Origin: Hyposmocoma kahamanoa | Taxonomy: Eukaryota; Arthropoda; Insecta; Lepidoptera; Cosmopterigidae | Assembly (NCBI RefSeq): GCF_003589595.1 | Contig: NW_020653750.1 | Location: forward strand, 6,322,005 to 6,386,004 | Reading direction: 5' to 3' | DNA: 64,000 bases | Shown: positions 1-64,000 of the stretch, piece after piece | Position numbering within the stretch: the stretch's first letter is position 1 | How the letters are laid out: each line of letters begins with the position of its first letter | Program-made: the position numbers and the translations under genes | Notes under the pieces: generated by a model | Told to the model about the DNA's origin: nothing | Database searches by the model: none | The model's input: only the letters and a program-made list of their open reading frames with translations

Positions 1-805
1 AGTCTAAGTATGTCTTTAGATGTATAAGTTAGTGATCCATCAAATAGTGGTGGTAGCGACGATGGGCAGAAATTTGTTTCCACGGTCAATGTAGTTACAA
101 CGCAATCGTTATAGAACTTAAAACCAAAGGAATAAAATTTATGTTTGCATACAATTATGAAGATATGCTTATATAACATCATGTGCCTACTTACAATACT
201 TTTTAAGAAAACCTGTATTAGTCAGCTGTGTATACGAATTAGTATAATATTTCAAATAATATGATCTGTAGCGAACCATACAGTACTTAAAGCAACTCAC
301 CGGAGGAGAAGCGGGAAAAACTGATTTGCTAGATCAAATTGTTCAGGTATTTACCTACTATCAAATAACGATCTTACGAAAAATATACGGTACACCTAAG
401 GATATTGTCCAAATAGTGTGATTTGTTACACGATAGGTGTACTTTATCCGATCATATAAAATCCTGAAATCCTGAAAAATATAGGCTAAAATAAAAGTCC
501 GAAACGATTATTTGTACATAATTTTTGTATTACTCATACATTTCTCTTTAAATACTACCGAGAACCTGCAAAAATTTTGGTTTTCAACTGAAGCCCAATA
601 CTTCTTAAATTCATATTTGTCCTAAAATTTTCAAATTAACCTTTATCCCGTTAGTCGCCATCAGGCGCTTGTCGACGTCGGATCTGTGTCAAATTTTCTT
701 CGCCTGTTATTATTTTAGTCATGTTAATTTTCATCGCGTGGATTACGGGACATTTTCGCTTATAAGTAAGATATACCTTACGTCAACTATTTCTTTTTTC
801 TGCAG
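1..805. other. Intron or spacer upstream of the first visible SLC17 exon
   Basis: No coding exon is recognisable. The stretch is AT-rich and ends in a pyrimidine tract and TGCAG acceptor immediately before the exon at 806, so most of it is probably intron of the transporter gene. A dispersed repeat shared with the 28.4 kb region lies at about 645-760. Confidence 0.5.
645..760 (+). repeat. Dispersed repeat, copy A
   Basis: This stretch matches the reverse complement of about 28400-28515. Shared blocks include TCGCCATC, GCGCTTRTC, CGTCGRAT and TTTTCTTCGCCTGTT. The two copies have diverged by substitutions and small gaps. The element type is not recognised. Confidence 0.5.
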
Positions 806-2522
806 ATTGGTCACGACTATGGGTACTTCACAATGGTAACCGATCTTCCTAAGTACATGACAGGAGTGTTGAAGTTCGACATTCATAGCACTGGTTACCT
901 ATCGGCGTTACCTTACGCTGTTATGTGGGTGTGCTCCATATTTTTTGGCTACGTTTGCGACAAAATTGTCAAGAAGAACTGGATGACTGTTACTAATGCT
1001 AGGAAGACGTTTACGACTGTTGGTAAGTATTTTGATAAAATACATAAAATCGTTTCAAGAATCTATCATCAAAATTATCCTTACACGATTAACAATATCA
1101 AAATTTGTAATATTAAAAAAAGTTCAGGCACGGTATGCCGAAAACGCTGGTTCGAAGAAGAAGGGGAATCTTTATATTAATAATAATATCAAAATCATGG
1201 AATATAGCACAACTATAAACTTTTCTCATACAACTAAGTTCTATCTGCTTTTTTCAGCGTCGGTAGGTCCAGGTATCTGCATGGTCCTAGCTTCATACTC
1301 CGGTTGTGACACAACGACAGTGATCATTCTCTTCACGGCGTCCATGGGTCTTATGGGAGCTTTCTATCCGGGAATGAAAGTCAATGCCCTAGACCTGAGC
1401 AACAACTACGCGGGAACGATAATGGCCATTGTTAATGGTATTGGCGCCGTTGCTGGCATCATTGCTCCTTATTTGGTTGGCCTTTTGACTACTAACGTAA
1501 GTTTGTTTTCTTTGTCAGTTTTTTTCTACAAAATTGTTCTTCTTATTCTGGTTATACGACTTTTAAACGTTGATTGTTAGTTAGAATTGGTTTTTCTTTA
1601 GCTTCTCATTTTTCTTTTTCGTTGAAATGAATGCCCACAATCGATAAAAGTTAGTAATTGTTCACAAGTACCGTGACATTTTTGAAGGGTTTTTCCTAGT
1701 TCAATAGCCTATGAATCAGTGGACCGTTTTTCACGGCTTGTGCGGCAATCTCATTTAATGTACTCGTACCTATAGAAAAAGCGTTTTGGAACGAATTGCA
1801 TAAAACGTCATATCGCAATCCAAGGCCGTGTTACGAATTATGAATAGCCAACCTACTTATACCGACTAAGATATATGATTCGCTAATTGCTGTTCTTCGA
1901 CTTTTATACACTTGACTTTCTAGTTTGCCTGAATAGGCAATGACGCAAAAATATCCTCAGGCAGATAAACTTTACTCTGTCGTTTTTTAAGACGGAGTAA
2001 AATTACATTCGTAGGGTACGTTGCTAGTTTTCATTAAATTTTGAATAGTTATGTAGTTGTTGTCGACGCAGCGTGAGCGCGATGAAATTTGTGTCGAATA
2101 TTTATTCGTGCCCTAACTAATACTGTCAAACTAATCAAATCAGAAACAGAACTTTTCTGAAAATTTGTTACATAACGTTATAAGTTACCCTATTTTATGT
2201 ATGATAAACATAAACAGGCGGGGATATATACACGTCTTCTGTTCTGGGTACTTTTTAGGCCATTCTAAAATTCTTAAACACATGTAACATTATTATTAAT
2301 TGAACAATGTACTTACTAATAGCGTACTAATTTCCACAGAACACACTCGAACAATGGCACATAGTCTTCTGGATAGCGCTGGTGGTGTTCATCGTCACCA
2401 ATTTGGTATTTGTGGCGTGGGCGTCCGGAGACGAACAATGGTGGAATAGCACTTCGCAAGATCCTAAAAAGGCACAAGAAGCCAACGTAAATCGGTCAAT
2501 TAATGCTGAAATTAAGTTATAA
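806..2522 (+). CDS. SLC17-family (MFS) transporter, last three exons
   Basis: The C-terminal half of a sodium/phosphate- or vesicular-glutamate-like anion cotransporter. Coding exons are 806-1022, 1258-1496 and 2340-2522, with phases that join cleanly. Acceptors are TGCAG, TTCAG and CACAG, donors are GTAAGT, and the stop is TAA at 2520-2522. The first exon opens with HDYGYFTMVTDLPKYM, which matches the SLC17 motif around the middle of the fold. The second carries the helix pairs with the ASYSGCDTTT and GTIMAIVNGIGAVAGIIAPY stretches typical of the family, and the third ends in a last membrane helix and a hydrophilic tail. In insects these genes are usually named putative inorganic phosphate cotransporters, but the substrate cannot be told from this part. 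The N-terminal helices lie upstream of the window. Two long ORFs running through intron 1 are read-through artefacts. The family is certain, the exact member is not. Confidence 0.9.
1955..2085. repeat. Fragment of a TIR element related to 24435-25016
   Basis: In the last intron of the transporter, a block beginning near TTTTTTAAGACGGAGTAAAA and running through CATTCGTAGGG and AGTTTTCATTAAATTTT matches the left end of the element at 24435. Only one end is present, so this is a truncated copy. Confidence 0.55.
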
Positions 2523-4259
2523 ACCACAATATCGAAGTGAACGTTAAACTTCGATGGGAAAAAGGTAATTTCAAGGCGACATTGAAATCTGTAAAGATTT
2601 TTATATACTCTGTGGAAAGAGGTATAGAAATTACTATAACGCTATATGAAACTATCGCGCGATATTTATGAAAATCGTGTTCCTGTTTGAAACTGTATCT
2701 ACTTACTAAAAGATCATAAAGATTAATGTCTAATAGGTACAAGTAAATTTAATCTATTTAAAGCCCACTTGCTGTTGACTGTTTAAATAATAGAGTTAAT
2801 TTCACACTTTACATTAAGCTATAAAACTATTAAATTAGAGCATACTCTAAGTACTTTTATCAGAGCAGTATATCACGCCTATTCTTTAAATATCTATAGA
2901 GCATGTTCACTACTTACTACCATTTTGATATGTGTAGGCAGAGATGATATTCTTTTAAGACAAAGCCTAGTTTTAGGTGTTTTTTACCTGAACTCCGGTT
3001 TTGTAACGTCTACCTGGATTTTGTCATCTAACGGATTTTTCGTCTTAAGAGACAATTTTCAGAATAAAAATGGCAGAAGCGTCAAAATATTTTAATTCCA
3101 AAGCTGACGTTATCACACACGCAAAATGTGCTAAATACAGAACAAATTAGTCTAGATAATTATTAATCTTTGTCAAAAATCAAGACGAAATGGTTAGTGA
3201 GCAGGTGAGTATACGGTCCGCATGCACCCTCCACCATCGATATCGCTGCCGTGACAGGTTTTCGATTTTACTTTGTTACTTTTGTAGGTAACATATTCTA
3301 TATAAAAAGGGAGCAGTAACTTAAACAAATAAATTGATATTTTTTATGTAAAGAAGTAACCCGAAAAAAGTACAACTGTTTAGCGACAGCCAGTGTTATG
3401 TGATAGTAAAAATAATTGGTAACAAATACAATAAAATTAGTAAGAATTTATTAGTTCTAATTATTCCAGATTATAAATTACGATAATTTATTTTCAAATT
3501 ATCGTATGTTACTCGTATTCCTTATTCCTATTGTGTGTATAAGACTAGTTTATAAGGGTCAAAGTGTAACACCGGGTTTTCTGAATATATATCTAAAATT
3601 ACACATTGATTGGTTTTCTAGGATAGTGGCCTATTTCAAAAGCATCATCTCATCTCATTCACAAGGAAGATGGTTTAAAATCTGGGATGAGTGTGTCGCG
3701 CAAAGTTTACATATTGTAGACCATTCCAATGCCATTATACGATTATTGTAACCAATGAAAAGCTCGTTGACCCGTTAACAATAAAATTTTGCATTTTCTG
3801 AACAAATTTCAGTAATAAGTAAAACGGAAGTATTTTGGATTGGGCCACTATTTTTGGAAAGCAGTGATATGTACCTACATCAAAAGTAAATAGATAGGTA
3901 CTATAGTTACAAAGGAATCGTCTTGTATAATCTTAAAAATTTTTAGAGATATTCAAATAAAAAACACATATTTTTGCACAAAACAATTTATTAATTACTT
4001 TAATATTTTTTTAATAAACCGCTTAATAATTTTAAAAAATGTAGAGTAGTGGTATTGTTATTTCATTATAATGTGGTATTGCTATAAAGACATAAAACCT
4101 ATTTTTAAGACTGGTTACTGAATATTGTTGAAACTATGACTAAACAATAATACGATTTAAACATTTCCTAGTTAGGTAACCATTTTCTCTATTTTTATTG
4201 TTAATAATGCCGTTGTTTAGCATAAGCATAGTACAATAAATGAAGTAATGATAACGTCA
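2523..4259. other. Intergenic, transporter 3' flank
   Basis: AT-rich sequence downstream of the transporter stop. It holds the 3' UTR and spacer. I see no exon, RNA gene or clear element. Short open frames here show no family resemblance. Confidence 0.5.
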
Positions 4260-4441
4260 TACAAATGTAGCAGCGCGGCTTGTATACGTTCGCCGTGCTT
4301 CGTGTACCGACGCACACATTCGCATAATAATGAAAAGTGCGTGACACGACCTATATGCCACGCGAGCTTATGCGAATGTGTGCGTCCGTACACGGCACGA
4401 GACGCGCGCGCAAATATACAATCCGCGCTGCTACGTTTGTA
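4260..4441. mobile_element. Foldback MITE
   Basis: The element is almost a complete inverted repeat of about 180 bp. The outer arms at 4260-4285 and 4416-4441 match with two mismatches. The inner arms at 4309-4327 and 4368-4386 match exactly and extend to 26 bp with one mismatch (4302-4327). This explains why both strands show similar open frames here. No transposase is present and no target duplication could be fixed. Confidence 0.75.
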
Positions 4442-6539
4442 TAGATTTACCATACTTGTTTTATTATACTATGTCATAAGAAAGCAACAATAAAAACAAT
4501 TCCTGAATCTACCCTGGTACACACGGGTTACACAAATACCCATTGTTATGTACATATTAGAGTTGTATAGTTAGTGTAAAAAGTATTATACACGAATAAA
4601 TGAATCTGCAAGTAATTGTTAATATCAGAGGCACTATTCAAAATATATTATTTTGTTCACTTCGTATCGAGTTTCAAATTAAATAAAAAAGGCTGTGAAC
4701 AAAGTATTATATATACTTTAGCACATATTTGTTTTACAGAGTGTATTGTGCCATTTGAAAGATCTGTATACATAATGTATTTAAAGATTAAAAGCTGTGT
4801 ATTATATGTGCGTGTGGTTATTATTAAGTGATAAAAATATCTCAAATAAATTAAATGACTTTTGTACAATAATACTATTGTATTTTGTTAAAATAAAATA
4901 AAAACCAATTTAAATGCGTTTCATTTTTTTATTTAATAAATAACAAAACATAAATAACATAATATATATAACATTAGAGAAAGTTAAAAAAATCAACAAA
5001 TTGTATAAAACATATTAATAAAATAGTAACCGCTTATTGTTAGAGCGGCTTAATTGTCAGATACCGACCACAGATTGCGTTACGTTGCTTTAAGTACAAG
5101 ACATTTTGAAAAACGCAACATATCAGAATTGAGAAAAATACTATTAAGTATCTTACATACAGATAATTTATATAAATAAAAATGGTAATAAACATACGGT
5201 ACAGTCTGTACCTCTATAGTACAGTGCAGAAATTATATTTATTTCATCTAGTTTTTTTTTTCGTAATTTTTTTATACAACAAAATGATTTCACTTATGCG
5301 AATTGACGATGGGCTTTGCGTAATTGATGTTTTACTTGTGTGACATTTAAAATTTTTAACCGAATTCAAGAAAAGGAGGAAGTTCTGAATTCGACTTTTT
5401 TTGTGTAAATTAAGTGAGCTGATGTCGATGATATCGACACGTTCGTCTGTAGTGGTCTCATTCAAATTTGGAGAAATATTCCACAACGTGTGACAAATTG
5501 TCCTTTCACAAATTCCACTTTCCTTTAACCGATTTCAATAAAACTTGGCAAATAGATGTAACTCCACAAATTTTTGAGGTCAGTTTTTTTTATAAAAAAA
5601 AGTTATAATAACATGTTCAATGAAGGGTGGGAGTCATTTTCAAAATGAGTGTAACTTAACCGGTCACATTATACCTTATAAGGAAAGACTGTGGTAGAAA
5701 TAGCAAAGGTATTTTACAAATTAATAAAACAAATAAATTGCACATAGATAGTTCCTTTTAGTACAACACGGAATAAGCTTGGCACATAACGTCATGTTTA
5801 GTTATACTAGTAGACATCGAAATAAGAACATCACATGTTTATATAATTTAATATCCTATGACGTTTATATTGGGTACTAAATGTGGTTCTAAGTTCTAAA
5901 CAAGCAAAATTATTAAGAATTACTTTTATTAACAACACGAATATAAATCGGATATGAAAGTATTGTTTCCGGATTATAAAAGTGGTATATTTGTTTTTTG
6001 AATCAAACAATGTTCCGGGTTCTTTACAAATCGTGGATAAACGTAGTGCCAGCTTTCCTTATGGTGCAGGGTGCGCGGTGCTCACGGGCGCAGAGTCTCT
6101 AGTTGTCGTGCTTAGGATAAGAACAGTAAGTCTATATGAATTTCAAACATACTTACAGTTAATATTGTAAGCACGGCGGATTGCTTTCCAACATCATTTA
6201 TAATTGCAATATTTTTTTGCACCCGAATTTACCATCACTAGGAAAACATAACTATAAGTATACCATTTTGATCGCGTGCTTACTTGAAGGCGTCATTGAT
6301 TGTACCCGGGCCGGGCTGTTTCGGGCTATTTATAATTTTCGCGTGATCACAGCTGACTGGTGAAAGCCCAAAAACGTGGGTTTCTTTGAAAAAACAAATA
6401 AATTCGATTACAAATCCGGAAAAAATAGTTTAATTTGCAATGTATAGAAATGGTGAAGACTGGATACTGGTCATAAGTCAAATAGAAATAATCTAACCAA
6501 AGACTACTTGTGTATCATATACACTTATGTATCATTTAT
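4442..6539. other. Intergenic AT-rich spacer
   Basis: No exon or RNA gene is recognised. A stretch near 5510-5590 (TTAACCGATTTCAATAAAAC, TTGGCAAA, TTTTTGAGGTC) resembles 35690-35750 and is probably a shared old transposon fragment. Confidence 0.45.
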
Positions 6540-6792
6540 TAGGGCGCCTTAAAAACGTTTGCAGAAGCGCTGCAGTGGTGCGACTATGGCACGGTAATCT
6601 CGCGTGTGTAGCACTTCAGTAATGTTTAATTCACCGATTGTGACTGCAAAAGTAGCGCCTGCCACGACTGTGGCGCTGTAACTGCGCTATGTTGCTCTAA
6701 ATATTGTATGAAAGTTAGTAGTGGCGCAGCTGTAGCGCCATAGTGGTGCCAGTGCACCGCTTCTATAAGCGCATAATTTGAAGACACCCTAA
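6540..6792. mobile_element. Non-autonomous TIR element (MITE)
   Basis: The two ends are imperfect inverted copies over roughly 60 bp. The left end starts AGGGCGCCTTAAAAACG and continues with GCAGAAGCG and GTGGTGCGACTATGGC. The reverse complement of the right end starts AGGGTGTCTTCAAATTATG and continues with AGAAGCGGTGCA and CACTATGGCGCTACAG. The interior carries repeated GTAGCGC-like words. The flanks allow a TA duplication, but this is ambiguous. There is no coding capacity. Confidence 0.65.
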
Positions 6793-7244
6793 TCATAATA
6801 AATACATATAAATATCATCGTTTATTAATTAAACGCTGCAACATATTAGGGATATTATTGGAATAAAATAAGTCTGATCAGAAAAAATATTTGTTCTTCC
6901 TACCATTTATTTTATTACTTGTCTTTCTTACATAACCATTCTTCCCTGTTTCCTGACCAGACTTTTAGGTAGTATACTAACTTTTGGAATGTATATGTAG
7001 AAATGTATATACAAGAAAATGTATGAGCCTTACTATCAAACGGTGTTTAAAGTTAACATTGGTGTGTGTCGATTCTTTGGTATACATTTTTTCAATTATA
7101 CTGATCTAAAGATATTGCCATTCCTTACAGTCTCTATTAGTTTAAAAGGGACAACAATATTTTAAACATGTCAAATCAGATTAGATGAATTGGTGGATCA
7201 CAGGGATGACATTATAGGTTCACAACAAGGTTCACGGCTATTCC

Positions 7245-7467
7245 ACCAGTTAAAAGTCGCTCAGCGAGCTATGGAACGAGCTATGCTCGGAGTTTTTTGA
7301 GGGATAAGATTCAAAATGAGGTTGGCGATGGGTAACCAAGGTCGTCGACATAGCTGGTGGAATTGACGCGTAGTGTAGCGTCCTCTGAGCAGGTGAATGC
7401 GTTAACACGTCACATTGCGAGAGACCTATGTCCAGCAGTGGACTGCGATAGGCTGATAATAATGGTG
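7245..7467 (+). mobile_element. RTE-type LINE, 5'-truncated 3' end
   Basis: A decayed non-LTR retrotransposon tail. One frame reads VAQRAMERAMLGV, then a stop. Further on, the last codons give TYVQQWTAIG-like peptide just before the stop at TATGTCCAGCAGTGGACTGC, followed by a TGATAATAATGG tail. This is the conserved C-terminus and 3' end of the abundant lepidopteran RTE-like endonuclease/reverse-transcriptase LINE. The reading frame is broken. Confidence 0.75.
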
Positions 7468-7562
7468 ACTAGTTTCAGTCTGCGACTACGCGTTTAAAAT
7501 AAAAAAGTACCCATGTGTAAAACATCAATTCGCCAATGTGTTCTATTTATACCCGTTTAGCC

Positions 7563-8290
7563 TAGAGATAGGCAATGGGTTTTCTTATTTTATTCCATAT
7601 TTGTACCGTATCAAAGACGCGATGCTATTGGCCTACATTTTGCCTTTGACAGTATGTACAGTGTTTGGTAAATTACATGTGAGTGTGTTGAGAGTATGTG
7701 AGAGATATCTGTAAGAGGAGTGTTTATTAAAAATACTACCACTTAATACTAAATCCTGAATACTTATTATATTATATTAACCCAAGGAACCCATCCGGTT
7801 TTACCCGGGTTTTTGCCCAAAGGGGTTTTAACCCATTTCTCCCCAAAATCGTGGGCAGAAACGGCGAATACAGAATTTGGTATAATTCCATACTTGTTAC
7901 AAATTTCGATGTAATAAATCTTTTTAGACGAAAAAGAGGCAACTCCACACAACACTCACCTTGCAATCCTGTGGATGCTCACTACTAAGGATGCACATTA
8001 CATTTCGATTTATATGAAAATCGATTCAAGTTCCGATCTAACGATTTTTTGTATCGATTTATTTCAATGCGATTTTCAAGCCAATCGATTGAACAGAGAG
8101 GCAAATCGAATCGTCTTAAAATAAACAAATTTTTGTAATAAAAACATTCAATTTGAACAAAACTCTATTTACAATACATTATTTAGTTATGAACAGTTTT
8201 TGTCCTCGATCTGAGGCGGTAATAGTTTTAACCTGATTTAAATCAACGTTAACAAAATCGGGCTAAAAACTGGGCGTTTGCCCATCTCTG
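7563..8290. mobile_element. Non-autonomous hAT-like element with 8-bp TSD
   Basis: The ends are TAGAGATAGGCAATGGG and, at the right end, GCCCATCTCTG, which are inverted copies. The element is flanked by an exact 8-bp direct repeat, GTTTAGCC, at 7555-7562 and 8291-8298. An 8-bp duplication with a CAGAGATG-type terminus fits the hAT superfamily. The interior is shared in inverted order with the 53001-53512 element. It has no transposase. Confidence 0.85.
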
Positions 8291-8298
8291 GTTTAGCC

Positions 8299-9602
8299 TA
8301 TCTACCTATCTACCTACCTTTATCATTATTATCGTCAAGCCATTGGTAGTCTCAGGCACTACGCTGACCCAATGCACCTTTATAGCGAGATGACACTTTT
8401 GTTATGACAACCTTAAATACGTAAAAGCATTTGTTTTCAACACCGTTATGTAGTACATCATTGTTCACCGTAGCTTTGCACCAAATATGGGTTTCAAATC
8501 GTGGTAAATATGTATTGCCTTTATAATCCACGTTACAATCTATAACACAGCAAATCTTTACGCTTATTGTACACTATTTTGAAGTCCTAAAGTCCGCATA
8601 AACCAATTAAGAATAGGCATTAAGCTTCACTATTATCAATTTGAACACACTCTACGTTATAGGTAAAAATTACATATTTATTACATCGGACAAAAAAAAA
8701 ACTCGGAAGGAAATAAAATTGTACCTAAATATACGTACTCCATTGTAATATTGTCACATTTAGCACGAATATTACAGCTTTGAACAGTCATGGTTGTGTA
8801 ATGAGAAGAAAAAAGGCCCGAAGGTTTTATTTGGGGCGTTATAGTCAAGTTAGCCTGCATGCAATCATACTATTTACATGCAAGTGTGATGAAAAAGTTA
8901 TTTACTCACTACATAATATCAGATTTGCTTACCCCATGTCGTGAATAATTTTTTTTAATCAAAATAATAACTTACATTCATCATTTTTGCAAACTAATGT
9001 ACATTAAATAATCCAAAAATTACATTATAAATATATTCATATAGTAGAATGTCGAATAATGACACTAATTCCTAGCAAGCTTCTCATTGACAATAGACAA
9101 GTCTTCTCTGAGTTGTCAATTTATCCGAATAAAAGGGGTAAATACATCACGCACATATTTTGTAACTTGTGACTTTTGTGAATAAGAGAAAAATTTAACT
9201 TGCGCGAGTTTCCAATGTTAAGTCTGCTAATCATAACCTAGGAAATTTCATAGACTAAAGCAGAGAAAAAATACTTTCGTTTTTACTGTGTAACATAAGG
9301 GTCTCAGGGTGCTGTATGGTCATTTATAGGTCAGGTTTGAAATTTTTATTTACAAATATGACCGATGTAACCACATAATTGTTAAGCATATAGCAACAAG
9401 CCGCTTTAAAACTAGAATATCGATATTTTATACTAGATCATTTTATTATAAGGAGGAGGCTTACTTGGCTCCGAGGAGCCGCAAAAGTTAAACGCCACAT
9501 GCATGTTCTTTTAGTAAAGTGCATTTCGACTACATATAGGCATAGGTAAGATTTTCATTATGGTAAATCTTTTTGAAGAATATACCATTTGCGTGTACAA
9601 AT
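8299..9602. other. Intergenic spacer
   Basis: AT-rich spacer between two hAT-like elements. No coding exon, RNA gene or clear repeat is recognised. Confidence 0.5.
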
Positions 9603-9610
9603 GTTTGAGA

Positions 9611-10209
9611 CATCGAGTATATAACCAGAAATAGAGACGAAATGTCATTTAATTTCTTTGAAAACTATTCTGCCATATAATTATTGTGACAACTGCGCTC
9701 CGATTGGCCAGCCCGAGTTCGAAACAGTTGACGGGTGTCGTCAACTGTTTCACTTCAGATCGACTAGTTGACTTGAGCTTTGCTATAATGGACGAAAATT
9801 GCAAAATTACTTTTAATATTTAATTATCGATGAAATGTGATTTCGTTTGTTTTGTAATTAGATGTTTTTCTGTTTTTCCCACACCATCAAATAGAACAGC
9901 ATGGCTTTGTTAGAGATATCGAGTTCTTAGGTTTTTGCGATTGTTACAAATAGGAAATGAAACTATTTTTCCGGATTTAAATCGCGTATATTTGTTTTTT
10001 CAAAGGTTTGTTTGTTAGAGATGTTATCTTTGTTATCTTTAAATAAAAATATTTTTTGGAATATACGGAGACGTACACACAGGTCAGCAGTTGGCCTGTC
10101 TATATTTCATTGCAAACGAAAGTTGATATTTATAAGAACTGTATCGCTAATGTGTTAGCAGGAATATATGGCCCTTATTTCGTCTCTATTACTGGTTATA
10201 GACTCGATG
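9611..10209. mobile_element. Non-autonomous hAT-like element with long TIRs
   Basis: Inverted ends of about 33 bp, left 9611-9643 starting CATCGAGTATATAACCAG and right 10177-10209 ending TGGTTATAGACTCGATG. The flanks GTTTGAGA (9603-9610) and GTTTGAAA (10210-10217) form an 8-bp duplication with one mismatch. The interior has a hairpin around GAAACAGTTGAC and GTCAACTGTTTC. A block at 9925-10005 recurs at 41617-41695, and the left end recurs at 44651-44710. The element ends about 80 bp before the RINT1 polyadenylation signal. Confidence 0.75.
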
Positions 10210-10292
10210 GTTTGAAATGTTAAACGGTTACTTAATTCGGTTTTTGCTCTAAAATAAGGTCATACCTATAGATCTGGACTGCCAAAATGCAG

Positions 10293-10298
10293 TTTATT
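10293..10298 (-). terminator. RINT1 polyadenylation signal
   Basis: AATAAA on the minus strand, 54 bases past the RINT1 stop codon. It is the first canonical signal in the 3' flank, so the 3' UTR is probably short. Confidence 0.6.
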
Positions 10299-10351
10299 AA
10301 AAGTCGCATTCTTAGCGCCTTTGCACTTTACACGCCTCCTCCTTCGAAACT

Positions 10352-13300
10352 TCAGAATAATTCCATAACCGATGCTGGTGATGCAGTGTCACGGAGATCT
10401 GTTCTTTGTTGCAATACGCGTAAGGCTTCATGTGGCAGAATGTGTCTGATGCCCTGATTGGCGAGTGTTTCGGCGCAGGTTGCTGTTTGCTTGGTAAGGA
10501 AGGAGCGAAGTCGACGCGCGTCGTCGTAGTCTAGATTTAGGAGCTTGCATGCTTCTACTAACCTAGTAACAAGATGGTAAAAAAGTATAAGTGAGTTAGG
10601 ATTCATGTGAACAACATGTATACGTACTGCCGTCCTTTATCATAAACAACGAATTGTTAACCCCCAATAAACGTTTTTTTATACGTTTCTCACGCGGGTC
10701 TGGCACCATGACCTGTATCTTCTAGTTTGTAGTGTAGCTTTGAGAGCCCTGATGACGTCCTTGTAGAGGTTTATTATTAAATTTCTAGACGTATTAGGTA
10801 CGGTAGCTTCGACATTTTGAACTTTTCCACAAAAGTGTGTGTGATGTATGTGCACGTTACAACGGCATCGTTATAAGAAATTGTATTTATAATTTAGTAT
10901 GGAGTGATACATGATGAGAGATAGCACGTACATTTGGTTCGGGAACTGTTATATATGTATAGCGGGAGGGTACGCGACCACTAACAAAGCCAGTTCGTTG
11001 CACACTGGTTTATTAACAATCGGTTAATGTTAAGACGGGGCGCAGCCCGCACACATGCACACACAAATATACAACATCCCTTCCCCTTATAAGTAGTTAA
11101 ACACATAACAAAATCCGACTCAGAATACTCTACAGATGCACTACATTCTAATCACTTAAGTCCACATCTTGTTCCGAATTGGGTGTGGCGAATACCGGGC
11201 TTATTGCCTGTCTTCGGTGGCCAGGGGCGTTCGCCCACAATGGTGATGGTGGTGTGATTGGGCATTCAGTTTGCCTGGTTTCTACCGCACCGAAACCGGT
11301 GTCCGCTGCTACACTCCCTTCCCTATTCGTTCGTGTAAATGTCTGAGCACCTGTTCCGTGAACCGGCGTCGTTTTCACGGAGCCACTGGAGTCTCTCTCC
11401 GGAGGTTCTGCAGGTTTTGGTGCTACACCTGGAACGACGTCGCAGTTCCATTGTTGATCATCCATTGATATTTCGTTAGTATGTTCTCTTATTTGGTCGA
11501 TGTGCCGTGTGACTTCGCAGTTGAGTTGCGGCACAAATATTAAGTACATTACATTTCCGATTTTTTTCCTTATTATACCGCTAATCCAACATATTTTTTT
11601 AATTTGTAAGCCAGACTTTGTCATTTACTGCGAATTCAGGTCTCGCGGTTCCCTTATAGGCTTTTCTCTGGAAAGACTGATTACGTTCCACGGTTTCAAG
11701 AAGGTCTGTGGGCGGAGGTGACGGGACGGTAGGGTTAATTAAATCTAATCTGGTACGCAAAGAGCGTCCGTAGTCTAATTCCGCGGGCGATTTGTCTGTG
11801 GTGCCGTGTTTAGAGTTCCTATAGTCGAAAAGAAATTTAGCAATTTTTTCCTGCACTAGTTTTTTATTCGGACTACTTAACTCTTTAGGCCTTTTTTTAC
11901 AATTTTAACGAAACTTTCAGCTCTTCTGAATTCCTGTGACGTGAAAGATGTACCGTTGTCAGTCACCAATGTATGCAGTAATCCTACTCGCGACATCAAC
12001 TCATACAATCTTTCCATAACCGCCTTGGAACCATAACTTGTATTCATATTGTAACATTCAACCCATTTACTATAGGCTCTAATAGGGCAATATCCACAGC
12101 TATTAAAAACATTTGATTGTTAAACGGGCCCAGGAAGTCTAGATGAACCCGATAAAACGGATGCGGCGGCAGCGGCCAAGGCGCAAGCGGCGCGCGCGGC
12201 AGCACTGGACGCAGCGCGGCGCACACGGCGCAAGCGCCCGCCAGCCTCTCCAGCGCCGCGTCTACGCCGGGGAACCACAACCGTTTTCGCGCCTCCGCTT
12301 TCATTTTAACAATTCCGAAATGAGAACTGTGTAATTCTTTGCAAATAATGTTTCGCAATGCCGCAGGAATAACAACTTTATGACCGCGCATCAAACAACC
12401 GTTTTCATACGATAGCTGTAGACGACAGTTAAAATAAGCTTTTAAATCTAAATCACCTATCTTTTTGGCCATCCTTGTAAGACATAACGCTTAACTTGAC
12501 TTAGTAAGGCATCGCGCTCAGTTTCTAGCTGCAAATCGCTCAAAGTTACCGGTAGGCTGCCCTCCAATACAAGGTTGATATAAGCCGCGCTCTCCTCGCC
12601 CTCGGCCCCGCCCCGCGCGTCACGCGCAGGCTCAAAAGTGCACCTCTGTGAATTGAGGGATTGTAACCATGGATCGTGTGATCCGTGCTCAGCGTAAAGG
12701 TGCCGGTTCAGTGTTCGTATCACACACTAAGAAAAGGAAAGGAGCGCCTAAGCTTCGTTCTATGGACTATGCAGAACGTCATGGTTACATCAAAGGCGTG
12801 GTGAAGGACATCATCCACGACCCAGGCCGTGGTGCTTCATTAGCGGTAGTCCACTTCCGTGACCCATATAAGTTTAAGACGCGCAACGAGCTATTTATCG
12901 CGCCAGAAGGTCTTTACACAGGGTAGTTTGTATACTGTGGAAAGAAAGCTACTCTCGAAGTTGGAAATGTAATGCCTGTTGGAGCCATGCCTGAGGGTAC
13001 AATTGTCTGCAATCTGGAAGAAAAGATGGGTGATCGTGGTCGGCTGGCTCGTGCTTCTGGCAACTTTGCCACAGTCATCGGTCACAACCCTGACGCCAAG
13101 CGCACCAGAGTCAAGCTGCCATCTGGTGCAAAGAAAGTTCTTCCTTCCAGCAACAGAGGAATGGTTGGCATTGTTGCTGGAGTTGGTCGTATTGACAAAC
13201 CCATCCTGAAGGCTGGTCGTGCATACCATAAATATAAGGTAAAGTGCAACTTCTGGCCATATGTGCGTGGTGTTGCCATGAACCCTGTAGAGCATCCTCA

Positions 13301-16300
13301 TGGTGGTGGTAACCATCAACATATTGGTAAGGCTTCTACTGTCAAGAGAGGAACATCCGCTGGTCGCAAGGTTGGTCTCATCGCCGCCCGCAGGACCGGA
13401 AGAATTCGCGGTGGCAAGACCGACACAAAGAAGGAGGCGTAAACGTAGTTTTATGCGAAATAAAAATACTAAAAATCCCATCCTCGTCGCCACGTGTTAT
13501 ATATGTATAGCGGGAGGGTACGCGACCACTAACAAAGCCAGTTCGTTGCACACTGGTTTATTAACAATCGGCTAATGTTAAGACGAGGCGCAGCCCGCAC
13601 ACATGCACACACAAATATACAACAGGAACTTTACAGGAAGTGGCCACGGAATGAGACAAAGCAAAAATGACGAAGAAAAAGAATTAGAGAACGATTCAAA
13701 TTTTCAAAAGTAAGTGGCCAGGAACCAGATAAAAGGGTGATAAAAAGGTGAGATGACGATGAAAGAGGTCGCAACGTCACACGTTATTTACTTTCAGTTT
13801 TATTATGAAATAAAATCAGCGTATTTGATTTTTCAAAGGAAAAAAAACTTTAGATGCCAATATGTCGAAAGATATCAAAATGCAAATGCATTATGACAAG
13901 GAGGCCAGTGTAGGTTTGGGTGAATATGTACACAGCAGCAGCGGCAACGTTATTGCGTATTGTGACTGAGACACTCTTCCTGTCTTGTTTGCTTCGTCAG
14001 AATATGGAGAAAAAGGGACAAGTATTATTTTTTCACTTTATTGAATGTCACGATGTTTGCCACCATGATATTGAATTATTTTTGTGAAATTACTCCACTA
14101 GTTTGTAATAGTTATATTAATACAAAGATGCAACAAGCACATAGGAAAGTGCGCAAGGTCCGTTAGTTCGTTCCGTAGCTTAGTTGGCATAGCGTCTGGC
14201 ACGGTTTGCTGGAAGACATTGGTTGAAATCCAGTCGGATCGACAAATTTTTTTTTAGTTATCGATCTTTGTATTAATAAGGACAACATAATATATGTCAA
14301 TGATATATGGAAATCGTTTACGATTCTTTTCTTAAGTTTATTGCCCTTTATTGCTCAATACTTGGCGCTCACTAAATTTCGAAATTAATGTTTATAGTAA
14401 AACTCATCGGCTTGCCCTGCTATAGCCTTTCAATTTTGTGTAGGTCATGCATGACACGAACACATAAACTGTACTGCATGGCACCTGACCGATTCCTTAC
14501 AAGTTCATAGTAGTCTTTCAGTACGTATTACTAGCCCTTTGGCTGTGAGCTAGTCGTGAGCTCATCATTCTAGATAGTGATCTAAATTAAAATTTTATGT
14601 GATATCATTATTAAGATACTCATACAATTTTAAACTGAAACAATAGATATATTTTTTTTATAAAAAATAAGTGCGCATTTAACCTCCATCTCACCTGATG
14701 GAAAACCTGATGATGAGGTCGAGGATGTAGCATGCATACCTAAATAACGCCTATTCACTCTCGCCTTGAAAAGGTCCAAGTTATAGCGTTCGGGGAACAA
14801 GTCTGCAGGCAGGGAATTCCACTCCCTAGCCACTCGCCATACAAATGTGGAAGAGAAACGCTCCGTGCGAATCCGGGGAATATCCACAACATAGGGGTAG
14901 AACCCAAGCCTACGACTTGTCCCCCAGTGATGGAAAGGGGAAGGCGGAATCAAATTATGCAATTCCATCGCACACTCTCAGTGATATATCCTGTAATATA
15001 CCGATAAGCTGGCAACTCTACGGCGGTGTTCAAGGCTCTGCAGCTTCGCCTCTACTAGTTCCTAGTCACCTATAAGCCTCTTACCACGCTTGTTTATTGA
15101 ATCCAAGGTGGCCAGTTGGTATTTAGCAGAGCCATCATATAAGTGGCAGCAGTAGTCCATACACGACCGGACTTGGTACAGCTGAAGCAACTGTCCCGGT
15201 GTGAAGTATAGCCTCACCTTGGAAAGGATACCAAGCTTTTTGGCTGCATTTTTGGCCATGGATTCAATGTAACTGCCGAAGTTCAGATTGGACGATAGGT
15301 CCATTCCAAGTAGGTGAAGACGGTCGGCTATCGGTATGGATATATCACGAAAAGTTGGAGTCAGGTGAAAGGGACTCCGTTTAGTGGAGAAAAGACACGC
15401 CTGCGTTTTGGTAGCATTAAATTTGACAAGATTGGCATCGCCCCAATCGGAGACTGCCTTAAGTGTCAAATTGAAAAGACTTATCATGGACTCTCGACAA
15501 AACTGGATTTCTTCTCCACTGATCCTTGCATGAGCCTGGATTTCATCTATAACACACATTAATTGTAATCCGGTATGTAACCCCCTCAAACCTGTACAAA
15601 AAACATCTTTTCAGGAAAACAACTCTTCGCACGTTCATTCACCTCCACCTTGCCAAGCCTCTCTCCTCTTATATTTTTTTAACAACCTCACCAATATCTT
15701 TCAGTGTTGCCATTTTGTTTTTTTTTATTATACCTAAATCGAATCGGTAACTTATTTATTTAAATCTGATAGTTATTGCAAGTAGTAAATAAGCATTTTG
15801 AACTAAATCATTGATTATATAGCTTTTGCTAACACAGTATTCTATTATGCGTTATTCTCTATCTGTTTTGTATATTATACAAGTCATGTACCCCACCTAC
15901 TGTGGGGTTGACCTCGGCCTGTGGCGCGTGGTTGCGCCATACGCCATGCGTAATGCATGTCCGTCCCGGAGCTCGACCAGCACAAGAACTTTAGACTAGC
16001 CAGTTAATACACTATACTTACTTCGGCAGCTGATTAATTTGCGAAGCACTCTTGTTGGGGGGTGCGAAAGCGGGTACTAGATTCCTTTTCACGTCGTGAG
16101 TGAATTGCACCGTTCCGCCTGTGTTGAACCAGTTCTCTAATACCACTTCCTGGAAAATAATTGGTTTATTGTATAATGTTTTGAGAAATGATAGCCTAGC
16201 TGGAAGTGATGCCTTCTATGCCGAAGTTTCTGGATTTATTCATTTTTCGAGCTCCTTGTGAAAGAGCTCGCCCAGGGAAGTACCTTGTGTGTAGTACATC

Positions 16301-19300
16301 TCACCTTATTGTATCGCTTCTCTCCGCTTGTATCCTATAATTTTTTTTATTTTATATGTATTTAAATTTTAAATTTGAATTGTTCCATCTTCCTTCACTT
16401 TCTCATTTTGTTTTCGTACCACGGTCACTCCCAGCTCGACCGCCACAACAGTCGGAGCTGTTTCAAATTCCATCGCGAATAATCGCTAATTCTGGTTCTT
16501 TACTACGTTTATAATCATTTAATAAGCTAAATCATGTGTAATAATTTATAACAGTCTACAGCATTCATGTACCTATATCTGTAATTCTGTTACTCGGCCC
16601 ATTTAGGGCCCTTTCTTTTAACTTTACTTCTTTAATAAATTTTGTGGACCGGAAGTTTCCCGTTTCATTGCCGTGAACCTGTTCACGGCTAGTTAGGGTT
16701 ACAACCCTTTTTAGGGTTACAACCCTTTCAACCTTAACTATTTCTGCCGCCAAGCGGTAATGTAAGCATAACGGCGTTCCGGTTTTGAAGGTGCTGGTGA
16801 CATTAGAAATACATGGGACTTGTCTCAGGGTGATAGGTGCAGTGGCAGTGCCCCTCAGATCTTTGCGATTTAAAGCTCTGACTAGCACTATGGATAGACA
16901 TGTCGCTTACCACCAGGCGCACGACCTTTTCGTCCCGTCACTTGGTATGATAAAAAATGCAAAGCGGTTCGAATTGTGTCCAAGTGAATAAAGATCAACG
17001 GTGACCTTACTTCGAAGATGTATTGGTCCAGCGCGTTGGCGAGGTGCGCGCGCAGGCGCATGGCCAGCGCAGGCGCGAGGCAGTCGCCGGCGCGCGACAT
17101 GCGGCCCACCAGCGCCGACAGCGGCCGGCACAGCGGCGCCGACACTGACAGCGCTATCTGCTCCACCATCAGCATTGCGTGCCAGCTGCAGGGAACGAAA
17201 CGCCAAGTCACATCTTAGAGTGGTTGTTACACAAGGCGACGATTAAGATCATATAACATATTAGACAACATCACATACGATCTAAAAGTAAGTAACTAAA
17301 GTATTTGTATTATTGATTTTTATTGAATTTCACGATGTGTGACGACCGTGATATTAATTTTTACTTTATACGTACACCGTGAACACAGATTGAAGTCATG
17401 TCGGGTCGAAAGAATTATTCTTTGTGTTCGATCTTTGTATTAATAAATTAAAGCACTTGTGTTATGAAAATCAGAAACCACAAACACCCAGACCCGAGAC
17501 AATATAGAAAAGTTACTTTTACCACATTGACCCGGCCAGAGATCGAACTCTGGATCTCAGAGATGGCGACACCATGAAAACCGGTGTGCAAGGCTCTCGA
17601 CCACGGAGATCATCTGAAATTCTACATACATATACTGAACTTTATCAAATTAAATGCAATTTTTTGACTCGTGTCTACTTTGTACGTTACTCAATTGACA
17701 TACAGCCTATTATGTTCCACAGCAAAGTAAATTGAGCATTATTGGTGCAGCCTGACATCTGGTTTACACGTATTAAGTGACAAAGCATTTAACTAAATTT
17801 TAACTTTAACAAAATTAAACGTTAGCTCACCAAAGTTCAAGCAACTCCTTCCGGGGAATGCAAGGGGTGCGAGAGGGTTGGCTACTTGGTAAAAAACATG
17901 TTTGATTCTGATATAATTATCCACTAAATCGATGATTAATTAAACTAAAATGTTTTTAGGATGCTCCCTGTGTCACTTCGTCATAGGGATGAGGTAAAGT
18001 CGATAGATTGTAGGTTTAATTGATTTCTGAAGCAAAGGTTCTCTCTTATACAGCCTTGTATAATATTAGGGGTTAAAGTATGAAATTGCCGTTTTATTGC
18101 AATAGGTTCTTTGAATTTTCATAGAATCTTCATGGTTTGAGGTTTTCGAATGAAACTTTTTTCAAATGGTTTCTGTGATTTTTTTTTTTTAAATTTGAAA
18201 CATTTGAATATCGACTTTCAATTGTTTTTGTTATTCAATTTAGACAAGAAAGATGGATACTGCGAAAATTCGAGTGATTTTTGAATACGAGTTCCGACGC
18301 GGAACTAACGCGGCAGAAACAGCCCGCAATATCAATGCTGCGTTTGGAGAGGGGTCTACTAATGAACGCACCGTGCGATTTTGGTTTAAACGCTTTCGTG
18401 ATGGAAATTTCGATTTAAAGAACGAGTCACGAGGAAGACCGCCCACACAGGTGAATAACGATGAATTAAGAGAGATAGTGGAAGCCGATCCTAGTCAAAC
18501 TACCCAGGAATTAGCGGCATGGTTTAACGTTACCTTACCCACAATATTGACTCACTTGCGTCAAATCAATAAAATAAAAAAATACGAAAAATGGGTGCCT
18601 CATGATTTGACTGATCTGCAGAAAGAAACGCGTGTTGAAACTTGTGTTGCCTTGTTGAACCGGTACAGAAATGAAGGAATATTGGATCGAATTGTGACAT
18701 GTGATGAAAAGTGGATTCTTTATGATAACCGGAAAAGAAAAATGCAATGGCTGACCCCAGGTCAAATGCCACAACAGTGTCCTAAAGCAAAACTTACCAA
18801 TAAAAAGGTAATGGTAACTGTTTGGTGGTCTCAGCATGGTGTTATTCACTATAGTTTTCTCCGATCTGGTCAAGCAATAACGGCAGATGTCTATTGTGCC
18901 GAACTCCGAACCATGTTGACAAAACTAGCAGTAAAACAGCCCCGACTCATGAATCGATCTTCACCATTATTGCTCCACGACAACGCGAGACCTCACACAG
19001 CACGAGAAACCATTTTGACCCTTCAGGAACTCTAGTTAGAAACCATTCGTCATCCTCCGTATTCACCAGACCTTGCTCCAACGGACTACCATTTTTTTCG
19101 TGATTTGGACAATTATCTACGTGACAAGAAGTTTTCTTCCCAGGAGGCAGTACAAAATGCTTTCACACAGTTTGTGCAGTCTAGATCGTCGGAGTTCTAT
19201 CGCAAAGGGATTAATAACCTTCCCATTAGATGGCAGCAATGTATAGATAATAATGGCAACTATTTTGATTAAATAAATTTGTTAAAAATTTAAAAAATAA

Positions 19301-22300
19301 ACAATTTAGATTTTCAGTACAAATCGGCAATTTCATACTTTAACCCCTATTATTACGGTTTAAAAAAAAATTAAGTTTTTAGAATAATTGATTCCCATGA
19401 ATTGTGCACAAATATTTATTTTATTTTTCATATCCGATCCGATATTTCTATGGAGTAGGTACCGGAAAAGAAACAAATGAAATGTAAATGCAGTTTTTGT
19501 TTATGATTCAATAGCCATCGCTGGCGATAGGCGAACGATAATAATTGCATATACAACCAATTATAGCGTCCTAAAATCTATGAAATTGTCCAAGAATACT
19601 TTTGACGTTGATGTCGACATGTATACAAATTTATTTCGAATGCTGACACCTTGTATGTGCCAGGTATTTTTTATTGTTCCCAGCTGTGTTTTCTTTTAAA
19701 GTTATTTGTTTTTGTTGTTTTTATTTGTTGACTTTTAGTTAGTTTTTATTATTTGGCTGTTGTTGTTTAGCCATGCTGAAAAGACTCACAAAGATTGTCC
19801 TCGACAGTCAAGTGCGGTAACTTGTAGTGCGTCTACGTGATTATATTGATCGCGAGAAACCAAATAATGGATCCTGGCTGTTGTATAGATGTATGAAGTG
19901 TTTTGTATTGCATTGAAGGCATAAAACACCCAACTAAATTCAACTGATATTTTAATAGACTCATAATGTACGAGTAGATTAAAAACATTAATATCATATA
20001 ACTAATTACCTAATAGATTAAACTTGGGTTAAACGCGCTATATATTTATTCATTAAATCATCGAAAACTTTTTATCTTATATTAATGCAGTCTAATGAAG
20101 TAACTTTTGTACGTTGTCGTAAAGATAAATTAATTTTGAAAAAAAATATTGTTTCTCTGCTCATTTCTCACTTCGTGTTACTTTTACTTTAATTTTATGT
20201 ATTTGCTTAAACAAATTTTATTCACTTAAAAGCGAGACTTATAAAAATAGTTTATAAAGTACGTAAATTAGTGGACGTCGTCGTTACAAGGTTATATTAT
20301 GTACAATTTTGTGAAGTGTCACAGGGATCATCCTAGAAATTTTGTAGTATAACAGCTGTTAAGCGATTGTTTATAGCCATAAATTAATGTAAAACTTAGT
20401 TAATTACTATGTCACATAATACGTGCTAGCAAACCAGCCATTAGTCGCGCATGTTACGAAGTATAACATTGACTAAGCAGCACTTACGATTGCTTCTTAT
20501 AATCCCGAATAGATGCCTTGAACTCGAGCAGTATTCGATCCGCCAAAGCTGCGAGACCGGCGTCTCGTAGATGCGCAAGCAACGCTGGTGCTTCAGCGAA
20601 CACTCCTGCTTCTTCTGCCTCATCGTCTCCTGGTAGCTTGTCTGTCACGCTAAGATTTGCTATTGGCGCCGCCTGGAAATACGCGTTATAAAATAAATTA
20701 CTACAGAACTACAGACACAAAAGAGACGAACTGTGCTCTACCATAAGATTACAGTGACAGTTCCCGCTAGCGACCGCGTAAAATATTTGTGTACAAAATG
20801 TTGTTTCTTCTTGTGACCGCTAGGGGCGCTGTCATTTGCCATACAAAATTGTGAAGTAATTTACGCGGTCGCTAGCCACAACTGTCACAGTAATCTCGTG
20901 ACCGAACTGCCTCCGTGGCCGAACGGTTACCAAGACGGACTGCCACGTAGAGGTCCCAGGTTCGATTCTCGGGCCGGGAGAAATATTTGTATGGCCTACA
21001 TTTGTTTTTCTCGTGAGTTTCAGTGTAATTTGTGGTTGTGTATGTGTGTGTCCATGGTACCCGCGACACAGGGTTTCCCTAGTGAGGGGCTATGTTGAGT
21101 GTGTGCGTTATTATTATAAGTGACTACAACAGTTCAAACGCGTTTAGAACGCGCGGTAGGAAATTCGAACGGACAATTACTTTAACTTTAAAACTTATTT
21201 ACTTAAAACTCTACAAATGACTTTATTTGTAGTGGAGTGACGGATCTAATTCCGTGTATTTATATGAACGACGTCACACCTTTCCATATAAATTACACGG
21301 AATTAGACCCGCCGCGGTCCTGACCCGACCCGCGCCCGACCCGTACCCGCTCTCTGTATGTTTCACGCTTAACGGCTTTGGCATGAAGCCATACATACAA
21401 TCACAAGACTGCATGGACTACAGCTGATATCGACAAATTTACGTATATTTTAAATAAATACTTACAACATCACTGTAATTGTTCAAATCGATCATCAACG
21501 AGTCCCTCCTGGTCACTTCGCGCTCCGCCATCGTTTTTGCTTGTTGTTCCACTTCATTCAGTGACATTAGGTCATCTTTTTTACTGTCTGTACAAAACGT
21601 TAGTTATGTAAACTAAATTGACCGCGTGGCAACGACATTTGGCATACAAGTATCTATCAAGAAGTAAAAAGTAGTGTGGAAAGCAGTTCGCATCCCTCGC
21701 ATCGACGGCGTTGCGGCATTCCATACTAATGAAACTTGTGTGGACAAAACAAAAATTTCTACTGGTTTTTGCCATTGACTCGACAAGAAGAATGAACGAT
21801 TTGACTGTGAGTGTGTCATAACCCTACGACGGATAAAACGTTGGCATAACTTAGATTGTACCCTAATAAAACTATGTCTTGTCTATTCATACCCATTATC
21901 AATAAAATAGTTATTTTTATTGTCGTTTCACGTAACAACAATTGATTTGGTAGGCACTTTGCTCACCTGTGGTCTTGCTGTCGTCATCGCTATCGCTAGA
22001 GTCGGTCTCGGATTCGGACACGTCATGATGTTGCTGCTGAGTGAAATGGTGGAACTGACGCCTGTAGTAGTGAAGCTGGAGGTAGTGCTAAAGAAGGCAT
22101 AATATTTAATAATACTAAATACTATTCTACACGCAAAAAAAAAGGCGCCTAGTCTTGACGTCGAGTTGCGGACACCAGCCCGTTACACCAATTACCAAGA
22201 TATTTAATAATATTAAATATAATATAAAAATAAGATTTAATGGTTTGACCTATCGCTTCTCAAGTAGACCGGTTGTGGGTTCGAATCCGGGCTTTTCGGA

Positions 22301-25300
22301 ATGTATGTGCGAAATTTATTTTTAACTTTACCATGGCCTTTTTGGTGTAGGAAAACATCGTAAGGAAACCTGCACACATCAGTGAAGCTATGTAATTTGT
22401 AAAGCTAAACTAAATTTCCAATTTAGTAAATCGATAAATTAGTAACCTATAACTAACTACGTTAAGTAAAAGCGCTACTTTGAATCGAGTTTAAGTTTGA
22501 AGTTAACCCTCATAGGTTTAGACTACATTAACTCTTGATGACAACTTTACCAATGAATGCGCCCATTGCAGAAGTACTGTCCTCGTGTGGTGAGCGGCGT
22601 TGATGACAGCCAGCAGATGTCGTGGGGAGTCTGACGTCAGCAAAGAGTCTGCAGCCATCACGCCTAGAGCCGCGTTCATCAGCTGTGTTAGACGGACGCG
22701 CCATTCTTCTATTAGCTCTAGTTGGAGTTCTAGAAATTGTAATCTGTGAAGATTGCAATACACAGTTGATGAATCGTCCAAAACTTTGAATTTCATACAG
22801 ATTTTAAAAATTTCAACAGCGTGTTAACAAATTAAGCACGGATGTTTTTAGAGTCAGTTAGTTACCTCATTATAATAACTTTGAAGCAAGATAATAACCA
22901 GAACACACCCTGATACAATACTGCTGTAACTGCTGGTGAAATTACAGGCACATGGGACTTGTCACCTTATGTCTCAGGATGACGGTCGCAGTAGCAGTGC
23001 CCCGCAGCTCTTTGCGATTTAAAGCTCTGAGGACACTGCAACAGTTATGGACAGGCGTGTAGCTTACATCAGGCGCACGACTTGTTCGTCACTTGAGATT
23101 ATAAAAAAAAACACTACTTGGAGACTCAAAAGTGGTCTTCAATGTTGTCTTTGTCAATGTCATGGTGTTTCATGATTTATTTATAAATAAATGCACGTGA
23201 TTATTATTATGTTTGGAAGAAATACGTTTTTGTAGGTTTAAGTAAATTTATAATTGCATAAATCTTCTTGGTTTGTATTTTTGATTAATTTTTTTTTAGT
23301 GAAAACGACGACTCTAAAGTTATCCGTACGTAATTTATAAGCACCTTGTATTTTTCGACTTTATAAACTGAACAATATAAAAAGGATTTACCGATGTCCT
23401 GGCTGCGGTAACACGGCATATCGTTCTTCAATAGTTTTCAACAACGCGATAAACCAATCTGCTCCTCGGGGAACCCACACCACTGAACCTACCGCCGATC
23501 CCACACCAGCTGCCACTGCTTCGCTCCATTGCTCGCTGCCTAGCGTCTCGTCCATTTTCAATAACGCATCTGAAATAATGTTTGAGCATTATGAATCTTC
23601 TTTTGATAACCTTGTGCCATGGTGGTACATTTCAACTTATTAGTATATTGACTGTATTCTTCAACATAAAATATACGCCATTTAAAATAATTGCTTGAAA
23701 CTGTGCTGGTGTTCAGGCTTTGTCTGATAAGTATTCCCCGCTGGAAACACCGCAAGATAGTATAGTAGTATTTTCAATTAAATATACACACATCAAAAGT
23801 GTCTAGGGATCAAGCACGTTTTTGCCAAATGCTGGTGTTTTTTATTATTATGTTTTTTAACACCAATGGCATTTTGGGAAATTTCATAATTTAAAAAAAA
23901 TATTTTCATAAATTTATGTAAACATTTTTATTTCATTTTAATAGGTAAAAATACCTTGATCCCTAGACGCTTTTGATGGGTGTGTAAATAGGAGCGTAGC
24001 TTATTCACTGCAGAAATAATAAATTTTAGATTTCAAATGCTGACTACCGACCATATTGCTAAGATTGAAAGAGCATTTTACTGTGTTCAAAGAATAAAAT
24101 AAACAGAGAATGGCAATCCAAGGGCAATTCAAGTCAAGTTTTATGTGGATATGCTCCGTAGTTTTGCGCGGCGATTCCGGCAATGTCAGTGTTGCTAGAC
24201 TTATTGCAATGATGAGTCAAATTATTTAGAACAATTTAACGGTTTGTTATAATTATTAATACAAAGATCGAACGTCGACGTCTTCTTGCATACCTTACAT
24301 TATTATACATTTTTTTTTGAGTGTTCGATCTTTGTATTAATTAACAATTCAATAAAAATTTAATTAATTTAGCGGTTATTAGACAAATTGACGGTTATAG
24401 AGTGGATTTTGCGTTGGCCAAAGAAGTCTTCGATTATAGTCTTTTTTTGAAGACGGGGTAAAATGGCATTTGTAGGGTTGCCAGTTTTCATAAAATTTTA
24501 AATAGTTGTTGCCGATACTTGTATCGATAGATTGTGAAAGACGATAAAATTTTGCCAAAAATGACAGAATTGTGAATGTTACGACGATCTAATGATTACT
24601 AACTGTGTTATTGCCTTCTTTATTTTTATTTTGACAGTTGGCCTACTATTATCGAAATCAAATTTTTATTCATTTATACATTTTAACAATAATAGCTCGA
24701 TTTGATTATTTGTATTGAATTAAAACGAAAAACTTTAAAATATGCCATAAACACAGTTAAAAATATAGTGTATGTACGTATGGACTTACAAAAACTGATA
24801 ATTTAAATGAACTTGTGTTCAGTAATTAGATGTATAATGAGTCGAGGAAGATTCAAATGATACAAGTACTGCTATTTATTCCATAAGCGTGACCAATAGT
24901 CAGTCGATATTCGATAGAATATTTATCGACTGCAATCACCAGCTGCTCACACGCGGGCAACACTTGCGCACTGCACTGTCATTGTATTCCGTCTTCAAAA
25001 AAGATAGACTATAGTCAGTTGGGACAGAGTATTGTGGAATAAGTGTAGCCGAAATAAAGCTATTGGTAGCTGATTAAAATTCATTATTTTTTTTATTTCT
25101 TTATTTACACAGCTATATACACAATGTGATGTATAGTGCTAAATTATAATACACAGAGTCATCTATTGATCAGGTGACAACATTCGACAATAAAAAAATA
25201 CGATGACACGGGTTTGCGCGTCAGATACGCCTAAGTTGGCAATTTGAGAATCTGGCATTCCGCGAACCTGACATTCCCGTTTGGCATTTTGCGTTTCTGG

Positions 25301-28300
25301 TTTCATAATGTGTCAAAATGCGCTATTCTATGTATCGAAAGAAGCAATATTTATGTATTTGTACTTACACTTCTTTTCCACACTCAACCACCTCACAAAT
25401 GTCTCAGCTTTGGTCAACACGGAGAGCACGCTATTAACGTCTTTTCCCGTAACGGCGACGAGTTCTTTATGGAAACCAAGCGTTTCGTCGACAGCATGCG
25501 CAAATGCGGAGTCGACGATTTCCCCTTTCGACCCTTGCGTGTTATATAGGGCTAGTACTGTGTGTAGCCGCTCTGCTGCTAATGCTATTAATCCGGCATT
25601 AAATTCATCCTGTAAATAGAATTTGTTTTCATTCATTGATAGATTAAACATTATAGATGGAGTTAGAGAGTTTTATACAAACCCAAGAGTCGACAGTTCT
25701 CTAAAAATCGCAGGGATTTGACAAGCGTCAAAAAAGACTTTTCAGTAGCATTAGAAACACACATAAATGAATGGTTAAATGTAAAAACAACAAGCAATTC
25801 GTTAGGGTGTTTCCATTTTGTCGTGACGACAGATAGTCGTGCAGTTTAAAAGTGTCGTGGCTTGTATATTTAAATGATGTTGTTCACATATAGTACAACA
25901 CAATTAACTGTCGCTCACAACTTTTTTGTCGTTACGACGACAGACTGTCGTGCGAATGGGAAGAGCTAGAACGACAGTCGTTGGACGAGAAATAAAACGT
26001 CACAATATAAATGTGACGACAGATAATGGCAAAGTCAAATGATTCTGTCGTGCAAACGACATGATGGCTGCCGTGAACCGATAAATTGTCGTCACGATGT
26101 AGTGGGAACAGCTAGACACGACAGTCGTTCAACGACAAAATAAACGTCAACAACATAGTCACGACAGATAGTCGTGATATGGGAACAGGCTAGACGCGAC
26201 AGTCGTCCAACGATAAATGAAACGATAAATGCCATAATAGTTTTGCTAAAAATGCATACTCCATCATTTTCTACAAGTTTAAATAATAGAACAATTTTGA
26301 CAATAAAATTTTTTAGCGCAATACCTTACTGCAAAGACACCTTTACCTTGACATGGAGTTAGCTAGCTTGTGATGGCTAATCAATCATAAATATTTCCAA
26401 TTCGATGGCATTATGTAACAATTAGGGCTGGATGAGGTCTTGCTAACTAAAGGAATTTCTATGATATAATAATAATAATAACAACAGCGCACACACTTAA
26501 CATAGCCTCGCACTAGGGAAACCCTCACCCGGTCGCGGGTGCCATGTCCCACATAGACAACCACAAATTACACCCAAACTCACGAGTTAAATAAATGTAG
26601 GCGATACAAATATTTCTAAATAGATATTTTATAGGATGTAGCGAGTTAACATTACATTGTTCCTCACTCAACAATATAATAAATTTTAAAAATGTCATTT
26701 TTTAAACAAACAAATAAATAAATATAGAAACACTAACCACAGCTCTAACTTTCTTCATTTGTAGCTTATCAGCCACAGGTTGTATATGACTTCTAACGAA
26801 ACCTTGGTGGTCCTTGATCCAAGTCAAAGTTTGTGTAAGGAACCACTCTGGCCTGTCAAGGCGCGCCGTTTGCCGTGACCCCGTGAAGTGGAATGTAAAG
26901 CGTTTCTTGAGAGGGCGTAGAAGTATTCGTACAGGAAGACAGGGGTCTTGATCTATATAAAAGAGTTGCTACGTAAGTGACAGTTTCATACATTTGTTCT
27001 CTTGCCGTGTCTCAATCGATTAAAAGGGAAAAGGCATTGCTTGATTAAAGTTAATTTTAATACATTTGTAGCAGTTACTACTATACTGTTTGTATATGTT
27101 TATGTCATTTTTAGTTTCAAGTCGATTCTGCCAACGTCAGAATTGGAATACTGACGGGACAAATTGCCAGTTATTGAAACAATTTAGCGGTTATTAAGAA
27201 ACCTATATGGAATGACAGATTGACGGTTGTTGAAAGGTTTTTGGTTTGGTCCGAATCTTTGCTTTGTATCTACTTGGAATAAAATATTGAGGAGTGTATA
27301 TAGACAGAATAGAGCAATAAATTGCTCATTACAAATCTATCAAATTCGTTAATGTTTTATCTAATTCTAAATTTAATTGCATTTGTTTATGCCGCCTTTT
27401 AATGACATATTTTGGTATTGTAACATTGCTAAATAATCTTATTAAATACACATTTATGCAGTGCGGTACAACATTTTTCATCGACATATTGAACTCTAAA
27501 ATCAATATAGGTAAAAGCCAAATAAATAAATAAGGTCCAAAATATTTGATTGTATCTATACTACATGAATTGCGAATGAATTAGTTTGCATTTGAATTGA
27601 ATTAAATTGGTTTTGTTTCGGTTGTTTTACGAGAGGCGTCTTTGTCCTATAGGGTCCTGGCAGAATACCAGCGTCACGGGCAGTCCCGTCATTTATGCTG
27701 AGTCGGCGCCTTTTCCCTGCTATGACTTCCAAGGGAGACGTTATTCCTTCCAAGTGATAATATATTACTATGTTATGTCTAATTTAATGTCGGTATCACG
27801 TGTCTGTGTAGGTATTTGTCATGGTGGTGAATAAAGATACGATTAAATAGGTAGATATCTAATTGTCATGAATGAATCATTATCGCACTAGCTGCAAATA
27901 ATTGTGACAAACTATACTATTACGTACCTTGATTAAAATCATTGGTAACATTGACAGATACAAGGTCTTCAGGTTCCTGAATGAGGAATAAGTACTTTGT
28001 GATGTTACTAAATTTGAGCAGTATCTCTTTAGGAGGTGGGGAGTTTTCTGCACCACTTGTTATTGGCCATTTTAATAACTTTAGGACTTCATCATAGTTT
28101 CTGAAAAGAAAAAAAATCTTTCTAAATAGTGAAAAAAACTATTAGCTATAAAAAAGATTTTTTATTTTACTATTTTATTCTTAAGTTTTTTATTTGGTAT
28201 AGCAAGCATTGTAATGAACGCAATCTTATTGTGGTGTAGTAGTTGTAGACTTTAATTAGTTATAAGGTTTGATGTATCCGAATTTATAATATTTTAAACG

Positions 28301-31300
28301 GTGTCCGGTGTCATAGATAGATATAGGTCTACAATGTTCAACCCCCTACTTTTATAATAAACTTTAAAATGTTTAAGGCGAGTTATTTCAACGCGAGCCT
28401 TCTTTATAGGAGGTGAAGTGTCGGAGGTCGCAATAAATTAATATGAATAAAATAAAAACAGGCGAAGAAAATATGACACATATTCGACGTTGATAAGCGC
28501 ACGATGGCGACAGACGGGGCAGTGGGGGGGCGTGGCGTGTCGTTAAACCGCTGGACAATTAGCAAATTTCGGGTTAAATGTGAATTTAATAACTATATGG
28601 GTTCAGATGAAAAATAAAATTTAGTAGATTCCCTATAATACTTGAAGAGAAATATCTCCATATAAAAATTATGTGCAAAGTTAGATGTTGTATTCTTCAA
28701 TAATTTGTTTTAAACTTTTATTTTAGTCTGTTTTCAAGTTTTTATATGATCAGATAAAGTACTCCTATCATGTAACACATATGCACATTCTTTAGACATG
28801 ACATGTCTCATATATTTTTTGTAAGATTGTTATTTAACAGTAAATACTTAAACCATTTGATTTAGCAGAACAGTTTTGCCCCCTTTGCGCGCGCGCGTTT
28901 ATCATACTAGAGTTTGTGATTTTTAATATCATTAATATTTTATCCAAAGTTTAAAAAAAAGTTGTGTCAGTGAAGTATAGTGCAGTTATTAATTGTAAAT
29001 ATTGTTATCTTCATCCAACAATACTTACTTAGTCAATTTGTCTTTCAACACATTATGCCAGTAGTGTGTGTATTCCTTTATATAAACAGCCCTGTGTCCT
29101 GTTTCATACTGACTACACATATCTTTAAGCTCACCATACAGTAGCACAGCTTGTTCATCATCGCTGCACTGTTGTAGTTGATTACTGAAATAAATATTAA
29201 ATTAAAATTATACATTACAATAAAACACTTGATCATTCTGCAAAACACTTTGGACTTTGGGTGATCTAATTGCAAGAACAATAGAGTTGAATCTTAAGTA
29301 TCAAGCTTGACACACTCTTGACTGTACTAATATTAGGAAACATTTTTTTTTTATGATAATAGTAAGCTATAGTATACAACAGATCTGTATGAGCGCATAT
29401 AATTTGCTCCAGTGCTGGGCAAGGATGTCTTTAGAATGAAAAACAAATTTAACAAAAATATAACATAATACATTTTTAGAACATTTTATATACAAAACTT
29501 ATCTTATTTTTAAATTTACCCATATGTATATAATGTAATTTATTATTATTAGTGTTAAGAATAGTGCAAGAAAAGAGAAGCTTATTCATGGCAATAGATA
29601 ACTTAAGGGGAAAGATGTATGGGCATTTGATATGTCATGACCGTTTTCTTAGAAGCATGTAGAAGGGAAGATTGAAGGAAAGAGAGTCAATCCTCTGACT
29701 CTCTTTCCTTCAATCTTCCCTGATGACTGAGATGGATTACTTCACTGACAAGAGCCTAGCTTTAAAATAAGAGGAATTATTAGTATAAGCATTTTGATAT
29801 TATAATATCAAGTCATGGGGTGAACAGCTATTTAAAACTAGCTGTACCTGAGATTTTATACACACAAATATAGCACTGTGGTACCATACAAATATACATT
29901 GCAAGCTGAAAGAAAATACCGTGACCAAGCTCATTTAGACTTAATTTCAGGAACTTTAAATATTTGGTTTCACAATTTTGAAAGCAGAGACTCCATTTAA
30001 CTATTAGAGATGCCATTATGCCAAAAAAATATTCACACACTTGCACTTGATGGTAAAGCAGGTTCTGGTGAACCTGGTAGCAGTTCTTTTTTGCATTAAT
30101 TCTTGTTTACATACTGAACCACATAGCATTTTGTGACAGACTAGCTAATAGATCATTAGAATTGTGGTAAGTTTGGCAATCCTACCTTTAGCTAGTGCAC
30201 TTGTTTGCAGGCGCATTCGCTGCATTTGAGAAAGAAAGAGATAGCAATAATTTCTCGGTTCCTCCAGCTGCGCTATAACCTTTGGTATTAACTTGTTAAT
30301 GACCTTTGGATCAAGCACGAACAGGTGATTCCAAATTGATGTTTACAGCAATTAAATAAACAAAAAAAAGAAAATAGAAATTTTTTTTTCCATTAATATT
30401 TTTTAATGTTTTGGGTTGTTTAAGATATAGAATGACCTATGTAAATATGGCGAGAATGCAAATCAACACATTGTACACAATTGTGTATTTATTATCAATT
30501 TCAATTGACATAACAATTGAAGTAAACTTGACTTTACGAAACCCTAGCAGAAGTCATCAGTAGCAGTACAATACGTGAATGATTAATGAATAATTGTGAA
30601 TGAGTTTGTCCAGGGAATTACTGCCATATTATTTTCTTCAGCTGTCAAGCTGTGATGCACATATTACTGCGTTTGAGTTTTGAAGGGTAAGGGTGCGGTA
30701 CACACGGGACTTGTCAACTATGTCTCAACGTGACAGGTGCAGTGGCAGTACTCCTCAGGTCTTTGCAGTTTAAAGGTCTGAGTGGTACTGCAACTGTTAT
30801 GGAAGGGCATGTCGCTAACCACCAGGCACTCAACTTGTTCGTCCCGCTACTTGGTATCATAAAAGATACTCTACCTTATGTCTTCAATTTTCTCAAAAGA
30901 CTTCAAATATGACAGGACTTCTTCCAACTTATTGATGGCCGCAAACCTCTTATTCAATTCATTTTGTAAAGGCACAGTCTTGCTCAAAAATAAATCAACT
31001 TTTACTTTAAGTTTTTCACGCCTTTCTTTTAGACTTTCTATTTGTTTTGAATTAAGCTCTGCCTTTTTTATTGCAGTTGATAATTTCGTTGGTACTTCAT
31101 CGTTAGCTTCATTTAACTGTGAAACGAAAGTTATGAAAAATCAACCATTTAAAATTCAGGTAAAAATTGGTTTGTGTTTCTAAACAGAGTGTTATGTATT
31201 AACAATTTAGGCTCAACTCTAGAAAGCTGACGTCGAGTTGGACGTTCAAATTTTTTATTGCATAGTAAGGCCTGTTATTAAGTAATTAGTATGGAATAAA

Positions 31301-31448
31301 AATATGTGAAACTTACTTGACTTTGTATTTCATTTCTTTTCGCCACTAGCTTATTTTCCAACTCGTAAGCATTGGATAAATCATTGATATCACTACCAAT
31401 TTTTATATTCAGATCGTGTAAAATACTTTCTCTATCGTCTTCATTCAT
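10352..31448 (-). CDS. RINT1: RINT1 (RAD50-interacting protein 1 / Tip20 family), complete
   Basis: A subunit of the NRZ/Dsl1 tethering complex, which acts at the ER in Golgi-to-ER retrograde transport. Fourteen coding exons in transcription order: 31448-31317, 31116-30875, 29184-29029, 28100-27928, 26952-26738, 25609-25369, 23569-23392, 22743-22551, 22087-21967, 21587-21466, 20672-20488, 17185-17011, 16149-16022, 10562-10352. All phases join to give 823 aa against 792 in human. Residues 1-120 are charged and probably coiled coil. Family landmarks are [11 protein letters not shown] (exon 3), [13 protein letters not shown] (exon 5), [17 protein letters not shown] (6), [20 protein letters not shown] (7-8), [14 protein letters not shown] (12-13) and [10 protein letters not shown] (14). 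An acidic Ser/Asp stretch lies at about 530-548 in exon 9. The exon 2 donor, GTAGAG, is weak. The last intron is 5.5 kb and carries the RpL8 chimera and a LINE. MBOAT7 lies divergently upstream. Confidence 0.93.
10947..11076 (-). repeat. 3' LTR of the chimeric element
   Basis: 130 bp with TG and CA ends (minus strand TGTTGTATATTTG to CATATATAACA). It differs from the other LTR at two of 130 positions. It is very short for a gypsy LTR but in the range seen for the mag lineage. Confidence 0.9.
11077..11088 (-). promoter_or_regulatory. Polypurine tract (plus-strand primer)
   Basis: On the minus strand AAGGGGAAGGGA directly abuts the start of the 3' LTR. This is the expected position and composition of a polypurine tract, and it fixes the element orientation as minus. 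Confidence 0.85.
11089..12642 (-). pseudogene. Gypsy (mag-like) pol remnant: RNase H-integrase linker and integrase
   Basis: Reading from 12642 downwards: a short linker, then the zinc-binding HHCC part of integrase (His in ELHSSHFG, Cys in CAVCAAL), then the catalytic core with its first Asp in HLDFLGPF and second Asp in VTDNGTSF, then the C-terminal region and an Arg/Pro-rich tail ending near 11148. There is a one-base deletion in an A run near 12463, a second frameshift near 12085 between FLIAVD and YSKWVE, a deletion that removes about 25 residues between the second Asp and the catalytic Glu, and a stop near 11880. The GC-rich patch at 12140-12260 is part of the integrase core. The best family guess is the mag clade of gypsy, from the integrase style and the tRNA-Ser primer site. 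It is not functional. Confidence 0.85.
12643..13473 (+). pseudogene. RpL8: Processed copy of ribosomal protein L8 (uL2), one premature stop
   Basis: An intronless copy of the mRNA for the 60S subunit protein uL2. The frame 12669-13442 spans 258 codons, which is the full family length (257 aa). It starts [19 protein letters not shown] and ends [10 protein letters not shown]. Codon 86 is TAG (12924-12926) where the conserved residue is Gln (CAG). Two other changes sit in a conserved motif at about 13240-13252, where KCNFW replaces the usual KRNCW. The 5' side includes about 26 bases of likely 5' UTR from a pyrimidine-rich start. The 3' side has AATAAA at 13459-13464 and then an A run (13471-13475) that merges with the primer binding site. 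There are no frameshifts. It is antisense to both the retroelement and RINT1. The parent gene is elsewhere. Confidence 0.92.
13475..13492 (-). promoter_or_regulatory. Primer binding site for tRNA-Ser (GCU type)
   Basis: Minus strand TGGCGACGAGGATGGGAT, two bases after the 5' LTR. It is complementary to the 3' end of an insect tRNA-Ser with a GACGAGG acceptor stem plus CCA. tRNA-Ser priming is recorded for the Bombyx mag element. The site is followed directly by the antisense 3' end of RpL8. Confidence 0.85.
13495..13624 (-). repeat. 5' LTR of the chimeric element
   Basis: 130 bp, 98.5% identical to 10947-11076 (differences at the TTAATG/CTAATG and GGGGCG/GAGGCG positions). It is followed at once by the second copy of the GGAAC target duplication. 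Confidence 0.9.
14116..14277. mobile_element. TIR element enclosing a tRNA-like sequence
   Basis: ATTAATACAAAGAT (14116-14129) and ATCTTTGTATTAAT (14264-14277) are exact inverted ends. Between them, at about 14173-14245, lies a tRNA-like head with an A box (TAGCTTAGTTGGCATAGCG) and a B box (GGTTGAAATCC), followed by a T run. The same termini flank the short element at 24255-24341, and one terminus occurs at 17430. The tRNA-like part lacks a proper acceptor stem, so it is a SINE-type head rather than a gene. Confidence 0.6.
14640..15590 (-). mobile_element. Jockey/CR1-group LINE, reverse transcriptase C-terminus
   Basis: Two minus-strand frames belong to one decayed reverse transcriptase. 15589-15062 covers the late RT and connecting region ([54 protein letters not shown]). 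14968-14630 covers the C-terminal tail ([46 protein letters not shown]). A frameshift or gap lies between them near 15000-15062. The 5' part, including endonuclease and the RT catalytic core, is missing. It is located in RINT1 intron 13. Confidence 0.8.
15558..15960 (+). repeat. Dispersed repeat, copy A
   Basis: Aligns along most of its length with 62445-62860. Shared blocks are CATTAATTGTAATCCG, AATATCTTTCAGTGTTGCCA, CGAATCGGTA, AATCTGATAGTTATTGCA and TATAGCTTT. The two copies are strongly diverged. It abuts the 5' break of the LINE at 14640-15590, so it may be an older element into which the LINE inserted. Confidence 0.6.
16785..16965 (+). repeat. ACATGGGACTTGTC repeat family, copy 1
   Basis: A repeat of about 170 bp running from ACATGGGACTTGTC through GCAGTGGCAGTGCCCCTCAG, TTTAAAGCTCTGA and TCGCTTACCACCAGGCGCAC to CACTTGGTATGATAAAAA. 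Four copies lie in this window in the same orientation. There is no coding capacity. The 3' half, with TTACCACCAGG and GTATCATAAAA, resembles a tail common in lepidopteran repeats. Confidence 0.7.
17310..17616 (-). mobile_element. Composite: tRNA-derived SINE head plus repeat body
   Basis: On the minus strand 17616-17530 reads as a tRNA-like head, with an A-box region CTCCGTGGTCGAGAG and a B box GTTCGATCTCTGG. The flanking part at 17320-17400 matches 14036-14100 (TTATTGAATKTCACGATGT, CATGATATTGAAT), and GATCTTTGTATTAATAA at 17430 matches the TIR of 14116-14277. The order suggests nested or recombined repeats. Confidence 0.5.
18069..19347 (+). mobile_element. Full-length mariner element
   Basis: Inverted ends of about 23 bp: GGGGTTAAAGTATGAAATTG at the left and CAATTTCATACTTTAACCCC at the right, each flanked by TA (18067-18068 and 19348-19349). 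The length of about 1.28 kb and the TA target fit mariner. It lies in RINT1 intron 11, on the opposite strand to RINT1. Confidence 0.9.
18253..19272 (+). pseudogene. Mariner transposase with a single in-frame stop
   Basis: A frame of 340 codons runs from ATG to TAA at 19270-19272 and is interrupted only by TAG at 19033-19035 (codon 261). The N-terminal helix-turn-helix region includes [18 protein letters not shown]. The catalytic core has [18 protein letters not shown] and, after the stop, [13 protein letters not shown], with 34 residues between the second and third Asp (the D,D34D signature of mariner). The stop lies between the second and third catalytic Asp, so the product cannot be active. 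Otherwise the frame is intact, which suggests a young copy. Confidence 0.9.
20748..20894. mobile_element. Short MITE with 35-bp inverted ends
   Basis: ATTACAGTGACAGTT at the left and AACTGTCACAGTAAT at the right begin arms that extend through CGCTAGCGACCGCGTAAAT with a small gap. The total is about 147 bp with no coding capacity. It abuts the SINE at 20906. It lies in RINT1 intron 10. Confidence 0.75.
20906..21118 (+). mobile_element. tRNA-derived SINE, full length
   Basis: An A box, TCCGTGGCCGAACGGTTACC, and a B box, AGGTTCGATTCTCGGG, form the tRNA-like head. The body carries ATTTGTGGTTGTGTATGTG and a CGCGACACAGGGTTTCCCTA block, and the 3' end is a TTATTATTA tail. Minus-strand relatives lie at 26466-26618, 33479-33693 and 39342-39405. 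Confidence 0.8.
21242..21310. repeat. Short inverted repeat
   Basis: GGATCTAATTCCGTGTA-TTTATATG at 21242-21265 pairs with CATATAAATTACACGGAATT onward at 21285-21310. The loop is about 19 bases. It is probably a small foldback element in RINT1 intron 10. Confidence 0.6.
22236..22405 (+). mobile_element. tRNA-derived SINE, second family, partial
   Basis: The head TAATGGTTTGACCTATCGC and the B box GTGGGTTCGAATCCGGG are followed by GTAGGAAAACATCGTAAGG and AACCTGCACACATC. It is related in the head to the SINEs at 36215 and 61133. The 3' end is not clear. It lies in RINT1 intron 8. Confidence 0.65.
22931..23112 (+). repeat. ACATGGGACTTGTC repeat family, copy 2
   Basis: Begins ATTACAGGCACATGGGACTTG and ends with an A run after GAGATTATA. 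Shares TTTGCGATTTAAAGCTCTGA with copy 1. In RINT1 intron 7. Confidence 0.7.
24255..24341. mobile_element. Minimal MITE of 87 bp
   Basis: ATTAATACAAAGATCGAAC (24255-24273) and GTTCGATCTTTGTATTAAT (24323-24341) are exact 19-bp inverted ends around a core of about 50 bp. The same termini bound the tRNA-like element at 14116-14277. In RINT1 intron 6. Confidence 0.8.
24435..25016. mobile_element. TIR element of about 580 bp
   Basis: The left end TATAGTCTTTTTTTGAAGAC and the right end GTCTTCAAAAAAGATAGACT are inverted copies with a 4-base length difference. The left end continues GGGGTAAAATGGCATTTGTAGGG. Related pieces occur at 1955-2085 and 50680-50998. There is no transposase. The family is not identified. 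In RINT1 intron 6. Confidence 0.7.
25802..26230. mobile_element. MITE with repeated CGACAGTCGT subterminal motifs
   Basis: Begins TTAGGGTGTTTCCATTTTGTC and contains many copies of CGACAGATAGTCGTG and ACGACAGTCGT in both orientations. About 110-bp blocks recur in tandem: GGGAACAGCTAGACACGACAG, then CAACGACAAAATAAACGTCA. No coding capacity. The subterminal repeats are probably transposase binding sites of a Harbinger- or hAT-type parent. In RINT1 intron 5. Confidence 0.65.
26466..26618 (-). mobile_element. SINE of the 20906 family, 5'-truncated
   Basis: Starts (in plus coordinates) with an AATAATAATAA tail and GCGCACACACTTAACATAG, then AGGGAAACCCTCACCCGGTC and GACAACCACAAATTACACC, the reverse complement of the SINE body at 20906-21118. 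The tRNA-like head is missing. Confidence 0.75.
28398..28560 (-). repeat. Dispersed repeat, copy B
   Basis: Reverse-complement relative of 645-760. It contains ACAGGCGAAGAAAATATGAC and GATAAGCGCACGATGGCGAC. In RINT1 intron 3. Confidence 0.5.
29665..29720. repeat. Perfect 25-bp hairpin
   Basis: Arms 29665-29689 (starts GGGAAGATTGAAGGAAAG) and 29696-29720 are exact reverse complements around a 6-base loop. It is located in RINT1 intron 2 and would fold in either transcript. It could be a very young palindrome or a small-RNA hairpin. Nothing here proves expression. Confidence 0.75.
30690..30868 (+). repeat. ACATGGGACTTGTC repeat family, copy 3
   Basis: Runs from ACACGGGACTTGTC to TGGTATCATAAAAGAT and ends only six bases from the RINT1 exon 2 donor at 30874. 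The repeat therefore supplies the intronic side of that weak splice site. Confidence 0.7.
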
Positions 31449-32620
31449 CTTTGCAGCTTATTTCATGATATTTACGCGAAAAATTATATATTTCCGATTA
31501 TAATCAAGCACGTCACAAAATCCATTACAGTTGGCGATTTAATAATTCCAAAGAGAGAAAGTGATAACAATATACATGAAGTGACGTAAAAACGGTTCGG
31601 TTCTACTGTTCTATTTTAGAGTATTGCGTGAAAATTTATTAGACAAAGCGAATTTAGAAATGTCAACAAAGTCAACATTAATATATTTAAATTAGGTAGC
31701 CCATACATCGACAAACTTGTTAGCCAATTTTCCACAATGAATGTGTCTATATTATCCGACATGGGTAAGGGACAATAAAATTACAGGCACATGGGACTTG
31801 TGAACGTATGTATGTATTTCGGTGTCGGGGGCAGTGCTAGTGCGTGCCCCTTAGATTTTTGTGATTTAAAGCTCTTAGTGTCACTACAACTGTTATGAAC
31901 AGAACTGACATGTCGCTTACCACGTAGACTTGATCGTTTCGTTATTTGGTGGCAATAAAATACATTTTCATTCGGCAACGGAGTGTAATTTAGTAGGTAA
32001 ATATGGAATATCATTGTTAGATTGTTTTATTTATGTGTGTACTAAAAAAAAATAAGGTGATTCAATATTCATGGCATTACAAATATTTCATACTTTTTTA
32101 TATATTAAACTATTTTACCTCGTCAATACCCTAAGCAAGCCCTAAGCTATGGCATCAAAAGCTTTTATAAATCTGGAATACTTTTTCGTTATTTAGATAA
32201 AGAAAAAGAAAGTAGAGTAATGCTTCAAAATCATCGTTCTTATGCGATGCCCAGCAGTATGTAAAAAAACATTACTTTTATGGAGAATCAGTATGCATCA
32301 ACAAGGTAAGCCACGTGACCACACTATCATTATTGATATAGAATCTCCATCCAACACCTCTGTTGTGAATATTTATTACTATTATCGGGTCAACTGTCAA
32401 CCAACGTATCGACATTATACGTCATATAAGTCATAAATGCAGCAAGGATATGTTGGCTAACATGCATTTTTGTGAAAACGTTGGTTAACCCGTGATAAAT
32501 TCTGATGGGACCATTGACTTTTGTCAATGAGTGTCATGACTTGAGTTTTAGTTCGTGGAAAGTCGGTTTTTTAAAAAACAATGTGTTGTTTATTTTAAAT
32601 TTTACAAAATAGCTTTAAAA
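31449..32620. promoter_or_regulatory. Shared upstream region of RINT1 and MBOAT7
   Basis: 1.17 kb separates the divergent start codons. It is AT-rich without an obvious TATA box for either gene. It contains one dispersed repeat (31775-31962), which leaves about 330 bp next to RINT1 and 650 bp next to MBOAT7. A short upstream ATG (ATGAAATAA) precedes the RINT1 start at about 31468. A bidirectional promoter is plausible from the layout alone. Confidence 0.5.
31775..31962 (+). repeat. ACATGGGACTTGTC repeat family, copy 4
   Basis: Begins ATTACAGGCACATGGGACTTG and runs through TTTAAAGCTCTTAGTGTCAC and ACATGTCGCTTACCACG to GGTGGCAATAAAAT. It is the most diverged of the four copies and lies in the RINT1-MBOAT7 spacer. 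Confidence 0.65.
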
Positions 32621-35600
32621 ATGTCTTTCCTAGCAAAAAATAAAAATGATATAATTTATGTGTCCCTTTTGCTATTCAGTGTTGCGATAAGTCCATACTA
32701 TCGTTCTGTAACGTCGATACAAATAAAAAAATGGGTTGGTTCACTTATAGGTATTCTATTGATTATTATTGTATCCGGATACAATTCATTGCACCCCATA
32801 GTATCTGGTCTGCTTGGAATTGGAGCTATTAAGCTGTTTACAGTGAAGTAAGTATAGAGTGTATTCTATATTATGATAATCAGTAATTTTAGTCTACCCC
32901 ATTCCAGAGTACGTATTTAATCTATTTTTATAACCCGTTCGTGAACAGTATTTAAACAGTCGGTACTGCACACAAAAATATCACTACTTTTTGTGCCTTA
33001 GTGCTTATTTATAGTGCCATATTAATATTCATTCACTGTTCAATCTAAATAATTGAATTTTGTCAGTACATTATTGATATTTCTCTGTAGAGTACTACAT
33101 AGAAAGCTCTTGCAAATCGCACTATAATTTCTGTTGGTTTTTTGAGATTCATATAACAAAATGGGGTACTGATCCATAAATCTGTTAAGAAATTATACTC
33201 GTGTTTACCACCTATTGTTACTTCTTTAACATTTGTTGTTAATTTTTGTAATAATAGTAGTATGAAATAATAACTTTAACAAAATAATGCAGTGTTTGTG
33301 TATTGATTAACTGAAATGTGAAAGAAATGAATCTTCCTGTGTACATAAGTAGGTACAAATTTAAAATTAATTTATTTCATACCTTGAAAATAATAAATTA
33401 GAAATTAGTGGTTGCTATAATTGTAAATAGATGTTTCTTCACATTTATCACTTACAATACTTTTTAAAATAATGATCATAATAATAATAAGGTGCACATA
33501 TTCATAGCCCCCCACTAAGGAGACCCTGTATTGAGGGTGCCATGGATATACACATAGACAACCACAAATTACACCCAAACACATAAGAGAAATAAATGTA
33601 TGCTATACATATATTTCTCCCAGCCCAGTAATCGAATCCGAGACCTCAGTGTGGCAGTCCAGCTTGGTAACTATTTGGCCACTGAGGCAGTTGAAAATTA
33701 AATAAAATGAAGAGAAAACAACTTGTAGGAACTAAACAGACCATTCCCATGGATTTTTGTCATCTTAGTACACAGAAACTGTGTAATAATTGTATGTATA
33801 GTGTATCTTTAATCTTATTAAATGATAGTTTTATTACTGTTCATCATCAACCCATTCATACTTCAGGTCAAATCATTAGGCTACCATGGCTTTTTATTAC
33901 TGTTAAAGGGATTTATTTGATTCATAACTAATAATGATGTATTTGATAAATTTATGATTTGAATAAGTGAACTGATGTAAATTCCAACTGTGAGGTGTAA
34001 AGTGCTGATGGTGCTCATTGTTGGTCACATTGTTGTACAATAATCTATTGTATGAAGTTTTTATTCCATCATAAATCGCTTATATGACAAATACATTGGT
34101 CTTTAATGATTTTGTGAAGATGGTTTATCCAAGCAGTTGCTTTATATTTGTTACTCGAAATAATATGAAGATACATTCCTGAAAAGTCCTTTTTACAATA
34201 TAATGAGATGCTTACATTTATTTTGTTTTTTTTTTTAGTTAAAGGAACATTCTTATTTCAGATACTGCCATACAGTGACTTTTTTCTTTATGTTTGGTCA
34301 TCTTTTCTTCTTCCGATTGGCAGACAACTTTGGTCTTCCACTCCCCTCGGGCCAGACAAATCTAATTCAGATGATTATAGTGTTCCGTGTAGTCGGAGTC
34401 GCATTTGACATTAATGGGTCTTGGCTTGCTATAGCAAAAGGAAAGAAAAATGAATATAAAGACAAAACAGGTCGCTATAGCCAGGACAGGGATGATGACT
34501 TTTTAGAAATTATTCAACCCAGCGTTGTGGATATATTTCACTACACTTTTAATTATATTGGTTTATTAACAGGTAATCTATGCAATTTATGTACATATTA
34601 AAAATTACAAATAAAATTAAGTATTACAGGAAAATAGAACAATAAAATTTTCTGCATTGTATTTGCAACCTCAATTGTATCTACACATACTAAATTTCTA
34701 GTGTAGGATTGTACAAATCTCCTAGAAAGTGCTTCATTCTTTATATAAGAATAAAACTAACTTGACCATTTTTAGTTATCCAATCATCAATGAAATCAAC
34801 ATTGTCCTATAAATAATAATTAGCGCATGTTTAAAAACGGTCATGTGAATGTGTTGCATATTAATTGGTGTAAAACCTACATACTCTAACTTTAAATAAT
34901 TAAGAGGTTATTTGTAATTTCCATCAAATTACAATTCAGGTTGTGTTGATTTTTTCAAAGTAAATGGACTTGCTTTTGACTACTACCTAGCCCTGGAGCG
35001 AAGACAGGGTCTACGATGGGCGAGCTGCCCAGAGAATGCCTATTTAGTTACACCTTAAAGATATTCATGATACATATGCAACACCTTACAAATATTGTAT
35101 GTTGCAGCCAAATGGCTTCAGCAAACTGCCGTTCAATTAGGGCCTAGGGAATTTTACTACAGCATGCCATTTAAGAGAGGTTTAAATAACATACAGGCAA
35201 CATATATAGAATATGGTTTTTACTAAACTAATATGATTTTCAGGTCCCTATTATACATACAGAACATTTGATGACTATTTCCATCTGCCATTTAGCAAGT
35301 GTGTTGATTGCTTTGGTTTTACGATAAATACATTGAAAGGTGTTCCTGTCTTCATTTCTCTTTATTTGGCCCTTTCTAATATTTGGCCTTTGGAGGTAAA
35401 GTTTATTTTGTATATATTTAAAACATTGTGTATTTTATTTTAAATATCTGCTCTGTCTGATCTATTCTATACACCCAACAGTGCCTACCACAGTTTCTAC
35501 CATGAGTTTACAGACTTAGTCAAACTTTTAACAATTTTGTAACCACATAGTTTACTGTGTAACCGATTAAAAAAAAAGTGTGTAACATACACACGCGATT

Positions 35601-38600
35601 ACTCCAACATTTGTGAACCGATTTCGATATTTTTTTTTAATATTCCACCTGTAAGGGTGGCAAATTAAGGGATGGATTTCACCTACTTTCCGTTAACCAA
35701 TTTGAATAAAAGTTGGCAAAAAAAAGGAAGGTACATTTTTGAGGTCGATCTTTTTTAACGCAACTTTCTATATTTTGACATTTTTCGATTATTGATAATT
35801 AATAACAAGTAATAAAAACGGCCATGCAAGCAACAGAGACGTTAAGTATAGAAGCTGTTTAATTAAAATAGATTGGTCCAGGCATGTATTGTATTACAAT
35901 TATTTTGTTTCAGTACATCTTAACGGAGGAACATCACAACCGCAACTTTGTTTACCGTATGTTTTACCCATGGATTCTATTCGCCGCGTTCCGTCAGCGC
36001 ATTTACTCAGGCATGACGTTGGCGCAAAGTGTCTGCACAGCTGCTGGTCTTGGAGCATATCCAGTTGAAGGTCGCAATAGAACTTCGCATGGTCCTACTG
36101 TTGGGTACTTGAAATTGAAACAAATGTAAGTTGAAATTTCTGTACTATTTGTGCTTTTATTTCAGGGAGGTCATACACATGACTAAAATGTATAATGCCA
36201 CATTAACATTAAATGTGCCCTGGTAGCCTAATGGTTTGACCTACCGCCTCTCAAGCAGAGGCCGTGAGTTCGAATCCGGTTTACCATCTCAGTTTCTCGG
36301 AATTAACTGCGAAATTTGCCAATTTACCAGTTTTTCGGTGAAGGAACCTAAACGTTGAACAAGGTTCACAACCCTAAAAAAAGTCGTGTGAAGTCCTAAC
36401 CCGTAGTGGGCCAGTGTAGTGGTCTGTGGCCTTTCCTGACCGTAACCTTCGCCTGAGAGGAGGCCTGTGCACAGCAGTGGGACGTCTAAATGGGTTGATG
36501 ATGATGGTGTCATGAAATGTCAATGTGGCATTAAAAAATCTACATTATTGTAAATTGTACTGTCGCTGCTAAGTAAGCGACAATTCGTTTATTACTTTAT
36601 AATGACGGTATCTTACCATATTGGGTTTGGCACTCATAAGATTATTTTTACTGCTTATTATTGTCAATAACCTAGTTCTAAATAGTGATTATGAGTAGCT
36701 TTAAGTTTTGAAAAATTCCAGAAAATTTAAAAATTTAGAATAATACAATTTTCAAGGCTCATGTTATGTTCTACGTTTAGTAACATCTTTTGAAGTTTTA
36801 TTTACCGTGAATTATAGGACGCACTATAAATTTCCGGAACTGACCACTTACATAAACAATATTTAAAAAGTAATTACAACATTTGAAAATTGAATTCTTT
36901 GGCTGTAGAATACAGTTTGTTTCAGATGAAAGATGACTGTCACTTGTTTTTACATTGTAGCGTCATTTTAGAAATAGGTTGTCTACATCACCATGGATTA
37001 AACTCGTGAAAATTTTCGTAGTATGATTTTTACGACTTAAGTGTAATTTAACAGCTCAGCAAAGCTTCGCTCGGCTTCAAACTGCTTTTGGCGATGAACC
37101 ACCATGCAAGACGTTTATTAATAGCTGGTTTACAGAATTCAAACGCAGTCGTGTGAATCTCAGTGACGAATTTCGTGACAGTCGCCCATCCACTGCTGTG
37201 AACTACAAAAACATCGATGCTGTGCGCCGTAAGATCAAAACAGACAGGCATGTGACATACCATGAGATTCGGGCCTCTTTAGGCATAGGCATGAGTCAAA
37301 TACAATCAATACTACACAAACATTTGGGTGTGTAAAAGCTGTGCTCTTGGTGGATCCCACACAATTTGACTGAGGCTCAAAAAACGGTTCGCGTCACTTG
37401 GTGCAATGCCATGCTTACCAAATTCAACGAAGGGGCGTCAAATTTGGCGTGGGACCGAGTAACAGGTGACGACATAGATTTATAGTTCTATATTATACTC
37501 GTAGATCCCAAAACAAAGCAGCAATCGAGCGAATGGGTCTTTCGAGATGAGCCAAAATCAACCAAAGTGGCGTGCGTGCAAAGTGCCTCTAAGGGGACGA
37601 TTGCTTCTTTTTTTAATAAAACTGGACACGTGGCTACTGTTGCTTTGGAGAATCATTGTACCGTGAATAGTGATTGGTACACGAGCATTTGTTTGCCGGA
37701 AGTTATTGACAAACTCCGTAAAAATAACCGTAAACGCCGTATCATCTGCACCACGATAACGCCAGTTGTCACACGGCCAGACAGATAAATAAATTTTTGG
37801 AGGTGAACAACGTTTACCTTATGAGCCATCCCGCGTACAGTCCCTACCTGGCACCTTGTGACTTTTATTTATTTCAAAAAATTAAGAACCAGTTACGCAG
37901 TCGACGGTTTTCATCACCTGAAGTGGCTGTCGAAGAGTATGAAAAATATGTTTCAGAGATTGTCGTGGAGGAGTGGCATAAATGTTTTAAAAATTGGTTC
38001 ATTCGTATGAAAAAGTCATTAACGCTAACGGAGAATATTTTGAGAAACAATAAATTCATTTCTCATCATTTATAGTATTTTTTCTTATTCATTCCGGAAA
38101 CTTATGGTGCGCGCCACTTAAAATAAATTTGTAAAGCTAACAGTCGCATCAAGAGAGAATTAAAATGATTTCATAACAGCTAAAAAAACCTTTTTATTGG
38201 TTCCATCATTTTCGTGGTAAGATCAGTAACTTTTGACAGGAGTTAATGTCAAATGCAGAAAATTAAAGGAAAAATATCTGGAAAAATATTTGTTTTTGTA
38301 TAAAATATGATTTTTTCAAAATGGAATTATTTCCATCACCCAACAACATTAAGGATATAGCACGGTTGATTAAAGTATGTTGTTTGTGCAACTCCTAATT
38401 CATTTTTATTGTATGTAATAAAATTGCCAGGTTGTCTGGGTTAGTTTGGTAATTTCAAAATCCATTATTACAGGTCAGAGGAACAAGCAAAAAATGTTCA
38501 ATATGACTTCAAAACAGTAGAATCAATGGACCTGTGGGGTTGCGAAACTTGCATTACCATGCGTGACTCCATGAAAGTGTGGAACAAGGCAGTGCAATAT

Positions 38601-39782
38601 TGGGTTGCTACGGTGGTTTACAAACGGTTCCCTTTCACGCCATTGAAGTAAGTCTCAATTATATATGCATCTGAATGCTTTTAATAGAATTATGTATGTG
38701 TAATAAGTTTTTAAAACCTATATATACTGACCAGTTAAGTCCTTCTTAACTGGTCAGTATATTTCTGTCTTTTTTCTCTGTAGTTGTAGTAACGTCAACC
38801 TATTTTTTTAATAAAATTTTAAATGTTTACAGATTACACGCGGCGCTCTTCATTTCTGTGATCTGGCATGGTTTCCACCCTGGATACTTCTTCTGCCTTT
38901 ACTTCAATCCATTCTATCTGTTGGCCGAAGATATTTATTACAAACTGTACTACAAGGACGCAACTGGGGCCGTAAGTATTTAACAAGTTTGTTGTACATG
39001 CACGTGCAATAATGTCTGTCTATATGTATTGGTCTTAATAAATCGATATTATTTGTTGATTCAAAATTATGATAAAGCGTGCTGACATTAACAATACCAC
39101 ACGCGTTCAGAGGGGTCTGACCCTTAGTCGTACTAGCGTTATAGCGAGATCCACCGTCTGTTTTGTTATTTTATTCTAATTTAACACACATTTCAATATA
39201 CATTATCAAATATGCAGTATCGTCACTGTGTACTGTTGAATTTATTTCTAACCACATACAATTTTTTCATACTAAAAAACTATACCACACTAGCAATAAA
39301 TCTAAAACAGTAAGTGGGTATTTCATAAAAAAAATAACTAATTAATAATAATAATATAATAATAATAATAATAAATAACGCACACACTCAACATTACTAC
39401 ACTAATTATTACATCGAAGCGCAAAAAACGATCGTAACGAATAGATTTGGTTTCACTTTCTTCTTCAATTACCTGCTTATGTCACATTATTTATTGATAT
39501 ATTTAAAATGTAAATACTTAATTTGAGTTTTAAATTTTACAGAAAAAGAAAATCGTCGGTTTCATAATGTGGTTCCTTCGCTCACATTCAGAATCCTACC
39601 AAGCAGCTGCATTTTTGTTACTCACGTTTGACCGTATTTGGATATATTATTCATCTATGTACCACTATTGGTACGGAGTTTGGCTAGTGTTCCTTATATT
39701 AGGAATAATATTAAAGCAAGTACACAACCTGAAAAAGTCTAAGAAAGATTCAGTTGAAACAAAGAAAGATAAAGTCAATTAA
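32621..39782 (+). CDS. MBOAT7: MBOAT7-type lysophosphatidylinositol acyltransferase, complete
   Basis: A multi-pass ER membrane O-acyltransferase that re-acylates lyso-PI in the Lands cycle (Drosophila farjavit is the fly relative). Seven exons: 32621-32847, 34262-34572, 35244-35395, 35914-36125, 38474-38647, 38833-38971, 39543-39782. Phases agree throughout, giving 484 aa (human 472). I chose the ATG at 32621. The upstream in-frame extension starts only with GTG. Landmarks are FHYTFNYIGLLTGPYYTYRT (exons 2-3), FAAFRQRIYSGM and GLGAYPVEG (exon 4), MRDSMKVWNKAVQYWV with the conserved Asn at about 338 (exon 5) and VIWHGFHPGYF with the catalytic His at about 371 (exon 6). The tail is Lys-rich (KKSKKDSVETKKDKVN). 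Introns hold two SINEs, a dead mariner and a hairpin. The family is certain, and the substrate is inferred from it. Confidence 0.94.
33479..33693 (-). mobile_element. SINE of the 20906 family
   Basis: Minus-strand copy with tail AATAATAATAAGG at 33479 and B box (reverse complement of AATCGAATCCGAGACCT) and A box regions intact up to 33693. Body blocks GACAACCACAAATTACACCC and CATAGCCCCCCACTAAGG. In MBOAT7 intron 1. Confidence 0.75.
36215..36508 (+). mobile_element. tRNA-derived SINE with RTE-like 3' end
   Basis: A box TGGTAGCCTAATGGTTTGAC and B box GAGTTCGAATCCGG form the head. The 3' part GAGGAGGCCTGTGCACAGCA, then GGGACGT and TTGATGATGATGG copies the style of the RTE LINE 3' end, which suggests mobilisation by that LINE. 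In MBOAT7 intron 4. A minus-strand sister is at 61133-61408. Confidence 0.75.
36818..38117 (+). mobile_element. Degenerate mariner element
   Basis: Ends GGACGCACTATAAATTTCCG at the left and, at the right, CGGAAACTTATGGTGCGCGCC form imperfect inverted repeats. Pieces of a mariner transposase appear in different frames: RVNLSDEFRDSRPSTAV, DRHVTYHEIRASLGIGMSQI, NKTGHVATVALE, YTSICLPEVIDKLRK, HPAYSPYLAPCDFYLF and WHKCFKNWFIRMKKS. Several stops and frameshifts are present, and DED and HDN blocks are damaged. It belongs to a different mariner subfamily from the 18069 copy. In MBOAT7 intron 4. Confidence 0.85.
38722..38762. repeat. Perfect 18-bp hairpin
   Basis: ATATACTGACCAGTTAAG (38722-38739) pairs exactly with CTTAACTGGTCAGTATAT (38745-38762) around a 5-base loop. 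In MBOAT7 intron 5, 74 bases past the exon 5 donor. Confidence 0.75.
39342..39405 (-). mobile_element. SINE tail fragment
   Basis: An AATAATAATAATAAATAACG tail followed by CACACACTCAACATTACTAC, matching the reverse complement of the 3' end of the SINE at 20906-21118. In MBOAT7 intron 6. Confidence 0.55.
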
Positions 39783-40087
39783 TTAAGCAGGCAAGGCAAA
39801 GAACATACAGTTTCGCCGGTTATATAGAAACGAAGTTGGTATTCTAATTATGAGGGATATGTTAGATTAGTGGTAGATATGAAAGATTATATACATTTCC
39901 AGAACTAATTGACATTACATTCTCAACTTCAGACTGGCTCTCAAATTAGATGGTTAGGCATTTCGATGCCTTCCTAGATTAGTGATTTCCTAATGCTGCA
40001 TTTTATACAGTTAAATCTAGTGTGTACCATACCAAGTTTAACGTAGAATGTATAGAATTTCATGACAATTTTATTTATTTAGTGGTA

Positions 40088-40093
40088 AATAAA
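40088..40093 (+). terminator. Candidate MBOAT7 polyadenylation signal
   Basis: AATAAA about 305 bases past the stop. Other AATAAA copies follow at short distance in this AT-rich region, so the choice is uncertain. Confidence 0.35.
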
Positions 40094-40935
40094 ATAATAT
40101 ATATAATAAAACAATATTTGTTTAGTGGTAAATGTATATGTACGAGTATAATATGGTAAAGGGCAACGACAAGTTTGGATTGTGGAATGGTATGACAATA
40201 TTTATTCAGAGTTTTGTTTCTCATGTTTCTGTGTGGTTTTGATTATAATCACAAGTTGCTCAACCTGTAAATTTTTACTAAAACAAATTATAGTGGTAAA
40301 TCTAGTAAAATATGAGTATGTATAATTTTTTTTTTCTAATATCGCCTGCTTAAAGGTGACACCACATAAGTGACATTTTCCACAGAAAATCTCCAAATTA
40401 TATACCAGTTTTATTATACTTTATCTTTCTGTAGATAAAGCTCTAATTAAGTTTATAGCTTTTTTGTTATTGAGCTTCACGTGCAGAAAGATAGTGATTT
40501 TCTTACCATAGTATCTTCTTATTTATATTGTATATAATTTTTTTTTTGTGGAAAATGTCACTTATGTGGTTTACCTTTAAACACACGATATATTATTTTA
40601 TAAGAACAATAAAATAAATTCAGTAGAAACGGTAAAACGTGAGCATGTACAATTATTACTTATTGTAATATATACCTTGTAGTAACCAAGAACAATTAAG
40701 TATAGTAGAAATTATTTTATTGGACTGCATGAATGTATAGTCGCATTATTAATTAGAGATAATGATGTTCAGTGGGTTGCTAGTTTTTTATAAAATAAAA
40801 ATAGTGTTGTCTCAAGGATTGACCTCACAGACTCACTCAGGTCATCAAGGTAAATTATATATTTTTAGCAATTCGTATAAATTTTAAAACCAATAATTTA
40901 CATTTAAGACTTTCGTGGTTATCCACTATATGATT

Positions 40936-41025
40936 CACTAATTACAGATTTCTTACCATGGTATGAGTTTTTTTATTTTACCGACATAGAACTCATACCT
41001 TCTGGTAAGAAACTTGTAATTAGTG
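40936..41025. repeat. Inverted repeat of about 90 bp
   Basis: CACTAATTACAGATTTCTTA onward at 40936-40969 pairs with 40990-41025 (ends AACTTGTAATTAGTG) with two small interruptions and a loop of about 20 bases. It is probably a foldback MITE. Confidence 0.65.
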
Positions 41026-41642
41026 AAAAAAAATCAAGAATTTGATAATAAAAAAACTTCAGTAATTCAAGTAGAGACTAAAATGTAAATGAAATATTTT
41101 GAGCCGATAGTGTACTAATTATTACTACTAATTATTTATATAAAAAAATATGAGAATTGTGTATGTCATAAGGCGGATCAAACGATTCAAAATGCATTTT
41201 TGTTTTATTCTTTTACATTCTATTTATCATAATTGGGTGAATAATGAATAGAACAACTGAAATTAGGTATATAACATTTAAATTTGATACCAAATATTTC
41301 CGATTTTGTTTTGTATTTTATTTAATTACTTTTAATATAGATGATTGGCCGAAACAAAAACATTTATTTTGACATGCAAAATATTAATTACTCTTTTATG
41401 TTTATGTTGATAAAGACTACATAGAACGTATTAGCTGCAATTTAAGCAAAATCTGAATGATTTTACAGTTCGATAGGAGATGATCAATAAAAGAAATTAT
41501 TAAGAAATAAACTTACGTTATGTCGTAGGTATCCATTTTGTATGATTTTTTAATCACCATGTAAATTTTAATATTTGTAATAAATTTTTCTTAAAAAAAT
41601 ATAATTTGTATTGAGCTCTTAGGTTTTCGCGACTGTTACACA

Positions 41643-41780
41643 TAGGAAATGAAACTATTCCGGATTTAAATCGCGTACATTTGTTTTTTTCAAACAAACC
41701 AACGTTTCTGGCCCTTTACAGGTCAACCGTGATCATGGGACCTGTAAATGGCCCGAAACGTTGGTTTGTTCATTTCCTAT
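41643..41780. repeat. Inverted repeat with TAGGAAATG outer ends
   Basis: The inner arms at 41693-41724 and 41739-41770 match with one or two mismatches over 32 bases. The left one includes CCAACGTTTCTGGCCC and the right one GGGCCCGAAACGTTGG-like sequence. The outer words ATAGGAAATGAA and TTCATTTCCTAT also pair. The left half, 41617-41695, repeats part of the hAT-like element at 9611-10209. Confidence 0.65.
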
Positions 41781-42514
41781 AAAATTTGTATCTATCACTT
41801 AGTACTAAAATATTGAAATATGGCACCACAAAAGTGTTTAAAAAAGTATATGTTTGTATAGTTGGCGACATATTATTTGCATCGATTCGTCTTATCGCTT
41901 CAACTTTAGAGTACAATAGGACAAAAGAGTGAGCCGTCTCGTTGTTATGCACGTGCTATCTTTCTATTGCAAACAAGTGTATATGCGGAACTAACTTTGT
42001 CGAATTAGTAAGAAAATAGTTGGCAGTCGTTATTCTACGAAGTAACGACAGTTTAAAAAAACCGACCTGATGAAAAAGACATTTTTAAAATCAGAATTCA
42101 GAAAAAGTGTTTAGCGCACCCATGCCTCGTTCGATGGACCAACATCATTAAGTCAATGTACGCTTTGAGTAAAAGAAGTGTTAATGGTTTTATTACTCTA
42201 TTGCAATAGAAAGGAGAAGCCGTTCCAAGAGATAACATTCATTGGTGCAAATAATATTTCTTAAACTATAACCACTTGCGTGCACATGGTACGAAGCTTG
42301 TACTGCCCGCACCTGCCCCTTTCATATATAAACAAAACTTGCAAATTTTCTATTCACACTTTCTCTAAGGCTTGTATATTGCTTTTTTAAGATTGTAATC
42401 CGTTATTATACGGCTTGGCCACGACTTTGGGCCTAGCTAGGTGCAACACCACGTACGTTTAGCGAATGGCGTTATCTAAAGTGGTGCTTCTTTGTCTCGA
42501 AAGTAGTTCATATT

Positions 42515-42724
42515 TTGAATACGAGAGAAGGAAATCACAAATTGAATAAAGAGCGGTTTAAATATGGCGAATACTGTAACTTGTATGAAGCGTACAGGAA
42601 ATATCCTGACAAGTTTTATGAATACACGCGAATGACTGTACAAACTTTTGATTATATTTTTCAATACGTGTACGATGTACATTTGAAACACCATATCAAA
42701 TCCAGACGGGTTGTCACCAATTCA
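42515..42724 (+). pseudogene. PIF/Harbinger-like transposase fragment
   Basis: A 70-residue frame with KYGEYCNLYEAYRKYPDKFY followed by EYTRMTVQTFDYIFQYV. The pattern of a Leu/Tyr-rich helix, then F-YxRMTxxxFDxI, is the N-terminal part of Harbinger (HARBI1-type) transposases. The frame stops at once and the DDE core does not follow. It is a relic at the left edge of the repeat-rich 42.7-47.4 kb region. Confidence 0.55.
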
Positions 42725-43030
42725 TAAAAATTCCGCACCGAATAATATAAAATATTTGTTTCTGCAACCGCAGCTGAGTGCGTCACTCGCTCGCCGCTGT
42801 CTGCGTCGCTCTGGGTCGTGACACCTCCTTCGTTCGCCCGTACATTTGTTCCTGCCGCGCCTCAGCTATAAATTGCTCTGCGAAAATCGCGCGGGATGTC
42901 GCTTCGAGCGGCGCGCTTCATATATTTTAATACATTTGTTCTTGCCGCTCGTCGCGCCGCACTAAGCTGCCGCCGACAGCGGCACGATCGTGGCCAACTA
43001 CTTAGTCGAATATTCTCATCTTAGCAATAG

Positions 43031-43137
43031 TAAACTTACATGAAAAGGTCATGGTGTTTCTCGCGTATACTTACATGAAAAGGTCATGGTATTTCTCGCA
43101 TATACTTACATGAAAAGATCGTAGTGTGTCTCGCGTA
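43031..43137 (+). repeat. Tandem repeat, three 35-bp units
   Basis: Three direct copies begin CTTACATGAAAAGGTCATGG, differ at a few positions and each end TCTCGCGTA or TCTCGCATA. The third unit is the most diverged. Confidence 0.75.
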
Positions 43138-43139
43138 GG

Positions 43140-44110
43140 TATTGGTTTTAGTGTTTGTAAATATTTCTTCAATGTCCACTGTAAACTCGGTATATCATGA
43201 TGTTCTTGAGCGTATGAAGGCGTTGTAATTACACTTGTTGTAGTTATTTGTTGTAGTTACACGTTGTAATTTAGCTCCGGGTGTTACACGTGACTAAATT
43301 ATGAATTCCAGATTGCGAAAACTAACAGTTTTTGCTTTGCTTCCAGTCCGTTTAAATTGCCATCGTTTAAAATGCAACACCTCATATACCCACACGGTAA
43401 CCTATCTCAAATTGGATTTTTTTTTCCAAAATAACGTTTGTTCGAATTTACATTACACCGGAAACCGAATTATAACGAAACCGCTATTCTTTCAGGATAC
43501 ACACACACAAGATTAGGTTGGGTTAAGTTAGGTTTAAAAGAAAAAACATTTTCCTTTCAAAATTACTTTCGAGGTTTTGAAAATTTGAGTAAACGTTATT
43601 GCTGGAAAATGTCACTACTACTACGACTACTGATAGGTAACCTACACACATTCACCGTGTGATATCTGCCGGCGCGAAACACGAAAATTTGCCTGTGTTA
43701 ACGGGTGTGTAAACATGCGCACTCTTTTATGATGAGTGAGTGCATGCGCATGCGAGTAAATTTCCTTTCGCCCTCGCCCGTCGATCTCGCCCCTTTCCAA
43801 TTTACCCGAGAAGAGTAGTGTCACCGTACAGAGGAGAAAAAATATTTTATTGTTCAAATTCAACTTACCATTTTTTTTTAACTAAAATGGAACCTCAATG
43901 ATTCCTAATATCTAGAAAAAAATATTGAAGGTGACTAGAGAATCACATGTATATGCTTGGGTTAAGTTGTAAGTAAGAAATAAAAGCGCATAAGAGGTAC
44001 AGATTTATTAGATTTGCTTGTATATATGTAAGAAATAAAAGCTCATGAATGGTACAGATTTTTTAGACTGGTTTGTACATAAGAAATAAAAGCTCATAAG
44101 AAGTACGGCG
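43140..44110 (+). repeat. Diverged large repeat, unit 1
   Basis: The most complete unit of a non-coding repeat seen four times up to 47.3 kb. In order it has a TCAATGTCCACTGTAAACTC block, ATGAATTCCAGATTGCG, TTTTTGCTTTGCTTCCAGTC, AATGATTCCTAATATCTAG and then three copies of AAGAAATAAAAGCKCATAAG followed by GGTACAGATTTTTTAGA. The open frames in it are not conserved between units. Confidence 0.6.
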
Positions 44111-45059
44111 CGTACGAACCCCGTACTTACATGATTACTTGTAAGGTTATTAACCTCCCTGGACTGTATTATTAACATTATAAACAAAACATTTTTTCCT
44201 TAACTTTTTAAAAAAACCTAACTAGTTAAACTCAGAAAATGCTATTTTACATGAGAGCGAAAACTCGTTTTGAATCAGTTTTTTTCTCACTCATTCACAA
44301 AAAAAAGATATTTTTCAAATCTTTTCAGATAGAATAAAGGGTAAGTAATAAGTTGATTGTAAAATGAACCTGTATTTTGCAAAAATGACAGAGATATTGG
44401 CTTACTTAAAAATGGAAATTTATAAAATGGTTAAAGTATGTAGAGTTTATTTAAAGAAATCAAAAAGTTATCAAAAAATTATCAAAGTAAAATAGTACCG
44501 CTTTACACAAATTCACGCTCTTATCGATAAAACATGATTTTTACCGCTTTACACAATATTAGGCCGGTATTATAAAACAAAATATGTATAGTTTCATCTC
44601 TTTACACCAACCATAGATTTAAGTAGGTATATAAATCTATGACACCAACCATTAGAGACGAAATGTCATTTAATTTGTTTGAAAACTATTGTCGCTATTG
44701 ATTGTGAGATAAATTAAAAATAGATCATTTTGAACAAATTACTTGCAAATTTTTGCTAACATTAATCCCTTTGCACAATCGTTATCTTCGCGGCCAATGA
44801 TCGCATAACCAAAAAAAACGATGTAGCATTACGAAAAACACGCAATGGTGTCAAAATCCACATTTTGGATAGACTCGAGTTTAACCGTTTTACACTGGAG
44901 ATACAGATAGTCCTACGAGGTAGGTCAATGTACGAGGTACTTAGTATTTTACAAATAACCCTGTACAAACAAAATTTGCAAATATTTTGTTCACACTTTT
45001 TCAAATTATTGTAAAAGGCTTGTGCTGTTCTTTCAAGTTTGTAATCTGTTCTAAGTCTA

Positions 45060-45160
45060 ATATCATCATCATCATCATCAGCCTATTGCAGTCCACTGCT
45101 GGACATAGGCCTCCCCTAATGCACGCCATTTCGCCCTGTTCTCGGCTTGACGCATCCATT
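45060..45160 (-). mobile_element. RTE-type LINE 3' end
   Basis: On the minus strand the last codons read MRQAENRAKWRALGEAYVQQ then WTAIG and stop, followed by a TGATGATGATGATGATGATA tail. It is the same family as 7245-7467, but with an intact C-terminal frame of about 25 codons. Confidence 0.85.
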
Positions 45161-45227
45161 TCCTAATCTAATATAACTTTCCTAGTCTAATATAACTTAA
45201 CAATATTGCGTAGTTACTTACATCTAA

Positions 45228-45438
45228 GGCTCAACTCACACTGGCGCAGAGTCGAAGTGTCGCGTCCTGTCCTCACTGCGCGCAAGTAACGCGCGAAACC
45301 GCTCGACTTTAACTAAGCGTCCATATTTGCATAACACAAATTTGTACCTTAATAATGGGAAAGTAGAGATGAATATGCTATAGGCGAAAAACATGACGCG
45401 TCGCGACGCTTCGACTCTGCGCCAGTGTGAGTTGAGCC
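45228..45438. mobile_element. MITE with TAA target duplication
   Basis: Inverted ends of about 33 bp, left GGCTCAACTCACACTGGCGC and right GCGCCAGTGTGAGTTGAGCC, are flanked by TAA at 45225-45227 and 45439-45441. The 211-bp length and 3-bp TAA duplication suggest PIF/Harbinger. No coding capacity. Confidence 0.8.
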
Positions 45439-45459
45439 TAAGCGTCGTGATATATCTCA

Positions 45460-45790
45460 CTTTAGGGTTCGTATAGCAAAAACATTTCTTCTTCGATGCC
45501 CACTGTCGTCTCGGTACACCATGATGTGCTTCAGCGTGTCATGATGTGCTTCAGCGTGTCATGATGTGCTTCAGCGTGTGAAGGCGTCGTAATTACCCAT
45601 GGTCTAATAGCCTTTTATTGGCAGCCAAAAATCATTTAGCTATTGGGTGTTACGCGTTACTGGTAAATAAAAGCCACCTGTATGTGTTTAGGATAAGGTG
45701 TACCATAAAAATAAAAGCGCATAAGAGGTTCAGATTTTTTAGATTAGCTTGTACATAAGTAAAAGCTCTTAAGTGTAGGTTTTTAGATTA
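45460..45790 (+). repeat. Diverged large repeat, unit 2
   Basis: Matches unit 1 at TTCTTCGATGCCCACTGTCG with GTGAAGGCGTCGTAATTAC, and again at AAATAAAAGCGCATAAGAGG with TTCAGATTTTTTAGATTAGC. The middle of the unit is shorter. Confidence 0.55.
45519..45580 (+). repeat. Tandem repeat, three 20-bp units
   Basis: CATGATGTGCTTCAGCGTGT occurs three times in direct succession, with a fourth-like start. Unit 1 of the large repeat has a single related copy (CATGATGTTCTTGAGCGTAT), so the expansion happened in this unit. Confidence 0.8.
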
Positions 45791-46359
45791 GTTGCATAGT
45801 ACCATGGATCAATAAGTCAATAGGACTGCTAGTCTCCATACTACAGATCGTAACTCTGAAAAAGGTCGAAATTCCGTCTTATATCTAGAAGGTGCTGATC
45901 AATAGCTGGGAAGTAGTTTATGTTATGTAAATGACCGTGTATGTCAATTAATTCCTCTTTAATGTAAAATATAAGAAATCAGTTTTTTCCTTGTAATATT
46001 ATTTAAATATTGATCCTACGCTAAAATTATTTTCTGAACTTTGACAAATGTGCCTGTCAATAGACGGCATTGTGTGTTATAAATTAACGCTTCCTTATAT
46101 GGGTAGATGGAGCTAACTCTAAACAAGTAAAAGAATAGCCGCCACTATCCCTAAAAATCGATGCAATATGCGCCATTTAATCGAGTTATTTGTTACAAAC
46201 TAGAAATTATAGTAGCTTTGCAAAGTTACAGTTTGTCAATGGAAACAAATTAGTTACAAAAATAGCTATTTGATACTCGTCGCGACATCTGGGTTTCTAA
46301 TAGTACTAAGTACCCGACTACGTCGTCTTGTATCTCGATTAGCAGTCCTCTTGAGTTAT

Positions 46360-46550
46360 TGGTTCATGGTAGTATCTACCAATTTCTTTACAAAATTGGA
46401 ATTTGAATGATTCCTATTGTCTAGAATTTTTTTTGATGGTGATTAAAAAGTCACCTGTATATATTTCTAGGTTCAGTTGTAAGAAATAAAAGCGCATAAG
46501 AGGTACAATTTTTTAGATTAGCTTGTACATAAGAAATAAAAGCCCATAAG
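46360..46550 (+). repeat. Diverged large repeat, unit 3
   Basis: Shares GAATGATTCCTATTGTCTAG, GTGATTAAAAAGTCACCTGT and two AAGAAATAAAAGCNCATAAG words with units 1 and 4. Only the 3' part is present. Confidence 0.55.
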
Positions 46551-46799
46551 ACAATAGGTTATTAGTAACCTCGCTGAATTAGATTATTAACGTAAAGAAA
46601 CACATTCCATGAATTTTTACAAATCGAAATCAATTTACTAAAAATAAACTTTTAAGTTTTTATTATACTCTCTGATACTTTGTCATTTCATAGGACGTTT
46701 AAATGTATAAGCATCTTTCCCGATTATCCCCAACCCCGCTTCTTACGTTTTATATCGGACTGGTTTTACGCTAGTGCTTTCTTTTGCAACTTTCTTCTT

Positions 46800-47320
46800 T
46801 TGTTTAGCTATTGGGTTTTAGAAGCGACTACGTTATGAATCCCAGATTGCGAAGAACAGTTTCTGCTTTGCTTCCTGTATGTTTAAATTATTAAATTTCC
46901 ACTGTTTCAAATGTAATATCTCACATAAACAAACTCGCGGTGTGGTATTTCCCAGCGTGAAACATTAAAATTAAAATTTGTTTGTGTATAGTTTGCATGT
47001 AGGACAGTGAGTTCCTTTTGATTGTTGATTTGTCCAAGGACCCACTGCCTTCGCGTTTCTTTCTTTTTCATTTGCCCGAGAAGCGTAGTGTCACCAAAAA
47101 AAGTGTGGAAAATATATTTTATTGGCCAAATTTAACCTACCATTTTTTACAAATATCAAATTTGAATGATACCTAATGCCTAGAAAAATATTGATGGTAA
47201 TTAAAGAGTCACCTTTTAGGTTAAGTTGTACATACGAAATAAAAGCTCATAAGAAGTGCAGATTTTTTAGATTAGCTTGTATTAGAAATCTCATAAGAAG
47301 TACAGTTTTTTTTATATATT
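46800..47320 (+). repeat. Diverged large repeat, unit 4
   Basis: Shares ATGAATCCCAGATTGCGAAG, TTCTGCTTTGCTTCCTGT, GAGAAGCGTAGTGTCACC, GAATGATACCTAATGCCTAG and AAATAAAAGCTCATAAGAAG with unit 1, in the same order, so homology extends over about 500 bp. Confidence 0.6.
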
Positions 47321-49201
47321 CGAAAAATTATATTACATTGCTCATGTTTTACGATATAGAACAAAATTAACAATAATTATTAGGTGGAATATTGTATGAT
47401 TACATTTTACATATAATCTCAATTTTTTTTTAAGGAATAATAAAATACGAACTATAACTACTCTAATTTTAAAAATTACAAATAAAGTTATCTTGTCATT
47501 GAAAATTTGTATAGTTTTACTTGTATACGGTTAAGTTACATAAAAATAAATTACAATATAAAGGCTTTTATGTTGGAAATATAAGAGGTAACTTGGCAAG
47601 TGAACAACTATGGTAACTACAATTGCATGTTCCATATAAAAAGTCACGATGTTTTTGTACAGTAGTACCTATTCGTTTTCTAATAGCACGCAAGTAGGCC
47701 TATTTAGTACAGTGTGCATCAACACCAGCTCTATTAAGATCAATACTAAGAAAAAAAGCACCTTGTTAAAAATAAAAAACACCCGTGTTTGTTAAATCAT
47801 CAATATTATATCATCATGTATACACAAACAATTTTGTGTAAACACTACAATCTCGCGTGTAATTTAGCGAAAAATCGATATTGCAATAACATAATATTGG
47901 GCGAACAATGGGCGGTTTCACTTGGGCAACATATTATACACTTAAAATTCTGAAACAACAAACAACAACAAACAAAGATATATATCACACTATATTGTTA
48001 TCGAATGCCGTATTATACTCTGGATGTATTGTTGTATCAGGTACGTCATAACCACTGTCACACTGAAATGAAACGTCAGAACAATACATTAGAAGATTAT
48101 TTAGTTTGGATGGCACTTTCTACTTATAAACAAGTTATACTATACAAAATAAAAGAGTAACAAACTTAATAATGCAAATTATATAAAGCATTGTGCACAA
48201 AAATAAAATAGGTTTTAAAGATTAAAAATGTTTGCGACATAATCTATACCAATATTCACAAATATAGTGTATAATAATATTAGGTAGTCTTTATTTATAG
48301 CCTCTTAGAGAGTTTACGAAAATATGAGTCAAGTTGAGATTAGTTTCATTTAGAATAAAAGGACAGGATTTGCCATAATTGTCTAACAAGGTTTAAGAAA
48401 ATTAACTAAATCTGTTAAAAGCGCAAGTTTACGACTTGAAATCAAACCACTTTCACATTTCACAGCTGATATTTTTTTCGCAACTTGAGAGGGGCCGTAA
48501 CAGTATCTAAAAGCAGTGTGGTTTTATATACTTGCCTTTGAAAAAGTTTTAGTTAATTTTATTTTACCGATTATGTTAACTAGTTTAAAGGGCACACTCG
48601 GTTATTATCTCTCATTATGTATATACACAATTACAAAACCACTCTTACCAATGAACGCATGCAATTATATCAAACGAAATTTTTGCCTCGTCTGAGAAGA
48701 CTAAAACCATACTTGAGTGTTATAATAATATTCATAAGCAAGATAATTAAAAATGTGTCTTAAAGCAAAGGTTTTGAGTATAATTTCAACTTAGCGTCTT
48801 ATATTAGGTATACATATTTATTTCGATTTTGTGACTGCTTTGTGTTTAGTAAGTTTATTACAAAAATATATATGTACTCGCAATAAAACTTAAATAATAC
48901 CAATCTATATTTGAAGCATCTGTTTAAAAGCATTTTATAAGGTATCCCTACTACTGCAGATAAATATCTATATACAAATATATGCATAACTAAATAGTTA
49001 TGCATATATTTGTTGATTGGGTGTGTATTTCAATACCTAGAATTGTCTTAAAATTCTTAATATATAAAGTTAAAAATTAGTGCAGAAAATAGGGAGTAAT
49101 GCACAAGGTAAAAGTAAGCAGTGGTCCAAAGGAAAGCATTAAATAAAATTAATACACCTTTAAGCCCACACCACACCAGTTGCACAACGATTAGACGTTA
49201 T
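47321..49201. other. Spacer and 3' UTR of the PYGG-repeat gene
   Basis: AT-rich and without coding exons. Minus-strand AATAAA candidates exist (for example at 48817-48822), but none is clearly best. A perfect hairpin lies at 48974-49013. Confidence 0.45.
48974..49013. repeat. Perfect 18-bp AT-rich hairpin
   Basis: ACAAATATATGCATAACT (48974-48991) and AGTTATGCATATATTTGT (48996-49013) pair exactly around a 4-base loop. It lies in the likely 3' UTR of the PYGG-repeat gene. Confidence 0.7.
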
Positions 49202-52200
49202 TTACCCGATATTCCAGCCGTAGGACACAGGCTTTTGCGTGGTGGCCGCGCCACGCGCCTGATTTTGATTATGCCCGTAGTTCTTGTACGTCGATTGGCC
49301 TTGCGCCTGGTCTGATGGATAAGTTCGCGGGTTAGAATTCCTCGAATTAGAGCTGTATGAGTGGTAGTTTGGGTTTTCCATAATAGGCCGTGTGTTGGTA
49401 TTAAAGAAATTACTTAGTCCACCGTTTTTAGAGAAGTCGTTGAGAATGTTTCCGAAGATGCTGGAGAGACCGCTGCCTCCTGACCCACTGGTACCGTGGC
49501 TGCCGCTACCACCGGAGCTACCGCCACCGCCGTTTGCGTATTTATTCAGTGTGTTTAAGATACTGTCGAGCGGACTTCCACCTCGCCCGCCAGACCCAGA
49601 TCCTCCAGAATTATTACCTCCGTAAGGATTGCTGCCCCCTCTGTTCGAGCTTCCGCCATAAGGCGAGCTCCCTCCGTAGGGAGAATTTCCTCCGTACGGA
49701 TTGCTACTTCCTCCATAGGGTGAGCCTCCTCCACTTTGGCCACCGTATGGCGAGTTTCCACCGTAAGGTGAGTTTCCGCCGTAAGGTGAGTTGCCGCCGT
49801 ACGGTGAGCCGCCTCCGTTTTGTCCGCCGTATGGTGAGTGTCCGCCGTACGGAGAATTTCCACCATAGGGAGATCCTCCACCGTTGTTTGAGCTACCGCC
49901 GTACGGCGAGAGGCCGCCTGGAGGTGCAGGGGGTGGGTAGTGAGGAGGGCTGTCAAAGTCTCTCATGGGAGGTTTAGGTGTTGTAGGCCTAGGTGCTGGT
50001 GGTGCTGGTTCTGCATGAGATCCTGAAACCAACGAATAGATAGGTATTTATGTAAATCATTGTTCATATTAAAAAAAAATTCAAACCTTGCAGGTTTTTG
50101 GTGGCATTGTGCCAGTAGCACTGAGTTTACAAAGTCAGTTACCTTCAACTTTTGACTTCTTCTTACACGTGGGGTATGTGCCACAATCTCGACTTTGGCC
50201 GTACGAGCACGGGTCCTCAGCTAGCACACATACTTCGCTGTTTAGGCACCCGATATCCTTGCACGTGCGGCCGTATTCTGAAAAAATAAATAGAATAATT
50301 AAGATGCTAAATGGGACATGAAAACATTTTTAGCTCATTTAGCTCCCTCATCTTGAAAAGTTTATCTGCGAAATTTTCGTTCAACCAAATCTACTTAAAA
50401 GACCTCTTTGTGGTCGAAAATATATAAATAAATAAACAGTCAACTTTATCAGGGATTTACTGCAAACATTAACTAGTTACACGAAAGGAGCCTCCCTGCA
50501 CGACGTACAATTCTTTTCGTATGTCTGGCGCTCCCTGGGCAAAAATACCTTACGCGGATTAGCAAATTCTTTCACCACGAGGGCAATCATAATGGATAAG
50601 AAGTCTGTTTTCTTTGAAGATGGGAGTAAAATTACAGTTCATTGCGCAAAAGTGTTGCCCATTTGCAAGCAGCTAGTGATTGCTGTCGATAAATATTTTA
50701 TCGACTTTCGACTGAATGTTGGTTACGCTTATGCAATAAAAATGTATTTCGATACTAAAAGGCTAATTGTTAAAATAATAATGAAGGAGGCAATAACGCA
50801 ATTATAGTAATCATAGAATGTCGTAATTTTCACAATTCAGACATTTTTGGTAAAATTTTACCTTCTTTCACAATCTACCGATAAAACTGTCGACAACAAA
50901 TACACGAGTATTTAAAATTTTATGAAAACAGGCACAGGCAACCCAGCAAATGTCATTTTATTCCGTCTTCAAAAAATACAGACTATAGCACATGAATATC
51001 GTCGCGAAGTGTAAATAATTAAATTTACATATTTTTTTAACTGTTTACAAACGATGATTATGGAATGAGATATAGGCGTAGGTAGTATTGGGAGTACGCT
51101 TGCCTTCTTGTACTTTACTGTACTTGTATAGGGTCAAGAGCACGGCACGCTTTACCCTTAAGACTTAAATCCAACGCTATGCCGCTTACGATAAGAACGG
51201 TCCAAAGTACAAAGTGTCAAGCTTGATGTGCTCTTGACTGTACTTTCGATTAGAACCTTCACAACTGGTTCACATTATTCTTCTTAAGAGGTGTGAAGCC
51301 TCCAACCCGTATTAAGCCAGCGAGTGGCCACACTTCTATAGGTTTAAGTTCTCTGCCAAGCTATGAGATGTGTACGGGTTGGTGGTCATGGTGGTCAAGT
51401 GCTACGGTACCGTATCAAGTCACTAGCAATAAATGAGCTAAGCACTATTTGCAGGTACACAAAAGAGCCGAGAAAGAGAAAGATTGTTATGATTACATAC
51501 ATAAACAAGATTATAAACTATATTTTCCACACGAATTGGGTGCTCACACGACTCAATATCACACGTAATAAAAACCAACCGAAGCGGAAAAGTTTTTTCA
51601 CTGAATTGTTTTTCCATTGTAAGTACAAGCCTTCTGTATTATGTAAATATAAGGGCGGGAAGAATTTCCAGGGATAAAAAATCTAAGGACGTGATCTGAG
51701 GACGGAGGGACAGAGAGATAGGCGGATAAGGTTCAATACTATTACAAGAGAAACAATAAAACATTTCAAACGTGTTTTGGAAACGTATAAATCAATAAAA
51801 GGCATGCTAAAATTGGGGTTTTCTCACAAAAAGTTGCTGTATAGAAGCAGATAGTTTATATACAATAATAATGAATTTTCAATCAATTCAGTAATTATTT
51901 TTCTATCAAACATAATCGTCATGAACCCATTGATACGATCCACTGCTGCAAACAAAGAGTGTCATTTCATTGACTGTATTTTCATACAAGAATTGGTTAA
52001 CATTTAATGAACAATTCACGCTTATTTCTTGAGTAAGAATAACACGATTTGTTTCCCGAAATATGGAAGTCAAGTGTGTTTTTATAGCGAATACATTTGA
52101 TGCTAAGAGTGGGGTGGGAAATTCTGGAAGTATGGCATTTGCCACTCAGCAAGTGCGATTTTACAGGCAATAAAAACAAATAAAAAGAGCTTCATAAGGT

Positions 52201-54287
52201 CGGATCATAACTCATTGTTTCGTTACTTTAGAGACTGGGATCCCACACGTGTAATTTAACGCGGAGTCGAGAAAATTTCTTTGAATTTCATATTACGCGT
52301 TTCTATGCCAAAAAAAAACGGACCTGAGAAACCCAAAAAAGAGTTGATTATGGAAAGTAATAACAAGTTGCCGAGTTACTTTTGTTCGGTTCATTAGTAT
52401 ATTTTATAATTAAATTATATAAAGCAAAGCCAAAAAAAACGATAAGTTTCTGCGATTTATAATTTACCAGTCATAATTGTTGAGCACAAAACGTTACAAA
52501 TAAAAAAAAATGTTTATCCCACTGTAAGACTGTTTACTACTAGGCGATTACAAATATTGTTTAGGATTAATTTGTATTGGAAATTTCTTACGATGCCAGT
52601 ATCCATGTAAGACAGAAAAATTAAAGAATAAATGCCGGTCTCTTGAGACAAAAAACGTCCGTAATTTCCGAGTAAACGTGCAGTCACCGACACCGTAAGT
52701 CATAAGTTGTTTTGTTACTTTCAGGCGCGCGGTTTATGTGTGCATTAGGTAATGGATCCGAGCCATATCTTACGCCAATCTTCGGGGTGCTACGTGACTC
52801 GGGCAGGGAAGGCTGAACCATCGCTTTAGAGTCAATATTTCAATCGAAAACTGTAGGAGATATATTTCGATGATTTTCGTGATACATGATATATTTTAGT
52901 GAAGTTAAAACGTTTCTTTGGACCAATTTATTTTTGATTTTCAATTTTGTTCATTATTAAGTACTTCTAGATTAATCTCTTATTATTAATCTGTTATGAT
53001 CAGAGATGAGCGAGTGTCCGGGTTGTAACCGGCATTTTGCTAATGCTGGGTTAAATCCCATTAATGACCAAAATCGAAGGCAAAAACTATTTAAACTAAA
53101 CATTTGTTGTAAATCGAGTTTTGTTCAAATTTAATAATATTATTACAAAATGTTTATGGCTTTCCGATCACATCAAAAAGTAATTTACAATTTAAAGAAA
53201 GCCTTTCTACTATAAACAGATTCAGGTTTGCTTGAAAATCGCATTGAAATAATTCGATACATAAAATCGTTTGGTCGTATGCACTTGAATCGATTTTGGT
53301 AAAAATAGAATCATAATGTACATCCTTAGTAGTGAGAATCCATAGGATTCAGGAAAGATTTTTACATCGAAATTTGTAATAAGTATGGAATTTTTCCGTA
53401 TTCCACTATCGCCATTTCTGCCCACAATTTTGGGTAGAAATGGACTAAAACCTGTCGCTTTGGGTTAAAACCAGGACGGGTTGATTGGGTTTTAACCCAC
53501 TGCCCATCTCTGGTTATGATTTAAACTTACATTGTAATTTCATCGTTCTTTTGATACAAATTTCCTAGAAACCACGCCACCACCACCATTGAAATTAACC
53601 TACATAAACGTTTCGTAGAACCATCTATTCGGCTATTTAAATAGCATTTCTAATTGGGAAACCAATTCAGTTCAAAGGTTGTGGGAAGAAATTTCTCTAC
53701 ATAGCTCTTCTATTTACACCACTTGTAAGTTCTTTTCTTTGTAATTCATATAGGTGATTATAGGACAATACAGCATTGTACATAAGTAAAGAGTAGAGGA
53801 TACAAAAAATGTAGACGAAAACCACAGACGAATCGCTTTTAATAAAGCAACTTCCAATCAAAACAATTAAAAAAAGAGAACTTGAGAGAAAGGCCATTTT
53901 TATTTATTTTATTTTACAATTTTAGGGAAACTAACAGCTAGGCATATAAATAGTTTTAGAATAATAAAATAGATGGCCAATTACAAGTTTCCACAGATCA
54001 CAGTTAAACTTTACATTAGAACTGTACAAACACTTAGCAGAAATAAATCAAAAGGAGAAATTCTTACTTGGATTACCTATTTAAGGGAAATAAAAAAAAC
54101 AAACACTGATTACAGAGTAGTAGCTTAAGTTGGTCGGTGAAATATTGAAAAAGTCAATATCGTGCTGCTTTGTAATTCTGTTTATAGCACTCCATATAAT
54201 AATATAAGTAGAATTGTATTACTCACTGGAAAATCCATCAACGTAGAGCACCAAACAAAGAGTAACTACAGTCGTTCGCCAATCCAT
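49202..54287 (-). CDS. Secreted Cys-module and PYGG-repeat protein
   Basis: Not recognised as a named gene. Exons in order are 54287-54227, 50277-50143 and 50022-49202, with phases 1 and 1, giving 338 aa. Residues 1-20 look like a signal peptide (MDWRTTVVTLCLVLYVDGFS). Residues 21-65, on exon 2, hold six cysteines in the pattern TC, GC, VC, PC, DC, TC and probably form a disulphide-bonded module. Exon 3 begins Pro-rich (AEPAPPAPRPTTPKPP). At about 104-200 it has 13 PYGG units separated by S, N, H, Q or G. It then has a Gly/Ser-rich part with two short amphipathic segments (LDSILNTLNKYA, LSSIFGNILNDFSKN) and an Asn/Gln-rich C-terminus ending YGWNIG. This is consistent with an extracellular structural or matrix protein (cuticle-, silk- or eggshell-like). 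The function is not known. The acceptor-like TTTCAG just before the ATG suggests a further 5' UTR exon. Intron 1 is about 4 kb. Confidence 0.85.
50680..50998. repeat. Fragment of the TIR element family of 24435-25016
   Basis: The right end is intact (CATTTTATTCCGTCTTCAAA and GACTATAG at 50998). Internal blocks GTCGATAAATATTTTATCGA and TTTCACAATCTACCGAT match the 24.5-24.9 kb copy, partly in inverted order. In intron 1 of the PYGG-repeat gene. Confidence 0.6.
51000..53000. other. Intron 1 of the PYGG-repeat gene, middle part
   Basis: No exon is recognised on either strand. A GTGTCAAGCTTGATGTGCTC word near 51220 recurs in related form near 29300 and 60740, so it is part of a dispersed repeat. 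Confidence 0.45.
53001..53512. mobile_element. Non-autonomous hAT-like element with 8-bp TSD
   Basis: 512 bp, starting CAGAGATGAGCGAGTG and ending GCCCATCTCTG, flanked by exact GTTATGAT duplications at 52993-53000 and 53513-53520. It has internal homology to 7563-8290 (CTGCCCACAATTTTGGG, ATCGAAATTTGTAATAAGTA, TTAGTAGTGAG). No transposase. In intron 1 of the PYGG-repeat gene. Confidence 0.87.
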
Positions 54288-57200
54288 GGTGACTCTGAAA
54301 CAAAAAGCTAAATTTATACCATCAGTTGCGAAAAAATCCGGTGAAATATGAACGCTCTTCATGTGCCGGAGGGTTCTGTATAAAAAGTCTCTATTACGAC
54401 ACTCTTATGTCTGTCACAGACTCATAACTTTTGATCTATAAGACGTAAGTAGACAGTGAAAATTGCTTGAGCTAAAAGTGGGCAGTTGATTTTTAGTTTT
54501 ATATTTAAATTCTAAATTTAAATGTGATAGTTTTTGGCGCCTTTTCTCGACTTTTGTTTGCTGTTTTGCTTTGAAAGCTATACGTGTTTTCTAATAAATT
54601 AATAAGCTGTAAGTACATTTGCTTTGGTCTTGCTCACTCGTTGTTAGCACCCACCCTTTAACCCATTGATACAGTCCGCTACACGAGGTATACTGCCCTT
54701 CACCATAAGTAATGTAATTGACATTTTTAGTAAAATTAGTTACTAACTTATCTGGGTTCAGTGAATGGACATCTACAATCCCTCTAATCGGATTTAAAAA
54801 CCTTATTTAGTTTCATTTTTATTTTTAAGCAAAATCAGCGAAATTTGCTATTTTTAGGTGACAATAAAACTTTAGGTACCAAATTTCTCTAAAGTTACCG
54901 GAATGTAATTGTTTTTAAATTTATAAATAAATCAAAGTTTTTTCTCTGCATTGCATCTGTAAGTGGAGAATGCGAAATGAAAGGACAAAGTTTGATTATT
55001 GCACAATTTTACTACTGTGCAAGTTCGAGATTTTTATCTCTGAAACGAATCGGTGAAGTTCAAAATCCATCTCATATCTATAATCCTTTCCGTCTTTCAG
55101 TACCTTGTTAAAAAAAACTGCACACATATGAAGATACTGAATAATTTATCATATTAATACACTATAATATATTAATATGACAAATTGGAACAGTGCGTTC
55201 CAATTTATCATATTAATCATAATATCAAAGTCATAAGAAGTTAGGCAAAGGGTACCTGAAAAGTGATTATAATGATGTTCATTGCTTACAATGAGAACGT
55301 ACACGAAAGTCACCTGACTAAAGGGCTAAATAAAAAAACTTGATCTAGGTGTGTATTTGTATAGCAGAGTGTCGATACAAGTGCAGTCTGCCTACGGCGG
55401 CTGGTACTGAAATTGTATAACAAGCGACAACGGCATTTCCTATAATTTAATTTCATTGCGTTCGCTCGACTGAAAACAATTTGCAGTTTGCTATTTTTCA
55501 TAATAATCCAAACCGACGAGTCCTGTGGCTTATTTATTGCTGTTTCCTATGTGTGACGTTAGTGGTAAACAGTTTCTCGGAACCAGAACTTGTGCGTCAG
55601 CTTAATGCAGACAAAATAGCTTTTCGATGATTGCACTTTATACAACAATATTTAGCATTATACATAATAAGTTTTCAGGTTTGTTTATATTTTGACGTAA
55701 CTATATCGAGTTTAGGTTTACGTTATTGCCATTCTTACTATCTTTAGCTTTCAGTATAATAAGGAGGATGCCAATATCTCTTGTTCAAGTTGAGTTGTTT
55801 AGTTAAGCAGAGATTCAGTATATATTGCTGTTTATGAAGCGTTCAGTAGCGTGTACGTTGCATACAAAGTAAAGATTAAACAGGGAGATACAAAGGAAGG
55901 AGTAGCCGTCCAGTTTAACTGTAACATTTCATTAAGTTCCTTGACGGATGCTTGGCAGTTACAGTTTGTGGAAAGAGTCCTAACAATGTTGGATTTACAA
56001 AAACAGCCCCGGCGTTAGGAAAGTTCTTAATAAAAATAATAAACAATATCGATATAAATTATTTCTAGAATACCGTTACTTGTTACTTAGCAAAAACTTT
56101 TTGCAAATTAACTACTTACGAACAACAAACAGGAACGACAACTAACTAATAGCAGCATAAGTTTTTGTATTTTGTTAAATAATCCAGTACTACATTTGCA
56201 CAACTGCGATAGCAGTTTTCGAAATATTCTCTACATCTATTAAGTTTCTTTCTGTGTTCGGTCCTGGGTAAATCAGCCGCATTGTACGAATGCGTCTCTG
56301 CACTATGAAATAGCTCGTCGACACGTGTATTTCCTACGCTGCACACGTCTGTCCAACGCTGAAACTTTATGACACCTAACTCAGCAGCATTCCCCGAGCA
56401 ATTTCACAGAAACTGTTCCCGTATAACCTCGTTACCAACTACGTTCAGGTAAGTAAAACGCTTGCCGCGATACTTGTCTCGCTTTATTGAAAATTCGAAG
56501 CCACTGCCACAATGAGAAATTTTAGATACGTTTGCTTTATGTGCTCCTTCAATAAAAACCAATTTGTAAAACGCTCTGGGAGGTTAACGAAATTTGGAGT
56601 CTTACACAGTAAGACTGGGATGACTTTAAAGAAATATTCTATAACCTTTGTACGATGTAGAATAAAAACACAATGAATAAGCAAATTGCTAACTACATAA
56701 ACAAAATTATACAAATATCTGAAACAATAATAGCGAGCAAAAGTTATATAACACATATACAAACAAGCATTGACCAACAATGTCAATAAGTAAAATCGAT
56801 TGTGAAACTTCCTAAATGTTTATAGATTTCGTAAGAATTTAATAGATACCACATTATATTCCATAAATTCGTTATTGCAAACAAATGGTTGTATAATTAA
56901 AACTACTTTCGTATTAGAAAACACAGTCACTAAATAAATTTTTGCACCACATAATTTAAGGGACAATTTTCGACTAATCCACCGCGCTGGTACGAAATCA
57001 CGGAATGAAGTGCGGTGGTGGCGTGACGGGGTGCGCCCTTCGGGTCGAAGGCGAGGGTCACGGTAGTCACGCAAACCAGCTTTGTTCAAGAGTCTAAAAA
57101 TTTGATCTATTTTTATGAACTAACTTTCATAAAATTATATGAAATCTTGGAGAGATGAAATTATTTAAAATTTGTTTCGCGTGGGCCAACATGCTATTGA

Positions 57201-57539
57201 CACAAGGGACCCAGGGATACGAAATGTTTGCTGTGCTAATGAAGATTAGGTCAGGGCAGCATAATGTCGTGTTGACGTAGGCACTCATATGCGTTTGCTT
57301 GACTGTAAAAATTCGGGTTCATTTCCAGGTACGCTAGTCGAGATTAGAATTAATGGGCAAGCGTTGATTAAAAAGGGTGTGAATGTAAAAATTAAAAGGA
57401 TTCCGGAGGATATTACATGCCATAGAGCAGAAATTGGATAGCGATACGAAAGATATATTGCCCGACATAAAGCCGCTCTCGGTAACTTTCTACCCATTTC
57501 CGGCAGCCCACTTGTGAATCGTATTTCGGAATCCTTTTT
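54288..57539. other. Upstream flank of the PYGG-repeat gene and spacer
   Basis: No coding exon is recognised. An AT-rich inverted repeat lies at about 55140-55235 (TTTATCATATTAAT repeated). The short open frames show no family resemblance. A minus-strand TATAAAT at 54313-54318 is 26 bases from the ATG, too close to serve as its TATA box if the leader is normal. Confidence 0.4.
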
Positions 57540-58070
57540 ATCTTTTTGCGGGTGCGGTGCGGCGCGTCGGCGGAACGCGAAGTGACAGCGGCACCGAGCC
57601 ACTTCGCAGCTCATATATCACTTGAGCCTGTAACGGCCGTGTTAACGGTCCGCCTGTCACCTCCGCGCTTCAGCCGTCTGCCAAACCATACCAAACCGCA
57701 TCCCGGCCGGCACTACACTCCTCGCAATTTTCATCTACCCTGTTATTGTTTGGATGGCTAGTTAAATTTTCACGGTACATTATTCCAACAACGAAGCACA
57801 ATTGTGCTCAAACAGAGACAGATTCCGAAAACGTGATCTATGATGTGAGAAGAGCCAAACAAAGCGCCTTAGTGGGTAGAGGGATTTTACGCGTTCAAAT
57901 TCTGAGCGCGGTGCATCGCCGCCGGTACGGAGTCCCCACAAATTCAGGGATTGTACGGAGCACGCGACGGGCGGAAAGTAAGGGTGTCGCTTACCGGGAT
58001 TTATATCGGCGGAAATCTCTGGCGTGTTCACACTTCATGCCCGTGTGACGACGCCAGATAAAAATGCTCG
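57540..58070. other. GC- and CpG-rich island
   Basis: A block much richer in G+C and CpG than the surrounding 9 kb. Open frames occur on both strands but no domain is recognisable, and frame bias is explained by composition. It could be a promoter with a non-coding first exon or an old GC-rich repeat. A smaller GC-rich patch lies at 56990-57080. Confidence 0.35.
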
Positions 58071-61000
58071 GAGGAATCGCGAGCGCTTTGCACAGATTTT
58101 CGTTCTCACCTAACTAAGCACATTCGCTGCACCCACATTTGTGGTCGGGATTTAAAGCTCTTACTGCCGTTGCTTCAAGATATGAAATCCCAGTTAATCT
58201 TCTTTCTTACACTTATGCATTTTCAGTAACTGTACTTATGTATGGCACAGTGTAGTTTAATTACGTAGGATGAAGCTGAAAAGGGTCTCATTAAGCTAAA
58301 TTTTGTTTTAATGTCACGAACAAAAAATGTTCTCCTTCCGTATTTTCAACCTGGGCTTCCTTCCTATAGCGCTAACAATAAGCCTCGTGGGAGTGAAATG
58401 ACCGAAAAGTACCTACTAAACTGCATGAACAGTTTCATTACTAAGTTCGTCTGCACTATAATGAGGCGCTCACGGGAACATAAAACTCATATAAATATAA
58501 ATAAATAGCACACGTAGCGCTCACCAGAATGGAGATAAATTTGTCAAAATTATCACAGCACTAATGAAGGTCGGAATATCACTGGTTAAATGTATTATCG
58601 CGCAAAATTTGCGCCGTTAAAGTCCAGTATGGTGATAAATACAAACTTGGCTTCTCAACTCAGTGGCAACGACTGTGCCGTGATAACACTGGGTATGTTG
58701 TAAATGAGATCACACTCGTTACTCATTCTAAGAAATAAGCTAAGTATTGTGACGTTGAAAATTTAATAATATGTAAACAGATGTTATCATACGTTTAAGT
58801 CGGGAATAGCTATATTGTATCTTCTCATAAATATATACGCAATACGAATATGAATACATGTAATGAAGAATCTCTTGCTGGCAGTAGTAAACTTATTTAT
58901 TAGTTTGACTGGAACTCAAATAAGTGAAGGTCTTACTAACTTCTGACTTTTCCCCGACGTCAATAAGGAGAAAAACTTTCGATTATCGATTATTCCTTAT
59001 TTATATTTGATATAGGTAGCTGGTAGGGGTCGCGTCTATTACAGAAGCTTAGAATTACAGCAATTAGTGTCAAAACTTGGCCCATTTACGCATGAAACAT
59101 AATAAATGTATGGTTTATTATGTAAACTGAGTCAAAATTATCTTTGTTATGGGTGTATAAGATTTATTGAACTCCAATTTTGGGATTAAATTAAAGTGTT
59201 AACGGTTATTCGAAAGAAGGTTTAGCTGTTCAGTGAATATATCAATAAAATCTTCGATACCTAAAGGTATGAGTCTTTTCAGGTTGGTGTTATGTCTAAT
59301 TTCCGTGGCAATTTTTATTATCACGAAATATACGTATAACCGTGAAATATAAAACAGTATTAGTGTAGGTGATACCATGCTGGAATATTAAATAATATTT
59401 TATGAGAATGTATTCGAATACTTAGGTAATTAATAAAAATTGCCAAGGAAATTAGATAGTGAATAGTAATCCGAAAATAACCGATGTATTTTGAGCAAAT
59501 TTGCTTCAGCTAGAATATGATTATTATTTGCTTTTTTTCACAAATGTTTTTATTTCATAAGTCCAATGGAATGTTTTTGCCAGTTCAAATTAACTCAAAA
59601 TTATAAAAAAATATCGTGTTCCTTCAAATCAATGTATTTAATTATGTTTTATTTTATATATTAATAGTATGCTTGGTCAAGTACAACTAATTACACAGCC
59701 GCCAACATAAATATTGAATCACGTAGCAAAGATTATTGCTCACAATTACAATTAATTTCCTGTTTTCCTGCGTCCATTTTCCTTTATGGAGTTCTCAGTT
59801 TTAAACTTTAAGAATTAGTTGATGTATTTTCAAGAAGGTCAATATATTTTGCACTTAGTTTAATTTGTTTCCTCCATCCTATTTGTCGTAAGAGAAGCTA
59901 CAAGTACGTACGGAATAATGTAAGCATTAACTTCCTTATTCTGCACTTAAACGAGAGTTCCAATTTTGGACCAACGCCTAAATAGCGTTTTCACAAAGAA
60001 AATTAGTGTGACTCGGTACTTTTGTTCTAGGTTCCAGGCCCTGTACTCTCGTTCTCCGTCGGACATCCGTCCGAAACCATTACTGTGAAATAAGTAATAC
60101 CTGAGCAAATTACGCATGATGCGAATGAAGCATCATACTTGACATTGTCTTTCAATTTAGTCGAGTATTACTTATTTGACAGTAAGCGCCCAACTAAAAT
60201 GCGAAAGTTTTCGTTCGGCCGCCGCGCGGTAACCGTCCAGATACCACGCTTTCACGTACATTAATGGCGAATCTGAATTCTATTTACTAGGCAACAATAT
60301 TTAAATTTCTTGGAATAATACAACTGCACGACCTCCGCGTAGATCAAAGACAAGCCAGCCTCTCATTTAAGTTAAAACGTAAAAGCTAAATAAATAGAGC
60401 GTATTTTGCCATGAAAGTTCGGTCGCGTGAGCGCGCGAATAAACGCGCCCTAACGGTTTCAGACGATGAAAAACTATCTCATCCCGAATTTCGAGATTTC
60501 TTGTTGGTGTTGACTGATAAAACTTTGGTAAAATTTTGTACAGTAAATAATTAATGCGCCAGACAACCACACCAATTGCTTGGTATCAAACTATGGAATT
60601 CCCTGTACTATGAATACCTACCAGAGAAACGGAATTCACTCGGGGGCACTAAGCGGGACTCCCAGACCATTATGAATTTATAAAAAATACATTTCCCAAA
60701 TTGGTTCTACCTCCGCATCCATAGCGTTAGACCAAAGAGTGTCAAGTTTGATATGTTCTCTTACAATAACTTCTTGCTACGATCTTAACCAATTCTTTTG
60801 CTTTTCGATTTAAGCACTGGAAATACAACCCTAATGGCAGGGACTTGAGTATGATTTCTAGTGCTTGAAATCATACTCAGATCCTGACTTGAGCATTGAG
60901 TAGAGTTCTGGAATACGACCATAAGAAAACTCGTGTTTTTAAGTACGAAGTTTATTTTGATACATGATCTCGTTATCTATATTTTATGTATGTGTTGTAT

Positions 61001-61132
61001 AGATAATAGAGAACGTGTTTGCCGGGTTTTTTTTCGAGTTCCAAGAAAAGACCGGTTGTCTGAATACACGATGATGCGATATTGCGAGAATCAGATAAGC
61101 GTTCATTCACAAAAGCGCTTTATCTAAAGTGA
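58071..61132. other. Intergenic spacer
   Basis: AT-rich. It contains a short hairpin at about 60848-60886 (TTGAGTATGATTTC paired with GAAATCATACTCA) and a piece of a dispersed repeat near 60735. No exon or RNA gene is recognised. Confidence 0.45.
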
Positions 61133-61408
61133 GCAATACGTCCCACTACTAGGCACCGGTCTCCTCTCAGGTGAGTGTTTAGGCCATAGTCAGAGACGCT
61201 GGCCCAAAGCGAGTTGGGGTCGTTACATGTTTTCCGAGGGTTGTGAACCTTGTTCGACATGCAGGTTTCATGCACCGAAAAGCTCATGGTAAATCTGTAA
61301 TTAAATTTCGTACATAAATTCCGTGAACCTGAGAGTTGCGAGCCCGGATTCGAACTCATGGCCTCAGCTTGAGTGGCGGTAGGACAAACCATTAGGCTAC
61401 CACGGCTT
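61133..61408 (-). mobile_element. tRNA-derived SINE of the 36215 family
   Basis: Minus-strand copy with A box AGCCGTGGTAGCCTAATGG and B box GAGTTCGAATCCGGGC. The body has GGTTCACAACCCTCGGAAAA and the 3' end GGTGCCTAGTAGTGGGACGT. It is full length in comparison with 36215-36508. Confidence 0.75.
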
Positions 61409-62444
61409 ATCACAAAGACGCTTTATCTCAATCTCAGAAAACGTTTGACTAACGCCTGGCAGTGCTCAAACACTAGAATTGCACGTTAGGAGTGTATCTA
61501 GAAACTAGCAAGTAAGTAACGTTCGACATCTATATACAGAGGAATTTAAGACAGAAGTGCCGTGCTACAAAGTGACAACGAAGTAGTGAAGTCATTGTTT
61601 GAGGAGAAGCGATCACTTTTCTTTACGAGTAAATATTGTATAATACTTTGTGTCTACTTATCCTTAAAAGGTTTTTCTAGATACACAATGTATAGAAATA
61701 TACTTAAGTATAAAACAAGTTGTACTTATTTTGTTGTAGGTACACATCAGGAAAATAGACGCGTTGCTATCTTAAGAGTTATTTTTGCTTGCAGGCGATC
61801 AGTAGCAGCAACAATACCTTGCTTGTTCTTGAAAACAAATGATGTTTATGATGCTACATCTTATTTTTATTGTAAAGAAAAGTTTTTCACTAAAAAAAAC
61901 GTCAACAAAATAAGAGGCGGGGCTAGCTAGAATCTTTGCTTGCAAACGAAAATGTTTTGGGACTGGGAAAGCTTTAACTTTGTTGGTAGTACATTCTGTA
62001 CTCAGTTGAAGAACTCAATTTACTATACAATTTATGTAATGAAATTGTAACACGATGTAATCAAAACGTATGTGTGTTTGTAAGCAGTAGTAACACAGAT
62101 ATTTAACTTACCAGTTTATGGCCTTTTAGTTCGTTTCGACTAACATACTACAACCTAACATAGCCAAAGAGCAAAATTAGAAAACGGTCAAGAGTTATGG
62201 TTAAATTTTTACATTATTATACATTTCTCGTATTCATCCACAATTCTAGTATATTCAAGATTTATAAGTCCTCTTTAGTGTTTAGAGTAATTTAATTAAT
62301 CTAGAATGGATAGCAGAGTGCATATATACATATCATTCACCTCACACACACCACACACACCTATCACACCTGTCTCCCACCGGGGTAAGAAGGGACTGTT
62401 ATAAGTATAAGCATAATAATTTGAAAATAAAACCTATAAACATA
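61409..62444. other. Intergenic spacer
   Basis: An open frame of about 120 codons (61562-61930) lacks an ATG start, known domains or splice context, so I do not call it. A CACACCACACACACC-type microsatellite lies at 62340-62362. Confidence 0.4.
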
Positions 62445-62860
62445 CATTAATTGTAATCCGCTATGTAATCCCTTAAAACCCGTAAATATGTTAGAAAAAT
62501 AACTTTTTGCCCGTTAATTCATCCTATCGTTCTTTTTCGACTACCCTACTAATATCTTTCAGTGTTGCCATAGTGTTTTTATTGATTATATCGAATCGGT
62601 ATCTTATTTCTTTTAATCTGATAGTTATTGCAGGTAGTAAATATAATAATTTATTATTATTTTTGATTGATATAGCTTTCGTTAACACTACGGACCTCCA
62701 CCTACTACGCTCCAGACAAACCTCCATTCCCACCAGTCTCTTCATACACGCCCGTTGTTCTTGGTACTTTTGACCCCACCTTTTAAGGACATCCCAATCT
62801 GATTGAGATATTATGTACGCCGAGGTCTACAGCTCGCCACGCTTCTGTCCACGTTCGTTC
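62445..62860 (+). repeat. Dispersed repeat, copy B
   Basis: Diverged copy of 15558-15960 (ATTAATTGTAATCCGCTATG, AATATCTTTCAGTGTTGCCA, TCTGATAGTTATTGCAGG). Homology continues weakly into a GCCGAGGTCTACAGCTCG block that resembles GGTTGACCTCGGCCTG near 15910. Confidence 0.6.
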
Positions 62861-63167
62861 TATAAATTTCTGACGTCAATCTACCAACATTCATTAAGTT
62901 TATTACAGAGTGGAACTAAATAAAGTACAATCAAAATATAACAGCTTTATTCATATCGCAAGGCTACCACAGCATGCTAAGTAGTAAGAAGTGGTTTTTG
63001 TTATAGGTATGTAAGCTCTTTAGAGAGCTTTTAGAGTTTTAAAGCTCTTTAGAGTCTTCTTCTTCGTCTTTGTTTAGTTCCTAGATTTACACATTCTTAT
63101 TAGGACAAAAACAGACTGATGGTATAAGTGTGGTGACCCCATTATATGGATAGTCCGTAAGTTTAGC

Positions 63168-64000
63168 CTTACTTAGATAGATAGATGGATGGATCGATAG
63201 ATGGATCGCTGGTTGGATCGCTGGATGGATCGCTGGATGGATCAATGGATGGATCGATGGATTGATCGATGGATGGATCTATGGATGGGTCGATGGATGT
63301 ATCGATGGATGGATCGATGGATGGTTCGATGGATGGTTCGATGGATGGATCGATGGATGTGTCTATGGCCGGATCGTTGGATGGATCTAAGGATGGAACG
63401 ACGGATGGGTCGATGGATGGATTGCTGGATGGATCGATGGATGTATCGATGGATGGATCGATGGATGTTGCGATGAATGGATCGATGGATGGATCGTTGG
63501 ATGGATCTAAGGATGGATCGACTGACTCCGGAGTCTGCATTGCACGGCCTCACTCGTCTTGGGGGCGGGTCGGAGGACAACCGACTCGCCTCTCCGTTGG
63601 TGCGGGAGCCCTGGCGTAAGCTAGGGCGGCCGGGCGGCGTCGTGGTGAATGTTCACTGATCCCACGGCGCCAACTCAACCAGCGAGAGGGAAACCCGGGG
63701 GGGTTTTAGTGGGGTAGGCCCTCCAGTCTGGAGGGAGAGTCCCCACATAACTCCTGAGTCTCCCTGGGCTCATAAAGATTTCCCCCCCGTCAAAAAAAAA
63801 ACAAAAAAAAAAGGATGGATCGACTGTTGGGTCGATGGGTCGCTGGATGGTTCGACGGATAGATCGATGGATGGATCGATAGATTGGTCGATGGATGTAT
63901 CGATGGGTAAATCGATAGATGGTTCGATGGATTGATCGATGGATGGATCGATGAATTAATCGAGGTATTGATCCAAAGGTTGGATCAACGGACGGATCGC
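63168..64000. repeat. GGATGGATCGAT minisatellite
   Basis: A 12-bp unit, made of two GGAT-like words and one CGAT, repeated from about 63168 to the window edge and interrupted at 63525-63811. The period is a multiple of three and the unit has no stop in several frames, so both strands show long DGSMDGSM- or [12 protein letters not shown] frames. These are not genes. The array continues past the window. Confidence 0.9.
63525..63811 (+). mobile_element. 5'-truncated LINE (R1-like 3' end) inside the minisatellite
   Basis: A GC-rich insert of 287 bp ends in CCCCCCCGTCAAAAAAAAAA and a second A run. Both sides carry AGGATGGATCGACTG (63510-63524 and 63812-63826), an exact 15-bp target duplication. 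Interior landmarks are GGTGAATGTTCACTGATCCC, CTCCAGTCTGGAGGGAGAGT and CTCCTGAGTCTCCCTGGGCT. The 3' UTR style resembles lepidopteran R1-clade LINEs. The clade is inferred from style only. Confidence 0.8.

Follow-up and report, generated by a model that had tools for sequence, protein, structure and literature searches.

An antisense RpL8 pseudogene between the LTRs of a gypsy element, probably captured through a misdirected second strand transfer

The locus described here lies in the genome of Hyposmocoma kahamanoa, within a stretch of 64,000 nt (NW_020653750.1, 6,322,005 to 6,386,004, forward strand) that is referred to as the window and in which all coordinates are given (Table 1). Structurally, it is made up of two long terminal repeats (LTRs) that enclose a copy of the ribosomal protein gene RpL8 and the 3' part of a gypsy element. 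The LTRs are 130 bp each, differ at 2 of 130 positions, and start with TG and end with CA. Target duplications of Ty3/gypsy elements are 4 to 6 bp in size, and the 5-bp GGAAC duplication at the outer edges fits this expectation. A polypurine tract (PPT) and a primer binding site (PBS) matching a host tRNA, both expected of Ty3/gypsy, lie beside the LTRs on the minus strand. Ty3-type pol is represented in the window by the integrase zinc-binding domain H2C2, although the apparent integrase frame is broken across several open reading frames. The window element itself has no reverse transcriptase (RT), for which the evidence comes from the relative L021, whose fragment matches the Ty3 RT 4ol8 (E 1.9e-25). 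The leader, gag, protease, RT and RNase H of gypsy are all absent between RpL8 and the LTRs. The element is thus a non-autonomous Ty3/gypsy LTR retrotransposon remnant. A preliminary description of the locus had reported the LTR pair, the GGAAC duplication, the PPT and PBS and the integrase remnant, all of which were borne out.

Table 1. Composition of the RpL8-containing gypsy element, with positions in the window
Feature	Position	Strand	Basis
Target site duplication (TSD), left copy, GGAAC	10942..10946		Read from sequence
3' LTR (element sense)	10947..11076	-	Direct repeat, 98% to 13495-13624
Polypurine tract AAGGGGAAGGGA	11077..11088	-	Sequence; L029 has the same stretch after its LTR
Gypsy 3' part remnant: integrase and downstream, frame broken	11089..12633	-	C694 88%, C419 86%, C1659 77-81% over parts
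Integrase zinc-binding domain H2C2	12215..12370	-	Pfam PF17921, E 8.7e-10, 39 bits
Junction 1, TC common to gypsy and RpL8 5' UTR	12632..12633		Relative L021 and parent gene
RpL8 retrocopy (5' UTR, CDS, 3' UTR)	12632..13480	+	Against spliced parent: 13/849 substitutions, no indel
RpL8 CDS, premature stop at codon 86 (12924-12926)	12669..13442	+	Parent comparison; Pfam Ribosomal_L2_C, E 1e-42
Junction 2, ATCCCA common to RpL8 3' UTR and tRNA-Ser(GCT) 3' end	13475..13480		Sequence comparison
PBS: 18-nt complement of tRNA-Ser(GCT) 3' end including CCA	13475..13492	-	tRNA-Ser(gct) genes of the same genome
2-nt spacer between LTR and PBS	13493..13494	-	Sequence; L024 has the same CG
5' LTR (element sense)	13495..13624	-	Direct repeat
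TSD, right copy, GGAAC	13625..13629		Read from sequence

A genome search placed RpL8 at two sites (a lower bound), the window copy and a six-exon parent gene. Compared with the spliced parent, the copy lacks all five GT-AG introns and carries 13 substitutions in 849 nt with no insertions or deletions. The coding sequence had been described as full-length and intronless; it is indeed full length and free of introns, but it is not intact, being interrupted by a premature stop at codon 86. Its 8 nonsynonymous and 4 synonymous changes do not depart from the expected nonsynonymous share of 0.754 (p 0.50). No poly(A) tail is present, as the copy ends in ATCCCA and is followed by the PBS. Because it is intronless, differs from the parent at 13 of 849 positions, is stopped at codon 86 and lacks poly(A), the RpL8 copy is a pseudogene. 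A functional retrogene was rejected on the basis of the codon 86 stop and of a substitution mix as expected without selection, and an amplified composite family because RpL8 was found at only two places, counts that are lower bounds. A tblastn search with RpL8 against phage records returned 13 records, every one below 60% identity and bacterial L2 where annotated, and was uninformative for this locus. The divergence of the LTRs (2/130) and that of the copy (13/849) are compatible with a single event. An assembly join of unrelated pieces is extremely improbable, as the copy's own 13 substitutions, the paired LTRs and the matching TSD would not result from a chance join.

In Lepidoptera, non-LTR elements are the source of most retrocopies, according to PMC11675541. 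The RpL8 copy could be a processed pseudogene made by a LINE that landed in a gypsy copy, with flanking gypsy sequence then deleted, and a landing in antisense would require no special account. However, the copy has no poly(A), no direct repeats were found by eye at either edge of 12632-13480, and one junction falls at the end of the PBS. A LINE origin is therefore very unlikely, and it was set aside since poly(A) and flanking repeats (by eye) are both missing.

The 18-nt PBS, TGGCGACGAGGATGGGAT, is an exact match to this genome's tRNA-Ser(gct) genes with CCA added. When up to 3 mismatches are allowed, it is the window's sole match to the tRNA, compared with 0.02 expected from shuffled sequence. 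RpL8 meets the element at the exact end of this perfect 18-nt complement, and no gypsy leader follows the PBS in the window, though one is present in the relatives L024, L032, L040, L046 and L048. The motif ATCCCA occurs once in the 853-nt RpL8 mRNA, and at every other position of that mRNA the match to the start of the tRNA 18-mer extends for 4 nt at most. At the other junction, TC is found both in gypsy (GCAGGCTC) and in the RpL8 5' UTR (CTTTC). The shared sequence thus amounts to 6 nt on the PBS side and 2 nt on the integrase side. Positions 10 to 12 of the PBS (GGA) come from neither RpL8 nor the leader of L024. The anatomy, both junctions, the precise loss of introns and the tRNA match are direct observations, as is the orientation of the insert.

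The preliminary description took the position of the TSD outside the LTRs as proof that RpL8 was already inside the cDNA at integration. All that the TSD establishes is the integration of an LTR element. Better evidence comes from the RpL8 junction, which coincides precisely with the last base of the 18-nt tRNA copy and leaves no leader. Since the TSD is silent on the time of RpL8 arrival, it is also consistent with a resident gypsy copy that lost everything from the leader through RNase H in a double-strand break and gained an RpL8 cDNA by microhomology joining (6 nt at the PBS, 2 nt at the integrase). In a variant of this explanation, the composite formed elsewhere and was retrotransposed here. 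The letters shared at both junctions would suit such a repair, and an internally deleted copy of the family exists (L019). Yet it would require the left edge to coincide by chance with the very last base of the 18-nt tRNA copy, and the insert spans almost the whole mRNA without poly(A). One composite was found (a count that is a lower bound), so no master copy is seen. We regard this explanation, in either form, as unlikely.

Some of the relatives bear on the same question. The closest LTR is that of L024, which is 98% alike, but its PBS region matches the tRNA at 0 of 9 of positions 10 to 18. L032 matches at 7 of these 9, and it alone among 5 relatives with a readable leader has GGA at positions 10 to 12. 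In 3 of the 5 relatives read, pairing between the native PBS and the tRNA extends for only 9 to 10 nt. The family thus includes PBSs that are closer to the tRNA (L032 and L048, 15/18 each), a further point for repair of a resident element, and because of these two matches the donor may have had a longer PBS of its own. Given such a donor, a join made at the DNA level in a resident element would likewise show 6 shared nt. The donor element of the window copy was not found. L021, the copy at C1659, runs past junction 1 in gypsy-type sequence and is the sole relative seen crossing there; a search for the full 5' end of the C1659 copy recovered no LTR and no PBS ahead of gag.

RpL8 lies on the plus strand, while the integrase, PBS and PPT put the element sense on the minus strand; insert and element thus run in opposite senses, a feature missed in the preliminary description. 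LTR-mediated retroposition (Tan et al. 2016), in the model as given in PMC5408686, involves a template switch while the cDNA emerges, before second-strand synthesis. Several of its hallmarks are found here: a spliced host mRNA copy enclosed by two LTRs, a TSD, and short shared sequence at both switch points, resembling the microsimilarity of the model. It is conceivable that minus-strand synthesis simply left gypsy RNA for RpL8 mRNA and later returned, but with a sense mRNA as template RpL8 and the element would share one orientation. This same-sense expectation, which we infer from the model, fails for the RpL8 insert, and the ordinary route is highly improbable. Sense-strand template switching is contradicted by the orientation, unless the template was an antisense spliced RNA. 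Because RpL8 is antisense to the element, strand logic leads to the deduction that a plus-strand end must have carried out the switch. The earlier proposal of LTR-mediated capture by template switching therefore survives in part: the best reading remains an RpL8 mRNA copy that arose through LTR-element reverse transcription and entered the site together with the element, but the usual minus-strand switch does not account for an antisense insert.

The jump step of reverse transcription is seldom visible in genomes. Here, the orientation together with a junction at the last tRNA-copied base points to second strand transfer. In our reading, which is probably correct, plus-strand strong-stop DNA with its tRNA-copied tail annealed to RpL8 mRNA, copied it, and rejoined gypsy at the integrase. 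Reverse transcription of a Ty3/gypsy element, with tRNA-Ser(GCT) as primer, would have taken place in the presence of RpL8 mRNA. Plus-strand strong-stop DNA, begun at the PPT, would have comprised the full LTR and, at its end, 18 nt copied from the 3' end of the tRNA (...GGATGGGAT-3'). Its normal target would be the PBS complement on the minus strand. Instead, its last 6 nt may have paired with AUCCCA near the 3' end of the RpL8 mRNA, which would then have been copied until only a few nt at the 5' end were left, fusing an antisense RpL8 cDNA directly to the LTR and PBS. The strands would have been united at the integrase through the 2-nt TC overlap, omitting the leader, gag, protease, RT and RNase H, and the double-stranded, two-LTR product would have integrated with duplication of GGAAC. 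We infer the order of these events, the packaging of the mRNA, the positions of its ends and the identity of the enzyme. Plus-strand strong-stop DNA halts after 18 tRNA nucleotides at m1A58, as stated for retroviruses, chiefly HIV-1, in PMC13191261; by analogy, the same stop may apply to this gypsy family.

Host mRNA capture by LTR elements, including LTR-mediated retroposition, is already known, and a plus-strand route would be a variant of it. The RpL8 locus shares with LTR-mediated retroposition an intronless host mRNA between LTRs, an outer TSD and short shared junction sequence, but it differs in that the insert is antisense, spans nearly the entire mRNA and has its start precisely where the tRNA-copied part of the PBS stops. 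Maize Bs1 is likewise an LTR retroelement with host gene sequence (PMC5408686), although it combines three host genes in a hybrid ORF, going by a cited title, whereas one antisense ribosomal pseudogene is present here. Pxyfem/PxyMasc of Plutella xylostella, according to PMC9674220, offers an insect example of a reverse-oriented spliced mRNA copy beside LTR retrotransposon sequence, with 4 nt of shared sequence at the switch point. Pxyfem is a partial cDNA next to gag, for which its authors found no LTRs, and it has 11 copies and a demonstrated silencing role; the RpL8 locus, in contrast, has LTRs, PBS, PPT and TSD and is a single copy as found (a lower bound). Retroviral plus-strand strong-stop DNA also ends in an 18-nt copy of the primer tRNA, set by the m1A58 stop, but its normal target is the minus-strand PBS rather than the host mRNA proposed here (PMC13191261). 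Among the open-licence papers listed by literature searches, none describes plus-strand strong-stop DNA capturing a host mRNA. Lauermann and Boeke reportedly worked on plus-strand strong-stop transfer in Ty elements.

We suggest only tentatively, and with some doubt, that gypsy elements repeatedly pick up host RNA in antisense when the second strand transfer is misdirected. If so, with native PBSs of 9 to 10 nt, the tRNA-copied 3' end of strong-stop DNA would pair poorly with the minus strand and could anneal to other RNAs. Such a route would explain why host copies lie in antisense between LTRs, where they could be a source of silencing RNAs as Pxyfem is, and predicts junctions after the 18th tRNA nucleotide. 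It would also provide a simple genome-wide search pattern, namely an LTR, a tRNA copy and antisense host sequence.

L032 has an extra 18-nt tRNA-like block ahead of its native PBS, and in L033, 35 nt of tRNA-Ser including CCA lie inside a LINE. Were the route recurrent, both would be further traces of it in the same genome.

The genome searched (G000, 728 Mb in 2,727 contigs) holds the window as C547:6322005-6386004. On its minus strand, the composite runs in the order LTR, CG, tRNA-complementary primer binding site (PBS), antisense RpL8, integrase remnant, 3' region, polypurine tract and LTR. The preliminary description had placed RpL8 between gypsy LTRs, and this stands, the LTRs, GGAAC, PBS, polypurine tract and integrase all being seen; what it lacked was the orientation. 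RpL8 lies antisense to the element because the integrase domain is on the minus strand and RpL8 on the plus strand. An assembly error joining the pieces is a scarcely credible source of this arrangement.

Features of the composite element and its surroundings, in window coordinates
Feature	Position	Strand	Detail
Paired direct repeats (LTRs), 130 bp each	10947-11076 and 13495-13624		2 differences between them
GGAAC	each outer edge of the LTR pair		read in sequence
Polypurine tract AAGGGGAAGGGA	between 3' region and LTR	minus	
Integrase zinc-binding domain		minus	PF17921, E 8.7e-10
RpL8 copy	12632-13480	plus	
PBS	13475-13492	minus	
tRNA-like stretch	14169-14242		Rfam, 38.3 bits; not called by ARAGORN
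Repeated segment	14216-14279 and 17383-17446		77%
ORF	15062-15589	minus	resembles end of LINE reverse transcriptase (by eye)
ORF, 260 codons	18253-19035		resembles mariner-type transposase (by eye)
12-bp-period repeats, two blocks	63116-63583 and 63774-63977		
ORF	63169-63540	minus	mostly (I/N)DPS units

The best protein relative of the RpL8 copy reaches 97%; among named relatives, the highest values are for insect proteins (Trichogramma, 88%; psyllids, 86%). Searching the whole genome with 12600-13495 produced six matches: one is the window, and the other five are exon segments of a single gene at C733:16931412-16934862. In this parent gene, a short 5' UTR exon is accompanied by five more exons; spliced at GT-AG boundaries, it measures 849 nt and so equals the copy in length. 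Over these 849 nt, the copy differs from the spliced parent by 13 substitutions and 0 indels: 8 nonsynonymous changes (one a stop at codon 86), 4 synonymous changes and one further substitution in the 5' UTR. The nonsynonymous share is close to expectation (0.754, p 0.50), and there is therefore no sign of selection on the copy. Its first bases are TCAAAAGTG, where the parent reads CTAGTTCTTTCAAAAG, a pyrimidine stretch presumably of the type found at the starts of ribosomal protein mRNAs; it ends in ATCCCA, 16 nt past AATAAA, where the parent continues AGATTTTTTG. Because of this start and end, the copy is probably close to a full mRNA from cap side to poly(A) side. No poly(A) follows its 3' end in the window, which argues against an RpL8 pseudogene made by a LINE, a very unlikely origin. 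Most lepidopteran retrocopies are attributed to non-LTR elements in passages of PMC11675541.

The RpL8/integrase junction (12632-12633) can be compared with L021 on C1659, a locus 77-81% to the gypsy part that spans the junction position. The L021 gypsy sequence reads GCGCAGGCTC/CTGTTCC and the window GCGCAGGCTC/AAAAGTG; RpL8 reads CTTTC/AAAAGTG, TC being common to gypsy and RpL8. Further 5' in the broken C1659 copy are a gag piece (352658-353276) and a reverse transcriptase (RT) piece (L021:1-513), and a LINE-like ORF, recognized by eye, splits the copy between RT and integrase. The RT fragment matches RVT_1 and Ty3 RT 4ol8 (E 1.9e-25), which places the family in Ty3/gypsy. The gypsy part absent from the window begins with the leader and would extend approximately to where RNase H ends, a limit set by position, as no Pfam match marks that boundary. 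Just before gag, the C1659 copy (L022, about 6600-6665) has sequence that by eye resembles window 14060-14130 and is probably a SINE replacing the leader.

At the RpL8/PBS junction (13475-13480), the window minus strand reads LTR-CG-TGGCGACGAGGATGGGAT/TTTTAGTATTTTT. Directly after the CG spacer come 18 nt that perfectly complement the tRNA-Ser(GCT) 3' end, CCA included. This tRNA end was tested by a genome search with the 20-nt pattern TTCGAATCCCATCCTCGTCG, which has four exact places (zero for the reversed control), three of them called tRNA-Ser(gct) by ARAGORN. Allowing up to 3 mismatches, the 18-mer is unique in the window (0.02 expected). Antisense, the parent gene reads AAAAAATCT/TGGGATTTTTAG, so TGGGAT is common to the tRNA copy and RpL8, whereas the preceding 12 nt do not belong to RpL8. 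The 853-nt RpL8 mRNA contains a single ATCCCA, at its 3' end (mean 0.16 in shuffled mRNA), and all other mRNA positions match the first letters of the 18-mer over at most 4 nt. The junction is therefore the mRNA site of longest pairing with the tRNA-copied DNA end.

According to passages of PMC13191261, in the standard retroviral path the synthesis of plus-strand strong-stop DNA halts short of m1A58 once 18 nt of tRNA have been copied, and the end so formed then pairs with the PBS of the minus strand, with support mostly from HIV-1; tRNA-Ser is named there among the m1A58-bearing primer tRNAs. Copying of an mRNA by reverse transcriptase yields antisense DNA, here continuous with the LTR-PBS strand, which is the plus strand; the element's minus strand bears RpL8 in sense and cannot have been copied from mRNA. 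By this strand logic it was the plus strand that encountered the mRNA, the strong-stop end being its 3' end at the PBS. Ordinary LTR-mediated retroposition, in which template switching during minus-strand synthesis gives a sense insert, is contradicted by the antisense orientation and is highly improbable. Because of this plus-strand logic, the junction past the 18th tRNA base and the lack of a leader, the composite was probably made by a misdirected second strand transfer. The strong-stop end with its tRNA copy would have paired with RpL8 mRNA, RT would have copied the mRNA to near its cap end, and the ends would then have been joined at integrase over TC. The strongest rival, though an unlikely one, supposes that a gypsy copy already at the site was repaired with RpL8 cDNA; this accounts for the letters common to both sides of the junctions but does not explain why the edge should coincide with the tRNA copy's end. 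The divergences of the LTRs (2/130, 95% interval 0.2-5.4%) and of the copy (13/849, 0.8-2.6%) agree with a single event, a fit that is a weak test.

The window LTR has at least 10 genome matches, two of them the window's own and at least eight others. Among these, L024 and L032 keep the 5' end, including the leader and the beginning of gag, and L028 and L029 the 3' end; L026, L027, L030 and L031 have no match to the window element past the LTR. L024 as query gave 21 matches, and the more distant 5' ends L040, L046 and L048 were added. No donor of the window element was found.

PBS regions of five relatives compared with the tRNA 18-mer
Locus	Matches	Run	Positions 10-18
L024	9/18	9	0/9
L046	11/18	10	2/9
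L048	15/18	9	6/9
L040	8/18	2	2/9
L032	15/18	0 for first base	7/9

In L024, with an LTR 98% to the window's, the PBS region reads TGGCGACGACCGAACTCGCG, with gag next. The GGA that the window has at positions 10-12 is thus shared with the tRNA and absent from both L024 and RpL8. Only L032 among the five relatives has GGA there. Being nearer to the tRNA, L032 and L048 tell against a simple rule. In L032/L042 (C523, around 19256914), an 18-nt tRNA-like block comes first, and between it and gag lie a second PBS of native appearance and a leader. The block is read as an extra 18 nt; alternatively, a deletion in the other relatives is possible.

Two further loci were observed. L019 (C694:10299700-10308000) contains at 1346-1960 an internally deleted family member made up of LTR, polypurine tract, about 450 bp and about 25 nt of LTR end, with flanks GTTTT and GTTCT. 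L033 (C515, around 908265) has, inside a LINE-like copy, a perfect 35-nt complement of the tRNA-Ser(GCT) 3' end, CCA included, adjoining TGAGGTGTTTG..., which looks like an LTR and has no clear match to the window LTR. This stretch is perhaps strong-stop DNA reading past m1A58.

Retrocopies between LTRs have already been described (Tan et al. 2016, as told in passages of PMC5408686). Pxyfem of the diamondback moth is similar in being a reverse-complement mRNA copy with a 4-nt switch point, located beside the gag of an LTR retrotransposon; the passages of PMC9674220 consulted do not take up the strand problem, and its main text uses none of the terms plus-strand, second strand or primer binding site. 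No report of host mRNA capture by misdirected second strand transfer was found in the open-licence literature searched.

Elsewhere in the window, the tRNA-like stretch is probably the head of a SINE, since 14216-14279 is repeated.
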